The notes beneath the pieces were generated by a model, which had not been told where the DNA came from, made no database searches, and saw nothing but the letters and a program-made list of their open reading frames with translations. Made by a program: the position numbers and the translations under genes. Of a stretch of 64,000 bases of DNA, positions 1 to 64,000 are shown one piece after another. This DNA is from Paenibacillus puerhi (GTDB lineage Bacteria; Bacillota; Bacilli; Paenibacillales; NBRC-103111): assembly GCF_009846885.1 (NCBI RefSeq), contig NZ_WUWM01000002.1, positions 124,001-188,000 of the forward strand, given 5' to 3'. Positions within the stretch are counted from its first letter, which is position 1, and every line of letters starts with the position of its first letter.

Positions 1-70
1 GATCGATAGCTTCCATGAACTGGGTCGGTCGAGCGCTTTGCTCGAATATTTCAACTGCCGGTGTGTGCAT
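1..70 (-). CDS. N-terminal fragment of an unidentified protein
   Basis: The minus strand has an AAGGAGGA ribosome binding site about six bases before an ATG at position 70. The frame stays open for 23 codons to the window edge and reads MHTPAVEIFEQSARPTQF followed by five more residues. Only the amino end is present and I do not recognise a family. The strong ribosome binding site makes a real gene start likely. It points away from the spore-protein gene that follows. Confidence 0.55.
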   Translation of the reverse strand, partial: MHTPAVEIFEQSARPTQFMEAID

Positions 71-181
71 GCCGGAATCCTCCTTGATTTGGAATTATCT
101 TTATTGTAATCTCCTGTGCCGAAATTCACTGTGAAAAATGTCACTCGCCGCAAATTCGACATATCCGGCTCGAAGCATGCC

Positions 182-214
182 AAAAACCGCCCTTTTTGCG
201 AAACCAGGGCGGTT
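182..214 (-). terminator. Intrinsic terminator of the spore-protein gene
   Basis: Read on the minus strand, AACCGCCCT pairs with AGGGCGGTT around a 12-base loop and is followed by five T residues. It lies about 30 bases after the stop of the small acid-soluble spore protein gene and is its probable terminator. Confidence 0.8.
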
Positions 215-241
215 GACGTGCCGGCTATGCGATTGTCGTAT

Positions 242-523
242 TCATGATTTGCGCGCAAGCTGCTCCTGGGCAAGCCTAATCATCTCGCGCACCATCGTGC
301 CGCCGATCTGCCCGCCGATTTTCCCTGCCTGCTCGGTGGACAAAGCTCCGTTCCCGGACGGCTTAAGCGGGATGCCAAGCGAGCTGGCAACCTCGTATTT
401 GACCCGTTCCGGCTGCGCGGAACTCGCGGTATAGCCCGCACGGTGCATCACTTCCGCCTTGAAGGCATCAAGCGCCTGTCCCGACCCTGGGACTACGGGT
501 TGTCGGTTTCTTCTTCTGGCCAT
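242..523 (-). CDS. Small acid-soluble spore protein, alpha/beta type
   Basis: This 93-residue protein carries the alpha/beta SASP signature. A KYEVAS stretch, where the germination protease GPR normally cuts, is followed by a glycine-rich second half containing STEQAGKIGGQIGG and an MVREMIRLAQEQL helix. Proteins of this family coat spore DNA in the A-form and protect it from UV and heat. The amino end is rich in arginine and longer than in the major SspA/SspB proteins. The gene stands alone with its own terminator. In the family, transcription is forespore-specific (sigma G); I could not place that promoter here. Confidence 0.9.
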   Translation of the reverse strand: MARRRNRQPVVPGSGQALDAFKAEVMHRAGYTASSAQPERVKYEVASSLGIPLKPSGNGALSTEQAGKIGGQIGGTMVREMIRLAQEQLARKS

Positions 524-688
524 CGCGAACGCTCCTTATATCAGTAATGGGTAGACCCGGAATCTCTGCTCCGGCGGTTAGCGGAAGCCGATACCAGTTG
601 CTTGGCCCCGCTTTTTCGTGATAAAGTTACTTAACGGGAACATTTGTTCGTTTCTCGCTATTCTTGCTATATTCGGAGGGGTGTCTGT

Positions 689-1639
689 ATGAAAACTACT
701 TACGAGCCGATTCACGCCAAGCAGGTGCTTAACGCGGTAAAAAGTCCTTCCATGCCCTTCGACTGGTCGATCAATCCTTACCGCGGCTGCCAGCATGGTT
801 GTAGCTTCTGTTATGCGCGGTCAACTCATACATTCCTGGGGCTTGCGACCGACGATACGTTCCAGCACCGTATCCTGGTCAAGCATAATGCAGCCGAAGC
901 CCTGGAGGCCCAGCTTCAGCGCATGCTGAAGTCAAGGAACGGACGCGAGAGGATCGGCAAGGTGGCGCTGGGAACGGCCACCGACCCTTATCAGCAAGCG
1001 GAGGCCAAGGAGCGAATTACCCGGCAATGCCTGGAGGTACTCGTTGCTTACGGGATACCGGCCAGCATCACGACCCGCTCGCCGCTCATCCTGCAGGATG
1101 CGGACCTGCTCGCGCGTCTGCCCGACTGCACCGTCCATGTGAGCTTGAATACGCTCGACAGATCCATCTGGCGCAGCTTTGAGCCGATGTCTCCCGCTCC
1201 CTCCGAACGACTGCGAACCGTAGCCGGGCTGCGGGAGAGGGGGATCGAAGCCGGCGTATTCATCGCGCCGATCCTTCCCTTTCTTACTGACGGGCCTGAT
1301 CAGCTCGAGCCTTTGGTGCAGGCGGTTGCGGAAGCGGGCGCCGCTTTCGTCATGGGGTCTGTCCTGCGCCTGAATACAGCTCCCGTCAAGTCCTGGTTCT
1401 TCGCCGCTCTGAACCAGCACTACCCTTCGCTGGCTCGGCGTTACGCCCGGTTGTACGCGGACTCCCCTTCGGCCCCCAAGCCCTTCCGCGCTGAAGTCGC
1501 GGGGAGGCTCGATGACTTGCTTCGATCTCACGGCCTGCCGTCTTATCATCCGCTTGCTAGCCCTGGCAACGGAGATGCCCCGCCGTCCGACGCCAAAAAC
1601 ACCGAACAGCGTCCGGTGCAGTTGGCTTTCGATCTATAA
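689..1639 (+). CDS. SPL-family radical SAM protein
   Basis: The protein has about 316 residues. The cluster motif C34-x3-C38-x2-C41 sits in RGCQHGCSFCYAR and would bind a 4Fe-4S cluster that cleaves S-adenosylmethionine. The ALGTATDPYQQAE and VHVSLNTLD segments are typical of the radical SAM group related to spore photoproduct lyase (the Rv2578c/SplB-like group). The substrate is unknown for most members, so DNA-lesion repair is only a possibility. I chose the ATG at 689 because GGAGGGG lies nine bases upstream; the frame stays open upstream to 644 without a ribosome binding site. The gene converges on the next one with a 17-base gap. Confidence 0.85.
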   Translation: MKTTYEPIHAKQVLNAVKSPSMPFDWSINPYRGCQHGCSFCYARSTHTFLGLATDDTFQHRILVKHNAAEALEAQLQRMLKSRNGRERIGKVALGTATDPYQQAEAKERITRQCLEVLVAYGIPASITTRSPLILQDADLLARLPDCTVHVSLNTLDRSIWRSFEPMSPAPSERLRTVAGLRERGIEAGVFIAPILPFLTDGPDQLEPLVQAVAEAGAAFVMGSVLRLNTAPVKSWFFAALNQHYPSLARRYARLYADSPSAPKPFRAEVAGRLDDLLRSHGLPSYHPLASPGNGDAPPSDAKNTEQRPVQLAFDL

Positions 1640-1656
1640 ACGATGAGTGCCCCGAG

Positions 1657-2343
1657 TCAGACCTCGTCGCAGCTCGCGCCAGGCGTTGGCGGGCTGGCTG
1701 CTCCTGTTGGGCCCGCCGGTCTTGCCTGTCCCCGCAGAGCAAGCTTGTAGCCCGCATACACAACAGCGAGAAATACGGCATAGACCGCCAGCGCAGCGGC
1801 CGTCATGATCGGGTCTGTTAGAAACGTATCGCCTACGAGAGCGAACACGAGCATAACAGGCACTTTGCCTAACACCGTCGCCGCGGCGAACACCGCCACC
1901 GAAATACGGCTTAGGCCTGAATAGATATTGATGGCCGGAGAGGGCAGGATCGGGATCAGCCGCGCGGCCAGCACACTCAGGAACGGACGCTTTTCGTACA
2001 GCGCCGTGAATCTCTCCAGACTCCGGAACCGGGTCAAGTAACGTCTCCCTTGATCCCTGAACAAGACTCGGACGAGCAGCAGCATCAGTACGGCTGCTAT
2101 CGAAGAGCCTGCCAGGTTCAGAAGTCCTCCGATCACGAACCCGTACTTGGCCCCCATGATGCCCCCTACCACTCCGAACGGGACCACCGGGACAAAAGCG
2201 AGCAATACGGATAGCAGCAGCATCAGAGGGAGATCGGAGCGATCCCCGCTGCCAAGCCAGCGGAGCAGCTCCTCTTTATAGAAGAGTGCAGCTGCTATCA
2301 AAGCTGCATACATGAGAACGACCAAGCCTTTTTTCACGTGCAC
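1657..2343 (-). CDS. VTT-domain (TVP38/DedA-like) membrane protein
   Basis: A 228-residue integral membrane protein with about five or six hydrophobic segments. The centre reads VPFGVVGGIMGAKYGFVIGG and later RLIPILPSPAINIYSG, the pattern of the VTT (SNARE-associated, TVP38/TMEM64) family. Relatives such as the DedA proteins act in lipid scrambling or membrane homeostasis, but the substrate here cannot be told. The start appears to be GTG at 2343, preceded by GGAAAGGAAG; a second GTG two codons later is possible. The start region lies in a perfect 12-base palindrome, CACGTGCACGTG, which may be chance. Confidence 0.8.
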   Translation of the reverse strand: MHVKKGLVVLMYAALIAAALFYKEELLRWLGSGDRSDLPLMLLLSVLLAFVPVVPFGVVGGIMGAKYGFVIGGLLNLAGSSIAAVLMLLLVRVLFRDQGRRYLTRFRSLERFTALYEKRPFLSVLAARLIPILPSPAINIYSGLSRISVAVFAAATVLGKVPVMLVFALVGDTFLTDPIMTAAALAVYAVFLAVVYAGYKLALRGQARPAGPTGAASPPTPGASCDEV

Positions 2344-2458
2344 GTGCGACTTCCTTTCCTCAAGGGTTCCGCCATTTCTCTATTCCGCGTTTCGGATAAT
2401 ATCATACCATTTTGGGCAAACATAAGTTAAGTTATTTTCCCGAATCGAGGTTCAAAAG

Positions 2459-3076
2459 ATGATCTATGACAATTGCAATTCCTCTTCCTTAAAAGAACAT
2501 TTAGAAAAATCGCTCGAAGAAATATCTTCACTAGCGAAACATAATATCGAGCTATTAAGCAATGAAGATGTATGCCTCGTACAACAATTCGAAAATATGA
2601 GAAACGTGATGACAGATATCGTCACAACCGCCGCGTCCTTTTATTTAAAATGTTATTTATCTCCTTACACATCCAAATACGAGGATCTGACGATAAGCAT
2701 ATGCCATTTATCCGAACGAAAGCATGGCGCGCTAATCGTCGTGGAACGAAACGATTCCCTTGAATCGCTCATTCCATCCAACGTACCCATTGGGGGGACG
2801 TTATCCCACTCCTTGATCGAATCGATATTTTTTCCGGGAAACCCATTACATGACGGGGCTATTCTGATTCGCGCCGAAACGGTTGTGTCTGCTGCTAACG
2901 TTCTTCCTTTATCCAACATTCAGGTAACAGACCGAAAACTAGGAACAAGGCACCGAGCTGCAATCGGACTAAGCGAAAGATCCGATGCGATCGTTCTTGT
3001 CGTATCTGAAGAAACGGGTCAAGCCTCGTTTGCTATAAACGGTGCTTTACATCCCATTCATATGATCACTACTTGA
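2459..3076 (+). CDS. cdaS: Diadenylate cyclase, CdaS type (DisA_N domain)
   Basis: This 205-residue protein makes the second messenger c-di-AMP from two ATP. The catalytic DisA_N/DAC domain fills roughly residues 85-200 and has the DGA motif at 132-134 (NPLHDGAILI) and RHR at 164-166 (GTRHRAAIG). About 80 residues precede it without a transmembrane segment; they are helical and glutamate-rich, as in the autoinhibitory region of sporulation-specific CdaS, and unlike membrane-bound CdaA or long DisA. A GAGG box lies eight bases before the ATG. The gene is clearly richer in A and T than its neighbours, which may reflect transfer or different codon selection. It is a monocistron between oppositely oriented genes. 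Confidence 0.9.
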   Translation: MIYDNCNSSSLKEHLEKSLEEISSLAKHNIELLSNEDVCLVQQFENMRNVMTDIVTTAASFYLKCYLSPYTSKYEDLTISICHLSERKHGALIVVERNDSLESLIPSNVPIGGTLSHSLIESIFFPGNPLHDGAILIRAETVVSAANVLPLSNIQVTDRKLGTRHRAAIGLSERSDAIVLVVSEETGQASFAINGALHPIHMITT

Positions 3077-3115
3077 TCCGTTAACCCGGGTTATCGGCTA
3101 TACGGCCCCATACGA

Positions 3116-4150
3116 CTACTTGACGGAACGATGCACGATCCCCATCGTATACCGGGCGGCAAGCCGCATCGCCTTCCGTTCCCGGGGATGTATCGTACTT
3201 GGCAGATGAGAGCCGGAGACGGAGATTTCGCTTACCGGCAATACTTGATAGGAGATCGCGCCCGAGACGGGCACCCTTCGTACCCAGGTAGGCACATAGT
3301 CAAGGCTAAGCAGACGGGTACCCGCCGCATCCTTCTCGATGGCAGCGAGCAGCAACAGCCCGTTCCGTGTAGCCGCATGCCCCATTAGCGTCGTCGAAAT
3401 GAAATTGCCCAGCGAATAAGCGGCCGCCTGGCCGCCGGTCCGCACGACGGGCTGTACGACATGAGGGTGCGCGCCCAGCACCAGATCCGCGCCGCCCTCA
3501 AGCAGCATACGGACCAGCCGCTTCTGCACCTTCCCCGGCTCATGCGTATACTCCTTGCCGAAATGCGGGCAGACGATCGTGTAATCCGCTGCTCTGCGGG
3601 CAGCCGCAAGCTCACGCAGCATCTGCTCCTCGTCCAGTCGGTTGACCATCCAGGCGCACGACTGCGGCAGTGTGAGACGATTGGTGCTTTTCGAGTAGGA
3701 TAGCACGGCGATGCGGACCCCCTTAATGTCCAGCAGAAGAGGACGTCCCGACTCCGCTTCGCTGCGGAAGGTCCCCGTGTGGGCAATCCCCGCTTCATCC
3801 AGAATGTCCAGCGTTCGGATCAAGCCAGTCATCCCGCGGTCCAGACAATGGTTATTGCCGGTCACTAGCACATCGAAGCCCGAAGCCTTCAGATCCGAAG
3901 CGAGCTCGGCAGGCGCATGGAACGTATAGAAGCCCGTCTTCGGATGCCGGTAAGTATATCTCGACGCGTGGCCGCCCAGCGGCAGCTCCAGATTACCGAT
4001 CGTCAGGTCCGCGCTTCGGAGCAGCGGCGCCGCGTAGCGGAAGATCGGAGCAAAGTCGTAACGGGCCGAACCTGCTATGCGCGCGGAGCGTATCATCGAT
4101 TCCGGGACCAGAATATCTCCTACGGCGGCTATCCGGATTATCGTAGACAT
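3116..4150 (-). CDS. CapA-family metallophosphatase-like protein
   Basis: A 344-residue protein of the CapA/PgsA family (calcineurin-like fold). Visible motifs are AAVGDILVPESM near the start, TIGNLELPL, VTGNNHCLDRG, CPHFGKEYTH and LGAHPHVVQP; these Asp, Asn and His residues form the two-metal site. No signal peptide or membrane anchor is seen, unlike poly-gamma-glutamate CapA proteins. It lies 72 bases downstream of the ydaK-like gene on the same strand and may be the last gene of the exopolysaccharide operon, but that gap is wider than the others there. A role in capsule or polymer processing is inference. GGGAGGG precedes the ATG at 4150. Confidence 0.8.
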   Translation of the reverse strand: MSTIIRIAAVGDILVPESMIRSARIAGSARYDFAPIFRYAAPLLRSADLTIGNLELPLGGHASRYTYRHPKTGFYTFHAPAELASDLKASGFDVLVTGNNHCLDRGMTGLIRTLDILDEAGIAHTGTFRSEAESGRPLLLDIKGVRIAVLSYSKSTNRLTLPQSCAWMVNRLDEEQMLRELAAARRAADYTIVCPHFGKEYTHEPGKVQKRLVRMLLEGGADLVLGAHPHVVQPVVRTGGQAAAYSLGNFISTTLMGHAATRNGLLLLAAIEKDAAGTRLLSLDYVPTWVRRVPVSGAISYQVLPVSEISVSGSHLPSTIHPRERKAMRLAARYTMGIVHRSVK

Positions 4151-4222
4151 AGGACGTCCCTCCCTTCGGGACTATCCTATTCAGGTGCGTCACCATCGTT
4201 CATGCCCGGCAGGCCCAAAAAT

Positions 4223-5077
4223 CTATACGTCATACTCCAGCTGCTTCTTGGCCTGGGCTATAAATGAAACCGGCGTCGGGATCGTGTCCTTGTCATACTC
4301 GATAGCGCCTATCTTCAGGACGAGCTCCACCTTATACTTCTCGGCGTACTCGCTGTCGTTCAGATCATCGACCCGACTCTTCAACCGCTCGATGACGAAG
4401 TTCGCTCCCTCCCGGTCCGTAAACAGCAGCATTCCCCAAGTCGGATTATCCCGGTTGAGCAAGTAGAGCGAATCATTCGTGCGGATGCTGGTCTGGCTGA
4501 GCTTGGACAGATCATGCACCGCCTCCATCAGCTTCTCTTCGCCGATCATGCGCCTGATCTCATCCCAATACTTCACACTGAGCACAAGCAAAGTCAGCGG
4601 CATATGATAGCGAACCGACAGCGCCATGAAAACCGTAGCATCGTTCTGGAAGGCCAAGCTGTTCTTCAAGCTTGTCTTCTCGTCCATCGTAGCCAGAGAA
4701 GAGTTGGTCTTCTTCAGTTCTTCATTCTCCTGCTGCAACTGCCTGCTTGCCAAGGTGAACATCCACGTTGCAACCGTGAATATGGGCGTCATGAGGAGCC
4801 AGAAATAATTCTGGGTCACGATAACGTCCCCCTCCACAACCGTCTGGTACAAGGTGAAGGTCCCGTAGCCGAATACAAACACGACATTCAGCATCAACCC
4901 CGTCGTAAGGGTCGTAAAATACGTGATGATGGCGATCAGGAAGGCCAGATTCAAGAAAATAATGTTCGGAACATACGTATTCGGATCCGCTGCTGTATAG
5001 ACGATACTGATAAAGCAAGCGATGAATAGCAGCAAGAACGCCCCGTCCGAAAGCGCGCCGCCTTGTAGGCGTCTCAT
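4223..5077 (-). CDS. ydaK: Membrane protein with degenerate GGDEF domain, YdaK/PssE-like c-di-GMP receptor
   Basis: The 284-residue protein starts with four hydrophobic segments (about residues 12-105), then a short coiled coil (112-130) and a GGDEF-like domain. The catalytic signature is absent: at 208-212 it reads NRDNP. The inhibitory-site motif RxxD survives as RTND at 199-202, five to seven residues upstream, the expected place. This combination, no cyclase activity but a c-di-GMP binding site, is what is described for Bacillus YdaK and Listeria PssE, receptors that switch on polysaccharide synthesis. The start codon overlaps the stop of the ydaN-like gene (ATGA), so the two are translationally coupled. 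Assignment as YdaK is by architecture and gene order. Confidence 0.85.
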   Translation of the reverse strand: MRRLQGGALSDGAFLLLFIACFISIVYTAADPNTYVPNIIFLNLAFLIAIITYFTTLTTGLMLNVVFVFGYGTFTLYQTVVEGDVIVTQNYFWLLMTPIFTVATWMFTLASRQLQQENEELKKTNSSLATMDEKTSLKNSLAFQNDATVFMALSVRYHMPLTLLVLSVKYWDEIRRMIGEEKLMEAVHDLSKLSQTSIRTNDSLYLLNRDNPTWGMLLFTDREGANFVIERLKSRVDDLNDSEYAEKYKVELVLKIGAIEYDKDTIPTPVSFIAQAKKQLEYDV

Positions 5078-7179
5078 CGGCCTCTCCCCCGCTTCGTTGA
5101 CTTCTTGTGCTTGCGGATCATCAGAATCAGAGAAACAAGCACCAGTACAAGAGTAAGTACGGCAGCTATCGTAAAGCCGACCACATCCTTGCGCTCCAGC
5201 ACCTCGCGGAGCACGGAGGGGGACTCGGGCTCGGCCAGCTTTTTGAACCGGAAGGCTTGCGTCCTGCCGTCTTTATCCGTAACGACGCCATCCCCGTATA
5301 CCTTCCACAGCGTACCCTCCGTAGCCAGCAGCTTGGACGCCAGATACACATACTCGGAGCCGCTGCCCGTAATTGCCAATAGTCCGTTGCCTCGGCCGTA
5401 AGGCGAATCGATCAATTGCAGGGAGCCTATACGCTTTCCGTATTCGGTCTCGATGCTCATCTTTTCATTGGACACAAACCCTCCGCCGTCCGGATCATAG
5501 CGAAAATACAGCTGCTCGTTGCTATCCCGGATAACCTTGTTGTCCTGGTAGCTGCCTATCGCAATGATCTGCCTTCCCTTCAGCTCTTCCGCGCTGGCCT
5601 CGTCTCCGAAGAAGCGAACCTCTCCCGTATTCGTCTGCGCATATTGGCCAAGCAGGTTAAACAGATGGGTCAGCGTTTGGAAGCTGTAGGCATCGCGCTT
5701 GCTCGGGAGCACCACAGCCACCTGGTTGTAGCTGCCGTCGCGAAGGAAGGGATAGGGGTAATTATTGAGCAGCAAGTCGGCTCGATCCTTGGTGTTCAGC
5801 TGCAGCAGCGAATCCTTCCCGATAAAAGCCCAGGGCATCTGATCTTGTCTTTCTATACAATCCATATGATGCTTGAGCTCCAGATCGAAAGCGACGGTTA
5901 CCGAAAAATTGCCCGAGATGTTCAAGTTTTTCGGCACTTGCAGCGTAAGACGATCGCCATCCGCCAGCTCCGAGGATAGTTTTTTGCTGCCTATAGGCGT
6001 TTTGTCGATCAGGACGGTAACCATGGAGCGTTCCATATCCAGATTACGCGCATAGCGCAAATCCAGACTAAGCTTGCTGGCATCGGCGAGCGAACGATTT
6101 CCGGGCAGGGCGACGAAATAGGTTCTTTCCTGGTGACCCTCGCCGGTCAACTGGTCTCCGCTCTCGGTCAAGACGACATTCCGGCTGACGCTGGCGGCGG
6201 GCGTCCCGACTTCCGTCGTCGCATCCACTACCTTCGCATTCGCGTCGATCTGAGCTAGCAACGCTTGATTGGCCGCCAGGCGTCCGGCTTTGATGAGCAT
6301 GCTCGCATCGCGAGAGGTGATAACCAGCGTAGGTTGATCGGCCGTCTTCACCAGTTGGAGCAGCGCCTTATCCTGCAGCTCCCCTGTACTCAACAGCCCC
6401 TTGAGCTCATCCGGCAAATTATCGTAGAGAGCGATAAGCACAACCGCCCGCTTCCCCTTCACCTGCTCCGCCACATAGGGGATCAGAGAGATCGTGCGTT
6501 CCTTCAGCGAGTTCGCCTTGGCGAATCCGGATAAAGCATACGCCGCGGCTTCCAGCTCGGCTGTCTCGCTCTTCCCGGACACCGCTACGGCATTCTGCCC
6601 TTCATCGACCGTATCGAGTCCGATAAAGTGGCGATTGAAATCCCGGATGCTATCCTTCATCGCCTCGCGGTCGTAGTGCACGGTAATTCGGGAGGAATCC
6701 AGCACCTGAAGCCAGCTGCCCCGGGTATCGGTCGGCAGACAGACGAGCTGCAGGCTCGGATCGATCGTTTCGAGCTGTCCTTGAATGCCCAGCGTATTGA
6801 CTCCCTCGGTCAGAAGCGAGGCAGGGACCGCCACCGACAGCTGCTGGTTCCCCGTCTCGCCGGTCACGGGCCGGAAGGAATGAAACGGCGTGCCGTTCAG
6901 AAGCAGCGTAACGCTGGATCGCTCGCTCTGCGTCAAGGGAGACGCTTTATAATCGAGCCGCACCTCTACCGCTCCCACCTTCCAATAGTCTTCGATCCGA
7001 AAATATTGCTGGGCGGAGGTTATCCCCCCGGATAAGGAGGTGCCGGTAAACGTCGTCCCGTACGTCTTTCCGTCCGCTCCCCCGTCTAATGCACCCTCGG
7101 CACGAGCCGTAAGCGGCAGCAGCAGAGCCCCGCAGAGCAGAGCTATCCTTAGCAATCTTTTGTTCACTAGTCTCCTCAC
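5074..7179 (-). CDS. ydaN: BcsB-like subunit of an exopolysaccharide synthase, YdaN-like
   Basis: A 701-residue protein with a signal peptide ending near RAEG, a long extracellular part and one transmembrane helix near the carboxyl end followed by a basic tail (KHKKSTKRGRGR). The body resembles cellulose synthase regulatory subunit BcsB, with two carbohydrate-binding-like sections around residues 40-160 and 345-460. BcsB-type subunits guide the nascent polymer out of the membrane synthase. It lies four bases after the ydaM-like gene and overlaps the ydaK-like gene. The polymer is unknown; in Listeria the corresponding synthase makes a galactose-decorated poly-N-acetylmannosamine. Confidence 0.82.
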   Translation of the reverse strand: MRRLVNKRLLRIALLCGALLLPLTARAEGALDGGADGKTYGTTFTGTSLSGGITSAQQYFRIEDYWKVGAVEVRLDYKASPLTQSERSSVTLLLNGTPFHSFRPVTGETGNQQLSVAVPASLLTEGVNTLGIQGQLETIDPSLQLVCLPTDTRGSWLQVLDSSRITVHYDREAMKDSIRDFNRHFIGLDTVDEGQNAVAVSGKSETAELEAAAYALSGFAKANSLKERTISLIPYVAEQVKGKRAVVLIALYDNLPDELKGLLSTGELQDKALLQLVKTADQPTLVITSRDASMLIKAGRLAANQALLAQIDANAKVVDATTEVGTPAASVSRNVVLTESGDQLTGEGHQERTYFVALPGNRSLADASKLSLDLRYARNLDMERSMVTVLIDKTPIGSKKLSSELADGDRLTLQVPKNLNISGNFSVTVAFDLELKHHMDCIERQDQMPWAFIGKDSLLQLNTKDRADLLLNNYPYPFLRDGSYNQVAVVLPSKRDAYSFQTLTHLFNLLGQYAQTNTGEVRFFGDEASAEELKGRQIIAIGSYQDNKVIRDSNEQLYFRYDPDGGGFVSNEKMSIETEYGKRIGSLQLIDSPYGRGNGLLAITGSGSEYVYLASKLLATEGTLWKVYGDGVVTDKDGRTQAFRFKKLAEPESPSVLREVLERKDVVGFTIAAVLTLVLVLVSLILMIRKHKKSTKRGRGR

Positions 7180-7183
7180 CCCC

Positions 7184-8434
7184 TTAGAATCGTTCGGTTT
7201 TATACCACTTGGCCTCTCGTTTAAACACCAGGTCCTTCAAGTAGGTATACATGCCGTAGGCCGCCACCACCATCCACAGCTGGCAGTAGGAAACATACAT
7301 CAGCATGATGATCCATAAGTTCGACAGCCTCATCTCGCCTTTCTCCGTAACGAGAGTAATAAAGGTGCCGACGACAAAAAGCGTAACCGCCAGCAGCCAT
7401 AGGAACGAACTGAAGCCTGCTATCGTAGTCGTCACATATCCAAGAGCATTCAGGATCAGCAGCAGGTCGGACATCACGAGAGAGGTCAGCAGCAGAAAAT
7501 AAATCGACAAAAAATAAAGAATGTCAAAGCGAATCGTCTTCGCCGAGCGATCGAACAGCAGCGGCAGGTTTTTGATGATGACATAAATATTGCCTTTCGC
7601 CCAACGCGTGCGCTGCTTAAACCATACTTTGACCGTTTGGGGCTCCTGTTCCCAGGTGACGGCTTTCGGCTGGAACTTGATCCGGTACCCCATCATATAG
7701 ATGCGGAAGCTGATCTCGGTATCCTCCGCGATCGCCTTCACATCCCATCCTCCGATCCGCTCGACAATCTCCCTTCTCATGATGAAGTTGGTGCCGGGGA
7801 TCGTGCACAGCTTGAATAATTTCCAGCGGCCCGCCTGGGCCATCCATTGGAAGGACAGCGTCTCGATGTTGATAAACCGCGTCAGCAGATTGGCATCCCG
7901 GTTCCGCGTCCTGAACTTGCCGATGACCGCTCCTAGCGTCGGATCATGGGTTATCTCCGAGACGAGGTAGCGCAGCGCTTGTTTCTCGGGTGTGTTGTCC
8001 GCGTCGTAGATGGCGATCAATTCGCCCTTGCTTAGCGCAAATCCAAGGTTGAGCGCATTGGACTTCCCCTTCCCACCGGTAACTGCATCGGTATTCAAGA
8101 TGATCAGATTGCGGCCCGGGTGCTTAAGCTGGAGATTGCCCAGCAGCACGCTGCTGTTATCCGAGGAGTTGTCGTTGATGACGATGATCTCATACCGGTC
8201 ATGGGGATAATGCAGGGCGAGCAAAGCTTCCACGGTCTGCGTGATGACCTTCCCCTCATTATGCGCCGGTACCATAATCGTCACAAACGGCGGCTCTTCC
8301 TGAAGCTCCGGGACGCTCTGGTTCTCCAGCTGAATATAGTAGAAGTAGCCCGCTACGATCAGGACCACATTCACGAGCAGCAGAGACCATATACATATCA
8401 CCGAAATCAGCATAAGCAGATCTGCAATCGTCAT
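7184..8434 (-). CDS. ydaM: Family 2 glycosyltransferase, exopolysaccharide synthase catalytic subunit, YdaM-like
   Basis: A 416-residue processive GT2 enzyme. One amino-terminal membrane helix is followed by the catalytic domain with VPAHNEGK, YDADNTPE (UDP-sugar binding), EDTEISFR (catalytic base region) and QRTRWAKGN, the QxxRW motif of cellulose, chitin and hyaluronan synthases. Three or four membrane helices close the protein and would form the export channel. There is no PilZ domain, so c-di-GMP control must come from another subunit, probably the neighbouring YdaK-like receptor. The ATG overlaps the TGA of the ydaL-like gene. All catalytic residues are present. Confidence 0.88.
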   Translation of the reverse strand: MTIADLLMLISVICIWSLLLVNVVLIVAGYFYYIQLENQSVPELQEEPPFVTIMVPAHNEGKVITQTVEALLALHYPHDRYEIIVINDNSSDNSSVLLGNLQLKHPGRNLIILNTDAVTGGKGKSNALNLGFALSKGELIAIYDADNTPEKQALRYLVSEITHDPTLGAVIGKFRTRNRDANLLTRFINIETLSFQWMAQAGRWKLFKLCTIPGTNFIMRREIVERIGGWDVKAIAEDTEISFRIYMMGYRIKFQPKAVTWEQEPQTVKVWFKQRTRWAKGNIYVIIKNLPLLFDRSAKTIRFDILYFLSIYFLLLTSLVMSDLLLILNALGYVTTTIAGFSSFLWLLAVTLFVVGTFITLVTEKGEMRLSNLWIIMLMYVSYCQLWMVVAAYGMYTYLKDLVFKREAKWYKTERF

Positions 8435-10002
8435 AATTTTCTCCCCGGATGCGTGTATTTGCGCTTGTACAGCCGATAGCCGATCACCAGGAAAATTCCG
8501 AATATCAACAGGGTCGTTGTGATCAGCACGATAAAGATATTGTTCTGAATAGTGAACAGGGCGTCGAAGCTGCGCTCGCCTTCCTCGATATACGTATGAT
8601 CCGATTCGATCTGCGCAAAGTCCTTGTTCAAGACGAGCGTTCGGCCGTTGATCTGAAGAAGCCCGGCGGCGGACCGGATCTCATGCTTGTCCGTGCGGAC
8701 GACATGAACCATGCTCTTGTAATCGGAAAAAGTTTTCCAGTCGCCCTGGAGCGCCTGAATCGTTGCTTCCAGTTGCTCCTCGCCTTCGGGAAGCTCGAAC
8801 ACGAAAGCGGTGTTCATAGGGAGCGGCTCTATCGCTTTGATCGACTGGTCGAATCTTTCCAGCTCACCAGCCTTCAGCGTATACAGCGTGGAGGCAAAGG
8901 TCTTCGATGTAGAGGTCGGGGCCCGGTGCATAATCCGCTCATTCGGGAACATCACGACCGAGTCGAAGAATGCCAGCCCTTTGGACGCATAATGCTCATC
9001 GTAGCTCCAGTACATCTCCGCCCCGATTCCCAGAGGCGCTATCCCATAGTCAGCCAAAGCATCTACAAAGGAAGCCAGCTCTTTATTCAACGTCGTGATA
9101 TCCTGACTGATCGTCGAAGCTACGAACGGAGCGTCCACCACCAGGCTGCCATTCCTCGACTGCACGTATTTGAGCGTCTCCAGATAACGCTGCGCTGCGG
9201 GGTAGTCGAAGTTGTCGAGGATGGGACGGACACTCGCAACAAAGGGGATGCCCGATTCGTACAGCCGATCTGCCAAGCGTCTGAGCAGCTGCAGGTCGGA
9301 GAACGGGTAGATCTCCTTGAACACCGCATAATATCCGCTCGGCGCGCGGACCTCCAGCCAGTCCGCAAGCAGATAGGCGATGCCCAGCTCGCTGAGGTTC
9401 CCTTTCTGCATATAGGGGACATAGGCATGCCGCCCGTTCAAGATTCCATATGGAGTAGTCCCGGAACGGCTGCCCGAGCTCCAGTTGCCATATCCCTTGC
9501 CTGCGTAGCGGACAATGGAAGGCAGGTTCTCCACCGGAAGAGAAGCCTCGGACAGCTGTCCGATCGCAAGCCGGAACCTGTCCCTCGTGCCCCGCTCCTC
9601 CTGAAGCTCCAAAGCTTGTACCGCTTGCTGCGGAAGGTGGGCGCCGATATGCAGATAACGGCCCTGGTATGCTTCGAAGTCCCGGACATAGGCTCCCGGC
9701 AGCTCCGTCAGATCTCCGGCATTGCGTACGGCGATCACGTGGTCGTAGCGCTGAAGCGCCCCCGGCTCATACTTATCGAAGGAGGATAAGGTCACCTGGG
9801 TCCCGAACGAAGCGAGCAGCCGCTGCAGCGCTTCGACATTGCCCTCGGTCGGGGTACCGATCGACAGACTGTCGTAGATTACCAACACCTGACTTGACGG
9901 CTGTTCGGCAGCGGCGCCGGCGGCTTTGACGTTCAAGCCCGGCGATGCTAGAAGAAAACAAAGCGACAGCAGCAGCCAGGATAAGACCTTATTGGGAAAC
10001 AT
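8431..10002 (-). CDS. ydaL: DUF2334 polysaccharide-deacetylase-like membrane protein, YdaL-like
   Basis: About 523 residues, with a signal peptide (SWLLLSLCFLLASPGLNVKA), a large extracytoplasmic section and a single membrane helix near the end with a basic cytoplasmic tail. The section around residues 225-400 (YAVFKEIYPFSDLQ, GIPFVASVRP, EMYWSYDEHY) matches the DUF2334 group related to polysaccharide deacetylases. A role in modifying the exported polymer is likely but not shown. I placed the start at 10002, where AGGGGGGATGGC precedes an ATG; an in-frame ATG at 10020 lacks a good site. It overlaps the upstream membrane-protein gene by 14 bases and the downstream gene by four. Confidence 0.8.
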   Translation of the reverse strand: MFPNKVLSWLLLSLCFLLASPGLNVKAAGAAAEQPSSQVLVIYDSLSIGTPTEGNVEALQRLLASFGTQVTLSSFDKYEPGALQRYDHVIAVRNAGDLTELPGAYVRDFEAYQGRYLHIGAHLPQQAVQALELQEERGTRDRFRLAIGQLSEASLPVENLPSIVRYAGKGYGNWSSGSRSGTTPYGILNGRHAYVPYMQKGNLSELGIAYLLADWLEVRAPSGYYAVFKEIYPFSDLQLLRRLADRLYESGIPFVASVRPILDNFDYPAAQRYLETLKYVQSRNGSLVVDAPFVASTISQDITTLNKELASFVDALADYGIAPLGIGAEMYWSYDEHYASKGLAFFDSVVMFPNERIMHRAPTSTSKTFASTLYTLKAGELERFDQSIKAIEPLPMNTAFVFELPEGEEQLEATIQALQGDWKTFSDYKSMVHVVRTDKHEIRSAAGLLQINGRTLVLNKDFAQIESDHTYIEEGERSFDALFTIQNNIFIVLITTTLLIFGIFLVIGYRLYKRKYTHPGRKL

Positions 10003-11530
10003 GCCATCCCCCCTGTCCATAGTTCACAGCGCCGGCTTGCCCGCCTTCCTCCTCTTCCTGTTCGTCCTCCAGCAGCCTCGCCCCCCATAACCTTCGGCCG
10101 AAGAAATCGGCTGCCGTCAGGAAGGACACAAGATCGAAGCAGGCTGTAAACAGAAACTCATGCTTGGACAAGTCCGCATCGCCCGCCCCGATAATCGAAA
10201 CCAGAATGCCGGACAGACCGACCAGTATCATCATGGCCATCAAAGGAAGCCGGATCGTGGCCCGGACCCGTCTGGCACGCACCGCAGCAACGAAGGAAGG
10301 CGCATAAAGCCCCAGCACGACGAGCGTCCAGATCACGACGAAGCCGAAGGTTTTCGGTGCCAGGGCATCCTTCAGCAGGCTGTAGCCTGAGAAGAAAACC
10401 GTCTGCGCGCCGAACGGCTTGCCAGCCGCCTGTTCATAGTTTCCCATGGCAGGAGGCCGGATCGTGAATCCGCTGCGGGCCGCAAGGTCCAGCATTTTGC
10501 CCGCCTGATCGGGGTGGGTGAGGTAGTAGGCGAGGATGGAGCCGAAGCCGTACCTGCTGTAAAACTCCTTCTCCAGCAGCTCGGAATCGACATCCACCGC
10601 CGTGTAAGGCAGATAATAAATGCTGCCGTTCAGAATAGCGAACTGCCGGTCGATTCCGAAGGATTTCAGCGTAGCCTCAGGATCATGCGAATTCATCAAC
10701 ACGCCGCGAGTCATCGCATGGTATTTATTAATGTTGACGAACTCCTTCGGAATCAGCGCATACGTGCCGACCCCGACTGCAAATAAGCCGATAAGCGCAC
10801 AAGAGACAAGCATTCGATACGCTCGCTCCCGCCTTACGAATACAAGGATGACGCCGGCCATTGCGATGATGAGTCCTACCGGCGCATTTTGCTGCTTACT
10901 CGTCGTCAGAAGTACGGCGCTGACCGCGAGCACGGCCAACAGCACATAGTCGTTGTATCTCTTCCGGTAAAGCAGCATCCCAGAAGCCACCACCAGCATC
11001 GCCATGATCATTACGACGCTTTCGCTATAGAAAGAATTAAAAAACGCCGTATAACCGGTGTCAGCGAAGATGAACACGGCCAAGCCGGCAATCGGATAGC
11101 CGAGCTTGCGGGGCAGCTTCCACGTGACGGCCTCCACCAGCAGGTACACGGCCATCGTATACAGCACGGTGTAAACGGCGGCCTGGAACCGGATATCGAA
11201 CACGGCAGAGCTGTAGAACAGCTTGTTCAGGAGCAGGGCCAGATGTATAAATAAGGACTGGGACGAGAAAAGAGGCGCTCCATTCTCGTTAAAGAATTGA
11301 AAGATGCCGTATTCCCTTACGAAATAACCCAGATACTGATCGTTGTAATCCGGCGGTTTGAAATATAAGCCGTTTCCGTACAGAATACGAAAGTAATCCC
11401 CGTTATCCGCCATGCCGAGGAAGGGTGGCGTGAAGAGCGCCACGATCGTGATCAGCAGTACCCCGGCCGCCGCTGCGGCAGCCGGAGAGCCGTATCGGAC
11501 AATCCACTTTCCCACTTTCTCTCCTGACAT
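9989..11530 (-). CDS. Polytopic GT-C-like membrane glycosyltransferase (WsfD-like)
   Basis: A 513-residue protein with about ten hydrophobic segments. After the first helix comes FLGMADNGDYFRILYG, an acidic extracytoplasmic loop like the catalytic loop of GT-C transferases, which use polyprenyl-phosphate sugars outside the membrane. It resembles WsfD-type hexose transferases of S-layer glycan clusters. A hydrophilic, glutamate-rich tail ends the protein. The gene sits in the exopolysaccharide operon, 20 bases after the ydaJ-like gene and overlapping the ydaL-like one. I infer that it decorates the exported polymer, possibly with sugars flipped by the divergent csbB-gtrA products. Family assignment is moderate. 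Confidence 0.65.
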   Translation of the reverse strand: MSGEKVGKWIVRYGSPAAAAAAGVLLITIVALFTPPFLGMADNGDYFRILYGNGLYFKPPDYNDQYLGYFVREYGIFQFFNENGAPLFSSQSLFIHLALLLNKLFYSSAVFDIRFQAAVYTVLYTMAVYLLVEAVTWKLPRKLGYPIAGLAVFIFADTGYTAFFNSFYSESVVMIMAMLVVASGMLLYRKRYNDYVLLAVLAVSAVLLTTSKQQNAPVGLIIAMAGVILVFVRRERAYRMLVSCALIGLFAVGVGTYALIPKEFVNINKYHAMTRGVLMNSHDPEATLKSFGIDRQFAILNGSIYYLPYTAVDVDSELLEKEFYSRYGFGSILAYYLTHPDQAGKMLDLAARSGFTIRPPAMGNYEQAAGKPFGAQTVFFSGYSLLKDALAPKTFGFVVIWTLVVLGLYAPSFVAAVRARRVRATIRLPLMAMMILVGLSGILVSIIGAGDADLSKHEFLFTACFDLVSFLTAADFFGRRLWGARLLEDEQEEEEGGQAGAVNYGQGGWHVSQ

Positions 11531-11550
11531 GCCGCAAGCCTTCTTTCCAA

Positions 11551-12675
11551 TTAATATACGTAAGCCAGCAACGCCATCAGATTGTCGAAGGAATAGGCCT
11601 GCCCGGTGGCTGTGTCTCCGAAGCCCCCGTTCAGCTCACTCCCGGGATCCAGAATCTGAAATTCATTCATTCGTCGCACGCTGTCTTCATATAAAGCCTT
11701 GTCTCCAAGCTCGGCTCCGATCATAGCCGCTATCGCATAGATTGCCGTCGACCGGATGTCCGTGGTTGGCTTCCCATTCTTCGCGTATTGACCGTACAAG
11801 GTACCTGCCTTGACCTGTTCCTTCACAAACCGGATGCTGGAGGGCTCGTGCTGCCGGACTTCCGTTAGCGCGAGAATAGTCAAGAGAGATTCCACCGTGT
11901 TGATATTCTCCGAGCTGTAGCCGGCTTTCTTGTAATCATACCGGGTTTCATAGAACGGGAAGTCATCCGATATGTACCCTCCCTTACTAATACCCAACAT
12001 ACGGGCTGTAAAAGCACCCTTCGACTTGCCGGATAGCGGCAGAAGCTCAAGCGTCTTCAAATCTATGTAGCATAACGTAATGAAATCATTGGTCATGCGA
12101 TACGTATCGTCGTAGAAGTCATACAGAAACCCGTCTTTTACATTATGCTCGTAGAAGCGCTGGCCATAGGTTTTCGCTTCGTTCGCATAAGCAGGATCGC
12201 GGAAGGCCTGTGCCGCTTCATGGAGACTTCTAATCATACGCAGGTCATCAACTGCCGCATTAATTGGGTAAGACTTGGTAAGGAGAGGGCTGTACCGGTA
12301 GCTGAAGCCGGATGGCAGGTCGAAAATCCGCTTGGCCCGGGCCCACTCCTCGTCAAATTTCTGCCGTTGCCCGGTTATCGCATAATAGCGCATCAGGATG
12401 CCTGCCGATTCGCTTAGCACCTCGTGCCCGCTAGCAGCTTCAGCGGTCTGCGGAGTATCCTTCAGGTTCGTATGGATGCCGCTCGGGCCGGTAAGACGGT
12501 TTTCTATAAATGCATACAAGGCCTCTCGTCTCTTCGACATGCCCGTGCTGTCCCCATAAGCTTGCATCGGCAGCAGGGAGCTGCTTTCAGCAGGTACGGA
12601 TGCAGGAGCCGATTCACAAGCCGTGAGGCCGACCATCAGCAGGATGCTTGCGCCGATCAGGAATCTTTTTTTCAT
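11551..12675 (-). CDS. ydaJ: Lipoprotein, YdaJ-like (glycosyl hydrolase-type, PssZ-like)
   Basis: A 374-residue lipoprotein; the signal peptide ends in the lipobox LTAC. The rest is helical and resembles the GH8-like (alpha/alpha toroid) proteins YdaJ and PssZ found with this type of synthase, for example SESAGILMRYYAITG, FDLPSGFSYRYSPLL and AAVDDLRMIRSLHEA. PssZ is reported to degrade the Listeria exopolysaccharide. This is the first gene of the operon. A GGGAGA site precedes the ATG, and about 200 bases of AT-rich DNA separate it from the divergent csbB gene, where promoters for both directions should lie. Catalytic residues were not verified. Confidence 0.78.
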   Translation of the reverse strand: MKKRFLIGASILLMVGLTACESAPASVPAESSSLLPMQAYGDSTGMSKRREALYAFIENRLTGPSGIHTNLKDTPQTAEAASGHEVLSESAGILMRYYAITGQRQKFDEEWARAKRIFDLPSGFSYRYSPLLTKSYPINAAVDDLRMIRSLHEAAQAFRDPAYANEAKTYGQRFYEHNVKDGFLYDFYDDTYRMTNDFITLCYIDLKTLELLPLSGKSKGAFTARMLGISKGGYISDDFPFYETRYDYKKAGYSSENINTVESLLTILALTEVRQHEPSSIRFVKEQVKAGTLYGQYAKNGKPTTDIRSTAIYAIAAMIGAELGDKALYEDSVRRMNEFQILDPGSELNGGFGDTATGQAYSFDNLMALLAYVY

Positions 12676-12876
12676 ACCCGTAAGTCTCCCTATGCATGCT
12701 ATGATTTTTAACCGTAAGAAATGATAAAATTAGGTCTTTGGAACCATTTACCAACCCGAAACATCCACTATATTTGTCGAATTGTCGTTTTTTATTCTCG
12801 ACTTGTTCAGCTTCCTATGCTATTTTGGTTCTAAGCAAGTTTACCATAATATCTTCATTCCCTCAGGAGGTAATAT

Positions 12877-13890
12877 ATGTATACATTCGGAGGAGAGACG
12901 CCCTTTTTGGCCGTAGTCGTACCCTGTTACAATGAGGAAGCCGTGCTTCACGAAACGACGAGAAGACTGGCTGCCGTGCTCGACCGCTTGGTTCAAGAAC
13001 GGCTCATCGCTCCGGAAAGTATCATCTTGTATGTCGATGACGGGAGCAAGGACGAAACCTGGGAGCTGATCGACGAGCTTAGCCGTTCCCATACCTTTGT
13101 CCGCGGGTTGAAGCTGTCCCGCAATTCGGGACATCAGAACGCTCTGCTCGCGGGACTGACCGCCGCCCGGGAGTGCTCGGATTGCGTCATCTCCATCGAT
13201 GCCGATCTTCAGGACGACGTTACGGCTATCCGCTCGTTTATATACAAGTTCCATGAGGGCTATGATGTAGTCTACGGAGTCCGGCAAAACCGGAGCACCG
13301 ATTCGATCTTCAAACGGAATACGGCCCTCGCCTTCTACCGGTTCATGAAGCTGATGGGCGTTAACATCATCTACAACCACGCGGATTACCGGCTTCTCAG
13401 TCACCGGGCTCTGACCGCCCTCTCCGATTACAAAGAGGTGAATTTGTTTCTGAGAGGGATCGTCCCCCTGGTCGGCTTCAAGTCCGCTATCGTCCGGTAT
13501 GACCGCCATGAACGATATGCGGGGAAGTCGAAATACAACCTGCGAAAAATGCTGTCCTTTGCTTTCCAGGGCATAACTTCCTTCAGCGTCACGCCGATCC
13601 GGATGGTGACGGCCGCCGGCTTCGTCATCTTCATACTGAGCTTTCTCGCGGCCCTATACTCCTTGACGGTCCATCTTTGGGGGCGTACGACTTCCGGCTG
13701 GACCTCGCTTATCTTGTCCATCTGGTTCCTTGGGGGCGTTCAACTGATGAGCCTCGGCTTGTTAGGGGAGTATATCGGCAAGATTTACTTGGAAGTAAAA
13801 AGCAGGCCCTTATACAATATAGAGGTGAACCAGCTTCTGGAGGATCGGGGTGTGCAAGCTGACAACAATCAGAAACTCATATCGCGTTAG
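12877..13890 (+). CDS. csbB: Polyprenyl-phosphate glycosyltransferase, CsbB/GtrB-like
   Basis: A 337-residue GT2 enzyme with VVVPCYNEE, the nucleotide-sugar motif YVDDGSKDE, SRNSGHQNALLAG and DADLQDD, followed by two membrane helices around residues 232-300. This architecture transfers a sugar from a nucleotide donor to undecaprenyl phosphate on the inner membrane face. An AGGAGG site lies six bases before the ATG. The next gene encodes a GtrA-type flippase and overlaps its end, so the two form an operon. It diverges from the exopolysaccharide operon, and a shared function is plausible. The sugar (glucose, GlcNAc or other) cannot be told from sequence. Confidence 0.87.
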   Translation: MYTFGGETPFLAVVVPCYNEEAVLHETTRRLAAVLDRLVQERLIAPESIILYVDDGSKDETWELIDELSRSHTFVRGLKLSRNSGHQNALLAGLTAARECSDCVISIDADLQDDVTAIRSFIYKFHEGYDVVYGVRQNRSTDSIFKRNTALAFYRFMKLMGVNIIYNHADYRLLSHRALTALSDYKEVNLFLRGIVPLVGFKSAIVRYDRHERYAGKSKYNLRKMLSFAFQGITSFSVTPIRMVTAAGFVIFILSFLAALYSLTVHLWGRTTSGWTSLILSIWFLGGVQLMSLGLLGEYIGKIYLEVKSRPLYNIEVNQLLEDRGVQADNNQKLISR

Positions 13891-14320
13891 AAAAAGGATG
13901 AAGACGATCCTCACCTCCAGCCTATTCCGCTTTCTGCTGGTCGGGATGCTTAACACGGCGGTCGGCCTATCCGTCATGCTCGTGCTCCTTCACGGGGCGA
14001 AGCTCGATTACTGGATGTCTACCCTGATCGGGACGGCTGTTGGGGCCTGCGTCAGTTATGTGCTTAACCGGTCGTTCACGTTCAAAAGCCGTACGGCCCA
14101 CAAGACAGGCCTGATTAAATTCCTCCTGGTGCTCGGCTCCTGCTACGTGGTGGCGTATGCCAGCAGCAGCTGGTTGACAGGCAGCATCGGCGAATTTATC
14201 CCGGTCCTGTCTGGCGATGCAGGCCGTACGATTGCTGTGGTGCTGGGGAACGGTTTGTATACGATTCTGAATTATCTCGGCCAGAAGCACTTTGTATTTG
14301 CGGAGCGAGATCGAGCGTAG
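13850..14320 (+). CDS. gtrA: GtrA-family flippase
   Basis: This protein has four membrane helices and the GtrA pattern FLLVGMLNTAVGL near the start, then YVLNRSFTFKS and YLGQKHFVFAE, as in GtrA/GtcA. GtrA proteins flip polyprenyl-phosphate sugars across the membrane. I used the GTG at 13850 because GGAGGA lies five bases upstream; this gives 156 residues and a 41-base overlap with csbB. The ATG at 13898 is an alternative but has only AAAAAGG immediately before it. It converges on the blaR1-like gene 31 bases downstream. Confidence 0.85.
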   Translation: MCKLTTIRNSYRVRKRMKTILTSSLFRFLLVGMLNTAVGLSVMLVLLHGAKLDYWMSTLIGTAVGACVSYVLNRSFTFKSRTAHKTGLIKFLLVLGSCYVVAYASSSWLTGSIGEFIPVLSGDAGRTIAVVLGNGLYTILNYLGQKHFVFAERDRA

Positions 14321-14351
14321 AGACGATAAGGCAGCTCTGGCCCCGCAGCAA

Positions 14352-15911
14352 TTATGGCAGCAAGCTTCGCCTTGGGGGAAGAGGCGAGGAGCTTTTGATC
14401 TGCAATACATAGCTCACTTCTTCCCCTTGCGGGGCTGCTTCTCCCAGATGAATGCTCAATCTGCTGCCATCCGTGCCCTGCCACGCCACAACCTTCCCTT
14501 GGGTACCCGCTTCATCCGCTTGTTCCAAAACTCGGAGATCATTGCTTGTCGGCTGCGGCAGGGATTGCGACAAGCTTGCCTTCAATTCCTGATTCCAAGC
14601 AGCGAAGCGATCTTTATCGGACGTTATCAACCAGTACTCGCCCGACACAAACTGATCGTCTGTGAAATGATAAACGACTCTTTGCGTCAAAGACGGACTG
14701 TCTTGAAGAATGTCTGCTGCAGTTATCAGCCTATCCTCTCCGGTCTCGTAGCTGCTTATCTTCCTTGTTGCTATAAGCTCCTGCCTCGTGATCAGCCATG
14801 GCAAGCCTTCGAACCCAAACCCGTCTCGGCTCTGTATGCTCTTCACAAGCTCGTTAAAGCGTGTCTGATTGTCGGAAGAAGCAGAGGTCGTTTTATCCGA
14901 ACCTGTATACGCTGTACAAGCGACCAAAATACCCGAGCCTATCACGAACAAAAGCACAGTGGTCATAGCAAGCTTGCCTTTTCGCTTGGTTCCCAGATCC
15001 AATATGCTGGCGAAGCGCCGTTCCATGGTTTTTTTCCCGCCGCTGAAGGAAGTGGAGAGCTTGCTGCTTCGCGTCTGTCCCGCTTCCATAATGGCGAGGA
15101 TCGTTTCGCTGTACTGTCTTCTGTAGGTTAGGTCCTTCCCTTTCACTACCTCGGTATCACATGAAATCTCCAGATCCTTGTCGGCCTGCCTCACCATCAG
15201 ATGGACCAGCGGATTAAACCAATGGATCGCCTGAACCGCGAGCAGCAGCAGCTTATACCCTAAGTCTCTTCGCTGATAATGAACGAGCTCATGCTTGAAT
15301 ATAACCTGTAGCTCATGGTCGCGATAGGTTTCCTGCGGCAGCCATACCGTAGGCTTGAAGAAGCCGGTCAGCATGGGGCCTTCCAGCTGCTTCCCGATCC
15401 GAAGTCGAACCTTACCCGACAGGCTGCGGCTCTCCAGCTCCTTCTCGAATAGCTCCCGAACTCTCGGGTCGGCCGGCGGTCTGCTCCAGCGCCTGATCGA
15501 GCGTTGGAACCAGATGTATCCTGCCAGGTGAACAAGGAGAGTAAGTACCGCTCCCCCGCCCCATACGATGACCAGCCAGTCATAGAGGCTGAGGCTTGCG
15601 AACGGGTAAACTGCCGCGGATGAACCGGTTTGGACGGCTTCATTTACGTGAATGGCCGCCGCTTGTTCCTGGAGGCTCAGCCCATTCGGCACGCTTGGGG
15701 AAGGGAGGACGATCCGAAGCGGAGATTGGGGCAAGGCGAAGCTGACTGGCAGAACAAGTCTCGCTGACAGTGCCATCCACACCCAATAACGCCAATGAAC
15801 CGTATAAGTGGCCGTTAACCATGGGATCAGCAGCAGCAAACAAGCGATCACAACGGAAGTACTGAGCGTGACTTCCATGATGGATGTAAGGATACGTTCG
15901 GACATGCTCAT
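14352..15911 (-). CDS. BlaR1-type M56 membrane metallopeptidase
   Basis: A 519-residue protein. The first 140 residues hold three membrane helices, then an M56 peptidase section with the zinc motif HELVH at 207-211. A final membrane helix near residue 320 precedes a short extracellular part. That part is not the penicillin-binding sensor of BlaR1 but resembles the DUF4825 type. Proteins of this kind sense a cell-envelope signal and cleave the partner BlaI repressor. The GTG/ATG start region overlaps the end of the blaI-like gene by four bases, so the pair is coupled. The signal it senses is unknown; beta-lactams are not implied. Confidence 0.85.
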   Translation of the reverse strand: MSMSERILTSIMEVTLSTSVVIACLLLLIPWLTATYTVHWRYWVWMALSARLVLPVSFALPQSPLRIVLPSPSVPNGLSLQEQAAAIHVNEAVQTGSSAAVYPFASLSLYDWLVIVWGGGAVLTLLVHLAGYIWFQRSIRRWSRPPADPRVRELFEKELESRSLSGKVRLRIGKQLEGPMLTGFFKPTVWLPQETYRDHELQVIFKHELVHYQRRDLGYKLLLLAVQAIHWFNPLVHLMVRQADKDLEISCDTEVVKGKDLTYRRQYSETILAIMEAGQTRSSKLSTSFSGGKKTMERRFASILDLGTKRKGKLAMTTVLLFVIGSGILVACTAYTGSDKTTSASSDNQTRFNELVKSIQSRDGFGFEGLPWLITRQELIATRKISSYETGEDRLITAADILQDSPSLTQRVVYHFTDDQFVSGEYWLITSDKDRFAAWNQELKASLSQSLPQPTSNDLRVLEQADEAGTQGKVVAWQGTDGSRLSIHLGEAAPQGEEVSYVLQIKSSSPLPPRRSLLP

Positions 15912-16297
15912 CCCTCCTTGGCCCGCTCTTCAATAAACTTCCGCAGCTCCTCCAGCTCGTCCTTGGAAACGGCCTGGCTGTCGTATAGAGAGGCAACAAA
16001 GCTCTTAAGCGAATTGCCGTACAGTCTTTGCAGGATCGACTTGCTTTCGTGCTTTAGATAGTCTTTTTCCTGTACAAGTGCGGTATAGGCATTGAACCTC
16101 CCCTGTCGCTCTGAGGTAACAAAGCCGCGATCCAATAGCCTGGCCAGCAGATTGAGAACGGTAGTCACCCCCCAGGTTTTGACCCCTTTCAATTGCTCCA
16201 TCACATCCGCAGAGGTTACGGGCCTCCCCGCTTCCCAGATCACCTTCATCACTTCCAGCTCGGCATCCGGCAATCTTGGCAGTTTATCCTCGCTCAT
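15908..16297 (-). CDS. BlaI/MecI-family repressor
   Basis: A winged-helix repressor of about 129 residues: LPDAELEVMKVIWEAGRPVTS, then the recognition section WGVTTVLNLLARLLDRGFV, then a dimerisation helix. The family binds TACA-N2-TGTA dyads as a dimer and is inactivated by BlaR1-type cleavage. I chose the ATG at 16297 because AGAAGG lies seven bases before it; the frame extends 14 codons upstream without a site. It forms an operon with the M56 peptidase gene, and two candidate operators lie directly upstream. Confidence 0.88.
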   Translation of the reverse strand: MSEDKLPRLPDAELEVMKVIWEAGRPVTSADVMEQLKGVKTWGVTTVLNLLARLLDRGFVTSERQGRFNAYTALVQEKDYLKHESKSILQRLYGNSLKSFVASLYDSQAVSKDELEELRKFIEERAKEG

Positions 16298-16310
16298 GGC
16301 AAAACCTTCT

Positions 16311-16356
16311 TTCGACAAAGTGTGAATCAACGTACGCACATTCTACACTTGTCGAA
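16311..16356. promoter_or_regulatory. Two candidate BlaI operators
   Basis: Two 16-base elements occur 14 and 44 bases upstream of the blaI-like start: TTCGACAAAGTGTGAA (16311-16326) and TTCTACACTTGTCGAA (16341-16356). They lie in inverted orientation to each other and share the TTCGACAA half. The second contains TACACTTGTC, one base off the BlaI consensus TACA-N2-TGTA. Autoregulation is inferred from position and family knowledge. Confidence 0.5.
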
Positions 16357-16386
16357 TGAAGATGTCAACCATTCCCTTTATGGACA

Positions 16387-16452
16387 TAAAAAAGACACCC
16401 CAATCAGGCATCGGTTCACACATGGTTGTCCGATGTCCCTGATTAGAGGTGC
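16387..16452 (-). terminator. Intrinsic terminator of the giant SLH gene
   Basis: On the minus strand a long stem pairs GCACCTCTAATCAGG and ACATCGG with CCGATGCCTGATTGGGGTG, followed by six T residues. It lies 25-90 bases after the stop of the 8.5-kb gene. Confidence 0.8.
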
Positions 16453-16476
16453 AAATCTAGGGCTGATTTCGTTGAC

Positions 16477-19400
16477 TTACGGCTCTTTCGTTACATCATG
16501 GATGAGGTCTGCCGTCAGAAGCATTCTTCTGACTATGGCTGCCGTCTCCGCCCTGCTGATGGACTCCTTGGCAGAAAGGCCCGTATCGTCCCCTTGGACG
16601 ATGCCTAGGCGAATGCACAGGGCGACGAATGCTTTGGCCCATTCGGAAACCTCTCCGTTATCCTTGAATCCCGCAAGCCGATTGTGAATGTCACTTTCCG
16701 ATATCACGGTATCCAGCTTGGTTATCCGCATCGCCTTGGCGATCATCGCCATGGCCTCTTCTCTCGTAATGGTCCGCTCCGGCTTGAAGCTACCATCGTC
16801 ATAGCCGCTAATGATTCCATACTCATGAGCTGCGCTGACTGCTTCAACATACCATGCCCCCGCCTTCACATCGTCAAAGTCCGGCTGGGAACCGGATGGA
16901 CGGAGCGCCATCGCTTTGACGAGAATCGCTGCGAATTCAGCGCGCGTGATGGCATCGTCCGGCTTGAACCGCTTGTCGTCGTATCCGTTCACGATCATCC
17001 GGGAGGCCATGTCGTTCACATCGATTTTCGACCAATGACTCTCTACATCCTCCATGGTTCGAGGGTTGTAGATGACGGAGTAGGTGCTGTTCGTCAAGCT
17101 ATTGATTTTGGCGAAGTATTGGGAACCCGTGCGGCTGACTGCGGTGGGCACATGTGCAACGACGCCATCAGCTACGTGCACAACCCCCGTCGTAATCTTG
17201 CCCGGATCGATCTCTTCAGGCAATCGGATATGCCGCTCCACGTAAGCATCGAATCTGCTTACCTCCATAGTTTGACCGCGATACGAGGCCTGGACGGTAA
17301 AGTCCAGCGGCGGAGCGACTAGAGAGTACCCTTCCTTTTGCGCCGTACTTTGAAGCATGTGAACGGTCTCCTGCGAAGATTTCGTTATCCGGATATCGAT
17401 CATGACATCCTGGAGCGCCGTCCCTGATCCCCAATGAGCAGTCAGGGCGCTGAGGTTGATTTGATGCGCCCCTAGCGAGTAGGACGCCTCCTCAGTCTTA
17501 AGAATGAGCGTCGCTCCTCTAGTCTCCATACTATGGATAAGATCCCCGGTAAGCTGCAAGGACACAGTCCCGCTGCTGTTGTTGATCGGAACGATCACAA
17601 CCGGCTTGTTCCCCTGCTGATTCAGTATTCGATTCCACTTGGCATGGTCTGCCACTAATCTAGTGACCGTTCTTCCCGCTATCGCTTCGGTTACCAGCAC
17701 GCCTGCCTGACCTTGCCTTACACCATTGACGATAATCTCGGCTTCCCCGTCTGTGCGATTCATGTCGGAAGTAGGCAGCTGCGCCGGATTCGACACGGAT
17801 GGCTCAGGGGTCGGTTCCAACACCGGGCCAGGCTGAGGCGCAGGCGTTCCCGGATCGGATGGACCATCACCGCCGGTATCGCTCTCTTCTTCCAGCCTGT
17901 TGATCGACAGGGTGTATCTCCGCTTGGTTGTGCCGTCTTGAGCCGTCACTTCCACGGTAATGACGTTCGCGCCTGTTCGAAGCTGAACCGCCGTAGCTGC
18001 ACCATGGGCGGCCGCTTGACCGTTAATGCTTACCGTTGCTGTAGGGTCATCGAGCTCCGGCGTAATCGCTATGCTGCCGCTCGAATACGACACCGTGGCG
18101 TTGTAAGCTGCTACCTCCGCATCGAAGGCGGGATTCAGCGTCGCCCCGCTCACCGCGATCCCCTTCACCTTCGCATTGGCGGAGGGGTCACGATAGACCG
18201 TAAGGGCATATGTCAGTCGGGTTATGCCGTCTTGAGCGGTCACCTCCACGTTGAAAGCATTGCTGCCTACGTGGAGAGCCAGATCACCGGAGTACGTCCC
18301 ACCTGACGTCAAGGCGCCATTGATCCGAATCACCGATGTGGTATCCGCTGCCACAGGCTGGAATCGTATGGTATCCGTATGATGCTCCACTTGGACCGTG
18401 TACGCATATTGCCCGCTATCGAATACAGGCGTCAGCGAGCCCGCGCTGGCCGTTAATCCGCTTAAGCTCGCATTCGATGACGGCGCCCTGTCGACGCGGA
18501 TCGAATACGTTTTGGTCGTCCGTCCATCCTGAGCGGTAACCTCGACCAGGTGCGTGCTCACGCCTACCTCCAGGTCCACTTCATGCGTGTAGACTCCTGT
18601 TCCCGCATCGATAACCAAATGCCCGTTAATCTTAACAGTGGAATGAGGGTTATACACCGTGGCGGTCACGGAAAGGCTATACACGCTATTCGACACATTG
18701 GCGCTGTAATTCATGCTATTCGCGGCAAACTCAGGGGTAAGTGTCACATTCCCGGCGCTCAATGACCGCAAGTCCGCTACGCCGCTCGGAATAATAGTTA
18801 CTTGTACGACTGCGGTATTAGAATCCGCGAGGCCGTCGCTCACCTTAAAGGTAAAGCTATCCGGCCCATGCTGTCCTGCATGAGGCGAATATTCGAATGC
18901 CCCGGAAGCCGGGTCCGTCAGGACCACGGTGCCCTTGCCTCCCTGCGCGACAATGTGATATGTCAATGGATCGCCTTCCACATCACGGGCTGTCAGTACT
19001 CCTGTTCCGACCTCCCCTGCGTTGGTCGTAAATATCCCGTTGGAGGCCACAGGCGCATCGTTGACAGGCAAAATCCGGATATCCAGAGAGGCCGCTTGCG
19101 CATAATATTTGCTTCCGTCGCTTGCCTCCCACATCAACCGTGCAATCCCACTCCAGTCCGCATCCGGCTCGAAAGTCAGGTTCCCCAGATCATAGGCATA
19201 AACCTCCTGCGATACGGTGACGCTCGAACCGTTCAGCTTCAGCAAGCCGTGGGCTGGCAGCGTGACGACCTTGATTTTATGAAGTGCTCTGCCTGTTTGC
19301 GTACTATACACAAAATCCGTCACCGACAGGCGTACGACGGCATCCTCCATTCCTTGCTTCTCGTGATCTATGCCTGTCGGCCCGCCATATCGGATGTCGG

Positions 19401-22400
19401 CCGCAGTCGAGTAAGGAGTTAACAGGTAGTTGGCCGAATCCGCTCCGGTTAGGATCAGACCGCTTACGGACACCGGTATCCCTGTGCCGATATCGCCGCT
19501 GGCAAAGCTTCCCGTTGCACCGCTAGTATCCAGGACTACGCTATCCCCGGGAACTGCGCCGGATACATGGGCGAGCGCCTTGTTCAGCGCTACTGTGCTG
19601 GTTCCATCGTAAAATTTGCTAACAGCTGTTATTCCTGCTGCCGATACCGGCTTTACCGTAATCGTTGACAGCAAAGCCAGCGGCGTCAAGCTGTAGTTGC
19701 CGGCGTCTGCTCCACTTAGAGAAAGACCGCTTACGTTGATGACTTTGTCCGCTCCGGCTTGTCTTTCTTCATAGCTCCCGACTGCCGTTCCACTGAGTTC
19801 CACCCTATCGCCGGTTTTGATCCCCTGCAAGCTTCCACTTCCAGCGAGAGCGGCCGACGTCGTGCCATCATACGTCTTCGGAGCCACCGTTATCCCGCTA
19901 ATCGAGACGGATTTCTGCGTAATCCCGGCAGTCGTCGTCACCACAGGAACGCTGTACTTGGCGGCATCCCTTCCGCTCAGTGCAAGACCACTGATCGTCA
20001 CCGTCTTACCCGCAGCCGCGTGCTTGCTGTCAAAGGCTGCTGCAGCGGATGCCGTGACAAGGCTCACCTCGTCTCCGGCTACAATCCCGTTCAACACGGC
20101 GGCAGATGCGTCGAAGGTTGCTGCCACGGTGCCGTCGTAAAGCTTGTCGTTGGCCGTGATTCCGGTGACGCTCAGCGCCAGAACCGTGATGTCAGCCTGT
20201 GTCGTATAGGGGCTCAGGGAATAGTTGCCCGCATCGGCGCCTTCCAGGAAAAGACCCATTACCGCCACACTCTTGCCCGTACCCGCATCGGCGCTAGCGA
20301 AGACAGCCGCTGCCAAGCTGGTATTCAGACTGACTGCATCGCCCGCTTCCACACCGGTTAAGCTTGCTGCCGCAAGGTCCAGCGCAGCCGATACCGTTCC
20401 ATCGTAAGCCCGGTTCACGGCTTGAATCCCTGCTGCCGAGATTGTCTTCGGCTCAATACCTGCCGTACTCGTATAAGGCAGCAGCTCATAGTTGCCTGCA
20501 TCCGCACCGTTCAGTGACAAGCCGCTAACCGTTACAGCCTTAGTCGTCCCCACCTCACGGCTGCCGAAGCTTCCGGTCGCTGAGCTGATGTTCAATTCAG
20601 CTTCATCCCCAGGGATAACTCCGTCCACAGCGGCTGCCGACATATGCAAGACGGCTGCCGTCGTTCCGTCATACGTTTTGTCGACCGCGGAGATGCCCGA
20701 CACTGTCAGGGGCTTCGCCGTAACCGATGCCGATGCCGCCGTTCCGGGATTCAAGATATAATTATTGGCATCTGCACCCACGATACTTAGCCCGGTTATG
20801 GCGACGGTTTTATTGGCCCCGACATGCTTATTGTCGAAAGCGCCGCTTGCCATGGAAGAGTCCAGCGCGACTTGATCGCCAGCCACCGCTCCGCTCAGAA
20901 CCGCAGCCGATACATCCAGCGCTGCAGCCGTCTGACCGTCATACTCTTTGCCGCTCGCCGTAATTCCCGTCACGGCTACCGTCTTAACCGTTATGTCGGC
21001 CGTCGTGCTGTAGGGCTGCAAAGCATAGTTGCCTGCGTCAACACCGGTGAGGGCTAGACCGCTTACCGAGACGGTTTTTCCGCTACCAACTTGCTTGTCT
21101 GGGAATGCTCCTGTCGCTTGAGATACATCCAGCGCGACTTGATCGCCAGCCACCGCTCCGCTCAGTACCGCAGCGGATGCATCCAGTCTCGCAGCCGTCT
21201 GGCCGTCATACACCTTGCTCCCTGCGGTTATTCCCGTCAAGGTTACCGGGATGGCCGTTATATCGGCCGTCATGCTGTAAGCTGCCACGGCGTAGTTCCC
21301 TGCATCGACGCCTGTAAGGGATAGACCGCTCACCGCGACGGTTTTTCTGCTGCCTGCTTGCTTGTCCGCGAAGGCTCCCGCCGCTTGGGATACATCCAGC
21401 ACGACTTGATCGCCAGCCACCGCTCCATTCAGTCCCGCAGCGGATACATCCAGCGCTGCAGCCGTCTGGCCGTCATACGCTTTGCTGCTCGCCGTAATTC
21501 CCGTCACGGCTACCGTCTTGACCGTTATATCGGCCGTGGTGCTGTAGGACTGCAAGGCATAGTTCCCTGCGTCAGCACCGGTGAGGGCAAGACCGCTTAC
21601 CGCGACCGTTTTTCCACTGCCGGCATGCTTATCAGAGAAGACTCCCGCCGCTTGGGATACATCCAGGGCGACTTGATCGCTAGCCACCGCTCCGCTCAGC
21701 ACCGCAGCCGATAGATCCAGCGCTGCAGCCAACTGGCCGTCATACGCTTTGCCGCTCGCCGTAATTCCCGTCACAGCTACCGTCTTAACCGTTATATCGG
21801 CCGTCGTGCTGTAGGGCTGCAAAGCATAGTTCCCTGCGTCGGCGCCGGTGAGGGCTAGACCGCTTACCGCAACAGTTTTTCCGCTGCCAACTTGCTTGTC
21901 CACGAAAGCTCCTGCCGCTTGCGACACATTCAGCGTGACTTGATCGCCAGGAATAATCCCGCTGATCGTGGCGGTGCCTGCTTGTATATTCGCTCCGGCG
22001 CTTCCGTCGTAATCTTTACCGCTTGCCGTAATATCATGAAGAGTTACAGGCTTGGCGATGATATCTGCCGCCAGCACCACATCCGTCAAGACATACTTGC
22101 TCGCCTGAGCCCCGGCCAGCACAAGTCCGTTGACCGTCACTGTCTTACCGGTTCCGACATTTTTATTGTCGAAGACTGCCGCCGCCGAAGCGGTATTCAA
22201 GGTAACCTCGTCACCGACTAAGATCCCATTTAATACCGCACCGGATGCATCGAAGGCTGCCGCTGTGGTATTATCATAGGTTTTGCTGCTAGCTGTCACT
22301 CCGGTTACCGTCAGCGCAATAGGCTGAATCAAGCTGCTTGATAGAGCAGACTGCGCGCCATCCAGGATCAGACCACCGCCCTTAGGCGTTACCCGGAACG

Positions 22401-24972
22401 TATAGGTGCCCGGCGCTGCTAGGCTTGCTGTGAAATCAACGCCGGCCGTCTGGTTCGCACCCGTGACGTTGATAGGGGCCCCTATCGCGACGTTATCTTT
22501 GAAAAGCTGCACATCATAGCTGATTGCCTGTGGTGTTGCCTGCCAATTCGCTGTCTTATTCACCCATACAAGACCGCTGCTCACGGTGCTAAGCCTTATT
22601 ACCGTTTGGGCAGCCGAAGCAGCCGAGGCAGCACCATCGATGATGTTTACTCCATTTCCTTTGGCCGTAACCCGAACCGTATAGCTGCCTTCTCCAAAGC
22701 TACGCATATCCGATAAGAAATCATGACTCGTGCTGTTAGCCGTCTTGGATACAGCACTGCCTACGGGAACTCCATTATTGTACAGTTGCACCTGATAACC
22801 CAGTTCATTAGAAAGATCATTCCAACTGGCGATCCCTTGGGCAGATAATTGGACATTGCCGACTTGGCCCAGGGCAACATTCACGGTCAATGCTGCGCTA
22901 TTGGATGTGACGCTAGGAGCGGATGCTCCCGTTACGACAACCCGGTATTGGTAACCGTGCATGCCTGCAGTCGCTCCGGTAATGCTCAAAGTATTGGTAG
23001 TAGCCCCGCTATATACCCCGCCATTCGTAATATTGACGAAGCCTGAACCAGAATTTACTTGCCATTGATAACCGACCACCGTTCCAGTCGCCGTTATCGA
23101 GAAGCTTGTGCTACCTCCTGCATTCACCGATGCACCGCTTGGTTGGGTGACAACTGAAACTGGCACAGCCGCGACGTTCACAGAGATCGTACGCGTCGTC
23201 GTAGCTATTCCGTCGCTCACCTGTACTGTAAAGGTGTCCGCACCGTAATAGCCGTTAGCCGGTGTATAAGTGATCGTCCCGCCAGGGGTAATCGATGCGT
23301 TACCCGAAGCGGCCGTTGTCCCCGAGAGGGCCATGGTTCCGTGACTTGGAGCCGTGCTTAACGACCATGTCAGCGTCTGCCCGGTATCCGGATCGCTGAC
23401 TTTAAGCAAATCTCTGACGTCGACGGCACTCGAATTCTGGTTAACCGTCAGCACCGTAGCGGCTCCTACGAAGCTCGGGCTGGTGTTCTGACTCCCTATC
23501 AGGACGACGTAGTACTTGCTTCCCAATATAAAAGAATCCGTTCCAGACGCGGCGGGAGCCCGGTACATGACGCGCTCGCCTACCATCAGTGGAGCATCGT
23601 TGATAACCATCTGCAAGTCTACGTTGCCGCCGCCATACCAATCTTCATCATCCACATAATAGAGCGTCCCTTTGCCGGACTCCGCCGGTAAATAGTGGAT
23701 GTCTCTTACTTCTTCGGTCATCTCGAAATATTGCTCAGCCAAGCTGTTAAGATTCAAGATCTGAGGGGCTACACCCGTTATCGTAAAGGCTTTATCAAAG
23801 GATTGGCCCAACTGATCGGTAACGGTAAGCGTTACGTTCGCGTTTTCGCCGAGTGCCAGCGACTTTCCCGCTCTGAGGCTCAATAAACCCAGTTTTTGCG
23901 AGGCATCCACAGTGGTTACTGAGAATAAATTAGCGGGGTCGCTTTTCACGGAGAAAGTCAGCTGATCACCTGCTATGTCGGTCCCTATCAGCTTGCCTAT
24001 TCTCATTCCCGGATAACCGGCAGGCGCCTTATCGCTAATGAGTTGAATATTTGTCGGAGGAGGATTGACAACGGTAATGGTGATCGTAAAGCTAGAGGTA
24101 TGGGGCGTTTTCTTATCCCCGACCAGGCCTTGGCCGCCGCTCCAACTGACTTTAAAGGTGTACACTCCAGCTGCGTTGCCCCTAAACTTAATTTGGTTGC
24201 TATCCACCGTAGTCTTGGGGTAGCTGAATCCCACGCCGATGGAATTAGATGCCGTACCAAGGCCCAACTGGCTCCCCGCTCCCGGCACAGAATCGAAATA
24301 AACGTAAGAATAATCCTGGTAGCCCAAATCCGCGGAGGTCAGCGATACTTCCTGTCCGACTCCTACCGTCTTGGAGGCATTCGGCAGCACACCGTTCCAG
24401 CCGCTCATATCAACAGGCTGAGTCTCTATACCGCCAATGGCGGCTTCAAGCACGGCGTTCCCAAGAAGCGGATTGCCCGAGGTCCTATCTTCGCTTGCTG
24501 CGATATCGGCCCCTATCATTCTGGATAGCGCTTCCAAAAATGTATATCCCTCACCTGACTGGGCCACCTCGCAGCCATAAATCAGCACATCGCCGCCAGC
24601 CCGAAGCGAATGGCCCACGGCGGCAAGCTCGGCCCGATACGTGTCTACCGTCTCTTCTGATAGCACGTTGCCGCCTAGCACAATCTCGCCTGGGGCCCCA
24701 TGGGTGATCAAATGGATGGCGTCAAGACCTTTCCTTCCAGCAAGTGCATCGCTGATCTGCTTGATTCCATCTAGATCCGACCCGATCCATATCACTTCCG
24801 CTCTCCTACTAGCCTGATCCGCCAAGAGCTGCGCGTCCTCTATGCTAGAGTCGATAAATACGACTTCCTTTGAAACGGTTGACGCAGCCGACGATACCGG
24901 GACTGACAGGTAAAAAGTGAATAGCAGCAGCATGGTGAACAAACTCAGCAGGCTATTTTTTACAGTCTTCAA
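16477..24972 (-). CDS. Giant secreted S-layer-anchored protein: DUF4347, Ig/cadherin-like domains, 11 YDG repeats, three SLH domains
   Basis: A 2831-residue exported protein. Approximate order: signal peptide (1-30); DUF4347 (32-200) with H91 in HLITHG and C134 in LIYGCEVA; unassigned (200-500); cadherin-like domain (500-600); Ig-like domain (605-700); two fibronectin-like modules (700-885); eleven YDG repeats of about 89 residues (885-1861); two cadherin/VCBS-like domains (1861-2060); three cadherin-like beta-sandwich repeats (2060-2360) ending in EVTAQDG-type motifs; a proline-rich linker; a 250-residue domain; three SLH domains (about 2640-2820). SLH domains bind pyruvylated wall polymer, so it is a surface-anchored fibre, probably an adhesin. 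The start is TTG at 24972 after AAGGAGGGG. The gene is uninterrupted and has its own terminator. Confidence 0.88.
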   Translation of the reverse strand: MKTVKNSLLSLFTMLLLFTFYLSVPVSSAASTVSKEVVFIDSSIEDAQLLADQASRRAEVIWIGSDLDGIKQISDALAGRKGLDAIHLITHGAPGEIVLGGNVLSEETVDTYRAELAAVGHSLRAGGDVLIYGCEVAQSGEGYTFLEALSRMIGADIAASEDRTSGNPLLGNAVLEAAIGGIETQPVDMSGWNGVLPNASKTVGVGQEVSLTSADLGYQDYSYVYFDSVPGAGSQLGLGTASNSIGVGFSYPKTTVDSNQIKFRGNAAGVYTFKVSWSGGQGLVGDKKTPHTSSFTITITVVNPPPTNIQLISDKAPAGYPGMRIGKLIGTDIAGDQLTFSVKSDPANLFSVTTVDASQKLGLLSLRAGKSLALGENANVTLTVTDQLGQSFDKAFTITGVAPQILNLNSLAEQYFEMTEEVRDIHYLPAESGKGTLYYVDDEDWYGGGNVDLQMVINDAPLMVGERVMYRAPAASGTDSFILGSKYYVVLIGSQNTSPSFVGAATVLTVNQNSSAVDVRDLLKVSDPDTGQTLTWSLSTAPSHGTMALSGTTAASGNASITPGGTITYTPANGYYGADTFTVQVSDGIATTTRTISVNVAAVPVSVVTQPSGASVNAGGSTSFSITATGTVVGYQWQVNSGSGFVNITNGGVYSGATTNTLSITGATAGMHGYQYRVVVTGASAPSVTSNSAALTVNVALGQVGNVQLSAQGIASWNDLSNELGYQVQLYNNGVPVGSAVSKTANSTSHDFLSDMRSFGEGSYTVRVTAKGNGVNIIDGAASAASAAQTVIRLSTVSSGLVWVNKTANWQATPQAISYDVQLFKDNVAIGAPINVTGANQTAGVDFTASLAAPGTYTFRVTPKGGGLILDGAQSALSSSLIQPIALTVTGVTASSKTYDNTTAAAFDASGAVLNGILVGDEVTLNTASAAAVFDNKNVGTGKTVTVNGLVLAGAQASKYVLTDVVLAADIIAKPVTLHDITASGKDYDGSAGANIQAGTATISGIIPGDQVTLNVSQAAGAFVDKQVGSGKTVAVSGLALTGADAGNYALQPYSTTADITVKTVAVTGITASGKAYDGQLAAALDLSAAVLSGAVASDQVALDVSQAAGVFSDKHAGSGKTVAVSGLALTGADAGNYALQSYSTTADITVKTVAVTGITASSKAYDGQTAAALDVSAAGLNGAVAGDQVVLDVSQAAGAFADKQAGSRKTVAVSGLSLTGVDAGNYAVAAYSMTADITAIPVTLTGITAGSKVYDGQTAARLDASAAVLSGAVAGDQVALDVSQATGAFPDKQVGSGKTVSVSGLALTGVDAGNYALQPYSTTADITVKTVAVTGITASGKEYDGQTAAALDVSAAVLSGAVAGDQVALDSSMASGAFDNKHVGANKTVAITGLSIVGADANNYILNPGTAASASVTAKPLTVSGISAVDKTYDGTTAAVLHMSAAAVDGVIPGDEAELNISSATGSFGSREVGTTKAVTVSGLSLNGADAGNYELLPYTSTAGIEPKTISAAGIQAVNRAYDGTVSAALDLAAASLTGVEAGDAVSLNTSLAAAVFASADAGTGKSVAVMGLFLEGADAGNYSLSPYTTQADITVLALSVTGITANDKLYDGTVAATFDASAAVLNGIVAGDEVSLVTASAAAAFDSKHAAAGKTVTISGLALSGRDAAKYSVPVVTTTAGITQKSVSISGITVAPKTYDGTTSAALAGSGSLQGIKTGDRVELSGTAVGSYEERQAGADKVINVSGLSLSGADAGNYSLTPLALLSTITVKPVSAAGITAVSKFYDGTSTVALNKALAHVSGAVPGDSVVLDTSGATGSFASGDIGTGIPVSVSGLILTGADSANYLLTPYSTAADIRYGGPTGIDHEKQGMEDAVVRLSVTDFVYSTQTGRALHKIKVVTLPAHGLLKLNGSSVTVSQEVYAYDLGNLTFEPDADWSGIARLMWEASDGSKYYAQAASLDIRILPVNDAPVASNGIFTTNAGEVGTGVLTARDVEGDPLTYHIVAQGGKGTVVLTDPASGAFEYSPHAGQHGPDSFTFKVSDGLADSNTAVVQVTIIPSGVADLRSLSAGNVTLTPEFAANSMNYSANVSNSVYSLSVTATVYNPHSTVKINGHLVIDAGTGVYTHEVDLEVGVSTHLVEVTAQDGRTTKTYSIRVDRAPSSNASLSGLTASAGSLTPVFDSGQYAYTVQVEHHTDTIRFQPVAADTTSVIRINGALTSGGTYSGDLALHVGSNAFNVEVTAQDGITRLTYALTVYRDPSANAKVKGIAVSGATLNPAFDAEVAAYNATVSYSSGSIAITPELDDPTATVSINGQAAAHGAATAVQLRTGANVITVEVTAQDGTTKRRYTLSINRLEEESDTGGDGPSDPGTPAPQPGPVLEPTPEPSVSNPAQLPTSDMNRTDGEAEIIVNGVRQGQAGVLVTEAIAGRTVTRLVADHAKWNRILNQQGNKPVVIVPINNSSGTVSLQLTGDLIHSMETRGATLILKTEEASYSLGAHQINLSALTAHWGSGTALQDVMIDIRITKSSQETVHMLQSTAQKEGYSLVAPPLDFTVQASYRGQTMEVSRFDAYVERHIRLPEEIDPGKITTGVVHVADGVVAHVPTAVSRTGSQYFAKINSLTNSTYSVIYNPRTMEDVESHWSKIDVNDMASRMIVNGYDDKRFKPDDAITRAEFAAILVKAMALRPSGSQPDFDDVKAGAWYVEAVSAAHEYGIISGYDDGSFKPERTITREEAMAMIAKAMRITKLDTVISESDIHNRLAGFKDNGEVSEWAKAFVALCIRLGIVQGDDTGLSAKESISRAETAAIVRRMLLTADLIHDVTKEP
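19390..22330 (-). repeat. Array of 11 YDG-type coding repeats, core units exactly 267 bp apart
   Basis: Eleven in-frame units carry a YDG or YDN signature within a SGKxYDGxTAA-type sequence. Four central copies of the GTCATA string that encodes this site start at 20938, 21205, 21472 and 21739, each exactly 267 bases (89 codons) apart. These central units are nearly identical at DNA level, while the outer ones have diverged. This indicates recent unit duplication or homogenisation and a region prone to copy-number change. Confidence 0.85.
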
Positions 24973-25204
24973 ATACGGTCCCCTCCTTAAGATGACTTCC
25001 TGTTGTTTAACTTGTCCTCATTTGTCCAGCCATCTAGGTGAGCCCGCCTGAAAAGCAAAGGACTTTTGCCTCTTACCCTTGATCAACTAAGTCTTGCCTT
25101 CACTCCCCGTTCATAGGCACAAATTCCTATATCTATAGTAATAAAACTATTATATTATAGAAACTTTCATTTTTCTAACATTTTTCTACATTTTATTCTG
25201 ATTT
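24973..25204 (-). promoter_or_regulatory. Upstream region of the giant SLH gene
   Basis: This 230-base stretch holds no gene. The part nearest the gene carries its AAGGAGGGG site. Positions about 25120-25200 are very AT-rich and read CTATAATATAATAG on the minus strand, so a promoter may lie there, which would give a leader of roughly 150 bases. I compared the leader with c-di-GMP, c-di-AMP and other riboswitch motifs by eye and saw no match. Confidence 0.35.
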
Positions 25205-25308
25205 TTTCGTGTACGCTCCTACGGGGAAAGGAAGACATCGTATCGTTGGCTGAGCGGTTCAATATGTCGTTTCAATCCACGCTCCCGCACGGAGAGCGAC
25301 TACTAGAG

Positions 25309-25795
25309 CGATCTGAAAGTAATGTAATAATGTAATAATGGAGCAAAATAGGAGCGGTGGCGGGGCGGGGTTACGGTTAACGGACATGTGTCCGTTAGAT
25401 TTTTCATCAAGCTCAAATCTGCTTCTAAGAGGGCGTCATTAGACTGTCGATTCATTGTGGACGGCAGCGCAGTTAAGTAAAGGTTGATCGTAACGGACAC
25501 CACAGTCGCTATTTCACAAAAATGGGGCCTGTTCAAATTGTAACGGACACAGACGACCTTACTTACGTCAAAACCGCATAGAATGGGCGGAAATGCACCA
25601 AATAGCGTCATCTGAGTCCGTTAGATTTTCAATATCGCAAAAATGCTGCAAATAGAGACGCTGAGGTCCGTTAACGAAAGCAGAACGTTTCAACTCAGTT
25701 ACTCATAATGAATCGACAGCCTCCGTCATGTCCGTTAGCCGATCCCGATACCCATGTAGGTATGTGGGGACTAGTAACGTTACTTCGGGAACGTT
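25309..25795. mobile_element. Candidate non-coding insertion inside a CRISPR spacer
   Basis: The nine bases CTACTAGAG occur at 25300-25308 and again at 25796-25804, flanking 487 bases without a credible gene. Removing the segment and one copy leaves a single 38-base spacer between the repeats at 25269 and 25835, close to the array's normal spacer length. The two ends show an imperfect inverted similarity (left end CGATCTGAAAGTAATGTAA, right end complement CGTTCCCGAAGTAACGTTA, offset by two bases). This fits a MITE-like insertion with a 9-bp target duplication, but the ends are too imperfect for certainty. Confidence 0.5.
25378..25738. repeat. Cluster of TAACGGAC / GTCCGTTA repeats
   Basis: Seven copies of TAACGGAC occur in 360 bases: three on the plus strand (from 25378, 25491, 25541) and four inverted (near 25390, 25616, 25666 and 25730). 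The first plus and first inverted copies form a 20-base palindrome, TAACGGACA-TG-TGTCCGTTA, at 25378-25397. Three copies continue with a similar tail of the form N6-8 then CTATTT and an AAAATG-like run, in both orientations. This points to a dispersed intergenic repeat family. Confidence 0.65.
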
Positions 25796-26066
25796 CTACT
25801 AGAGGCTCTACAGGTACTGATCGAGCAACACGTCGTTTCAATCCACGCTCCCTCACGGAGAGCGACTGGCCAAGACAGCCCCAAAGGTACGTATATCGAG
25901 GTCTCAATCCTCGCTCCCGCACGGGGAGAGACTAGTGACCAAGCATGTACTCTGCCTTGTCCGATAGGTTTCAATCCACGCCCCGCGCGGGGAGCGACTT
26001 TCGAGTAGGCCACGTAAGAGCGGCCCATAATGAGGTTTCAATCCACGTCCCCGCACGGGGAGCGAC

Positions 26067-26210
26067 AGCTTGCATTTCAGCCCTTGTCCCACAAGGGATC
26101 TCAGGCGAAAAGTGCGAACCTACATTTTCACCCGGCCTTTGCACAGGCGCTTTGGGGACGAATCACCTGCTCCCTTACTGCGCCTGTAGTGCGAACCTCC
26201 CAGGAAAATC
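26067..26210 (-). promoter_or_regulatory. Candidate CRISPR leader
   Basis: The sequence next to the best-preserved repeat has no gene. Read on the minus strand it contains AGGTTCGCACT twice, at 26188-26198 and 26111-26121, 77 bases apart. The first copy is preceded by CACCTGATTTTCCTGGG. Placement upstream of the GTCGC end of the repeats is where a type I-C leader belongs. Assignment rests on position and the repeated motif. Confidence 0.55.
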
Positions 26211-26287
26211 AGGTGAGCTTGGGGTTCTCACCCATGCTTCTACAATCTTTCTCCGCCTCCCTCCCATTTTCCTCCAACGACAACGAA

Positions 26288-26322
26288 ACAGATCCGCACA
26301 CCTAACAGGCGCGCGGATCTGT
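26288..26322 (-). terminator. Terminator-like hairpin after the ArAE/FUSC gene
   Basis: ACAGATCCGC and GCGGATCTGT form a perfect 10-bp stem with a 15-base loop, just past the stop of the minus-strand transporter gene. The following T stretch is short (TTTCGTT), so termination strength is uncertain. Confidence 0.65.
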
Positions 26323-26338
26323 TCCGAACCACTAAACC

Positions 26339-27382
26339 TCACTTCTTCTCATCCGCTCCGCCCCGATGATACTGCTCGACCAGCTTATCCAGCCTTCCGA
26401 TATGGTAGCCATAATCGAAGAGCGCCGATGCAACGATGCTTAGTCTCAATTCATCATCGGCCCGCTCATAGACAGTTCCCATCGTCTCGCGCAGGAAGCG
26501 GGCGCTCTCGGCCTCCATCAGCTCCACTTCGGGCGGTTCCGTTTCCTTCAGCTTTTCATCGAACTTCAGAAGGACGTGCTCATGAAACTTGCTCAGCCGC
26601 TCCAGCTGCCGGTCAAATTCTGCTCCATACCGTTTATCCCGATCGGCCTGGAAGTAGTGCTCCTCCACCACCTCCAGCACGTCCGCCCCTTTGCGCAGGG
26701 CAACGAGCATCTGCTGATACACGACCAGATCGCGGATTTTGCTGAATTGATTGCCTCCCACCTTCTTGTATTCCTCTTCCACCAGCTTGAACTTGTCAGC
26801 CAGCGACTTGAGCGATTCCTCCAGAGCTTTTTTCTCGTCGCGGAAGATGTTCTCCTTGATCTCATTGGATACTGCTGTCCGCAGCAGCAGCGACAGCTTC
26901 GCGTATACGCTGTGAATCTGCGTGACGAACTGCTGGCGGGGCCGGGGAGGGAGGAAGAAGATATTGATCAGCGAGGCCGTACCGATCCCCACCAGAATCT
27001 GGGCGAAACGGCTGAGAGCAAACTCCCATTGCCCCGAGGCTTCCATTACGGCAATAACTGTGACTAGGGTCAAGCCGATGCTGTCCTGCATCTTTAGCTT
27101 CATGCAGATCATGATGACGATAATACAGATCAAGCCGATCGCGAACGGGTCCTTCGAAAAATACATGCCCGCCAGTAGCGCTAGGACCGCACCGAGCGTA
27201 TTGGCCTGAAGCTGCTCCAGAAAATGCCGCCAGGAGCGATAGATCGTAGGCTGAATGGCGAACATGGCCGCGACGGCGGAGATGACCGGGGACGGGAAAT
27301 GCAAGAAGAATGAATTAAAATATAAGGTCAATGTGACGGCTAGGCCGGTCTTGAGCATGCGGGCTCCGAAAGCCACATTCAT
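26339..27382 (-). CDS. Aromatic acid exporter (ArAE/FUSC) family membrane protein
   Basis: A 347-residue protein. The first 145 residues form about five membrane helices with the ArAE_1 pattern (AVAAMFAIQPTIYRSWRHF, then LPPRPRQQF). The remaining 200 residues are a charged, coiled-coil-rich cytoplasmic region. Relatives are half-size fusaric-acid-resistance-like exporters; the substrate is unknown. GGGAGGG lies directly before the ATG at 27382, and a GTG two codons later (27376) has better spacing, so the exact start is open. A hairpin follows the stop. Confidence 0.78.
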   Translation of the reverse strand: MNVAFGARMLKTGLAVTLTLYFNSFFLHFPSPVISAVAAMFAIQPTIYRSWRHFLEQLQANTLGAVLALLAGMYFSKDPFAIGLICIIVIMICMKLKMQDSIGLTLVTVIAVMEASGQWEFALSRFAQILVGIGTASLINIFFLPPRPRQQFVTQIHSVYAKLSLLLRTAVSNEIKENIFRDEKKALEESLKSLADKFKLVEEEYKKVGGNQFSKIRDLVVYQQMLVALRKGADVLEVVEEHYFQADRDKRYGAEFDRQLERLSKFHEHVLLKFDEKLKETEPPEVELMEAESARFLRETMGTVYERADDELRLSIVASALFDYGYHIGRLDKLVEQYHRGGADEKK

Positions 27383-27393
27383 CCCTCCCGGAT

Positions 27394-28269
27394 TTATAGG
27401 GTTGAGCCGGATTCATGACAATCATAAGGATTGTGCAGATCCTGCCGGTATTCGGACGGCGTGAGTCCGTAGCAGCGCTTAAACTGCTTGGAGAAATAAA
27501 GCGGATCGGCAAAACCGATCGAAGAAGCGACCTGCTCCACCGTCAGCGATTCCTGCAGCAGCAGCTTGGCGCGTTCCATCCGCACCTTCAGCAGGTACTG
27601 CATCGGAGAGAGACCGGTATGCTGCTTGAACATCTTGGACAAATGCGTCCGGTGATAGCCCAAAGACCTCGCCATCTCCTCGATCGAGATAGGCTGGTAA
27701 TATTGCAAGGTCAGCCATCGGATGGCCTGCTCGATCTGCCGTTCGATCACCGGACTCTCCTCTTTGCGCACTTCGCTTACGGCGGATGCGGAGGAATACT
27801 CGGCCAGGATCAGCCGGAGCATGCCCCCCGAGGCCAGCTCCTTGCGTACCGGCCCGTCTCCCCGCAGCGATTGCTCCATCTGTTGGTACAGCCTATGCAT
27901 CCGGCGCGGCCGCTCGGCCAAGGCAGTCGGGGCATTGCGCGTCAACCCGCAGGAGCTAAGCAGCTCCTCCGCACGCCCCCCCTTGAAGGCCACCCAGCGA
28001 TACTTCCAGGGGTCTTCATCCTCGCAATCGTAGCGGACCAGCTCACCGGGGAAAATTACGAAGCTGTGTCCGGGACCGAGCCGATAGTCCGTATTGCGGC
28101 AGCGGAATACTCCTCGTCCGGACACGACCGTATGAACCAAATAATAATCGAGCACCTGCGGACCGACCCGGTGACCTGCCATCGTCTGGGCATGCCCGCT
28201 GAACAGCACCGTTAGCTCGCCCTTGCCCGGAGACGGGTTAAAGGCGGCGTCATACTTGGCATGCGGCAT
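27394..28269 (-). CDS. AraC-family transcriptional regulator
   Basis: A 291-residue regulator. A cupin-type sugar-sensing domain with LGPGHSFVIFPGELVRYDCED fills the first 130 residues. The carboxyl end has the two AraC helix-turn-helix units: ISIEEMARSLGYHRTHLSKMFK and VEQVASSIGFADPLYFSKQFKRCYG, followed by the usual PSEYR. I chose the ATG at 28269 because AAAGGAGG lies nine bases upstream; the frame extends to 28428 without a site. It is divergent from the GH4 glycosidase gene across 229 bases and is probably its activator. Confidence 0.88.
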   Translation of the reverse strand: MPHAKYDAAFNPSPGKGELTVLFSGHAQTMAGHRVGPQVLDYYLVHTVVSGRGVFRCRNTDYRLGPGHSFVIFPGELVRYDCEDEDPWKYRWVAFKGGRAEELLSSCGLTRNAPTALAERPRRMHRLYQQMEQSLRGDGPVRKELASGGMLRLILAEYSSASAVSEVRKEESPVIERQIEQAIRWLTLQYYQPISIEEMARSLGYHRTHLSKMFKQHTGLSPMQYLLKVRMERAKLLLQESLTVEQVASSIGFADPLYFSKQFKRCYGLTPSEYRQDLHNPYDCHESGSTL

Positions 28270-28498
28270 TTGCAAAAGCCTCCTTTTGTCCATAAGCGCC
28301 CTACATCTGTCACTTGCGATTATACCCGGCTTTGTAACTGGCCGCAACCGTCTTCCGACCGAGGTTCGGAGAGCCTTCCCGCACCCCATAATCCTACAAA
28401 TGTCCTTAAGCAAGTGGAATTCCTCCATATTCCTTCCCGGGCGGATGAGATATAGTCAGAAGCAGGAAGTCCACTATGCATTCCCTCCAGAAAGGAAG

Positions 28499-29803
28499 AT
28501 GGTCTTGAATAAAATTACATTTATCGGAGCGGGCAGTACCGTATTTGCCAAAAACGTACTTGGAGACTGCATGCTCACCCCATCCCTGCAGGAGTTCGAG
28601 CTGGCCTTGTTCGATATCGATGAGCAGCGCCTCAAGGATTCCGAAAGCATGCTGCTAAACCTGAAAGCGACGACGGGCAGCGGCTGTACCGTCAAGGCTT
28701 ACCAAGATCGCAAGGAAGCGCTGCGCGGAGCCAAGTATGTCATCAACGCAATCCAGGTAGGCGGATACGATCCGTGCACAATCACCGATTTCGAAATTCC
28801 GAAAAAATACGGCCTGCGGCAAACGATCGCGGATACGTTGGGAATCGGAGGCATTTTCCGCAATCTTCGCACGATCCCGGTCATGCTGGACTTTGCTCGC
28901 GACATCCAGGAGGTTTGTCCGGACGCCTGGTTCCTGAACTATACGAATCCGATGGCCGTATTGACGAACGCGATGAATACGTATGGAGGCGTCAAGACGG
29001 TCGGTCTCTGTCACAGCGTGCAGGTGTGTATGCCCCATTTGTTTAAGAGCCTTGGCATCGATACGACGGGCGTCCAAACGAAGATCGCCGGCATCAATCA
29101 TATGGCCTGGCTGCTGGAATGTACCCGCGACGGCGTCGATCTGTATCCCGAGATCAAGCGTCTGGCTGCCGAGAAGCAGAAGGAAAAGCATAAGGACATG
29201 GTCCGCTATGAGCTGATGTTCCGCTTTGGGTACTACGTCACTGAATCCAGCGAGCATAACGCCGAGTATCATCCCTACTTCATTAAGAAGAATTACCCCG
29301 AATTGATCGAGCAACTCAATATCCCGTTGGATGAATATCCGCGCCGCTGCATTAACCAGATCGAGCGTTGGAAGACAATGCGGGAGGAACTGGTGGGCGA
29401 TAAAAATCTGGAGCACAAGCGTTCCAACGAATACGCCTCCTACATGCTGCATGCGATGGAGACGAACGAGCCGTTCAAGATCGGCGGCAATGTGATGAAT
29501 ACGGGACTCATTACCAACCTGCCTAAGGAAGCCTGCGTGGAGGTACCGTGCCTGGTCGACAGCAGCGGGATAACGCCGACCTATGTGGGCGATCTGCCGC
29601 CGCAGCTTGCAGCCTTGAATCGCACGAACATCAACACCCAGCTGCTGACGCTTGAAGCGGCGATCACGCGCAAGAAGGAGCATATCTATCACGCGGCGCT
29701 TCTCGATCCGCATACCTCCGCCGAGCTGTCAATCGATGAGATCGTAGCGATGTGCGATGAGCTGATCGAGGCTCACGGCGACTGGCTGCCCAAGTACGTG
29801 TAG
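28499..29803 (+). CDS. Family 4 glycoside hydrolase (alpha-galactosidase/alpha-glucosidase type)
   Basis: A 434-residue NAD- and metal-dependent glycosidase. The NAD-binding start reads ITFIGAGSTVFAKNVLGD. Further signatures are YVINAIQVGG, LNYTNPMAVLTNAM, GLCHSVQ and AGINHMAW; the Cys and His of the last two bind the catalytic metal. The overall pattern is closest to alpha-galactosidase (MelA) and AglA-like members, acting in the cytoplasm on imported sugars. AAAGGA lies close to the ATG at 28499; TTG at 28505 has better spacing. The gene is divergent from the AraC regulator. No transporter is adjacent except a lone binding protein on the other side of its terminator. Confidence 0.87.
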   Translation: MVLNKITFIGAGSTVFAKNVLGDCMLTPSLQEFELALFDIDEQRLKDSESMLLNLKATTGSGCTVKAYQDRKEALRGAKYVINAIQVGGYDPCTITDFEIPKKYGLRQTIADTLGIGGIFRNLRTIPVMLDFARDIQEVCPDAWFLNYTNPMAVLTNAMNTYGGVKTVGLCHSVQVCMPHLFKSLGIDTTGVQTKIAGINHMAWLLECTRDGVDLYPEIKRLAAEKQKEKHKDMVRYELMFRFGYYVTESSEHNAEYHPYFIKKNYPELIEQLNIPLDEYPRRCINQIERWKTMREELVGDKNLEHKRSNEYASYMLHAMETNEPFKIGGNVMNTGLITNLPKEACVEVPCLVDSSGITPTYVGDLPPQLAALNRTNINTQLLTLEAAITRKKEHIYHAALLDPHTSAELSIDEIVAMCDELIEAHGDWLPKYV

Positions 29804-29836
29804 CTCGCAAGCCAAGCAGCGGCAAGGAACCAACAC

Positions 29837-29884
29837 AAAACCGGCTTCGGAGCAGGCAATCAAGCCTGTACGAAGCCGGTTTTC
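29837..29884. terminator. Strong bidirectional terminator
   Basis: AAAACCGGCTTCG and CGAAGCCGGTTTT form a 13-bp perfect stem enclosing AGGC...GCCT pairs. It follows the GH4 gene on the plus strand and faces the convergent binding-protein gene. A-run and T-run on either side let it work in both directions. Confidence 0.85.
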
Positions 29885-29976
29885 ATTCGTGAAACTATGA
29901 AGTTCGGCAGGACTTCTTTTACAGAAGATCAGCGAGTTAGTCAGCCTCCCGGCTGTATATCGCCGGTCTGACGAGT

Positions 29977-31425
29977 TTACTTCGCTTTAGCCGCATCGGC
30001 CTTCTCCTTCTCTTCCTTCTCCTGAATGCTTTTTGTGAGCATCTGCTGTCCTTGCTCTTGAAGCGTCTTGAGCGCTTCATCGACCGACTTCTTGCCGTCG
30101 ACTACCGCTTGGACCTCGGTGGTGCCTAATTGAGTGAACTCCATAAAGAAATTTCCAGGCACCTTCTCCATCCCTTTGTACAGCGAGTTTTCATCTATCT
30201 TCAGCATGTAGAACGGCTCCAGGCTGCGGCCTTCCCGCTCCTTGACGAAGGCTGTTCGGGCGGACATAGCGCCTTGGTCGATATTGGCCATCAGCCGGGC
30301 CATTTCCTCGCCATTGATATACTTGAGGAATTCCCAGGCCGCCCTCTTCTGAGGAGATTGGGCGTTTATAGCGAACAGGTTGGATACCGATACGTTGTTC
30401 GACACGTCGCGATTTTGCGGGTCTACCGGCACAGTCACGAGATCCCAATTGACCGGGTTGACATTCTTCACCGATTCCTTGGCTCTCTCCAGCTCCGATA
30501 TCGTATAAGTGTTGCCAATCGTCATCGCCGCTTTACCGGCAATGAACGGATTCCGCAAAGCGTAGTCGCCCATCGTCATTGGCTCGTTCCGGTCAAAATT
30601 CATAGGGTCCTCGTTCAACATCAGCTTGGAGCGGTAGGCGTCTACGGTCAGCTCCATCGCCTTCTTCCAGCCGTCCGTCTGCACCGTAACCAAACCCTTG
30701 TCCACGTCCACGAAGGACAAGCCATTGGTGGAAGCGATGTTGCTCAGGAAGTAATATTCCGATCCCGGTCCTATGCTGTTCATCCCGAGCCCGTAGATCC
30801 GTTCGTTCTCCGGTCCATCGATCGGGAAACGCTTCGCCAGCTGCAGCACCTCTTCCCATGTCATCTTATTGGTCGGCAGCGGCACCCCGTGCTTCTCGAA
30901 CAGGTCCTTGTTATAGAACAACGCCTGGCTGAAGAACGTCGGCGACAAGCCGTACAGCTTGCCCCCTCCCTTTGCCCGGATGGAGGAGGTCACGCTCTCC
31001 AGCAGATTATCAATATCGAACTTGTCCTGCTGGATGATACTATCGAGCTCCAGCAGCTTCCCTTCTTCCGCGGCCGTCTGGAACTCATCGGGACTAAAGT
31101 AGAGGAGTACGTCAGGCTTTTCCTCGTCCAGCATCTTCTGAAAAGCTTCCTTTGGATCTTGCGGCCCCCCACTATATAAAGAGCTCATGTTGACGACTTC
31201 AACCTCGATATTCGGATATTTGGCCATGAACAAGTTACCGTACTGCTGGAAGAAAGACGATTTATCGTAATACATCACCTTGATGCTTGCCTTCTCGTCC
31301 TTGCTGAGCTTCTTCAAAGTCTCCCCTTGAGCGGATTTCTCGCCATCCGACGTACCCAACTGACACCCTGTCAGCATGGAGCTGCACAGGAGCGCGGCTA
31401 TTCCCGCTTGCTTCCATGATTTCAT
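29977..31425 (-). CDS. Sugar ABC transporter substrate-binding lipoprotein (orphan)
   Basis: A lipoprotein of about 482 residues with signal peptide and lipobox LTGC. Features of family 1 extracellular solute-binding proteins include IKVMYYDKSSFFQQYG, an NIEVEVVNMSS strand, the TTWEEVLQLAKRF-like segment and NPFIAGKAAMTIGNT. The tail (EKEEKEKADAAKAK) is unusually charged. Such proteins deliver oligosaccharides to an ABC importer, but no permease genes lie next to it, so it must work with components elsewhere. The start is probably the ATG at 31425, which begins a good signal peptide; the frame extends six codons upstream. Confidence 0.83.
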   Translation of the reverse strand: MKSWKQAGIAALLCSSMLTGCQLGTSDGEKSAQGETLKKLSKDEKASIKVMYYDKSSFFQQYGNLFMAKYPNIEVEVVNMSSLYSGGPQDPKEAFQKMLDEEKPDVLLYFSPDEFQTAAEEGKLLELDSIIQQDKFDIDNLLESVTSSIRAKGGGKLYGLSPTFFSQALFYNKDLFEKHGVPLPTNKMTWEEVLQLAKRFPIDGPENERIYGLGMNSIGPGSEYYFLSNIASTNGLSFVDVDKGLVTVQTDGWKKAMELTVDAYRSKLMLNEDPMNFDRNEPMTMGDYALRNPFIAGKAAMTIGNTYTISELERAKESVKNVNPVNWDLVTVPVDPQNRDVSNNVSVSNLFAINAQSPQKRAAWEFLKYINGEEMARLMANIDQGAMSARTAFVKEREGRSLEPFYMLKIDENSLYKGMEKVPGNFFMEFTQLGTTEVQAVVDGKKSVDEALKTLQEQGQQMLTKSIQEKEEKEKADAAKAK

Positions 31426-31537
31426 CTCATCCCACATCCCCAATTATTTGTAAATTTGCCAAACCTCCTATACAGACGGAGTTGGAATACAAAATGTTCC
31501 AGCAAATTTAAAATAATCGGATCTCTTCCGGGAACCG

Positions 31538-32209
31538 CTACCCGCGGGGCCTTCCAGCCAGCCACAGCAGCAGCATGCTGATCATGACAAGGGAACCGCA
31601 CCAGAGCCAGGCCAGCGTCATATTTCCCGAATCTACCGCCAAATAGATCGCCGTCGGCACGGTCTGCGTCCTCCCGGGTATATTCCCCGCCAGCATCAGC
31701 GTAGCGCCGAACTCGCCGAGCGCTCTCGCGAAGCCAAGCACATAGCCACTCCTGAGCGACCTCCAGGCGAGCGGCAGCGTCACCCGGCTCAGCACCTGCC
31801 ATTCACCCGCCCCCATCGAGCGGGCCGCATCCAGCAGATCCCGATCTACGGACTGGAACCCCACCTTCAATGTCTGATAAACGAGTGGAAAAGCAACAAC
31901 AATGGAGGCGATCACAGCCGCATGCCAGGTGAATACGATAGGGTGGCCGAATAGCTGCTCAAATCGGATGCCCAGTACGCTCTTGCGTCCCAGCAGGACG
32001 AGCAGGATAAAGCCGACTACCGTCGGGGGCAATACCAGAGGAAGCAGGATGATTGTCTCGAGCAGCGTCTTGCCCCGAAACCGGGCTTTATCCATCCCCC
32101 AGGCCGCGGCCGCTGCCAGTGCGAAGGCAATCACGCTGGCAATTAGCGACACTTGGAGCGATAGCCGGATAGGCTCAGCGAACGACACCCAATCGATCGG
32201 AGTGGGCAT
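31538..32209 (-). CDS. modB: Molybdate ABC transporter permease
   Basis: A 223-residue permease with about five membrane helices. The cytoplasmic EAA loop that contacts the ATPase reads DAARSMGAGEWQVLSRVTLPLA, and LGEFGATLMLAGNIPG is the ModB/CysT signature. It starts two bases after the modA stop with a weak ribosome binding site, so it probably depends on translational coupling. No modC ATPase gene follows: the next gene downstream, after about 110 bases, is an unrelated binding protein. Confidence 0.9.
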   Translation of the reverse strand: MPTPIDWVSFAEPIRLSLQVSLIASVIAFALAAAAAWGMDKARFRGKTLLETIILLPLVLPPTVVGFILLVLLGRKSVLGIRFEQLFGHPIVFTWHAAVIASIVVAFPLVYQTLKVGFQSVDRDLLDAARSMGAGEWQVLSRVTLPLAWRSLRSGYVLGFARALGEFGATLMLAGNIPGRTQTVPTAIYLAVDSGNMTLAWLWCGSLVMISMLLLWLAGRPRG

Positions 32210-32211
32210 CG

Positions 32212-33024
32212 TTATTTAGCAGGGATCGAGAAGCCCTGGCTGATGAAAATATCGCGGGCCTCCGGACTCTGCAGGAAGTCATAGAAGACTCGGGCTTCGG
32301 CGGGATGAGCGGAAGCCTTCAAGATGCCGGCCGGGTATTCGATCGGCTTGTAGCTGGCCCTATCCGCCGCGAAAGCGACGCGTACCTTGGAAGAGGACAA
32401 AGCATCGGTCCGGTACACGTAGCCCGCCTCCACATTCCCCGTTTCCACATAGCTTAGAACCTGTCTGACATCCATGGCGAGCACAAGTCTCGGCTGCAGC
32501 TCATCCCACAGCTTATGATAGACCAGCGACTCCTTGGCATAGCTCCCGGCAGGTACTGATTCCGGCTGGCCGATGGACAGCTTCTTGATCTCGGGCTTCG
32601 CCAGATCCTGGACAACCCCGGGTGCGGCCTGACCATCCTTCGCCACGATCACGACAAGCTCATTGGTCAGCAGGTTCGTCTGGTCCGCGGCAGCAATCAG
32701 CTGCTTATCGACGAGCGCCGCCATCTGTTTCGTGCCGGCCGATAAGAACAGATCGCTAGGAGCACCCTGCTCGAGCTGCTGCTGAAGGGTGCCGGAAGCC
32801 GCGTAATGGAAGGTCAGCTTAATATGCGGGTGCATTTGAGCAAAAGCCGCCTCCACCGCTTTCATACTATCGGTTAAGCTGGCCGCTGCCGATATGAGCA
32901 GCTCCACCTGCTTCGTTTCCTGACCCTGTTCTCCCGACGGCCTTTCTCCCTGTGTCTGGCTGGCACAGCCGACCGCTAAGAACAGCATCAAGGCAAGCGC
33001 TAGTGCGGTTCGATATAGACGCAA
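32212..33024 (-). CDS. modA: Molybdate-binding lipoprotein
   Basis: A periplasmic-type binding protein of about 270 residues with lipobox AVGC. ISAAASLTDSMKAVEAAF is the ModA amino-terminal signature whose serines bind the oxyanion; YAASGTLQQQLEQGAPSDLFLSAG and VEAGYVYRTDA are further ModA segments. I placed the start at TTG 33024, eight bases after AAGGGGG, because the ATG at 33042 follows its GGAAGG with no spacing and breaks the signal peptide. It delivers molybdate or tungstate to ModB. A molybdate-type regulator is encoded about 600 bases away on the other strand. Confidence 0.9.
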   Translation of the reverse strand: MRLYRTALALALMLFLAVGCASQTQGERPSGEQGQETKQVELLISAAASLTDSMKAVEAAFAQMHPHIKLTFHYAASGTLQQQLEQGAPSDLFLSAGTKQMAALVDKQLIAAADQTNLLTNELVVIVAKDGQAAPGVVQDLAKPEIKKLSIGQPESVPAGSYAKESLVYHKLWDELQPRLVLAMDVRQVLSYVETGNVEAGYVYRTDALSSSKVRVAFAADRASYKPIEYPAGILKASAHPAEARVFYDFLQSPEARDIFISQGFSIPAK

Positions 33025-33105
33025 TGGTATGTCCCCCTTCATCCTTCCGAAGTTTCTGTTCTTGATTGTAGCATCGTCCTCTATGAAAGTGAATCTACTT
33101 AGTGA

Positions 33106-33121
33106 TAACTAAATATAACTA
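33106..33121. promoter_or_regulatory. Direct repeat upstream of modA
   Basis: TAACTA occurs twice, ten bases apart (33106 and 33116), in AT-rich DNA between modA and the divergent DUF3243 gene. Spacing of one helical turn suits a regulator binding site, but nothing else supports it. Confidence 0.25.
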
Positions 33122-33221
33122 GACTTATTTAATCCTATAATTTGATTCGATAATGAGGAACCCGTTTAATCATACGATGTGTAGATTCATGAATGAATTC
33201 CAGAATAGGAGTTGAAGCGAA

Positions 33222-33569
33222 ATGACAGAACTTAACCATTTGTTGGACAAAAACGGAACCCTTCAGACGGACAAGCTGGAGGAGACGATGGAGAGGCTCG
33301 ACGAAGGTAAAAAGGAAGAAATTTTGCGAAACTTCGATTCCTTCATCGGTTACCTGGGTCGGCGTATCGAGCTCGCGGAGAAGCTCGGACTCAACGAAGA
33401 GCAGTTAAATAGCCTTGCTTTGAAGGTCGCCTCCTACCTGGCCGATCACGAGGAGCCGCGCAATAGCGAGGAAAAGCTGCTGAAGGAATTATGGAAGGTA
33501 GCCAATAAGGAGCAGCAGCAGATGCTGGCCCGCACCTTGGTCAATCTGGCACGAAATACGAATGTGTAA
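33222..33569 (+). CDS. DUF3243-like protein
   Basis: A 115-residue, fully helical, highly charged cytoplasmic protein. It resembles the DUF3243 family of Firmicutes, for example in NFDSFIGYLGRRIELAEKLGLNEE and VASYLADHEEP. No enzymatic motif is seen and the function of the family is not known to me. AGGAGT lies eight bases before the ATG. It diverges from modA and is followed by a very stable hairpin. It is probably unrelated to molybdate uptake. Confidence 0.7.
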   Translation: MTELNHLLDKNGTLQTDKLEETMERLDEGKKEEILRNFDSFIGYLGRRIELAEKLGLNEEQLNSLALKVASYLADHEEPRNSEEKLLKELWKVANKEQQQMLARTLVNLARNTNV

Positions 33570-33584
33570 GCACTTAATATGGTT

Positions 33585-33625
33585 GACGACGAACCCCCTC
33601 CGGGAGCCGGAGGGGGTTCGTCGTC
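33585..33625. terminator. 18-bp perfect hairpin, terminator-like
   Basis: GACGACGAACCCCCTCCG pairs perfectly with its complement around a five-base loop, directly after the DUF3243 gene. No T-run follows on either strand, so it may be a transcript-stabilising or attenuating structure rather than a simple intrinsic terminator. Confidence 0.6.
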
Positions 33626-33681
33626 TGCCATGTAGCTTTGCATACCGTATGTTCCGTATACTAGAAGGAGTAACACGAACC

Positions 33682-33702
33682 ATGTCGGTTATAAGGGGAT
33701 GA
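33682..33702 (+). CDS. Putative six-codon leader peptide
   Basis: ATG-TCG-GTT-ATA-AGG-GGA-TGA follows AGAAGGAG by 11 bases. Its TGA overlaps the ATG of the molybdate-type regulator (ATGA), which otherwise has only GGGG next to its start. The arrangement suggests that the regulator is translated by coupling to this short frame. It could instead be chance. Confidence 0.35.
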   Translation: MSVIRG

Positions 33703-34646
33703 ACAACATAACGGATGAGCTTTCTTACACAACGGAGGACATTGCCAAGCTTCTGAAGATTTCCAAGCTGACCGTGTATGATTTGATTAAAAAAGGCGAG
33801 CTTCCCGCCTACCGGGTAGGCCGCCAGATGCGTGTAGATGCAACCGATCTCGAGCTCTACAAGCAGCAGGCCAGGGAGGGCAGAGCCTCCCGGACAGCCA
33901 GCCCTTCCGCGAACCTTCCTCGATGGAAGACGGAAGAGGGCGGCAGACCGCTTGTCATCACCGGGCAGGATGTCAGCCTGGATATTCTGTCCCGGCATAT
34001 CGAGAAGCATACCAAGGCTTACCGCCCGCTCCGCTCCCATGCCGGCAGCCTGGACAGCCTTATCGCGATGTACCAGGGACGGGCGGATATCGTCAGTACA
34101 CATCTGCTGGACGGCGATACCGGGGACTATAATCTTCCTTATATCCGGCGTATATTGTCCGGCTTCTCTTATGTCGTCGTCAATCTCGTCACCCGCGCGG
34201 CAGGCCTCTGCGTCCAGCCCGGCAATCCGAAGCAAATCACCGGCTGGGAGGACCTGCGGCGGGACGACATCCGCATCGTTAATCGAGAGAAGGGAGCTGG
34301 GGCCCGTGTGCTGCTGGACGAGCAGCTCCGGCTGCATGGCATCTCCCCCCGGCAGGTTCGCGGCTATGCCGACGAGGAGTCGAACCATCTGGGCGTTGCC
34401 GGTCAAGTCGTCAGCGGAGCTGCCGATACGGGAGTCGGCATCGAGAAAGCGGCGGCGCTGGTCGGTGCGGAGTTCATCCCGCTGATCCGAGAGCGCTATG
34501 ACCTCGTCATGCTGAAGAACGACGCTAACCTCGAATGGCTCGATGCCGTGCTGTCGGTCCTAAAGTCCGATCCGCTGCGCAAGGAGCTCGCCCTGGTCCA
34601 GGGCTATGATCTGTCCATGACCGGAACGATCCTTCATGAAACGTAA
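33699..34646 (+). CDS. Helix-turn-helix regulator with molybdate-type binding domain
   Basis: A 315-residue protein. The first 60 residues are an excisionase/MerR-like helix-turn-helix (YTTEDIAKLLKISKLTVYDLIKKGE). After a linker comes a domain like the periplasmic-binding-protein-type PF12727 (SLDSLIAMYQGRADIVSTHLLD, VNREKGAGARVLLDEQL, GVEKAAALVG-like). Such one-piece sensors are found with molybdate/tungstate genes and probably bind the oxyanion in the cytoplasm. Nearby modA and modB are the likely targets. A direct repeat CCGTAT-GTT-CCGTAT about 40 bases upstream may be its own operator. Confidence 0.85.
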   Translation: MNNITDELSYTTEDIAKLLKISKLTVYDLIKKGELPAYRVGRQMRVDATDLELYKQQAREGRASRTASPSANLPRWKTEEGGRPLVITGQDVSLDILSRHIEKHTKAYRPLRSHAGSLDSLIAMYQGRADIVSTHLLDGDTGDYNLPYIRRILSGFSYVVVNLVTRAAGLCVQPGNPKQITGWEDLRRDDIRIVNREKGAGARVLLDEQLRLHGISPRQVRGYADEESNHLGVAGQVVSGAADTGVGIEKAAALVGAEFIPLIRERYDLVMLKNDANLEWLDAVLSVLKSDPLRKELALVQGYDLSMTGTILHET

Positions 34647-34691
34647 GCCTGCGCTTTATGGCCCGGCTGCGTACAACCCGCGCAGCCCGTG

Positions 34692-37055
34692 TTAATAATA
34701 GCGCGGGTACTGCTGCAGCTCTTCCCGTTTCTGCAAATAACGGAAGAACGCCGTCGCCGCCTGGGCGCGATTTACTTCCTCGGCAGGCACGAAGCTGCCC
34801 TCCGTCAGCGACATGATGCCCAGACCGACGACGAGCGCCACCTGGCCGATCTGCTTCACTTCGCCGGCATCCGCAAAGCTTTGGTTAAACACGTCCTGAT
34901 GCTCGGCGAGCTTCTTGTATCCGAGCGCGCGGACGATCAGCTGAGCCATTTCCTCCCGGTTCATTTTGGCATTCGGATTGAACTCCGTACCTGGATCGAT
35001 AAGTCCGCGGTCTACGCCGTTCTCCACATATGCGAAGTAAAGGGAGTCATTCGCTACATCCTTGAAGGAAGCTGTTCGTTCCGCGCCGTAGAAGATCCCG
35101 TGATTGCCGCCGTTCATCGCGATGACCAGCATCTTGATCATCTCGCCGCGCGTCATGGCCTGGGCCGGATTCACCTTGCCGTCCTTCAGGTCAAGCGCCT
35201 CATAATCCAGCATAAGCTGAAGCTCGCGCTGCGCCCAGTGCCCTTCGATATCGCTGGCCTTCACGGACTCCAGTACGATCGGCTCGCCTGTAGCGGCATT
35301 CTTCCATTGACCCGTCTGGGCATCCAGGAAGAAAGGCTCGCGGGTATACTTAGGGGTCAGCGAGTAAACGAGCTTGGCTTCCCGCTTGACGCCGTCCGAG
35401 GCAGCGCTCCTCGGGATCTCCCCTGCAGCTACCATCAGATTGTACTTTTCCATCGCAATCCCGCCGCCTGCGAAAGGATGGTAGCTTTCCGCAAGGACAT
35501 AGCCCAGTCGAACATCATACTGGGAGAGTAACAGGTCCTTCGCCTCGTCCACGCCGATAACCTCCGGCTTCACGGACGGGTAGTCGATTTCACTCAAAGA
35601 GGTGTAATAATTGACGATCTTTCCCGTCTCTCTGTCGATGCTGACATTCACATTCTCGTAATTAGCGCTCACGCCATCGATCACCCGGCGGAACCCGATG
35701 TCCCAGGTCCTCATCTCCTTCAGCCTTTCCTCCGGCACATCCTTCAGTCCGGCATCGTCCAGCACAAGCTGATGCGTATGGGCCGGAAGCTGTTGACGCA
35801 CGAAATCGACGGCTTTCGTCTTCGCTTCCTCGCTCGTAATCTTAGGGTCGAACTTGGCTTTCGGGTCCATCATATAGGGCATACTTTGATTAAAGTTAAC
35901 GAGTTCTCCGGTCTTGGCATTTACATTCGCCCACACGGAATGCATGCCCTTGCCCATGGTATCTTTCTCTCCCGTAGGACTCCAACGCAAAGACCAGGAA
36001 GCGCTGGACTTGCCGGTAGACGGATCGGTGTATTCGTTATAGGAAGCGTCCTCCAGCTTGTTATCCTTCAACTCCCCGAAGACGGAGGTTACCTTGGCGA
36101 TCGCCTGCTCCTTCGTCAGATTCAGATCGGCTGCGGGCTTCTCGGCCAATGGCTTATCCGTGAGCGGCTTCTTCTCGGAAGCGGACTGGATCGGAGCATT
36201 CAGCGGATTCCAGGGCTCACCTTTGGCTGCATCGATCATGAACGAGTTCATGACATACGCAATAACCGGCTTGCGCGCTTGGCGGGAGTCGTACGGAATG
36301 ACATAAGAAAGCTCGATATCCGCCTTATCGAGAAACGCCTGCTTCGCCTTGTCGCTTCCGATCGGTGTGACTCCCTGCTCAAAGGCTATGCCGTCCGTCC
36401 AGCGGAAGCTGTATCCCACCACTTCCCCTTCCCCGTTCACATCGACCGATATCCCGTCCTGCATAAACGGCACGCCGTCGACAATCCGGTCATAGCGGAT
36501 AGGGTACATATAATTGCCGTTAAGCGGCATGCGGAATTGCTTCTCCGCCTGGTCGTTATATTGAACCGTTTCGTCCGGGTTAAGCTTCTTCAGCCAGCCA
36601 TCGGCAATCGTCTTCGCTCCTGCAAAGTCGACCTTCGGCGGGTAGCTCGGCTTAAGATCCGGATCGCCGCTATAGGCGTTGTAAGCGGTTAACTTTCCAT
36701 TAAGACCATGGATGCTGACACCTATGTTGGCATAGTAGTGGTCTTTGATCTTCCGCGTAAAATTCAGAGACCAGCTAGGGACCGAATCTCCCGAGTAGGA
36801 GTAAAGATTCGCTGATTGCAGCGTGTAGCCTTCCGGAATCGTCACATACTTCTTGGCCAGCTCGATGGCCTGCTCCTTGGTGACCGTCGGCTCGGCCAGC
36901 TTCCCATCCTCCGGACCCTGCGGCGGGATGCTGACTCGAGTCGTGCTGGATGCGGTAGATGCCGCTGTTGAATTGTCGGCCCAGGCCTGAGGAGCGCAGG
37001 ACAGCAGCAGAGCCGACGCTACGGCGATCGGAGCGGCTTTTTTGACTAGTTTCAT
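34692..37055 (-). CDS. Secreted YcdB/YcdC-domain protein with SLH anchor
   Basis: A protein of about 787 residues with a signal peptide ending near AWA. The central 550 residues hold repeated YcdB/YcdC (PepSY-like) units such as VTKEQAIELAKKYVTIP and LTKEQAIAKVTSVFGE. Three SLH domains close it (from about SDIEGHWAQRELQLML). SLH domains tie it to the cell wall; PepSY-like units are often linked with protease inhibition, but the role here is unknown. I chose the ATG at 37055 because AGAGAGGA lies upstream and a normal signal peptide follows; the frame extends 43 codons further without one. Confidence 0.8.
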   Translation of the reverse strand: MKLVKKAAPIAVASALLLSCAPQAWADNSTAASTASSTTRVSIPPQGPEDGKLAEPTVTKEQAIELAKKYVTIPEGYTLQSANLYSYSGDSVPSWSLNFTRKIKDHYYANIGVSIHGLNGKLTAYNAYSGDPDLKPSYPPKVDFAGAKTIADGWLKKLNPDETVQYNDQAEKQFRMPLNGNYMYPIRYDRIVDGVPFMQDGISVDVNGEGEVVGYSFRWTDGIAFEQGVTPIGSDKAKQAFLDKADIELSYVIPYDSRQARKPVIAYVMNSFMIDAAKGEPWNPLNAPIQSASEKKPLTDKPLAEKPAADLNLTKEQAIAKVTSVFGELKDNKLEDASYNEYTDPSTGKSSASWSLRWSPTGEKDTMGKGMHSVWANVNAKTGELVNFNQSMPYMMDPKAKFDPKITSEEAKTKAVDFVRQQLPAHTHQLVLDDAGLKDVPEERLKEMRTWDIGFRRVIDGVSANYENVNVSIDRETGKIVNYYTSLSEIDYPSVKPEVIGVDEAKDLLLSQYDVRLGYVLAESYHPFAGGGIAMEKYNLMVAAGEIPRSAASDGVKREAKLVYSLTPKYTREPFFLDAQTGQWKNAATGEPIVLESVKASDIEGHWAQRELQLMLDYEALDLKDGKVNPAQAMTRGEMIKMLVIAMNGGNHGIFYGAERTASFKDVANDSLYFAYVENGVDRGLIDPGTEFNPNAKMNREEMAQLIVRALGYKKLAEHQDVFNQSFADAGEVKQIGQVALVVGLGIMSLTEGSFVPAEEVNRAQAATAFFRYLQKREELQQYPRYY

Positions 37056-37126
37056 AAGAATCGTCCTCTCTTGTAGAAGATCTTGAGCTATCTGCTTCTT
37101 AGACGAGGCATTCCAATAAAAGGTTG

Positions 37127-37181
37127 CGAAAAAAGGCTGCGGCCGCCCCATTGTTTCCCATGAGCGCAGCCACAGCCTTTT
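37127..37181 (-). terminator. Intrinsic terminator of the FGE gene
   Basis: AAAAGGCTGTGGCTGCGCTC pairs with the GCGGCCGCAGCC stretch on the minus strand and six T residues follow. It lies just past the stop of the formylglycine-generating enzyme gene. Confidence 0.75.
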
Positions 37182-37191
37182 CATTGAATAT

Positions 37192-38175
37192 TTATTTTTC
37201 CATAGCTAGCCGGAAGCCCATGTTCCCTGTACTGCTGTCCGGCGTATTCTTGCTCCGGGCCGCTACGCGATACCGGTTGCAGTAAGAGCGGTGACATAGA
37301 TAGGAGCCGCCCCGCAGCGAGCGGACGCCGCTGCCCGGAGCTCCCTTCGGGTTGACGTTATCGGTGCGGAGATGGTAGTTGCGATCGAACCAGTCCGCAC
37401 ACCATTCCCAGACATTGCCCGATACATTATAAAGCCCGTAGCCGTTCGGCTCATAGGCATCTACAGGGGCCGTGCCCGCATAACCGTCCTCGGCGTGATT
37501 GACGGTAGGAAATTTCCCCTGCCAAATATTGCAACGGTGACGGCCGTCCTGCTTCAGGATATCGCCCCACGGGTACGTCTTCTGCTCAAGTCCTCCCCGC
37601 GCTGCATACTCCCACTCCGCCTCCGTCGGCAGACGGCCTCCGGCCCACTCGCAGTAGGCGGACGCGTCGTTCCACGACACATGGATAACCGGATGGTCCA
37701 GCCTGTCGTCGATCGACGAGCCTTCTCCCTCCGGCTTCGCCCAGTAAGCTCCGCGAACTCCGAGCCACCAAGGCGTTCCCCCCGGAGATCCCTCCACATC
37801 GGCCAGCCGTTCCTTAGGCACGAAAAGATGGAAGACGTAGGACCACCCGAACCGTTCGGCCTCGGTCACATAGCCTGTAGCCTCTACAAAGGCACGAAAC
37901 TGTGCATTGGTAACCGCATGCGCCGCGATACGGAACGCGTCTACGGCAACCTTGCGGATCGGGCCTTCCCCATCATCCGGGAAACCGTCAGTGGCCTGCG
38001 TTCCCATCAAAAATTCGCCCCCCGGCAGCTCGATCATCGTGTGTCCGGGATCGACAGCCTTCCCTGTGCCCTTGAAGCTCTGCAGCACAAGGGGCACAGG
38101 CTGCTGAGGGGCCGAGGAACCGGATAGCTCCTCTCGTCCAGATGCGCAGCAGGGTTTGGGATTCGTTTCACTCAT
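37192..38175 (-). CDS. Formylglycine-generating enzyme (SUMF1/FGE family)
   Basis: A 327-residue enzyme. MIELPGGEFLMGTQA opens the FGE domain and RLPTEAEWEYAARGG and GNVWEWCADWFD are family motifs. The active-site pair is intact as C294 and C299 in SYLCHRSYCNRYR, followed by KNTPDSS and MGFRLA. These two cysteines bind copper in true FGEs, which oxidise a sulfatase cysteine to formylglycine with oxygen. Many bacterial SUMF1 relatives lack them, so this looks like a real FGE. No sulfatase is encoded in the window. I used the ATG at 38175 after GGAAGGGG. The amino end (residues 1-35) is extra and contains CC. Confidence 0.88.
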   Translation of the reverse strand: MSETNPKPCCASGREELSGSSAPQQPVPLVLQSFKGTGKAVDPGHTMIELPGGEFLMGTQATDGFPDDGEGPIRKVAVDAFRIAAHAVTNAQFRAFVEATGYVTEAERFGWSYVFHLFVPKERLADVEGSPGGTPWWLGVRGAYWAKPEGEGSSIDDRLDHPVIHVSWNDASAYCEWAGGRLPTEAEWEYAARGGLEQKTYPWGDILKQDGRHRCNIWQGKFPTVNHAEDGYAGTAPVDAYEPNGYGLYNVSGNVWEWCADWFDRNYHLRTDNVNPKGAPGSGVRSLRGGSYLCHRSYCNRYRVAARSKNTPDSSTGNMGFRLAMEK

Positions 38176-38243
38176 GATGTGCTTGTCCCCTTCCGGACTT
38201 CGTTTCGGATTTTTTCCTGTATGGGTATTACCCGAGCTCAGGA

Positions 38244-39332
38244 TTAGCCGTTCGCCAGCAGGGGCTTCACGCATACCGGCTTGGAAAGAACGAGAGAGTA
38301 GCCGGTTGCGGTTAATTTCCCTGTTTCCCCGTCGACAAAGTACGATACGACATTGTTGGTGTCACGGTTGGCCGCGATCAGGAACCGTCCGCCAGGCGTC
38401 AAGGTAAAGTGGCGCGGATGCTGGCCCTGCGTCGAAACATGCTCAACTACCGAAAGCAAGCCAGTCTCCGGATCAGCGGAGAACACAACGATGCTATCGT
38501 GCCCGCGGTTGGAGCCGTACACGAACCGGCCGTCTGCCGAAATGGCGATTTCTGCGCAGCCGTTCTCTCCGGCAAAATCCTCCGGCAGGGTCGATACGCG
38601 CTGGATCGGGTGCAGATGACCGGCCTCTGCGTCGTAACGGAAAGCCACGATCGTGGAATCAAGCTCATTGATGACATAGGCGTACCGGCCTTCCGGGTGA
38701 AAAGCCAGGTGACGCGGTCCTGCGCCCGGATGCACTTGCGTGTCCGCATGCGCCCGAAGCTTGCGCGGCTCCGAATCGACTGTGTAGGAGCGGATCTTGT
38801 CCAAGCCAAGATCGGACACGAACAGAAACCGGTTGTCCGGGCTGAAAAAAGCGGAGTGAGGATGCGGCCTGTCCTGGCGCTCGGGATTCACGCTGTGCCC
38901 CGTATGCTGGCTGAGATCGAGCAGCTCGCCGATCTGTCCGTCCTCCGTCAAGCTCACCAGCGCAACATGACCGCCGTGATAGCTGACCTGAATCAGATAG
39001 TTGTCCTGCTCATTCCGCTGGATGTGGCAGGTAGGATCGGGAGAAGTGGACGCCCGGTTCAGCTCCCTAATCGTGCCCTGCGTCGTATCGATGGCAAAGG
39101 ATACCGCCTCCGCAACCTTTTTTCCGGCCTCATCCACGGTCTCGGCGATGGCGTACAGCCGGCCTGCCGGAGCGTCCACGTTCAGGAACGTCGGGTTTTT
39201 CAAGCCGGACACTTGATCGAGCAGCGTCAGCTCCCCTGTCGAGGGATCAAGCTCGACCGCATAAACGCCGGGGTCGGAAGCCTCCGCGTAGGAACCGATA
39301 TAGAGAAGCATACGCTGTGACGATAAGGACAT
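38244..39332 (-). CDS. Lactonase-family seven-bladed beta-propeller (6-phosphogluconolactonase type)
   Basis: A 362-residue protein of the YkgB/Pgl group. Repeated blade motifs are visible: LLYIGSYAEASDPGVYAVEL, HPHSAFFSPDNRFLFVSDLG, GPRHLAFHPEGRYAYVINEL and HPRHFTLTPGGRFLIAANRD, with the acidic and His residues of the family. It may hydrolyse 6-phosphogluconolactone or another sugar lactone; the family also contains members of unknown substrate. AGGAGG lies eight bases before the ATG. It ends about 70 bases before the FGE start, so the two may be co-transcribed. Confidence 0.85.
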   Translation of the reverse strand: MSLSSQRMLLYIGSYAEASDPGVYAVELDPSTGELTLLDQVSGLKNPTFLNVDAPAGRLYAIAETVDEAGKKVAEAVSFAIDTTQGTIRELNRASTSPDPTCHIQRNEQDNYLIQVSYHGGHVALVSLTEDGQIGELLDLSQHTGHSVNPERQDRPHPHSAFFSPDNRFLFVSDLGLDKIRSYTVDSEPRKLRAHADTQVHPGAGPRHLAFHPEGRYAYVINELDSTIVAFRYDAEAGHLHPIQRVSTLPEDFAGENGCAEIAISADGRFVYGSNRGHDSIVVFSADPETGLLSVVEHVSTQGQHPRHFTLTPGGRFLIAANRDTNNVVSYFVDGETGKLTATGYSLVLSKPVCVKPLLANG

Positions 39333-39415
39333 CTTGATTACCTCCTGGGGTTAAGTCTGTCAATAAACAATAACCTTATCTTACAAAGAGTTTCCCTCTC
39401 TGGCAAGCTGCAGCC

Positions 39416-40780
39416 TTATATCCCCCGGGTCGATGCCGCCGAAGCCTCTCCCACGCGCAGCCCGGGCTTCTGTCTGCGCCAGCGCAGAACGTAGAACGAC
39501 GCACGCACGATCTCATCGGCAATGAGCGCCAGAAAAAGTCCCGTAAGGCCTAGCCCCAGTTGAATCCCCAGCACATAGGCGCCTCCCGCGGCCAAAACCC
39601 ACATCCCGAAAACCGCCATCAGGCCGACTGCTCTGGCTTCCCCGACGACGTTCAGCGAGGTCGCGGCGCACAGCCCGATCGATCTCATCGGCTGCCACAC
39701 CATGCAGATGGCCAGCAGCGGCAGCGACAATGCGACAATGGACGGGTCGGATGTGAATTGCGCCATAATTAACGGTCCCAGCGCATATGTGGCGCTCGTC
39801 GTCACCACCAGCAGAAGGGCGCAAGGCGCAAGCGCGCGGTAGAACCCCGCATACATCTCTTGAAACCGTCTCGCCCCATACAGCTGAGCGATCCGAATCC
39901 CGAGCCCTCCGGCAATCGCGCTGGCAAATATCCACGGAAATTGCTGGATGGTCTGGACATAGGTATAGGACGCAAGCGATACCGGGCCCATCCGTGCTAC
40001 CATGCCAAGCATTAGCATCTGCGAATATCCCCAGGATAATGCCGTAACCGATACAGGAAGGCCGATGGACAAAATTTCACGCCAAAGCGGCCGCTCCAGC
40101 GTCGTCCAGTCTTCCCGTGACCAGTAAGGGTGGAAGGAGCGCCACAGCAGCCATAGGGTGACGGCCAGCGCTGCGGCCCGGCTGATCATCGTCGATAGCG
40201 CCGCACCGGCAATCCCCATCTCGGGAAATCCAAGCTCGCCGAAGATCAGCGCATAGTTCAGCAGCACGTGCAGCACATTCATGCCGAACGTGATATACAT
40301 CGGGCCCCGGGTGTTGCCGATACTGCGGATGACGGCATTGATCGCTCCGTGAAGGACGACGACAACCGTTCCGGCGCCCACCACAGTCAGATACGTCCCT
40401 GCATAGGGCAGCACCTCCTCCGGCGTACCCATCCGCAGGAGTGCGGACGAAGCGCCGAATAAGAAAAACAGGCTGAGGACAAGGCCTGCCGCCAGATTAG
40501 CTTGCAGGGCGATGACCGAGGTTTTCCTGGCAAGATCGGGGCGACCCGCCCCCCACTTGCGTGCGACGACGACGCTGACGCCCGCGTTGATTAAGGCGAA
40601 CAGCGTAAGGGCCGACTGTATGATTTGATTCGATATGCCGACCGCGGATACCGCATGGTCCCCTATTCGGCTGACCATCAGGGTGTCTGCCGTTCCCATT
40701 AAAAATTGAAAAAACAACTCGATGCCGATCGGCCAGCTTAACTGCCACAAGGAAATCCGATCAGTTGCTTGCTTGGACAT
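39416..40780 (-). CDS. MATE-family efflux transporter
   Basis: A protein of about 454 residues with twelve membrane helices. IELFFQFLMGTADTLMVSRIGDHAVSAVG is the MATE start (only its core is quoted here as FLMGTADTLMVSR), and the second half repeats the fold from about LSWGYSQMLMLGMVAR. These transporters export organic cations or drugs with sodium or protons. The ATG at 40780 follows GGAAGGGG; the 26 upstream codons in frame have no site and run into the deoR terminator. Substrate unknown. Confidence 0.87.
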   Translation of the reverse strand: MSKQATDRISLWQLSWPIGIELFFQFLMGTADTLMVSRIGDHAVSAVGISNQIIQSALTLFALINAGVSVVVARKWGAGRPDLARKTSVIALQANLAAGLVLSLFFLFGASSALLRMGTPEEVLPYAGTYLTVVGAGTVVVVLHGAINAVIRSIGNTRGPMYITFGMNVLHVLLNYALIFGELGFPEMGIAGAALSTMISRAAALAVTLWLLWRSFHPYWSREDWTTLERPLWREILSIGLPVSVTALSWGYSQMLMLGMVARMGPVSLASYTYVQTIQQFPWIFASAIAGGLGIRIAQLYGARRFQEMYAGFYRALAPCALLLVVTTSATYALGPLIMAQFTSDPSIVALSLPLLAICMVWQPMRSIGLCAATSLNVVGEARAVGLMAVFGMWVLAAGGAYVLGIQLGLGLTGLFLALIADEIVRASFYVLRWRRQKPGLRVGEASAASTRGI

Positions 40781-40833
40781 GATGGTGAAGACCCCTTCCA
40801 GCACACTTCCATAAATCGGTTCAACCGCATTAC

Positions 40834-40873
40834 AAAAAGGACCAAGCCCTCCATCCATCGGCTTGGTCCCTTA
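40834..40873 (-). terminator. Intrinsic terminator of the rhamnose operon
   Basis: GGACCAAGCC and GGCTTGGTCC form a 10-bp stem with an 11-base loop, followed on the minus strand by five T residues. It lies directly after the deoR-type gene, separating the rhamnose cluster from the MATE gene. Confidence 0.85.
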
Positions 40874-40882
40874 AAAACTAGC

Positions 40883-41641
40883 TTACACGATAGACACGCG
40901 TATTCCGCGTTCCTCCAGCTCTGCTACCGTCTCCTCGCTGACGCCACGGTCCGTGATGATCGCGTCGGCGACGCCGAGCTCGGCGACATGGGTAAACGCC
41001 CGGACGCCGAATTTGCTCGCATCCGCCAGTAGAATGACCTGCTCGGCGATCCCGATCATCTTCTGCTTCACAAGGGCCTGCTGCTCATTGGATTCGCTGA
41101 TGCCGCGCTCCAGATGAACGCCCTTGCAGGACAGAAACAGCTTGTCGACATGGTAGGCATCCATCGACCGCTCGGCGAGCGGACCGACGAAGGACAGCGA
41201 GCGCTTCGCCAGACGGCCGCCCGTGGAGATGACCTCGATCTTCTCCTTGCCGCTGAGCTCGCTGGCCACCTTGACAGAATTGGTCAGGACGGTCAGCGGG
41301 ATATCGGGCAGATACGAGGCCATGTACCAAGCGGTCGTGCTGGCATCCAGCAGAACGCGGTCATGCGGCTGAATCCACTTGATCGCTTCCTGGGCTATCC
41401 GCCGCTTCTCGTCAGCATGGATGATCTCGCGTTCGAAATAAGGGGTTTCCGCCTGGGTCTCCTTGACGCTGACGGCTCCCCCGTGGGAACGGCGCAGCCG
41501 CCCCGCCGACTCAAGGCGGTCCAGGTCCCGGCGGATCGTCTCTTCCGTTACGCCGCACAGCTCGCTCAGCTCGGAGACGCGGATGCTGCCCCGTTCGTTG
41601 ACCACCTGAACTATGAGCTCGTATCTTTCCGCTACCAGCAT
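40883..41641 (-). CDS. DeoR/GlpR-family regulator of the rhamnose cluster
   Basis: A 252-residue repressor. The amino end is the DeoR helix-turn-helix (ERGSIRVSELSELCGVTEETIRRDL with LRRSHGGA after it). The rest is the sugar-phosphate sensing domain with VLLDASTTAWYMASYLP and ILLADASKFG. DeoR proteins respond to phosphorylated sugar intermediates, here perhaps rhamnulose-1-phosphate or a product. It is the last gene after rhaB with a 75-base gap and its own terminator. Shared AT-rich elements before rhaEW and the tandem aldolase gene are candidate binding sites. Confidence 0.87.
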   Translation of the reverse strand: MLVAERYELIVQVVNERGSIRVSELSELCGVTEETIRRDLDRLESAGRLRRSHGGAVSVKETQAETPYFEREIIHADEKRRIAQEAIKWIQPHDRVLLDASTTAWYMASYLPDIPLTVLTNSVKVASELSGKEKIEVISTGGRLAKRSLSFVGPLAERSMDAYHVDKLFLSCKGVHLERGISESNEQQALVKQKMIGIAEQVILLADASKFGVRAFTHVAELGVADAIITDRGVSEETVAELEERGIRVSIV

Positions 41642-41716
41642 GCGCTCCCTCTCCTATCCTTTGTCTGCAAGTTACAGCCTGTCAGCAGGGATTGTCCTGC
41701 TCCTGTCCGGGACTTC

Positions 41717-43195
41717 TTAGTTGGCAAGACCCGTGATCGCCTTAAACCGGCCGTACGCATCTTGCCAAGCCGCGCTGTCCTGCGGCTCATACGTCTTGAC
41801 CGGGAAGGAGTCGCGGATCGCCCGGCGAGCTTCCCAAATATCCGAGAACACGCCCTGCGCGATCCATTGAACGACCAGGTTGCCGATCGCGCTGCCTTCG
41901 GCCGGGCCGGCCCAGACCGGCTTGCCGATCGCATTCGCCGACCACTGGCACAGCAGCTCGTTCTGGCTGCCTCCTCCGACCATGTGAAGTCCGCTGAACG
42001 GCTGCCCGGACAAGCTTTCCGTCATCTCCAGCACATAACGGTATTTTAACGCCAGACTTTCGAAAACACAACGAACAACTTCGCCCGGCTGCTCCGGCAC
42101 CCGCTGATCGGTCCTGCTGCAATATGCGCGGACACGGACGCGCATATCGCCCGCCGCCAGGAATAGCGGGTCGTCCGGATCGATCCAGGCCGAGAAGGCC
42201 GGGGCTTGATCGGCCAGTCGGACCAGCTCGGGGAACGAATAATCCAAGCCTTGACGATCCCACTCCCGCTTCAGCTCCTGCACGATCCACAGCCCCATGA
42301 TGTTTTTCAGCAGCCGATACGTGCCGCCTACGCCGCCTTCGTTGGTGAAGTTATACGCAAGCGCCTGCTCAGTAAGAACCGGCGCGTCGACCTCGGTCCC
42401 CATCAGCGACCAGGTGCCGCAGCTGAGGTAAGCGAACGAGCGCTCCAGCGCCGGTACCGCGGCAACGGCGGACCCGGTGTCATGCTCGGCGACGGCGATG
42501 ACGGGGACCGCACCTACGCCAAGCTCAGCCTGTACGGAGCCAAGCAGCTCGCCGGCGGCCGCGCCGGGCTGGGCGACCCTGGCGAACCACGAGGAAGGGA
42601 TGCCCAGCTTCGCCAGCAGTTCGCGGTCCCAATCGCCCTGCAGCGGATTGTACAGCTGAGTCGTCGTCGCGTTCGAGAATTCGCTCAGCTTCTCGCCGGT
42701 CAGGAAGTAGCGCAGCAGGTCCGGAATCATCAGGAAGCTGCCCGTCTCGCGCAGCAGCGGCGAGTTCGCGCGCTTCAGCGCCGCAAGCTGGAACACCGTG
42801 TTGAATGTCAGGAACTGAATGCCCGTACGCGCGAACAGCTCCTCCTTGCCGATATCCTCGGCTAGTACCCGCTCCATTACGCCTTCCGTATGCCGGTCCC
42901 GGTAATGGTACGGGTTGCCGAGCAGTTCCCCGTTCTTGCCAAGCAGGCCGAAGTCGACGGCCCACGAGTCGATCGCGAGGCTCGCCGGCTCCACCCCGAG
43001 GTGCTTCGCCTTGAGAAGACCCTGCTTGATTTCATGATACAGGCGCAAAATATCCCACTGCAGGCGGTCGCCCACCTGCACCGGGTCGTTCGGGAAGCGG
43101 TGCAGTTCCTCCGTTTCAATCCGACGGTCAGTAAGACGGCCGAGCAGCGCTCTTCCGCTGCTCGCCCCCAGATCATAGGCCAGAATGGTAGTCAA
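41717..43195 (-). CDS. rhaB: Rhamnulokinase
   Basis: A 492-residue FGGY-family kinase that phosphorylates L-rhamnulose with ATP. The ATP-binding start ILAYDLGASSGRALLG, the VLAEDIGKEELFARTGIQF section, SFAYLSCGTWSLMGTE and the carboxyl-terminal HMVGGGSQNELLCQWSAN are diagnostic of RhaB. The start is TTG at 43195, seven bases after AAGGTG. It begins four bases after rhaA, so both are co-translated. It supplies rhamnulose-1-phosphate to the aldolase domain of RhaEW. Confidence 0.93.
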   Translation of the reverse strand: MTTILAYDLGASSGRALLGRLTDRRIETEELHRFPNDPVQVGDRLQWDILRLYHEIKQGLLKAKHLGVEPASLAIDSWAVDFGLLGKNGELLGNPYHYRDRHTEGVMERVLAEDIGKEELFARTGIQFLTFNTVFQLAALKRANSPLLRETGSFLMIPDLLRYFLTGEKLSEFSNATTTQLYNPLQGDWDRELLAKLGIPSSWFARVAQPGAAAGELLGSVQAELGVGAVPVIAVAEHDTGSAVAAVPALERSFAYLSCGTWSLMGTEVDAPVLTEQALAYNFTNEGGVGGTYRLLKNIMGLWIVQELKREWDRQGLDYSFPELVRLADQAPAFSAWIDPDDPLFLAAGDMRVRVRAYCSRTDQRVPEQPGEVVRCVFESLALKYRYVLEMTESLSGQPFSGLHMVGGGSQNELLCQWSANAIGKPVWAGPAEGSAIGNLVVQWIAQGVFSDIWEARRAIRDSFPVKTYEPQDSAAWQDAYGRFKAITGLAN

Positions 43196-43199
43196 GTGA

Positions 43200-44462
43200 T
43201 CACCTTCCGCGCTTCAGCAGAACTTCCTGCTCATAAGCTTTTACGTCAGCAAGCCATTGCTCGCGTACAGGCACGCCCTGCTTCTCGCAATAGTAATCCC
43301 AGATGGCTCCGAACGGATAGGTCTTGAACTCCTCAGTGAGAGCCAGACGAGTCGTGTAATCGCCGCTCAGCTCCGCCTGCTTCAGCGCCTCTACCGGCTC
43401 CAGCATCGCGCGCAGCAGCGCTTTGATCGTGTTGCGCGTCCCGATGACCCAAGCCGCTACGCGGTTGATGCTCGCATCGAAGAAGTCAAGGCCGATATGC
43501 GTCTTGCCGAGCAGATCGCCGCGCACCAGCTCTTTACCGATCTCCAGCAGCTCGTCGTCCAGCGTCACCACATGGTCGCTGTCCCAGCGCATCGGACGGC
43601 TCACGTGCAACAGGATGCCTTCGGCAAACAGCGACAAGCTCGACAGCTTGTTGGAGATAACCTCCGTCGGATGGAAATGTCCGGCATCCAGACAGATCAG
43701 CTTGTTGTTCTGCAAGCCGTAGCCCATATAAAATTCGTGGGAGCCGACTACATAAGCTTCCGAACCAAGACCGAACAGCTTGCTTTCGACCGCATCCAGA
43801 TGATAGGCCGGGTTCAGTTCTTCGGCAAAAATCTCATCGAGCGATTCCTTAAGCCTTCTTCTCGGGGATAGACGGTCCACCGGCACATCCTTGAAGCCGT
43901 CCGGAATCCAGACATTGTTCACGCTGGTTTGGCCGAGCTGCTCGCCGAAGTAGGCGCTGATTTTGCGCGAAGCCTTGCAGTGGTCGATCCAGAACTTGCG
44001 GATGCTTTCGTCCGAATGGCTCAGTGTAAAGCCGTCGCTGGATTTCTCGTGGGAAAACAGCGTCGGGTTGAAGTCGAGACCGAGTCCCTGCTCCTTCGCC
44101 CAAGTCACCCAGTTCTCAAAATGCTTCGGCTCCAGCTGGTCCAGATCCACCTTCTCGTTCGTATCGGCGTAGATCGCATGAAGATTAACCTTATGCTTGC
44201 CCGGGATCAAAGAGAACGCTTTCTCCAGATCGGCGCGCAGCTCATCAGGCGTTCTAGCCGCTCCCGGATAGTTGCCGGTAACGGAAATCCCGCCGGTCAG
44301 ATCCTGATCCTGGAACAGAAAGCCCTTGACGTCGTCTCCTTGCCAGCAGTGCATGGAAATCTTGATCTTCGCCAGCTGCTCCAGCGCCTGATCCACATCG
44401 ATACCGTGCTTGGCGTACAGCTCCTTGGCTTCGTTATAGCTTCTTTCGATAGTTGAAGACAT
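43200..44462 (-). CDS. rhaA: L-rhamnose isomerase
   Basis: A 420-residue TIM-barrel isomerase that turns L-rhamnose into L-rhamnulose. Metal and substrate residues are visible in MHCWQGDD near the start, [35 protein letters not shown] and [21 protein letters not shown] lies eight bases before the ATG. It lies between the ASRT-family gene (22-base gap) and rhaB (4-base gap) in one transcription unit. Length and motifs are normal for the family; confidence is high. Confidence 0.94.
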
Positions 44463-44484
44463 AGCGGATTCCTCCCAAATTAGG

Positions 44485-44862
44485 TTATTTAGCCGGATAA
44501 GCCACGACCGACATCAACGCGTTCTCAGCTTGCGTCGAATCCAGTCGGCTGTATTGCACGATGATCGGAATATCGCTTCGCACCTCAATAGCATAAGGAA
44601 CGCCGACTGGAATCGGCGTCCCCTCCTTAAGCAATGAGGAAGTGCGAATATGCTTTGTACGGCGGGCTTCCACGGTGTATGGGATGTCCTCCATAGGCTC
44701 CCGGTCTTCGAAGAAGATCGTGAATGACAGATGCGCATCCTCGGATGCCGTGTTCAGCACGCAGACCGATTCATGGCTGGTCAGCTCGCCCGAGCTTTTC
44801 TCCGGGATATATGCGTCCGGGATGACCCAGTAGTCTGCGCCCTTGGCCTCGTATTTCGCCAT
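44485..44862 (-). CDS. ASRT (sensory rhodopsin transducer)-family protein
   Basis: A 125-residue all-beta protein. [27 protein letters not shown] and the later [24 protein letters not shown] are characteristic of the Anabaena sensory rhodopsin transducer family (here quoted by the cores [19 protein letters not shown] and IVQYSRLDS). No rhodopsin gene is present. Family members in non-photosynthetic bacteria are often found in sugar operons and have been proposed to bind carbohydrates. Between rhaEW and rhaA with 20-base gaps, it is surely expressed with them. It might bind rhamnose or a pathway intermediate, or act as an accessory or regulatory protein; this is inference. Confidence 0.82.
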
Positions 44863-44882
44863 ATTCGTGTATCCTCCTTAAA

Positions 44883-46952
44883 TTAACGTGTGAAGGCAGC
44901 CGGTACGCCGCCGTCGATCGTCAGCATGCAGCCTGTCGTTTTCTCCGACTTGGAGGAAGCGAAGAAGGCGATGCCTTCGGCGATGTCGCGCGGGAAGATA
45001 TTGACGAGCAGCGTCGTGCGCTTACGGTAGTATTCTTCCAGCTGATCCGGCTCGATGCCGTAGGCGGCAGCGCGCTCGTTGCGCCAGTTGGAGTTCCAGA
45101 TCGCGGAGCCCTGCAGGATGGCGTCAGGCAGTACCGTGTTGACGCGGATGCCGAACTCGCCGCCCTCGGCTGCGATGCAGCGGGCCAGATGAGCTTCGAG
45201 AGCTTTGGCTGCACTGTAAGCAGAGGCGTTTTTACCGGCATAAACGGAGTTCTTGGAGCCGATGAACACCATGTTGCCGCCGATCGCCTGCTCCTTCATT
45301 ACCTTGAACGCTTCGCGGGCGACAAGGAAATAGCCGGTACCCAGCACGTTGATGTTCAGGTTCCATTCCTTCAGGCTCGTCTCATCGAACGGACTCGATG
45401 TGGCAAGTCCTGCATTGTTGACGATAATGTCCACGCCGCCGTAAGCGATAGCCGTCTCGGCATAGGCGGCTACGACCGCTTCTTCGCTCGTTACATCCAT
45501 TTTAACCGCAATCGCACGGTTTTCGCCAAACTTCGCGTTCAGCTCGTCCGCTACCTTCTGGGCACCCTCCAGGTTGAGGTCGGCCAGAACGACATGCGCT
45601 CCCTCGGAGACGAGACGACGTGCCGTTTCGCTGCCGATACCGCCTGCGCCGCCGGTGATGAAGGCAACCTTGCGGGAGAATTCGGCTTCTGCCGGAGCCA
45701 GCGTCAGCTTGTAGAGCTCAAGCGGCCAGTATTCCACGTTATACGATTCGTTCTCGCTGAGCGAAACGAAATTGCCGAGCGCCGTCGCGCCGCGCATAAC
45801 CGCGATCGCACGATGGTACAGAGCGCCGCTGACCTGGGACATCGCCCAGCTCTTGCCCGTGTTGATCATCCCTACGCCCGGGATCAGGATGACGCGCGGA
45901 GCCGCTTCGAACATCACGTCGCCTTCGTTTTTGTTGCGGTCGAAATAGGCTTTGTATTGCTCTTTATAAGCGGCGATGCCTTCCTTCAGCTTCGCTTTAA
46001 GTCCGTCGATATCCTCGGCATTCGGCTCCCAATCGATGAAGAGCGGAACAACCTTAGTATGCACCAGGTGATCCGGGCAAGCTGCGCCGACCTGGGACAG
46101 CTTCGGCGAATCCTGGCCGTTGACAAAGGCAAGCACATCGTCCGCATCGTCGAACGACAGGATCATTTTCTTGGCGTCGCTGACTGCGCCGCGGACCGTA
46201 GGCATTACGGCTGCAGCCACGCTGCGGCGTACTTCTGCGGACAGGGACTCGTATTTGGCGCCGCCGAACAGCTTGGCTTCGTTCACGCGCGCTTCGATAA
46301 AGGCTTCCGCCTCATTAATAATAGCGATAGTTTGCGCATAGCAAGCTTCGGACGTTTCGCCCCAAGTGACCAGACCATGCTTCTCCATCAGGACGAGCTC
46401 GGCCTTCGGATTGGCGAGGACGCCTTCGGCGATCATCTTGGACAGCGTGAAGCCAGGACGGACATAAGGAACCCAAACGAAGCGGTCGCCGAAAATTTCC
46501 TTCGCCAGCTCCTTACCGTTATCTGCGCAGCACAAGCTGATGATCGCATCGGGATGCGTATGGTCCACATGCTTGAACGGCAGGAACGCATGCAGCAGCG
46601 TCTCGATGGAAGCGCGCGGATGCTTGGCGTCGATCATGCAGTGCGCCAGGTAGCCGACCATCTCTTCATCGGACATTTCGGGAAGCTCGAACAACGGACG
46701 GATATCCTCCATGCGGAGTCCGGTAAAGTTGCCTGCTTTCATCGTCGCCAGGTCGGAGCCGCTGCCCTTTACGAACATGACTTCAACGTCGCGGCCGCGG
46801 AAATCCTTCACGATCGTCTTGCTGGATGTATTGCCGCCGCCCCAGTTACAAACCCGGCGGTCGGAGCCGATGATGTTGGAGCGGTAGACAAGCTCGTCCA
46901 ATCCGCCTTGAAGCTGAGATGCCTTTTCGTTCTCCCACAAACTTTGTACCAT
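44883..46952 (-). CDS. rhaEW: Bifunctional rhamnulose-1-phosphate aldolase / short-chain alcohol dehydrogenase
   Basis: A 689-residue fusion. The first 400 residues are a class II aldolase with zinc ligands in HVDHTHPDA and in MEKHGLVTW; it splits rhamnulose-1-phosphate into DHAP and L-lactaldehyde. From about residue 430 a short-chain dehydrogenase follows, with AFITGGAGGIGSETARRL binding NAD and YSAAK as catalytic motif; it oxidises lactaldehyde to lactate. This is the RhaEW arrangement known from Bacillus. GGAGG lies six bases before the ATG. It is the first gene of the rhaEW-asrt-rhaA-rhaB-deoR unit, with a possible operator about 50 bases upstream. Confidence 0.93.
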   Translation of the reverse strand: MVQSLWENEKASQLQGGLDELVYRSNIIGSDRRVCNWGGGNTSSKTIVKDFRGRDVEVMFVKGSGSDLATMKAGNFTGLRMEDIRPLFELPEMSDEEMVGYLAHCMIDAKHPRASIETLLHAFLPFKHVDHTHPDAIISLCCADNGKELAKEIFGDRFVWVPYVRPGFTLSKMIAEGVLANPKAELVLMEKHGLVTWGETSEACYAQTIAIINEAEAFIEARVNEAKLFGGAKYESLSAEVRRSVAAAVMPTVRGAVSDAKKMILSFDDADDVLAFVNGQDSPKLSQVGAACPDHLVHTKVVPLFIDWEPNAEDIDGLKAKLKEGIAAYKEQYKAYFDRNKNEGDVMFEAAPRVILIPGVGMINTGKSWAMSQVSGALYHRAIAVMRGATALGNFVSLSENESYNVEYWPLELYKLTLAPAEAEFSRKVAFITGGAGGIGSETARRLVSEGAHVVLADLNLEGAQKVADELNAKFGENRAIAVKMDVTSEEAVVAAYAETAIAYGGVDIIVNNAGLATSSPFDETSLKEWNLNINVLGTGYFLVAREAFKVMKEQAIGGNMVFIGSKNSVYAGKNASAYSAAKALEAHLARCIAAEGGEFGIRVNTVLPDAILQGSAIWNSNWRNERAAAYGIEPDQLEEYYRKRTTLLVNIFPRDIAEGIAFFASSKSEKTTGCMLTIDGGVPAAFTR

Positions 46953-46992
46953 GATAAACCTCCGTTTTTATGTTTGAATGATTTTGTTTTTG

Positions 46993-47010
46993 CTTATTTC
47001 AAGTTTATCA
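46993..47010 (-). promoter_or_regulatory. Shared element upstream of rhaEW
   Basis: On the minus strand TGATAAACTTGAAATAAG lies 40-60 bases before rhaEW. Fifteen of its 18 bases match TGGTAAACTTGAAACAAA upstream of the tandem aldolase gene. It contains a TTGAAA that could serve as a -35 box. A DeoR-type operator or common promoter is inferred. Confidence 0.4.
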
Positions 47011-47036
47011 TGTTTGTTTTTCTTTGTATAGAAGAA

Positions 47037-47071
47037 AAACAGACAGGAACAAAATAACCTTGTTCCTGCCT
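47037..47071 (-). terminator. Intrinsic terminator of the tandem aldolase gene
   Basis: CAGGAACAA and TTGTTCCTG pair on the minus strand around a seven-base loop, with outer CAGG/TCTG pairing and a following T5 run. It separates the aldolase gene from rhaEW. Confidence 0.8.
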
Positions 47072-47095
47072 GCTATCAGCTGTCTGCTAGCCTGC

Positions 47096-48382
47096 TTAGC
47101 TTAAACCAAACGCTTTGTCGATATCCCGGATATGCGTGTCCTCGATATGAACGATAGGCCCGAGCGCCCGCGCATCGATAATGGACTTGGCGCTGTACTC
47201 GGCCACCTCCAGCCGATCGAACGCATTCAACAGGCTGCTGCCGGTCACGATGACGCAGTTGTTCTCCACGATGACGATCGGCGTATGGGCTTCGAACATA
47301 TCCGCTGTGCCCTCGGGATCGTCATATACCGATTGAAACGGCAGCTTCGGCGTACCGCGAAGCAGGATATAGCTCTCCGGAATCGTCCGCGAATCGAAAG
47401 GCGCTTCCGTTACGGCAAAGGCCATGATATGCGGCGGATGAGCGATGAGTACCGAGTTCACATGCGGGTGGCGCTCATAAATATATTGATGAAGCCGGAT
47501 GGAGCTGCTCGGCAGCTTGCCCTCCTCCGCCGCTCCCTGCTCGATGCGTACCAGATCCTGCGGCTCCAGATACTTGCGGTCCGGCCCGTGCGGCGTGATC
47601 AGGAAGGCTCCGTCCTCCAATCGCTCGGAGTAAGTTCCTTGCGTGCTGGTAAACAGCCGTTGATCATAGGAACGGCGGATCAGCGCGCACATATCCATGC
47701 GGGCTTTCCGCTCCTGGCTGCCGACCCGGCCTGGGGCGAACGTCGCGAGCTTCGGATATCCTTCGGCGGCGGCGCCGATCTGGCCGGGGGACAGAAGCTG
47801 GGGCTTCCCGATCCGGCTGGCATGGATTTCGAGTCTGGCGCAGAAGTCCAGCGTCTCGAAAGCCTGGAAGGCGGTGAACAGATCCCCTCCGCCCACGACC
47901 ACGCCATGGTTCTCCAGCATAACGGCGTTCATGCCCGCCGCGAAGACGGAGGCCACATTTTCTCCGAGCAGCACGCTGCCCGGCAGCGCATAATCGGCCA
48001 TCCCGACCTTGCCGCAGATAAGGCCCTCGCCTGGCAGCAGGCTCGTATCCGGGATACGCCGCACGATACTGAAGGCTACCAGCGCGGGCGGATGAGCGTG
48101 AACGACAGCCTTCAGATCAGGGCGCGTGCGGTAGACAAGCTGGTGGAACGGAAACTCGCTGGACGGCCTGTGATGGCCGACGATCTGCCCGTCAGGCTTT
48201 ACGCAGACAATATCCGCGCTCGTCAGCGCTCCCTTATCCACCCCGGCCGGGGTGATCCAGATATCCCCGTTGTCATCCAAAATCGACAGATTGCCTCCTG
48301 AAGTCGTCGTCATGCCATACGCGTAAATCCGCTCCATCAGCAGGACAATTTGATCCGCGGGATGTAAGAGTTCGATTTGCAT
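47096..48382 (-). CDS. Tandem class II aldolase/adducin-domain protein
   Basis: A 428-residue protein made of two class II aldolase domains (about 1-205 and 225-428). The first keeps the zinc ligands: H95 and H97 in VVHAHPPA and H159 in LENHGVV. In the second, the matching positions read IAHPPH (first His replaced by I313) and VENNCVI (His replaced by N375), so it probably cannot bind zinc. Class II aldolases act on sugar phosphates such as fuculose- or rhamnulose-1-phosphate. It precedes rhaEW with its own promoter element and terminator. AAAGG lies about ten bases before the ATG. Its reaction is not known. Confidence 0.8.
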   Translation of the reverse strand: MQIELLHPADQIVLLMERIYAYGMTTTSGGNLSILDDNGDIWITPAGVDKGALTSADIVCVKPDGQIVGHHRPSSEFPFHQLVYRTRPDLKAVVHAHPPALVAFSIVRRIPDTSLLPGEGLICGKVGMADYALPGSVLLGENVASVFAAGMNAVMLENHGVVVGGGDLFTAFQAFETLDFCARLEIHASRIGKPQLLSPGQIGAAAEGYPKLATFAPGRVGSQERKARMDMCALIRRSYDQRLFTSTQGTYSERLEDGAFLITPHGPDRKYLEPQDLVRIEQGAAEEGKLPSSSIRLHQYIYERHPHVNSVLIAHPPHIMAFAVTEAPFDSRTIPESYILLRGTPKLPFQSVYDDPEGTADMFEAHTPIVIVENNCVIVTGSSLLNAFDRLEVAEYSAKSIIDARALGPIVHIEDTHIRDIDKAFGLS

Positions 48383-48431
48383 AAAGTCACAGCCTTTCCG
48401 ATTTGTTTACTTCCGTTTATATTTGAATTGG

Positions 48432-48449
48432 TTTGTTTCAAGTTTACCA
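48432..48449 (-). promoter_or_regulatory. Shared element upstream of the tandem aldolase gene
   Basis: TGGTAAACTTGAAACAAA on the minus strand is followed 15 bases later by TATAAAC. It matches the element before rhaEW in 15 of 18 positions and lies 50-67 bases before the start codon, so both units may be controlled together. Confidence 0.4.
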
Positions 48450-48521
48450 TACTTTATCACCTCGTGAGCGTGACATTTTTCACAGCAGGCTTTAGCCGGG
48501 GCGGGGCTCCGCTTGCCGCAA

Positions 48522-48563
48522 AAAAAATCCCCTCCAGCCGTATTCAGGCTGAAGAGGATTTTT
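48522..48563 (-). terminator. Intrinsic terminator of the MFS gene
   Basis: On the minus strand AAAATCCTCTTCAGCC pairs with GGCTGGAGGGGATTTT and is followed by further T residues (T8 in total), 12 bases past the stop. Confidence 0.88.
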
Positions 48564-48574
48564 CGGATTCTGTG

Positions 48575-50185
48575 TTAGGCTTTCGACGGAGAGAGTTTAC
48601 CGTCTGTGTCTTCTGCTTGCTGCTCCTTATTCGAGGTGCGCAGCGGTATTTCCCGCAGGAAGAACGTCAGCACCAAAGCGACGACGAGCAGCGCGGCTCC
48701 CGCCAGAAAGACGGTGGTCAGCGAGGCACTAAGCGCATCGCGCAGCATCTCGATCATCTTGGTCAAGATCGGCTGAACCTCTGCAGGCAGTGTTTGCTGA
48801 AGCTCTGCGAGCTTCGGTTGATCCAGCAACATCTCCGGGTTCTGGAACGCAGCCAGCTTGGAGGCAACCGCCGGATCGAGCTTGGTGATGTCTACGCCGC
48901 CGCCCGAAGCCATAGTCTCCTTGAGATTGCTGGTCAGACGCGATGCCATGATCGTTCCCATCACGGCGATCCCGATCGTACCGCCGAGATTCCGGAACAG
49001 CTGGGAGGAGGCCGTCGCTACCCCAAGCTCGGAAGGCTTGGCGGCGTTCTGCACGGTAAGCGAGAAGACCGGCATGCCGAGACCAAGACCCAAGCCGAAG
49101 ATCAGCATGCTCAGCACCGCCATCCAGACGCTGTTCATATAAGCCATCATGACCATGCTGAGCACCATGATCGGCATACCGATCAGCGCATAACGCTTAT
49201 ATTTGCCCGTTTTGGTAATGAATCTGCCCGTAACCGCGCTGACAACCACCATACTGAGCGACATAGGCATCGTGACATAGCCCGAATACGTAGGAGCAAT
49301 CCCGAGGACGCCCTGGACGAAGAACGACAGATAGATCAACGCCCCCATCATCCCGGCATTCATCAAAAATCCGATCACATTCGAAATCGTAATGATGCTG
49401 TTGCGGAATAACGATAGCGGCAGTACCGGGCTTTTGGCCTTTGTCTCCACCCAGATGAAGATAAGAAGGCTGACAACCGCAGCTGCGAACAATCCGATAA
49501 TCTGCTGCGAGCCCCAGGCATACTTCGTACCCGCCCATGAGAAGCCGAGCAGCATCGGAACGATGGTCAAGGTCAGGAACAGCGAGCCCGCGTAGTCAAT
49601 TTTTTCGGAAGCGCGGCGCTCCACTTTGGGAAACAAGGCCATAATCAGTATAAACGCGATAAGTCCGATAGGAAGGAAAATCCAAAATACCCATTTCCAA
49701 TTCATATGGTCGACGATCCAACCGCCCAAGGTTGGCCCAAGGACGCTGGAGAAGCCGAAGACAGCCATCATCAGGCCGGTCCATTTACCGCGTTCGCGCG
49801 GCGGGAACAAGTCCCCTACGGCCGTAAAGGCACAGGACATAATGATACCGGCACCGATACCCTGTATCCCGCGATACGTGATCAGCTCGAATATGTCGCG
49901 GGACAAGCCGCTCATAAACGCTCCGATGATAAAAAATACAATCCCCGCCAATATAAACGGCTTGCGCCCATATATATCGGACAGCTTCCCGACCAGTACG
50001 GTCGAAATCGTCGAGGTCAGCATGTAGATCGTAATGACCCACGTGTAATAGTCCATCCCGCCCAAGATCGCAATAATGCGCGGCATGGCCGTACTTACGA
50101 TGGTCTGGTTAATGGCCGCGAAGAACATCGCAGCTATGATCGCCACCATAATCGTCAGTTTTCGTTTCGGTGTTAAATGCTCCAC
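48575..50185 (-). CDS. DHA2-family (14-helix) MFS multidrug exporter
   Basis: A 536-residue transporter with about fourteen membrane helices. NQTIVSTAMPRIIAILGG, the motif-A loop GKLSDIYGRKPFILAG and motif C GPTLGGWIVDHMNWKWVFWI (core GPTLGGWIVD) identify the EmrB/QacA drug:proton antiporter group. Start is GTG at 50185 with AAGGAG eight bases upstream. A dyad about 60 bases upstream may be an operator for a MarR/TetR-type repressor encoded elsewhere. It is not part of the rhamnose cluster. Confidence 0.9.
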   Translation of the reverse strand: MEHLTPKRKLTIMVAIIAAMFFAAINQTIVSTAMPRIIAILGGMDYYTWVITIYMLTSTISTVLVGKLSDIYGRKPFILAGIVFFIIGAFMSGLSRDIFELITYRGIQGIGAGIIMSCAFTAVGDLFPPRERGKWTGLMMAVFGFSSVLGPTLGGWIVDHMNWKWVFWIFLPIGLIAFILIMALFPKVERRASEKIDYAGSLFLTLTIVPMLLGFSWAGTKYAWGSQQIIGLFAAAVVSLLIFIWVETKAKSPVLPLSLFRNSIITISNVIGFLMNAGMMGALIYLSFFVQGVLGIAPTYSGYVTMPMSLSMVVVSAVTGRFITKTGKYKRYALIGMPIMVLSMVMMAYMNSVWMAVLSMLIFGLGLGLGMPVFSLTVQNAAKPSELGVATASSQLFRNLGGTIGIAVMGTIMASRLTSNLKETMASGGGVDITKLDPAVASKLAAFQNPEMLLDQPKLAELQQTLPAEVQPILTKMIEMLRDALSASLTTVFLAGAALLVVALVLTFFLREIPLRTSNKEQQAEDTDGKLSPSKA

Positions 50186-50243
50186 TCTATCTTCTCCTTG
50201 TCTCTTATGTGTAGGATGATTTCTTTCGTACTATAATATTTCA

Positions 50244-50263
50244 ATAGTAAACAATTAAACTAT
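50244..50263. promoter_or_regulatory. Dyad upstream of the MFS gene
   Basis: ATAGTAAACAATTAAACTAT is an imperfect 20-base palindrome with ATAGT/ACTAT arms, 59-78 bases before the MFS start. Size and base composition suit a MarR or TetR operator. No such regulator is adjacent. Confidence 0.35.
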
Positions 50264-50628
50264 ACAAGAATATGCAGGCTTCGTCAAATATATGTTTCCG
50301 GAATTGCCCCAACGGGAAAAGGGCCCCTTACGGAGCCCTTCACGGCGGTGACATGGTTTTGGTCTACTGCGATTGTACCTCGCTGAATCTCGGGTATTCC
50401 AACATTGACGAAAGTTATACCTTACAGGTACTACAAGTACGTCTCTGCGGCACATCCCCTCGCTTCGCTCAGGATTCGATCACAACTGCCTCTGCCTCGG
50501 TATTGCTCGTTAGATCGCCCAACGGAACCACACCTCTCTCGTTCACCGCCTAAGCCTAGTATGACCGATCCCGACCAGGTTATACCTTACTTGTCGAAGA
50601 AATGTTTCGCCAAGCCGGGTCCTGCGCC
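50264..50628. other. 365-base non-coding stretch with a repeated 12-mer
   Basis: No credible gene is seen on either strand. GTTATACCTTAC occurs at 50414-50425 and again at 50579-50590. A good terminator for the minus strand lies at 50317-50340. The stretch follows the lyase gene and precedes the MFS promoter. It could hold a 3' untranslated region or a small RNA. Confidence 0.35.
50317..50340 (-). terminator. Intrinsic terminator with GTAA tetraloop
   Basis: On the minus strand AAGGGCTCC and GGGGCCCTT form a nine-pair stem (one G-U) closed by GTAA, a GNRA-type loop, followed by TTTT. It lies 290 bases past the lyase stop, so it ends either the lyase transcript or a separate small RNA. Confidence 0.7.
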
Positions 50629-52506
50629 TTAAGGGGTTAAGTAAATATCCGGCTTCGGCGACGGATTCATGCCGGTACCGAGATAATAGCTCGTATGCGG
50701 CGGCTGGTTATATGCGACATTTTGCCAGGCGACGCCAAGCCGATATACCGGATCATGCATCAAAGTATGGATTTTATAAGCCGTTACATCGGTTGTCGTG
50801 AACAGGCGGAGCGCCGTACTGTCGCTCGTCCGCCAGATCACCTCTTCCCTCCAGTCCCCAATCAGATCGGCCTGAAGCGAAGGATTGCCCTTGGTCGAAT
50901 TATTGGAACTCGTGCCGGTAGCGGTAAGCAGGCGGGTCAAGCTATTGTTCGAATAATTCCACTTGTCGATCTTACCCGTCCCCCCCGTATGGTCGAGCAG
51001 CTCGCGCGACAGATCGCCGTCCCACCAGATGGCGAAATTCACGGAGGACGGAGCGGTGTCGCTGATCTTGGTGCCCGTAACCGTGTACAAGCCGATCCCT
51101 GAAGCCCACAGCTCCGCACCCTTATGCCGGGGGTCGATATCCGCGGCCAACCCTCTTCCCGTATCGGAGCCCGTATGCAAGCCCCATAGGATCTGGCCGG
51201 TTTTGGCATCATGTATTTCTGCTCCGTAAGCGGCTCCCGTACTTTCGTGAACCTGGAACACCTCGAGCCCCGCCCGGTCGGGATTCAGATCGCTCTGATG
51301 CATCGCATCCCCGTGGCCCAAGCCGGTATTGTACAGCTTGGCCCCATTATCATCAATGCCCAGCGAGCCGTAAGCGATCTCGTCCTTCCCGTCCCCGTCC
51401 ACATCCGCTATGCTGAGGTTGTGGTTTCCTTGGCCGGCGGTACCGGGATTCGTGGAGCTGTTGCTGTCAAAGGTCCATCGGCGGGTCAGCGCGCCGTTGC
51501 GCCAATCGTAGGCGACCACGACGGTCCGGGTATAATAGCCGCGAGCCATAATAATGCTCGGCCGCACCCCGTCGAGATAGGCGACTCCGGCGAGGAACCT
51601 GTCCACCCTGTTGCCATAGTTGTCTCCCCAATCGGAGACGTTACCCCGAGGAGGCAAATAGTCGGTTGTGGAGAGCGCTTTCCCATTCGTGCCCGAAAAC
51701 ACAGTCATAAATTCCGGACCCGCAAGAACATAGCCGCTGGAATTCCGATGGTCGGCAGCTGCATTGCCGATGACGACTCCTGTGCCGTCCTTGGTGCCGT
51801 CAGCCGTCTTGCAGACGACCTCGGCCTTGCCGTCCCCGTCGAAGTCGTAGACAAGGAATTGGGTATAATGGGCGCCGGCCCGAATGTTTTTGCCCAGGTC
51901 GATCCTCCACAGGAGGGTGCCGTTTAGTTTATAGGCATCCAGATACACATTGCCCGTGTAGCCGGATTGGGAATTATCCTTCGAATTCGAAGGGTCCCAT
52001 TTCACTATAATTTCGTATTCGCCGTCTCCGTCCAGATCGCCTACACTTGCATCGTTCGCGCTGTAGGTGTAGCTGACGTTATCCGGTGTCGTGCCTCCCG
52101 CCGGCTTCTGGATCGGAATATCCTTATAATTATTGCTCCACACGGCAGCAGCTGGAGAGGCCGGCTGTTCGACGCCATTCACGATAGCCCGCACCGTATA
52201 GCTGGATGAGGTCGTCCCCGCCGCGTCCTGATAGTTCGTGCTGTCCGTAATCGGTGAGGCATTGACCTTGGTTCCGTTTCGATATAGGTTAAAGGTCGTG
52301 GATGCATTCTCCGTTCCCAGCAAGCGCCAGCTGACGAATACTCCGCTGCTTACCTTTACGGCGACCACTCCGCGGGACAGCTTTTCCGCCTGACGGGCCG
52401 CCGCAACAGCCGGGGGAGCCGGCAGCAGAGCAGAGCCTGCTACCGCGGTACTCAGAACGAGCAAAGCCGACAACTTCCAGGTGTAGCCCCAATTTTTGAT
52501 CATCAT
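50629..52506 (-). CDS. Rhamnogalacturonan lyase, PL11 (YesW/YesX-like)
   Basis: A 625-residue secreted enzyme with a signal peptide ending near AVAAA. KLSRGVVAVK and VFVSWRLLGTE open the PL11 fold; an eight-bladed propeller follows with repeated calcium-binding DLDGDGEYEI, DFDGDGKAEV and DVDGDGKDEI motifs, and GLGHGDAMHQSDLNP near the active site. The family cleaves the galacturonate-rhamnose backbone of rhamnogalacturonan I by beta-elimination. Whether it is the endo (YesW) or exo (YesX) type is not decided here. GGAGGG precedes two ATG codons in tandem at 52506. The released rhamnose would feed the rha cluster. Confidence 0.92.
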   Translation of the reverse strand: MMIKNWGYTWKLSALLVLSTAVAGSALLPAPPAVAAARQAEKLSRGVVAVKVSSGVFVSWRLLGTENASTTFNLYRNGTKVNASPITDSTNYQDAAGTTSSSYTVRAIVNGVEQPASPAAAVWSNNYKDIPIQKPAGGTTPDNVSYTYSANDASVGDLDGDGEYEIIVKWDPSNSKDNSQSGYTGNVYLDAYKLNGTLLWRIDLGKNIRAGAHYTQFLVYDFDGDGKAEVVCKTADGTKDGTGVVIGNAAADHRNSSGYVLAGPEFMTVFSGTNGKALSTTDYLPPRGNVSDWGDNYGNRVDRFLAGVAYLDGVRPSIIMARGYYTRTVVVAYDWRNGALTRRWTFDSNSSTNPGTAGQGNHNLSIADVDGDGKDEIAYGSLGIDDNGAKLYNTGLGHGDAMHQSDLNPDRAGLEVFQVHESTGAAYGAEIHDAKTGQILWGLHTGSDTGRGLAADIDPRHKGAELWASGIGLYTVTGTKISDTAPSSVNFAIWWDGDLSRELLDHTGGTGKIDKWNYSNNSLTRLLTATGTSSNNSTKGNPSLQADLIGDWREEVIWRTSDSTALRLFTTTDVTAYKIHTLMHDPVYRLGVAWQNVAYNQPPHTSYYLGTGMNPSPKPDIYLTP

Positions 52507-52593
52507 TTCATCCCTCCAACTTTAGATTTGAATAGCCTGGCCAATAATTAAAGCGGTTACATTCCTCCTTTCGACTTGATATGGGTATATTTT

Positions 52594-52621
52594 ACTATAA
52601 AAGAAAATTCGAACAATTCAA
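52594..52621 (-). promoter_or_regulatory. Candidate promoter of the PL11 lyase gene
   Basis: On the minus strand TTGAAT (52616-52621) and TATAGT (52594-52599) are 16 bases apart in very AT-rich DNA, about 90 bases before the lyase start. They fit the housekeeping sigma consensus moderately. Confidence 0.4.
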
Positions 52622-52755
52622 AAATCAGTGTTAGTTGTTTAAAAAAACGGGATTTTTTCACATACATGGACATTCTGCAGGAAGACGAGAGTCTGAGCTG
52701 CCTCATGCTGGCGGGCTTGCTCAAGAATACATGCGAAAGCTGAGCTGTTGGATAG

Positions 52756-52787
52756 GAAAAAGGCCTGTTGAACCGCTCAACAGGCCT
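52756..52787 (-). terminator. Intrinsic terminator after the GH115 remnant
   Basis: AGGCCTGTTGA and TCAACAGGCCT form an 11-bp perfect stem with a five-base loop and four following T residues on the minus strand. It was presumably the terminator of the intact operon. Confidence 0.85.
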
Positions 52788-52801
52788 CAAGTTTCCGTAC
52801 G

Positions 52802-54247
52802 CTAACCTTCCAGCTGCTCGAAGTATCGCTGCAGCCGCCGAGCCAGCTCGTCGTCCGACAGCGGATTGCGATGCGTATTTTCCAAATAAATATGCTTTTC
52901 GGTCTCAGGCATCAGGTATTCCTTGTACCATAGGAAAAATTCGGGGCTGTCTCCGTGCATCCGGAGAAAACGGCGCACCGTGTCGACATTGCTTACCGTG
53001 CTCTCGATGTTGGTCAGCCAATCGGCGCGGTAAAAATACTCCCACTTGCCATGCTCAGAGTCCCGCAGCGCCTGAAGCCCTTCCTTATAGCTCCACATCG
53101 ACTGCGAGGCGTAATCGAAGGCTTGCAGATACCGCTTCTCGGTATAGGCCTCGTATGCGCGGCACAGCCACATAAAGCCCTCGCAGCCGGAGCGGTGCAG
53201 CTCGCCATCGAAGCGAAGCTGATCGACCGCGCGCTGCCGGTCTTGGTCCCCGAGCAGCGCGATGACCTGATCGCAGCGCTCCGTCCAGTCCTTCCAGCGG
53301 GCCAGCCCCCTCTCGCAGCTCTGTCCGAAGTGACGGACCTGCTCGGCGAAGGATACTTCGCCCGTGGCCCAATAGAGACGTTCGTCGGGTCGCTCTCCCC
53401 GTCCCTGCAGCCAGTGGCCCATGATTCGCCGGGCGGGATGATGATAATACTCCTCCCCGGCGAGATCGTCGGCATGCGGCCCGTAAGGCGGCGCCGCTTC
53501 GGTATAGGTGCGGTACAGCTCTGCCAGCCCGGCGTGACCCTCTGTATAATAATGCCTCACGAAGCTGTCCAGGTGCGCCTCGGTATCGATCGTGACTGCC
53601 TGCCACAGCTCGCGAAGCACATCCAGCGTGTAGACATGCGGACGAATATTGCCGCAGTTCAGCAGCAGGTAGTCATCCGCCCCGGCCGCCAAGGCCGACT
53701 CGACCTCCTGCTTCAGAAATCCGGCAGAGCCCGGGAACATCGTCAGATGATTGGATGCCTGCAGATCATGGAACGTTAGATGGTAGTAGATGCCGTGCCT
53801 TCCGGTATCCTCGGCGGACGGCAGCGCCGGCACCCGCAGATTCAGATGCCGTGACGCCGGGACACCATACGACCGTAGCCATTGTCCGCCCATACCTTGA
53901 TGACGTCCTCCGGAAGCTCGACATATCCGCCCTTGTACAGCTCCGAAATCTCGCCATACAAGGCAACGCAGAATACCGGAAGGGGGACGGAGCTTCGGAT
54001 CATCTCATGCTGCCTGCGGATGACGCGGCTGATCATCGCCTCGCTTCTCGGGCGTATCGAACGAAGGATCGTTCTCCCAGAACGGCTTGTCTCCTTGACC
54101 TCGGAAAGACAGCACCCACAGCACCTTCCGGTCCCGCTGCTTCTCGATCGCTTCCGTCCACAGCCGCTCGAACAGCTCCGGCGCTTCCTGATAGCTCGCC
54201 CTGCGGCCGGGATAGGCCAGCAGAAACATCTCGGCCCCGAGCGCCGT
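52802..54247 (-). pseudogene. GH115 alpha-glucuronidase-like gene, 5'-truncated and frameshifted
   Basis: Three pieces in two frames together read as the second half of a GH115-like protein. They run from GAEMFLLAYPGRR through WVLSFRGQGDKPFWENDPSF, then MISRVIRRQHEMI and VALYGEISELYKGGYVELPE, then LNLRVPALPSAEDTG and LLNCGNIRPHVYTLD to the end. Frame changes occur near 54035 and 53848 and compensate each other. The family is about 950 residues long, but here only about 480 remain, and homology starts at the base after the stop of the uxuB-like gene. Intact enzymes remove glucuronate from xylan, which fits the uxuAB context. The gene cannot give a normal protein. Confidence 0.82.
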
Positions 54248-55092
54248 TTATACCCCCGAGTAAGCCATGAACCCGCCATCGACGGGCACCGTGATGCCCG
54301 TCACGAACCCGGACATGCTGTCGTCCGCGAGCCACACGAGCGTGCCGAGCAAATCCTCCGGCTTGCCGAAGCGGCGCATCGGGGTGTGGGTGATGATCTT
54401 GTGGGAGCGCTCGGTCAACGAGCCGTCCTCTTGCGTGAGCAGCCTTCGGTTCTGCTCGGTGAGGAAAAAGCCGGGAGCGATGGCATTCACCCGGATGCCG
54501 ACATCCGCCATATGCACAGCCAGCCATTGGGTAAAATTATCAATCGCCGCCTTCGCTGCGCTGTAGGCCGGCACCTTCGTCATCGGACTCGGAGCGCTCA
54601 TGGAGGATAAGTTGATGACTACCGCTCCTGGCCTCTGGATCATCTGCTTCGCAAACGCCTGGGTCGGGATCAGCGTCCCCAGGAAGTTCAGATTGAAGAC
54701 GAAGCCGAAGCCCTCGTCCGTCAGGTCGAAAAAGGTCGTTATATCGGAGTTCAGCAGATCCTCCGGCTTGAGCGTTTCGTTGGTGGTGCTGCCCTTGGGA
54801 TGATTGCCGCCCGCTCCGTTGATCAGAATGTCGCAGGGTCCAAGCTCCTTCAGAATAAGATCGGCGGCCCGGTTGACGCTATCCGCATCGAGCACGTCGC
54901 AGGCCACAGCGAGCGCTATTCCGCCGCCCTGACGGATCTGCCGCGCTACCGCCTCGCCCTTCTCCGCCGTACGGTTCAGGATCGCTACTTTCACGCCATG
55001 CCGGCCCAGCTCCCGCGCCATGGCCGAGCAGAGAACCCCGCTGCCCCCGGTGACTACAGCTACCTTGCCTTGCAGATTTGGATGGATGGGTA

Positions 55093-55096
<4 letters not shown>
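54248..55096 (-). CDS. uxuB: SDR-family D-mannonate (fructuronate) oxidoreductase, UxuB-like
   Basis: A 282-residue short-chain dehydrogenase. [21 protein letters not shown] binds NAD(P) (core [13 protein letters not shown]), NGAGGNHP follows, and YSAAKAA is the catalytic Tyr-Lys motif. Closest in type are the SDR mannonate oxidoreductases such as Bacillus YjmF, which reduce fructuronate to mannonate. The start at 55096 has AAAGGAGAG upstream and overlaps the uxuA stop (ATGA). Placement directly after a mannonate dehydratase supports the role; a KduD-like gluconate dehydrogenase is the alternative. Confidence 0.82.
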
Positions 55097-56169
<1,073 letters not shown>

Positions 56170-56182
56170 CGTCCCTGTCACC

Positions 56183-56887
56183 CTATTCCTGAAAATATTG
56201 CGGGTAAGCCGCGCGCAGCTCCGGCAGCTCCGCATCAAGCTTGCCCAGATGCCGCCCCAGCAGCTCCGCGGTCAACGCCTCATCGCCCTGCTCGACCGCA
56301 GCGAACAGCGCGCGGTGTTCCTCCATGACTTGATCCATATGATGAAATTGCTGCAGCGCCAGACAGCGCAGCCGGTTCAGATGGCCTCTCATCTCATACA
56401 CAACCTGAAGCAGCGTCGCATTGCCTGTAATCTCCATGATCGCGTAGTGAAAGGCTTCGTCCAGCTGGAGAAACAAAGCTATCTCTCCGGCGCGGACCGC
56501 CTCCTGCTGCCGCTGCAGCAGCTGGATGATCGTTTCCCGGACGCGCGCGTGCTTGACCGGATCCCACAGGCGCGCGGCCATCCGGAAGGCGCCCAGCTCC
56601 AGCTGCTCGCGGATAAACCGCGTCTCGCTCACCTTGCGCTCGGAAATCTGCGCAATTCGCGTCCCGCGCTGCGGAAGCACCTCGAGCAGTTGCTCGCTGA
56701 CGAGCAGCCGGATCGCCTCGCGAATCGGCGTACGGCTGATCCGCAGCTCCTCGGCCAGCTCGTTCTCATAAATCATACTGCCGGGAACCAGTCGCAAGGC
56801 GACAATATCTTCCCGGATCGCTTCATAGATCTGATTGGATTTACGCTGGACCCCGAGCCCTGAAGATCTGTCTGTAATGGAAGCCAC
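56183..56887 (-). CDS. GntR/FadR (FCD)-family regulator of uxuAB
   Basis: A regulator of about 234 residues. The winged helix (SNQIYEAIREDIVALRLVPG, ELAEELRISRTPIREAIRLL) is followed by an all-helical FCD domain with DEAFHYAIMEITGN and EEHRALFAAVEQGD, whose His and Asp bind a metal and a sugar acid. UxuR- and ExuR-type proteins of this group respond to uronate intermediates. The start is unclear: no ATG follows the AGGAGG at about 56906, a GTG at 56887 lies right after GAGGG, and the frame stays open to a TTG at 56923. I give the GTG. It leads the uxuAB operon. Confidence 0.85.
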   Translation of the reverse strand: MASITDRSSGLGVQRKSNQIYEAIREDIVALRLVPGSMIYENELAEELRISRTPIREAIRLLVSEQLLEVLPQRGTRIAQISERKVSETRFIREQLELGAFRMAARLWDPVKHARVRETIIQLLQRQQEAVRAGEIALFLQLDEAFHYAIMEITGNATLLQVVYEMRGHLNRLRCLALQQFHHMDQVMEEHRALFAAVEQGDEALTAELLGRHLGKLDAELPELRAAYPQYFQE

Positions 56888-56921
56888 CCCCTCTTCGTTA
56901 GGGCTATTGTACCTCCTTCCC

Positions 56922-56937
56922 AACTTGTATACAAGTT
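56922..56937. promoter_or_regulatory. FadR/GntR-type operator before the uxu operon
   Basis: AACTTGTATACAAGTT is a perfect 16-base palindrome containing TTGTATACAA, which matches the FadR-group consensus T-N-GT-N2-AC-N-A. It lies about 35 bases before the regulator gene, in position for autorepression of the operon. Confidence 0.75.
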
Positions 56938-56992
56938 AAAAGTTTCGGACTTTAGACCATGCCGCAAGGCTGGCTGTTCTACATACTATTAA

Positions 56993-57018
56993 GAAGCCGT
57001 CCCGAATCGGACGGCTTC
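56993..57018 (-). terminator. Hairpin after the SLH remnant
   Basis: GAAGCCGTCC and GGACGGCTTC form a 10-bp perfect stem with a six-base loop. The following T stretch on the minus strand is weak (TTAAT). It lies 18 bases past the SLH fragment. Confidence 0.6.
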
Positions 57019-57035
57019 GATGCGCTTCCTTGCTG

Positions 57036-57224
57036 CTAACGAATAAGGCCATACTTCAAGCCAAGCACTCCCGCAATCATTACAGCGGCTTGCACCCTTG
57101 TCATCGGCTGATTCGGATGAACCCCTCCGTCATAGCCTTCAAGATAGCCGGCCTTTACAAGAGCCGCTACGCTCTCCCTGGCATAGGACGATATATCGGC
57201 CGTATCCTTGAAAGAAGTTAGCAA
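57036..57224 (-). pseudogene. Isolated SLH-domain fragment
   Basis: The 62-residue reading frame SFKDTADISSYARESVAALV-KAGYLEGYDG followed by PNQPMTRVQAAVMIAGVLGL is one SLH domain (shown in two parts). There is no signal peptide, no ribosome binding site and no upstream domain, and an in-frame stop lies about 30 bases before the TTG. It looks like the carboxyl end of a lost S-layer-type protein, with its terminator still in place. Confidence 0.7.
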
Positions 57225-57330
57225 GCAGGCCCTAGCGAGGGAATATTTACTACTTTAGGTTCATGTTGGATTAGATTCAATTGTTTACAATAGGTTACGA
57301 AGAACCAAGACCCAAAGGAGTGAATTTGTA

Positions 57331-57786
57331 GTGAAATCGTTAGTAGGGCGTCTATCTCTTCTTCTCGCATTTAGTATGTTTGCAGCCTTGCCTCTTGCCT
57401 CTGCACAATCATCTGCCCCTTCCGCCGGTCCCAAGTTAAAACAGGAAGAAGTCTGGTTCAATAGTTATTGGGGAACTTATCTCTCTACGGTAAGCACGGA
57501 CGACCGCAAGGAATTTTACGCTTCGGGCCCTCGAGGAGAGACCTGGATGGTCAGCATCGCCGGAGATCGTTTCCGATTGCGCGATTGGAAGCACCAGCAA
57601 CCTACGATCTATACCAAGGAGCTGCGCTACGAAACCGCAAGCGGCGGCGGCAGTCAGTTCTCCACCGCGATTATTAGTGAGGACGGCCGGCTCTACGACG
57701 TGGAGAAAAACTGCTATGGCATCTCCACCATCCGCTTTTCGGGAAATTTAGTGGTTAGCACCGACGTATTCGTCGTCAATCCATAG
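57331..57786 (+). CDS. Small secreted protein of unknown function
   Basis: A 151-residue protein starting at GTG 57331, with AAAGGAGTG about nine bases upstream. The first 26 residues are a clear signal peptide ending ASAQS. The mature part of about 125 residues is rich in aromatic, Ser and Thr residues and predicted beta-strands (EEVWFNSYWGTYLSTVSTDD, GETWMVSIAGDRFRLRDWK). A single Cys lies in VEKNCYGISTIRF. I recognise no family. It is monocistronic with a strong terminator. Confidence 0.7.
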   Translation: MKSLVGRLSLLLAFSMFAALPLASAQSSAPSAGPKLKQEEVWFNSYWGTYLSTVSTDDRKEFYASGPRGETWMVSIAGDRFRLRDWKHQQPTIYTKELRYETASGGGSQFSTAIISEDGRLYDVEKNCYGISTIRFSGNLVVSTDVFVVNP

Positions 57787-57797
57787 CCCTACGGCAA

Positions 57798-57825
57798 CAA
57801 GCCCCCGATTCCCATCGGGGGCTTG
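57798..57825 (+). terminator. Terminator after the small secreted protein
   Basis: CAAGCCCCCGAT and ATCGGGGGCTTG form a 12-bp perfect stem with a four-base loop, 12 bases past the stop. The T-run afterwards is short. Confidence 0.75.
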
Positions 57826-57858
57826 TATTGAGACGTATGACCTCCCGTAAAGAGAAAA

Positions 57859-58032
57859 TCATGGGGAGTCGTCCCTCTTTTTCTTCTTCGATTCTTCGAT
57901 TTCAACGTTATCGGCAGGCCTCAGCTCCAGGTTCTCAAACAGAGCCGTCATGCTTTTCATCTTTGCAAGCGCTTCATCTTCACGAAGAGGTCCATACAGC
58001 ACTTTGCCCTTGTAGCAGATGTTAAATTTCAT
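57859..58032 (-). CDS. Small conserved-looking cytoplasmic protein
   Basis: A 57-residue protein beginning MKFNICYKGKVLYGPLREDE, with a middle MKSMTALFENLELRPADN and a lysine-rich end (KKKKRDD). GGAGAG lies about 12 bases before the ATG at 58032. It has no signal or membrane segment. The order strand-helix-strand and the absence of stop codons suggest a real gene, but I recognise no family. Confidence 0.5.
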   Translation of the reverse strand: MKFNICYKGKVLYGPLREDEALAKMKSMTALFENLELRPADNVEIEESKKKKRDDSP

Positions 58033-58202
58033 AGACACTAGCACTCTCCATAAACTAAATCTCTATAGGTCTATAGTATCATATAGATTCACCATTATAG
58101 CAAGTATATTGAACAAATTATTACATACCAGTGCCTTACCTCCTAATAATTGGAACAATTTCGGAAGGTTCACCTTCTTCTTTTCTCCCATATTTTATGA
58201 TA

Positions 58203-58308
58203 AACTAAAGCGATATTTGATGCTTTTGAGCTTGAATTCCCAGCTTCACCTTGCAGGAAAAAAACAAATAAAACGACAAGTCTGTCGGACAGACCTATCG
58301 CTTTAGTT
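58203..58308. repeat. Long-range 13-bp inverted repeat before the Crp/Fnr gene
   Basis: AACTAAAGCGATA (58203-58215) and its exact complement TATCGCTTTAGTT (58296-58308) are 80 bases apart. Just inside the right arm lies a 15-base palindrome, GTCTGTCGGACAGAC (58280-58294). The structure ends 19 bases before the Crp/Fnr start. It may be a small MITE-like element or a structured leader. Confidence 0.45.
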
Positions 58309-58327
58309 AAGAAATGAGGCTTTACTT

Positions 58328-58849
58328 ATGTTGCTGCACAAGGGCGAGATCCTCTTCCGTCAAGGGGAATCGGGTCCGCTTTTTCGTCTCCAAAGCGGCT
58401 TGTTGAAAATAATCCGTGTCCATGAGGACGGTCATTTTATACTGGTAAATATCATTGTACCCGGCGAGACCATTCCCCACCATTCCCTGCTGACCCCCAA
58501 TCCCTATTATGGAACGGCGGTCGCGCTTGTCACGTGCGAGGTTGACGTTCTTCCAGCGGCCTCCTGGTACGCGCAGCTGGAGGAGGACCCTTCCTTATAC
58601 CGGACCATCGCCCTCCAGCTCCAGAACAAACTACGCATGATGCAGCAGCGCATCGACCAGCTAACGAAGGCGTCCCCGGCAGAAAAGCTGAGCAACCTTC
58701 AGCTCTGGTTCCAGGCTTATACCGGTGTCAGCGAGCTGACGGACATTCTGACGCAGGATGAGATCGGTCAGTTCATCGGTCTTCGCCGGGAAACGGTGAA
58801 TCGGCTGCTGCGCGCTCACAAGCTGCCCGCAGGGCCAAAAAATTCATAA
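58328..58849 (+). CDS. Short Crp/Fnr-family regulator
   Basis: A 173-residue regulator. It starts within the cyclic-nucleotide-type beta-roll (HKGEILFRQGESGPLFRLQSG), then a dimer helix (TIALQLQNKLRMMQQRIDQL) and a helix-turn-helix (LTQDEIGQFIGLRRETVNRLL). The family norm is about 220-230 residues; the first 30 are missing here. GAGG lies eight bases before the ATG, so the short form seems genuine. It has no Fnr cysteine cluster. Its last 34 bases overlap the end of hmp on the other strand. It is a good candidate to control hmp, whose promoter carries a Crp-type site. Confidence 0.82.
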   Translation: MLLHKGEILFRQGESGPLFRLQSGLLKIIRVHEDGHFILVNIIVPGETIPHHSLLTPNPYYGTAVALVTCEVDVLPAASWYAQLEEDPSLYRTIALQLQNKLRMMQQRIDQLTKASPAEKLSNLQLWFQAYTGVSELTDILTQDEIGQFIGLRRETVNRLLRAHKLPAGPKNS

Positions 58850-60030
58850 TGAATATTCTTATCCTCGACTCCCCAGGCCAGCAGCGAATCCCGAACCTTC
58901 TTCATGAAAGGGGTTGGCCCGCAGAAGTAAAAGCTGGATTCCCGGTTCCCCGCCGTATGAATAAGCCATTCCAGATCAACGAAGCCTTCTTTGTGAAAAG
59001 CCGCTTCCCTGCGATCCCGCTCTGTCGGTCTCTCATAGCACCAATACACGGAGAATCGCGGGTTGCTCCTCACCACGTCTTCGACGTGGCCGCGCATAGC
59101 ATGCACATCTCCATGCTGAGCCGCATGGATGAAGGTAACGGCACGATCCGTGCCCGAGTCGGCCAGCGTATTGAGCATGCTTATCATCGGTGTCAGCCCC
59201 ACGCCCCCGCTCAGCAGCACGACTGGCTTGTCATCCTTCTGATCCAACGTGAAATCTCCGGCCGGCGCCGACAGCATCAGCACGTCCCCCTCCTCGACCT
59301 GTTGGTGGAGAAATACCGAAACCTTGCCGGCTGGTCGATCGCCCACCGCTTCCTCACGCTTGACGGAGATTCGGTAATAAGGCTTGGCGGGCGCATCGGA
59401 CAAACTGTATTGCCGGATATGCGTATTAGCCTCTCCCGGTATAGCTAGCTTGATACTCACATATTGTCCGGGCTCGAAGGCAGCCAACTGCCCCCCATCC
59501 TGCGGAACCAGATAAAAGGAAGTGATCACTTCGCTCTCCCGTTCCTTGCGCTTGACGATAAAGGGCCGGAAATCCCCCCAGCCGCCCGCCTGCTCCTCGG
59601 ATTCCTTATACATATCCGCCTCCACGCTGATGAACACAGAAGCAATTACTCCGTATGCTGCCGCCCATGCCTCCAGAATTTCTTCCGTAGCCGCGTCTCC
59701 AAGCACTTCTTGAATGGCTGCCAGCAGATGCTGACCTACAATCGGATAATGCTCCGGACGGATCCCGAGGCTCCGGTGCTTATGGGCAATCCGCTTGACC
59801 GCAGGCAAAATGCTCTCCAGCTGATCGATGTGCTGGGCTGCGGCGTATACCGCATTGGCCAGTGCCGTTTGCTGTCTTCCTTGCTTCTGGTTGGCGTGGT
59901 TGAATATATTAAGCAGCTCGGGGTGGCTGGTAAACATACGCTCATAGAACCTTGTCGTGATCGCTGTTCCATGGACCTCCAGCACAGGTACGGTGGACTT
60001 GATTACCGCTATCGTTTTTTCATCCAGCAT
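58816..60030 (-). CDS. hmp: Flavohemoglobin (nitric oxide dioxygenase)
   Basis: A 404-residue protein that oxidises nitric oxide to nitrate using O2 and NAD(P)H. The globin domain has the family's key residues at canonical positions: Y29 and Q53 on the distal side and H85 on the proximal side. The reductase part has the FAD motif RQYSLSDAP and the NAD motif LLSGGVGLTPMISML, and ends with YFCGPTPFMKKVRDSL and HYEFFGP. The ATG at 60030 follows AAAGGAG. Expression is probably induced by NO through the upstream Crp/Fnr-type site. It converges on and overlaps the regulator gene. Confidence 0.95.
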   Translation of the reverse strand: MLDEKTIAVIKSTVPVLEVHGTAITTRFYERMFTSHPELLNIFNHANQKQGRQQTALANAVYAAAQHIDQLESILPAVKRIAHKHRSLGIRPEHYPIVGQHLLAAIQEVLGDAATEEILEAWAAAYGVIASVFISVEADMYKESEEQAGGWGDFRPFIVKRKERESEVITSFYLVPQDGGQLAAFEPGQYVSIKLAIPGEANTHIRQYSLSDAPAKPYYRISVKREEAVGDRPAGKVSVFLHQQVEEGDVLMLSAPAGDFTLDQKDDKPVVLLSGGVGLTPMISMLNTLADSGTDRAVTFIHAAQHGDVHAMRGHVEDVVRSNPRFSVYWCYERPTERDRREAAFHKEGFVDLEWLIHTAGNRESSFYFCGPTPFMKKVRDSLLAWGVEDKNIHYEFFGPAGSL

Positions 60031-60101
60031 CAGTATCGCATCTCCTTTGTTTGTGAGCTTTTGATCTACGTCTAAGTATAGGTGAGGGGAAGAGGCAGCA
60101 T

Positions 60102-60117
60102 AGTGATTACAATCACA
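60102..60117 (-). promoter_or_regulatory. Crp/Fnr-type site upstream of hmp
   Basis: On the minus strand TGTGATTGTAATCACT matches TGTGA-N6-TCACA in nine of ten defined bases, and GTGATT/AATCAC is a perfect inverted repeat. It lies about 72-87 bases before the hmp start. The Crp/Fnr gene next to hmp is the likely partner. Confidence 0.65.
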
Positions 60118-60190
60118 CCTAAATCTAACGATCTGTGACAATAACCACTAGACAATTGCAGCGTCTCTGCTTTCCGAGACCTATCCAAGA

Positions 60191-60223
60191 CAAAAAGGTC
60201 CAAGCCTGATGCAGGCTGGACCT
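60191..60223 (-). terminator. Intrinsic terminator of the UvrA-like gene
   Basis: On the minus strand AGGTCCAGCCTG pairs with CAGGCTTGGACCT (one bulged base) around a three-base loop, followed by five T residues. Confidence 0.85.
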
Positions 60224-60254
60224 AAAGTGATCTGTTTGGTTTAAATAGGCTGGG

Positions 60255-62516
60255 TTATTTCACTATCAAGTACTTTCCCGTGATCGACTGCTCCGCATGG
60301 ATAATCTGCGAAGGCAGGCCCTCGAACACCACCTGGCCGCCCTTGCTGCCCCCATCCGGCCCCATATCGATGATCCAATCCGCTTGGCTGATCACATCCG
60401 TGTTATGCTCGATGACGATCACCGTATTGCCGGCATCCACGAGGCGGTTCATGATCTCCAGAAGGTGTCCGATATCTGACATATGCAGGCCGGTCGTCGG
60501 TTCGTCCATCACGTAAATGCTGCCCTTCTTATGCAGCTCGCTTGCCAGCTTGATGCGCTGGCATTCCCCGCCCGAGAGCGTGCTGAGCGGCTGGCCGAGC
60601 GTAATATAGTTCAGCCCCACATCGCTCATCGCCTGGAGCTTGCGCACGACCTCCTTGAGCTGGAAAAATTCCAGCGCCTGTTCCACCGTCATCGCCAGCA
60701 CTTCTGCGATCGACTTGCCGTTCAGCTTGTACGCGAGCACCTCTTCCTTGAACCGTCTGCCTTCGCATACTTCGCAAGGAAGCTTCACGCTGTCTAGGAA
60801 CGCAACATCCGCATACACGACGCCCAGTCCTTGGCAGTTCTCGCAAGCTCCCTTGGAGTTGAAGCTGAACAAGCCTTGGTTCACTTTGTTCGCCGAAGCA
60901 AACGCCTTGCGCACATCATCCATAATGCCCGTATAAGTCGCAGGATTTGAGCGCGTCGACACGCCTATCGCCGATTGGTCGATGACGATCGCATCGGGAT
61001 GCTGGCCGAGGAAGATTTCGTTAATCAGCGTACTTTTGCCCGAGCCGGCGACGCCCGTAACTACGGTCAATACCCCGGTAGGAATATCTACACTCACATT
61101 CCGCAGATTATGCAGCGAAGCATCCTTGATGGATAGCTTGCCGGACGGCTGCCGGGAGTCTTGCTTCAGCTGAAGCGGCCGCTTCATATGGGTGCCTGTC
61201 AGCGTACCGGACTCCAGCAAGCCTTCGAAGCTTCCTTCATACATAATCGTGCCGCCGCGGCTGCCCGCATGAGGGCCGACGTCGACGATATGATCCGCCA
61301 CCTTGATCACATCGGGATCATGCTCGACGACAAGCACAGTATTGCCTTTGTCGCGCAGCTTCTGAAGCAATCCATTGAGCCGGTGTACATCACGGGGATG
61401 CAAGCCAACGCTCGGCTCATCGAAGATGTAAGTGACATCCACCAGACTGCCGCTCAGATGCTTCACCATCTTGACGCGCTGCGACTCGCCGCCAGACAAG
61501 GTATCCGTTTCGCGGTCCAGCGTCAAGTAGTCCAGTCCGATATCGACCAGATGCTGCAGCCGCTCCGTCAGCGCCTTTACGATCGGTGCAGCGGCAGGGT
61601 CGTTAATCTCCCGAATGACGCGGATGAGCTGGCCGACCTCCATAGAGGACAGCTCCGCAATATTGCGTCCATTGATCCTGCAGCTGAGCGTGGCCTGACT
61701 GAGTCTCGCGCCGCGGCAGCTGGAGCAGGGACCTTCGGAGATGAACGGCGCTACCGCTCGTTGTGTTCGTTCGGACTTCGTCTTCACATCCTGCTTGATG
61801 TACTTGTTGGTGAACTTCTCCAGTACGCCTTCCACGGTAATGTTCATGGCCTTCCCGCCGAACTGCACCTGCAGTTTGCTCGCCTTGGCATACAGCAGCT
61901 TCTCGAGCTCTTCCTCCGAATAATCGCTCAGCTTCTTGTCGAGATCGAAATTCCGGGACTCCACGATCATATTAAATTCCCAGCTGCCCACCCCATAGTC
62001 TGGCAGCAGGAGTGCCCCTTCATTCAGCGACTTGGACATATCTAGCGCCTTGCTCATGTCGACGCCAAGCCTGCGGCCGAGCCCGCTGCACTCGGGACAC
62101 ATGCCTTGCGGATCATTGAACGAGAACATATGAGCTTGTCCCACGTAAGGCTGACCCACTCGGGAGAAAAGCAGTCGGAGAATGGGAGAAATATCGGTAA
62201 TTGTGCCCATCGTAGAGTGGGAGCCGCCGCCCAGCCGCTTCTGATCGACGATAACAGCCATGCTCAGGTTCTCGATCGCATCCGCCTCCGGCTGCGGAAA
62301 GCGCGGCAGAAAGTTGCGGACGAACATACTGAAGTTTTCATTCAGCAGACGCTGGGATTCGGAGGCGATCGTATCGAAGACGATCGATGACTTGCCTGAT
62401 CCGGATACCCCGGTGAAGATCGTGATCTTCCGCTTGGGAATGCGCAAGGACACGTTCTTGAGATTGTTTTCCCTCGCACCCGAGATGACGATATATTCCT
62501 GATTCGTTTCGCTCAT
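60255..62516 (-). CDS. Short UvrA-like ABC ATPase (UvrA2/DrrC type)
   Basis: A 753-residue protein with two ABC ATPase modules: Walker A GVSGSGKSS and GVAGSGKST, signatures LSGGESQR and LSGGECQR, Walker B IFDEPSVGLHP and VMDEPTTGLHM. Zinc-finger-like cysteines are in MCPECSGLG, CSSCRGARL and CENCQGLG. True UvrA has about 940 residues; the missing part corresponds to the UvrB-binding region, as in UvrA2 and DrrC proteins linked to drug or stress resistance. The ATG at 62516 has GGAAGG nine bases upstream. It follows the ArsR gene by 39 bases and is probably co-transcribed with it. Confidence 0.87.
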   Translation of the reverse strand: MSETNQEYIVISGARENNLKNVSLRIPKRKITIFTGVSGSGKSSIVFDTIASESQRLLNENFSMFVRNFLPRFPQPEADAIENLSMAVIVDQKRLGGGSHSTMGTITDISPILRLLFSRVGQPYVGQAHMFSFNDPQGMCPECSGLGRRLGVDMSKALDMSKSLNEGALLLPDYGVGSWEFNMIVESRNFDLDKKLSDYSEEELEKLLYAKASKLQVQFGGKAMNITVEGVLEKFTNKYIKQDVKTKSERTQRAVAPFISEGPCSSCRGARLSQATLSCRINGRNIAELSSMEVGQLIRVIREINDPAAAPIVKALTERLQHLVDIGLDYLTLDRETDTLSGGESQRVKMVKHLSGSLVDVTYIFDEPSVGLHPRDVHRLNGLLQKLRDKGNTVLVVEHDPDVIKVADHIVDVGPHAGSRGGTIMYEGSFEGLLESGTLTGTHMKRPLQLKQDSRQPSGKLSIKDASLHNLRNVSVDIPTGVLTVVTGVAGSGKSTLINEIFLGQHPDAIVIDQSAIGVSTRSNPATYTGIMDDVRKAFASANKVNQGLFSFNSKGACENCQGLGVVYADVAFLDSVKLPCEVCEGRRFKEEVLAYKLNGKSIAEVLAMTVEQALEFFQLKEVVRKLQAMSDVGLNYITLGQPLSTLSGGECQRIKLASELHKKGSIYVMDEPTTGLHMSDIGHLLEIMNRLVDAGNTVIVIEHNTDVISQADWIIDMGPDGGSKGGQVVFEGLPSQIIHAEQSITGKYLIVK

Positions 62517-62555
62517 GCTTAACATCCTTCCGATGGCATTAATAACTGGATGCGG

Positions 62556-62873
62556 TTATTGTTCCAATACCTTCTCAAGCTCGCTATTCGCGCTCCAGAA
62601 CTTGCTGTAGAAAGCCGCCCAATCTTGAATTTCTTGGAGTGGAGCGGCGTTGAGCCTAAATCGGGTTTCTCTGCCGACTTTTCGGTCAAGCACCAATCCG
62701 GCCTCTTTAAGGATGGTCAAATGCTTGGATACCGCTGTGCGGCCCATCTGAAACTGTGCCGTTAATTCATGAAGCGGCTTCTCCTCCGCCTCTGCTAACA
62801 GACGAATCAGCCGGCGCCTGGTAGGATCTGCAATCGCGTCAAACACATCCCGCAACTGGTTATTTTCGCTCAC
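62556..62873 (-). CDS. ArsR-family repressor
   Basis: A 105-residue winged-helix protein: FDAIADPTRRRLIRLLAEAEE, then the recognition helix FQMGRTAVSKHLTILKEAGLV and the wing KVGRETRF. No obvious metal-binding cysteines are present, so it may be of the group controlled by other signals. Start is GTG 62873, four bases after GGAGAGAGC, in preference to TTG 62888. It probably represses itself and the UvrA-like gene by binding two sites at its own promoter. Confidence 0.85.
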   Translation of the reverse strand: MSENNQLRDVFDAIADPTRRRLIRLLAEAEEKPLHELTAQFQMGRTAVSKHLTILKEAGLVLDRKVGRETRFRLNAAPLQEIQDWAAFYSKFWSANSELEKVLEQ

Positions 62874-62965
62874 AACAGCTCTCTCCAAATTATTATTTTC
62901 TGCGGTAGAAATCCAAGGGGTATGAAGGGACAGCCGTTACCTTCACCACCTCCTTCACGAAACTG

Positions 62966-63017
62966 GACACCATTTAGTGACACTTTTATTGTAGGACGCC
63001 ATCTGGTGTCACGTCAA
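62966..63017 (-). promoter_or_regulatory. ArsR promoter with two operator copies
   Basis: On the minus strand TTGACG (63012-63017) and TACAAT (62988-62993) are 18 bases apart, a near-consensus promoter. GACGCCATCTGGTGTCAC (62995-63012) fills the spacer and GACACCATTTAGTGACAC (62966-62983) lies just downstream. The two 18-mers agree in 14 positions and are 29 bases apart, so a repressor would block polymerase directly. Confidence 0.7.
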
Positions 63018-63086
63018 CATCCTGTAGCGACTCGCATGTTATTCTGCCCTAGTTAACAAATAGGGATAGATTTTCGTTCGTGCATC

Positions 63087-63107
63087 TGTTATATTATAAC
63101 TATAACA
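63087..63107 (+). promoter_or_regulatory. Dyad upstream of the YtrA-type gene
   Basis: TGTTATA and TATAACA form an inverted repeat with a seven-base spacer, 25-45 bases before the start of the GntR gene, in a stretch that also provides TATAAC-like -10 boxes. YtrA-type proteins repress their own operons from such sites. Confidence 0.5.
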
Positions 63108-63131
63108 AGTATAACGTTTGGAGGTGACAGC

Positions 63132-63515
63132 ATGATTATCCGCTTGGATTTGGAGTCCGATACACCCATCTATACGCAGCTGGTGCAGCAGATCGTAGAA
63201 GGCATAGCTTCCGGCCGACTGCAGCCCGGAGAGCCGCTTCCCTCCGTCCGCACGCTGGCAGGCGATCTGGGAATTAACCTGCATACGGTCAATAAGGCGT
63301 ATCAATTGCTCAAGCAAGACGGGTATATTCAGATTCACCGCCAGAAAGGCGTTGTCGTGCAGCCTCAGGGCATGCCTGATCTCACACCGCAATACCTCAA
63401 GAAGCTGGAGGGAGATCTACGGCCGATCATCGCCGAATCTATCGCCAGAAGCATGAAGAAGAATAAGCTTATCGAGCTCGTCGAGAAGCTTCATGCCGAA
63501 TTATCCGTGAATTAA
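63132..63515 (+). CDS. GntR-family regulator, YtrA subgroup
   Basis: A 127-residue regulator with a GntR winged helix (PIYTQLVQQIVEGIASGRLQ, LPSVRTLAGDLGINLHTVNK, AYQLLKQDGYIQIHRQKGVV) and only a short helical tail, the hallmark of the YtrA subgroup. These repressors usually control a membrane protein or ABC transporter gene next to them. GGAGGTG lies five bases before the ATG. The following membrane-protein gene starts 19 bases after its stop, so they form an operon. Confidence 0.9.
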   Translation: MIIRLDLESDTPIYTQLVQQIVEGIASGRLQPGEPLPSVRTLAGDLGINLHTVNKAYQLLKQDGYIQIHRQKGVVVQPQGMPDLTPQYLKKLEGDLRPIIAESIARSMKKNKLIELVEKLHAELSVN

Positions 63516-63534
63516 CCCGAGGAGGTATTCGCCC

Positions 63535-64000
63535 ATGAACGAATGGCCTATGTATGTTATTGTATGTTTAGTTTGGGGATTATTGGTTGGTCTCGCTTTA
63601 GTGATGCCGTCAGGGATGCGTAAAGGAGTTTTCTTCGGTATTAACCTTCCCGCCGAGGCCCTCAGCGATCCGAAAGTGGGAGAAATCGAACGGAGGTATA
63701 AGCTGCTATGCGTGGGGATCGGTACGGCCATCGGCGCTCTCCTGCTCGTCATCCTCTATACTGGCGGAGAACAAGTGGATACGGCTGTGATTCTGGTCGG
63801 AACGCTGCTCGCCGCGCCGGTCTCTCTGGGCATCTACCTGTATGCCCACAACAGCGTTAAGAAGCTGAAGCTGGCCAAGGGCTGGAAGACGCCCACCAGC
63901 CGATTTGTGGCAGCCGACATCTCGGCAGCCAGACGTCCGAAGGGTATCTCCGGTGGCTGGTATTTACTCATCCTCGGCCTGATCGCCCTGAATGCAGGTA
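63535..64000 (+). CDS. DUF1648/DUF5808-like membrane protein, partial
   Basis: The frame opens at ATG 63535, nine bases after GAGGAGG, and runs uninterrupted to the window edge (155 codons). It has a helix at the start (MYVIVCLVWGLLVGLALVMP), then KGVFFGINLPAEALSDPKVG, two helices around residues 60-105 and a further one at the end. The sequence after the first helix, where FFGI-LP and DP precede a charged stretch, resembles membrane proteins paired with YtrA-type regulators. Function is unknown; the carboxyl end is missing. Confidence 0.8.
   Translation, partial: MNEWPMYVIVCLVWGLLVGLALVMPSGMRKGVFFGINLPAEALSDPKVGEIERRYKLLCVGIGTAIGALLLVILYTGGEQVDTAVILVGTLLAAPVSLGIYLYAHNSVKKLKLAKGWKTPTSRFVAADISAARRPKGISGGWYLLILGLIALNAG

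Follow-up and report, generated by a model that had tools for sequence, protein, structure and literature searches.

The closest described relatives of the locus studied here are the pssA-E genes of Listeria and the ydaJKLMN genes of Bacillus. According to PMC4125290, pssA-E (lmo0527-0531) is a five-gene cluster ending in the receptor gene, whose product PssE binds c-di-GMP (Kd 0.79 μM), is required for exopolysaccharide (EPS), and has a dead motif, DKDDA, at residue 208 with an RxxD five residues upstream. For YdaK the residues R202-D205 and the motif SDERI are given (PMC5422440), and the R202A form is reported to have lost the c-di-GMP response (PMC7064775). The repeat of the Listeria Pss polymer is described as β-1,4-ManNAc with α-1,6-Gal on every second ManNAc (PMC10172500), and in a review PssB is given as the deacetylase of Listeria, whose loss leaves no cell-wall-associated EPS (PMC6307706). 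In P. alvei, WsfH and WsfD are needed for the branching α-1,6-Glc on a ManNAc of the S-layer glycan; in the authors' interpretation, WsfD takes its sugar from a lipid carrier (PMC2943079).

We compared with these systems a six-gene cluster in the window, by which we mean the whole 64,000-nt stretch of Paenibacillus puerhi DNA that was analysed (Table 1). The best explanation overall, which we hold to be probable, is that the cluster is a Pss-type EPS operon gated by c-di-GMP, in which a WsfD/PssA protein would form branches by way of a neighbouring GtrB/GtrA pair.

Table 1. Features of the operon and its surroundings, with positions in the window
Feature	Position	Strand	Evidence
PGA_cap (CapA-like) gene, 72 nt beyond the end of the receptor gene	3116..4150	-	Pfam
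Predicted PssE/YdaK-type receptor, a membrane protein whose GGDEF is degenerate (NRDNP) and whose I-site (RTND) is intact	4223..5077	-	
BcsB-like subunit (PssD ortholog)	5074..7179	-	Pfam BcsB; 39% identity to Listeria
GT2 polysaccharide synthase (PssC ortholog)	7184..8434	-	QRTRW; 75% identity to Listeria
DUF2334-like membrane-anchored protein (PssB ortholog), without HxxxH deacetylase motif	8431..10020	-	Sub-threshold Pfam, alignment, motif counts
WsfD-family membrane glycosyltransferase (PssA ortholog)	9989..11530	-	NCBIfam NF051875, WsfD tree, invariant GxADNGD
Lipoprotein, GH126-type glycosidase (PssZ/YdaJ-like)	11551..12675	-	PDB profile matches, lipobox, conserved acids
Intergenic region between divergent units, 201 bp	12676..12876	.	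Without Rfam match
GtrB-type GT2, predicted polyprenyl-phosphate hexose synthase	12877..13890	+	Pfam Glycos_transf_2, 82 bits
GtrA-family flippase, overlapping gtrB	13850..14320	+	Pfam GtrA, 83 bits (cut-off 26.1)

Gene order and type of the operon

In the ORF list of the window, six densely packed ORFs run from 12675 to 4223, all on the minus strand, with successive gaps of 20, −32, −4, 4 and −4 nt. The first protein has a lipobox, LTAC, beginning at residue 17. Its profile matched PDB entries 3REN (270 bits) and 6R2M, which is PssZ (186 bits); SES and DDxR were invariant in a 15-row alignment of its family, and E89 and D143/D144 are conserved residues. These matches to solved members, together with the conserved acidic residues, place it in the GH126 family of PssZ and CPF_2247, and we infer the assignment of its catalytic glutamate. 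The GT2 carries the motifs DAD144, ED237 and QRTRW274, with no PilZ domain matched in the Pfam scan, and the fifth protein matched Pfam BcsB at 154 bits (cut-off 21). The sequence-only reading had described the six genes and this packing, and ORF coordinates and family scans confirmed both. It was silent on the gtrB-gtrA pair, did not recognize the lipoprotein as GH126-like, and did not mention that the DUF2334 protein has lost the deacetylase motif.

How widely the arrangement occurs was surveyed at several taxonomic levels. Of 25 genomes in the genus of the window, 11 had a receptor match with an E value no higher than 1e-10: the window itself, one ortholog at 86% identity, and nine at 23-25%. 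These nine adjoin lipoprotein genes resembling that of the window, and no WsfD was seen beside them in loci of about 3.6 kb. In the family, WsfD was found in 51 of 104 genomes at E 1e-20 and fell into two groups, one with at least 60% identity in 33 genomes (window included) and one of copies at 26-38%. All 32 high-identity loci fetched contained WsfD, DUF2334, GT2 and BcsB together, with the receptor in 31 and the lipoprotein in 30; the receptor-less locus (L073) stops at a contig edge, and in L054 and L056 some operon genes are split over more than one ORF. Nine low-group loci were also fetched. One of them (L078) is a related operon, WsfD-receptor-DUF2334-GT2-BcsB; no operon of this kind was found in the other eight, three of which are gtrB-gtrA-wsfD cassettes.

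Across the class, the receptor profile matched in 187 of 398 genomes, true cyclases included, and 40 loci were read (L116-L155). The gene order of the window recurred in two (L136, L137), and one (L147, or L179 in its wider form) runs gtrB-gtrA-wsfD-receptor-DUF2334-GT2-BcsB. Thirty-one lack WsfD and have the ydaJ-N order lipoprotein-receptor-GT2, with no DUF2334 match in four of these, and at the remaining six no operon genes were seen besides the receptor match. Two small sets were observed in passing. RxxD-bearing degenerate GGDEF proteins in L126, L128, L130 and L131, whose four source genomes measure about 3 Mb and belong to one family (f17), had no operon genes found nearby and are possible orphan receptors. 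In L125, L129, L134 and L135, a lipoprotein, a receptor and a GT2 scoring only 339-351 bits occur with no DUF2334 or BcsB match, and these perhaps form a third class of receptor-gated synthase.

A search with PssZ as bait returned nine loci, eight from Listeria and one from Fictibacillus. When four of these Listeria genomes and the Fictibacillus genome were searched with the receptor profile, the Listeria matches had E values of 2e-95 to 1e-101 and the Fictibacillus match was weak and cyclase-like (5.6e-16). All four Listeria loci read, those of L. marthii, L. costaricensis, L. cossartiae and L. fleischmannii, have WsfD-DUF2334-GT2-BcsB-receptor in an order identical to that of the window. Where the first gene is a single ORF, in three of the loci, one of them containing a withheld stretch, it scored 607-643 bits against the profile built from operon WsfD; its product in L176 scored 570 bits against NCBIfam WsfD. 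Because this gene heads a five-gene cluster ending in the receptor, as in lmo0527-0531, we take it to be pssA. The frame in L. fleischmannii lies in two ORFs (L178, 5104-6617); either a genuine lesion or faulty sequencing may account for this.

Against the Listeria loci L176 and L177, the window proteins are 75% (GT2), 47-48% (WsfD), 43-50% (receptor), 39% (BcsB) and 29-31% (DUF2334) identical; against four loci of the ydaJ-N type, the GT2 is 45-48% and the receptor, in partial alignments, 22-26% identical. We weighed the possibility that the operon is a Bacillus ydaJKLMN operon to which a GT-C gene was added. The two types, ydaJKLMN being represented here by the 31 class-wide loci, have in common a GH126-like lipoprotein that leads the operon, an I-site receptor, DUF2334, GT2 and a BcsB-like protein. 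However, the window operon does not have the ydaJ-N gene order: its receptor is last, not second, it contains WsfD, and its DUF2334 protein lacks the HG..H that the ydaJ-N type mostly keeps. In addition, its GT2 and receptor are closer to those of Listeria, where the GT-C gene is already in place. We consider such an origin very unlikely; Listeria synteny refutes it and rules out the GT-C gene as an addition. The "extra GT-C gene" of the sequence-only reading is extra relative to ydaJ-N but not relative to Listeria, where WsfD occupies the pssA position in four genomes. Since WsfD heads the Listeria operons too, the GT-C gene belongs to the core of the Pss type. Judged by gene order and protein identity, the window operon is of the pssA-E type, led by a PssZ-like (GH126) gene, rather than ydaJ-N plus an addition.

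The surroundings were inspected as well. There was no Rfam RNA match in window positions 2000-15000, and neither promoter-like sites (7 vs 6.0) nor terminator-like sites (6 vs 8.3) were commoner than in shuffles. The CapA-like gene occurs at the same place only in one other genome (G019) among the fetched operon loci, and its membership in the operon is doubtful. At 2459-3076 (+) stands a gene for a CdaS-type diadenylate cyclase (DAC 124 bits, CdaS_N 58 bits), so that a c-di-AMP enzyme gene lies near the c-di-GMP receptor operon.

The degenerate GGDEF protein and the DUF2334 protein

The last protein of the operon matched Pfam GGDEF at 27.3 bits (cut-off 23.8). The catalytic GG(D/E)EF is gone from it; NRDNP (residues 208-212) stands there, and an RxxD, RTND (residues 199-202), lies five residues upstream of the GGDEF position. 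A profile alignment to solved diguanylate cyclases made R199 and D202 coincide with the I-site RxxD. We then aligned 80 sequences, consisting of the window protein and the best receptor match from each of 79 loci; nine of the 88 loci scanned yielded no receptor match and are absent. R199 and D202 were conserved in 80/80 and R156 in 78/80, counts of sequences rather than of independent events, many of them being close relatives. R156 probably lies close to the site that is the putative secondary one in YdaK. L132 and L133, by their looks ordinary diguanylate cyclases, were the only sequences in which a GG[DE]EF followed the RxxD. As judged from the alignment, chance is excluded as the source of I-site conservation alongside GGDEF drift. 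The sequence-only reading had placed NRDNP at the GGDEF position and RTND at the I-site, and had proposed an I-site-type degenerate GGDEF receptor in an EPS synthase operon, as in ydaJ-N and pssA-E. Both proposals are supported by sequence, the RxxD being exactly in place in the profile alignment and invariant among the aligned receptors.

The same elements are found in the characterized receptors. The residue numbers of the I-site and the dead motif in Listeria PssE are identical to those of the window protein, and R202-D205 and SDERI of YdaK are the counterparts of its R199-D202 and NRDNP. The L. cossartiae receptor (L177) has RTSD and DKDDA, the latter being the motif published for L. monocytogenes. 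A single-sequence AlphaFold model of the window receptor was too poor for use (mean pLDDT 56). The protein could instead be a purely structural synthase subunit that does not bind c-di-GMP, and the hairpin after its I-site is indeed 1-2 residues longer than in the ydaJ-N type. Against this stand the conservation of R199, D202 and R156 beside a drifting active site, the binding of c-di-GMP by PssE (PMC4125290), and the 43-50% identity of the receptors of two other Listeria species to that of the window, and we rate a structural role as most improbable. The identification of the protein as a predicted I-site c-di-GMP receptor is thus well supported. The source genome has 22 GGDEF matches, this protein included, and therefore c-di-GMP synthesis is likely.

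The third protein scored 13.2 bits for DUF2334, below the cut-off of 26, and aligns with clear DUF2334 proteins; the alignment also revealed that the HxxxH metal motif is missing. HG..H was found in 0 of 39 fetched Pss-type loci, versus 23 of 30 ydaJ-N-type loci. In Pfam scans, four Pss-type proteins scored 13-27 bits (cut-off 26), and four ydaJ-N-type proteins scored 181 and 145 bits where the motif is present and 102 and 26 where it is absent. We dropped the idea that the deacetylase motif divides the two types in an all-or-none way, as seven of the 30 yda-type DUF2334 loci, one of them (L144) a 323-aa piece, also lack HG..H. The PssB-type protein looks catalytically dead by its motifs, though still needed.

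WsfD/PssA and the gtrB-gtrA pair

The second protein matched NCBIfam WsfD (NF051875) at 609 bits, above the cut-off of 80, and has eight hydrophobic segments in a simple hydropathy scan. The loop that follows its first membrane segment contains GxADNGD, which does not vary among the WsfD proteins aligned; a loop of this type after TM1 is expected in an outer-face GT-C enzyme. Searches by sequence at E up to 1 gave no solved relatives, and a single-sequence AlphaFold model was too poor for use (mean pLDDT 41). At order level the WsfD profile matched in 134 of 296 genomes at E 1e-60. A tree of 51 WsfD proteins separated 38 operon proteins, including two from Listeria, L078 and L179, from 13 stand-alone ones with support of 100/98, the placement of L179 being unsure on its very long branch.

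P. alvei WsfD and the Listeria Pss polymer share linkage, acceptor sugar and protein family, and for this reason we ascribe a branching role to WsfD/PssA. By this analogy we infer, on good grounds, that it would take a hexose from a polyprenyl-phosphate sugar and attach it as a side chain. Every pssA-E gene is reported to be necessary for EPS in Listeria, which is not easily reconciled with a pure branching enzyme. This leaves room for a different role, in which WsfD/PssA acts on another acceptor (S-layer glycan, teichoic acid or an EPS lipid anchor) or serves the synthase as a structural or export component. The description of WsfD for an S-layer glycan (PMC2943079) and the presence of gtrB/gtrA beside only 3 of 40 loci (below) also favour such a role. 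It has to contend, however, with the location of WsfD within the EPS operon in 32/32 fetched high-identity loci, with the partition of operon from stand-alone WsfD in the tree, and with the Listeria polymer, which bears the type of branch attributed to WsfD. We regard a non-branching role as unlikely, though it deserves serious weight, and proceed with WsfD/PssA as a putative branching enzyme.

A sugar donor for such branching could come from the divergent gtrB-gtrA pair. GtrB scored 248 bits for the PgfS-type and 141 bits for the ArnC-type NCBIfam family, both under cut-off. In G019, gtrB/gtrA likewise stand beside the operon, about 180 bp away, and in the distant genome G182 gtrB-gtrA-wsfD are in series and lead straight into it. 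Among 40 Pss-type loci in which a receptor was seen (the window plus 39), the pair was adjacent in three: the window, L012 and L179. The truncated L073 has no adjacent pair either. The divergent and in-series arrangements look like separate events. By sequence family, the three-part glycosylation set of a GT-A C55-P sugar synthase, GtrA and WsfD is together in the window and in G182. The latter also has a GH26 glycosidase and a 1195-aa SASA-esterase-domain protein between BcsB and the GH126 gene (L179, 2388-7131), possibly further polymer-modifying enzymes.

Elsewhere the pair is found apart from the operon. GtrB-GtrA-WsfD cassettes lie away from it in L080, L082, L083, L196, L202 and L206. 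Nineteen GtrB loci of the family that lie away from the operon were read; 11 had GtrA only, three had GtrA and WsfD, two had WsfD with GtrA not found, and three had neither. In the family, GtrB at 54% identity or more was present in 30 of 33 genomes with the operon, versus 28 of 71 without it (Fisher p 4.7e-7, a statistic that ignores kinship); in the other three operon genomes the best GtrB was only 45% identical. Within single genera, the proportions in operon versus non-operon genomes were 2/2 versus 1/23 in g1, and 1/1 versus 0/12 in g21, one of these 12 being assigned to g21 by assumption. With three operon genomes lacking a close GtrB and 28 of 71 operon-free genomes having one, the pair serves other systems too. 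In L. marthii, a GtrB homologue with 60% identity is followed by a 700-aa ORF, and from a neighbouring ABC-subunit ORF we read its surroundings as a teichoic-acid locus. With this ORF next to it and the apparent teichoic-acid locus, GtlA was dropped as a name for the homologue.

Proposed mechanism and comparison with known systems

Sequence comparison establishes the six proteins and their order, shows the operon to be orthologous to that of Listeria, and reveals an intact I-site beside a dead GGDEF motif. On this basis we propose that c-di-GMP from one of the cell's diguanylate cyclases would occupy the I-site of the receptor, and that the bound receptor would switch on the GT2/BcsB synthase, which would extrude a β-1,4-ManNAc-type chain as in Listeria; by analogy, a polymer of this class is likely. 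Less surely, the divergent GtrB would make a polyprenyl-phosphate hexose and GtrA would flip it, after which WsfD/PssA, at the outer face, would use it to place an α-1,6-linked hexose on ManNAc. The lipoprotein of the GH126 type may trim or release chains, and the DUF2334 protein may be a non-catalytic part of assembly or export.

Extended to the Pss type in general, this becomes a reading that we judge evenly balanced: PssA would be the outer-face hexosyltransferase that uses polyprenyl-phosphate hexose to branch poly-ManNAc, Pss operons would join a synthase polymer to a three-part decoration of O-antigen style, PssB would be a dead deacetylase, and gtrB-gtrA would have been captured beside Pss operons at least twice. 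If true, there would be two classes of Gram-positive c-di-GMP-gated EPS, a branched and acetylated Pss class and an unbranched Yda class, mostly with a potentially deacetylating DUF2334 protein. The comparison shows the Pss machine of Listeria to be part of a broader set of bacteria, suggests a role for pssA and a source of the galactose branch of the Pss polymer, and calls the 'deacetylase' label of PssB into question. It also makes available relatives outside Listeria for studying c-di-GMP control of such polymers, one of which has the genes for synthase and receptor together with the complete predicted branching cassette. In the titles and abstract openings retrieved from the open-licence literature, PssA was not named as a branching enzyme, nor was the operon described in the window's group.

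In comparison with the known systems, the window operon has the PssA-PssB-PssC-PssD-PssE gene order of Listeria in common. It differs in having the PssZ-like GH126 gene first, whereas that gene lies about 1.4 Mb from the operon in L. marthii, and in being adjoined by gtrB-gtrA, a pair not seen beside any of the four operons read in Listeria. With the WsfH/WsfD S-layer glucosylation of P. alvei it shares the WsfD family. The multi-component transmembrane glycosylation system GtlA/GtcA/GtlB of Gram-positive bacteria, as described in PMC8035078, combines a GT-A polyprenyl-phosphate sugar synthase, a GtrA flippase and a GT-C enzyme, the same combination that is predicted here. Unlike in both of these systems, the predicted GT-C enzyme of the window belongs to an exopolysaccharide operon with a predicted c-di-GMP receptor.
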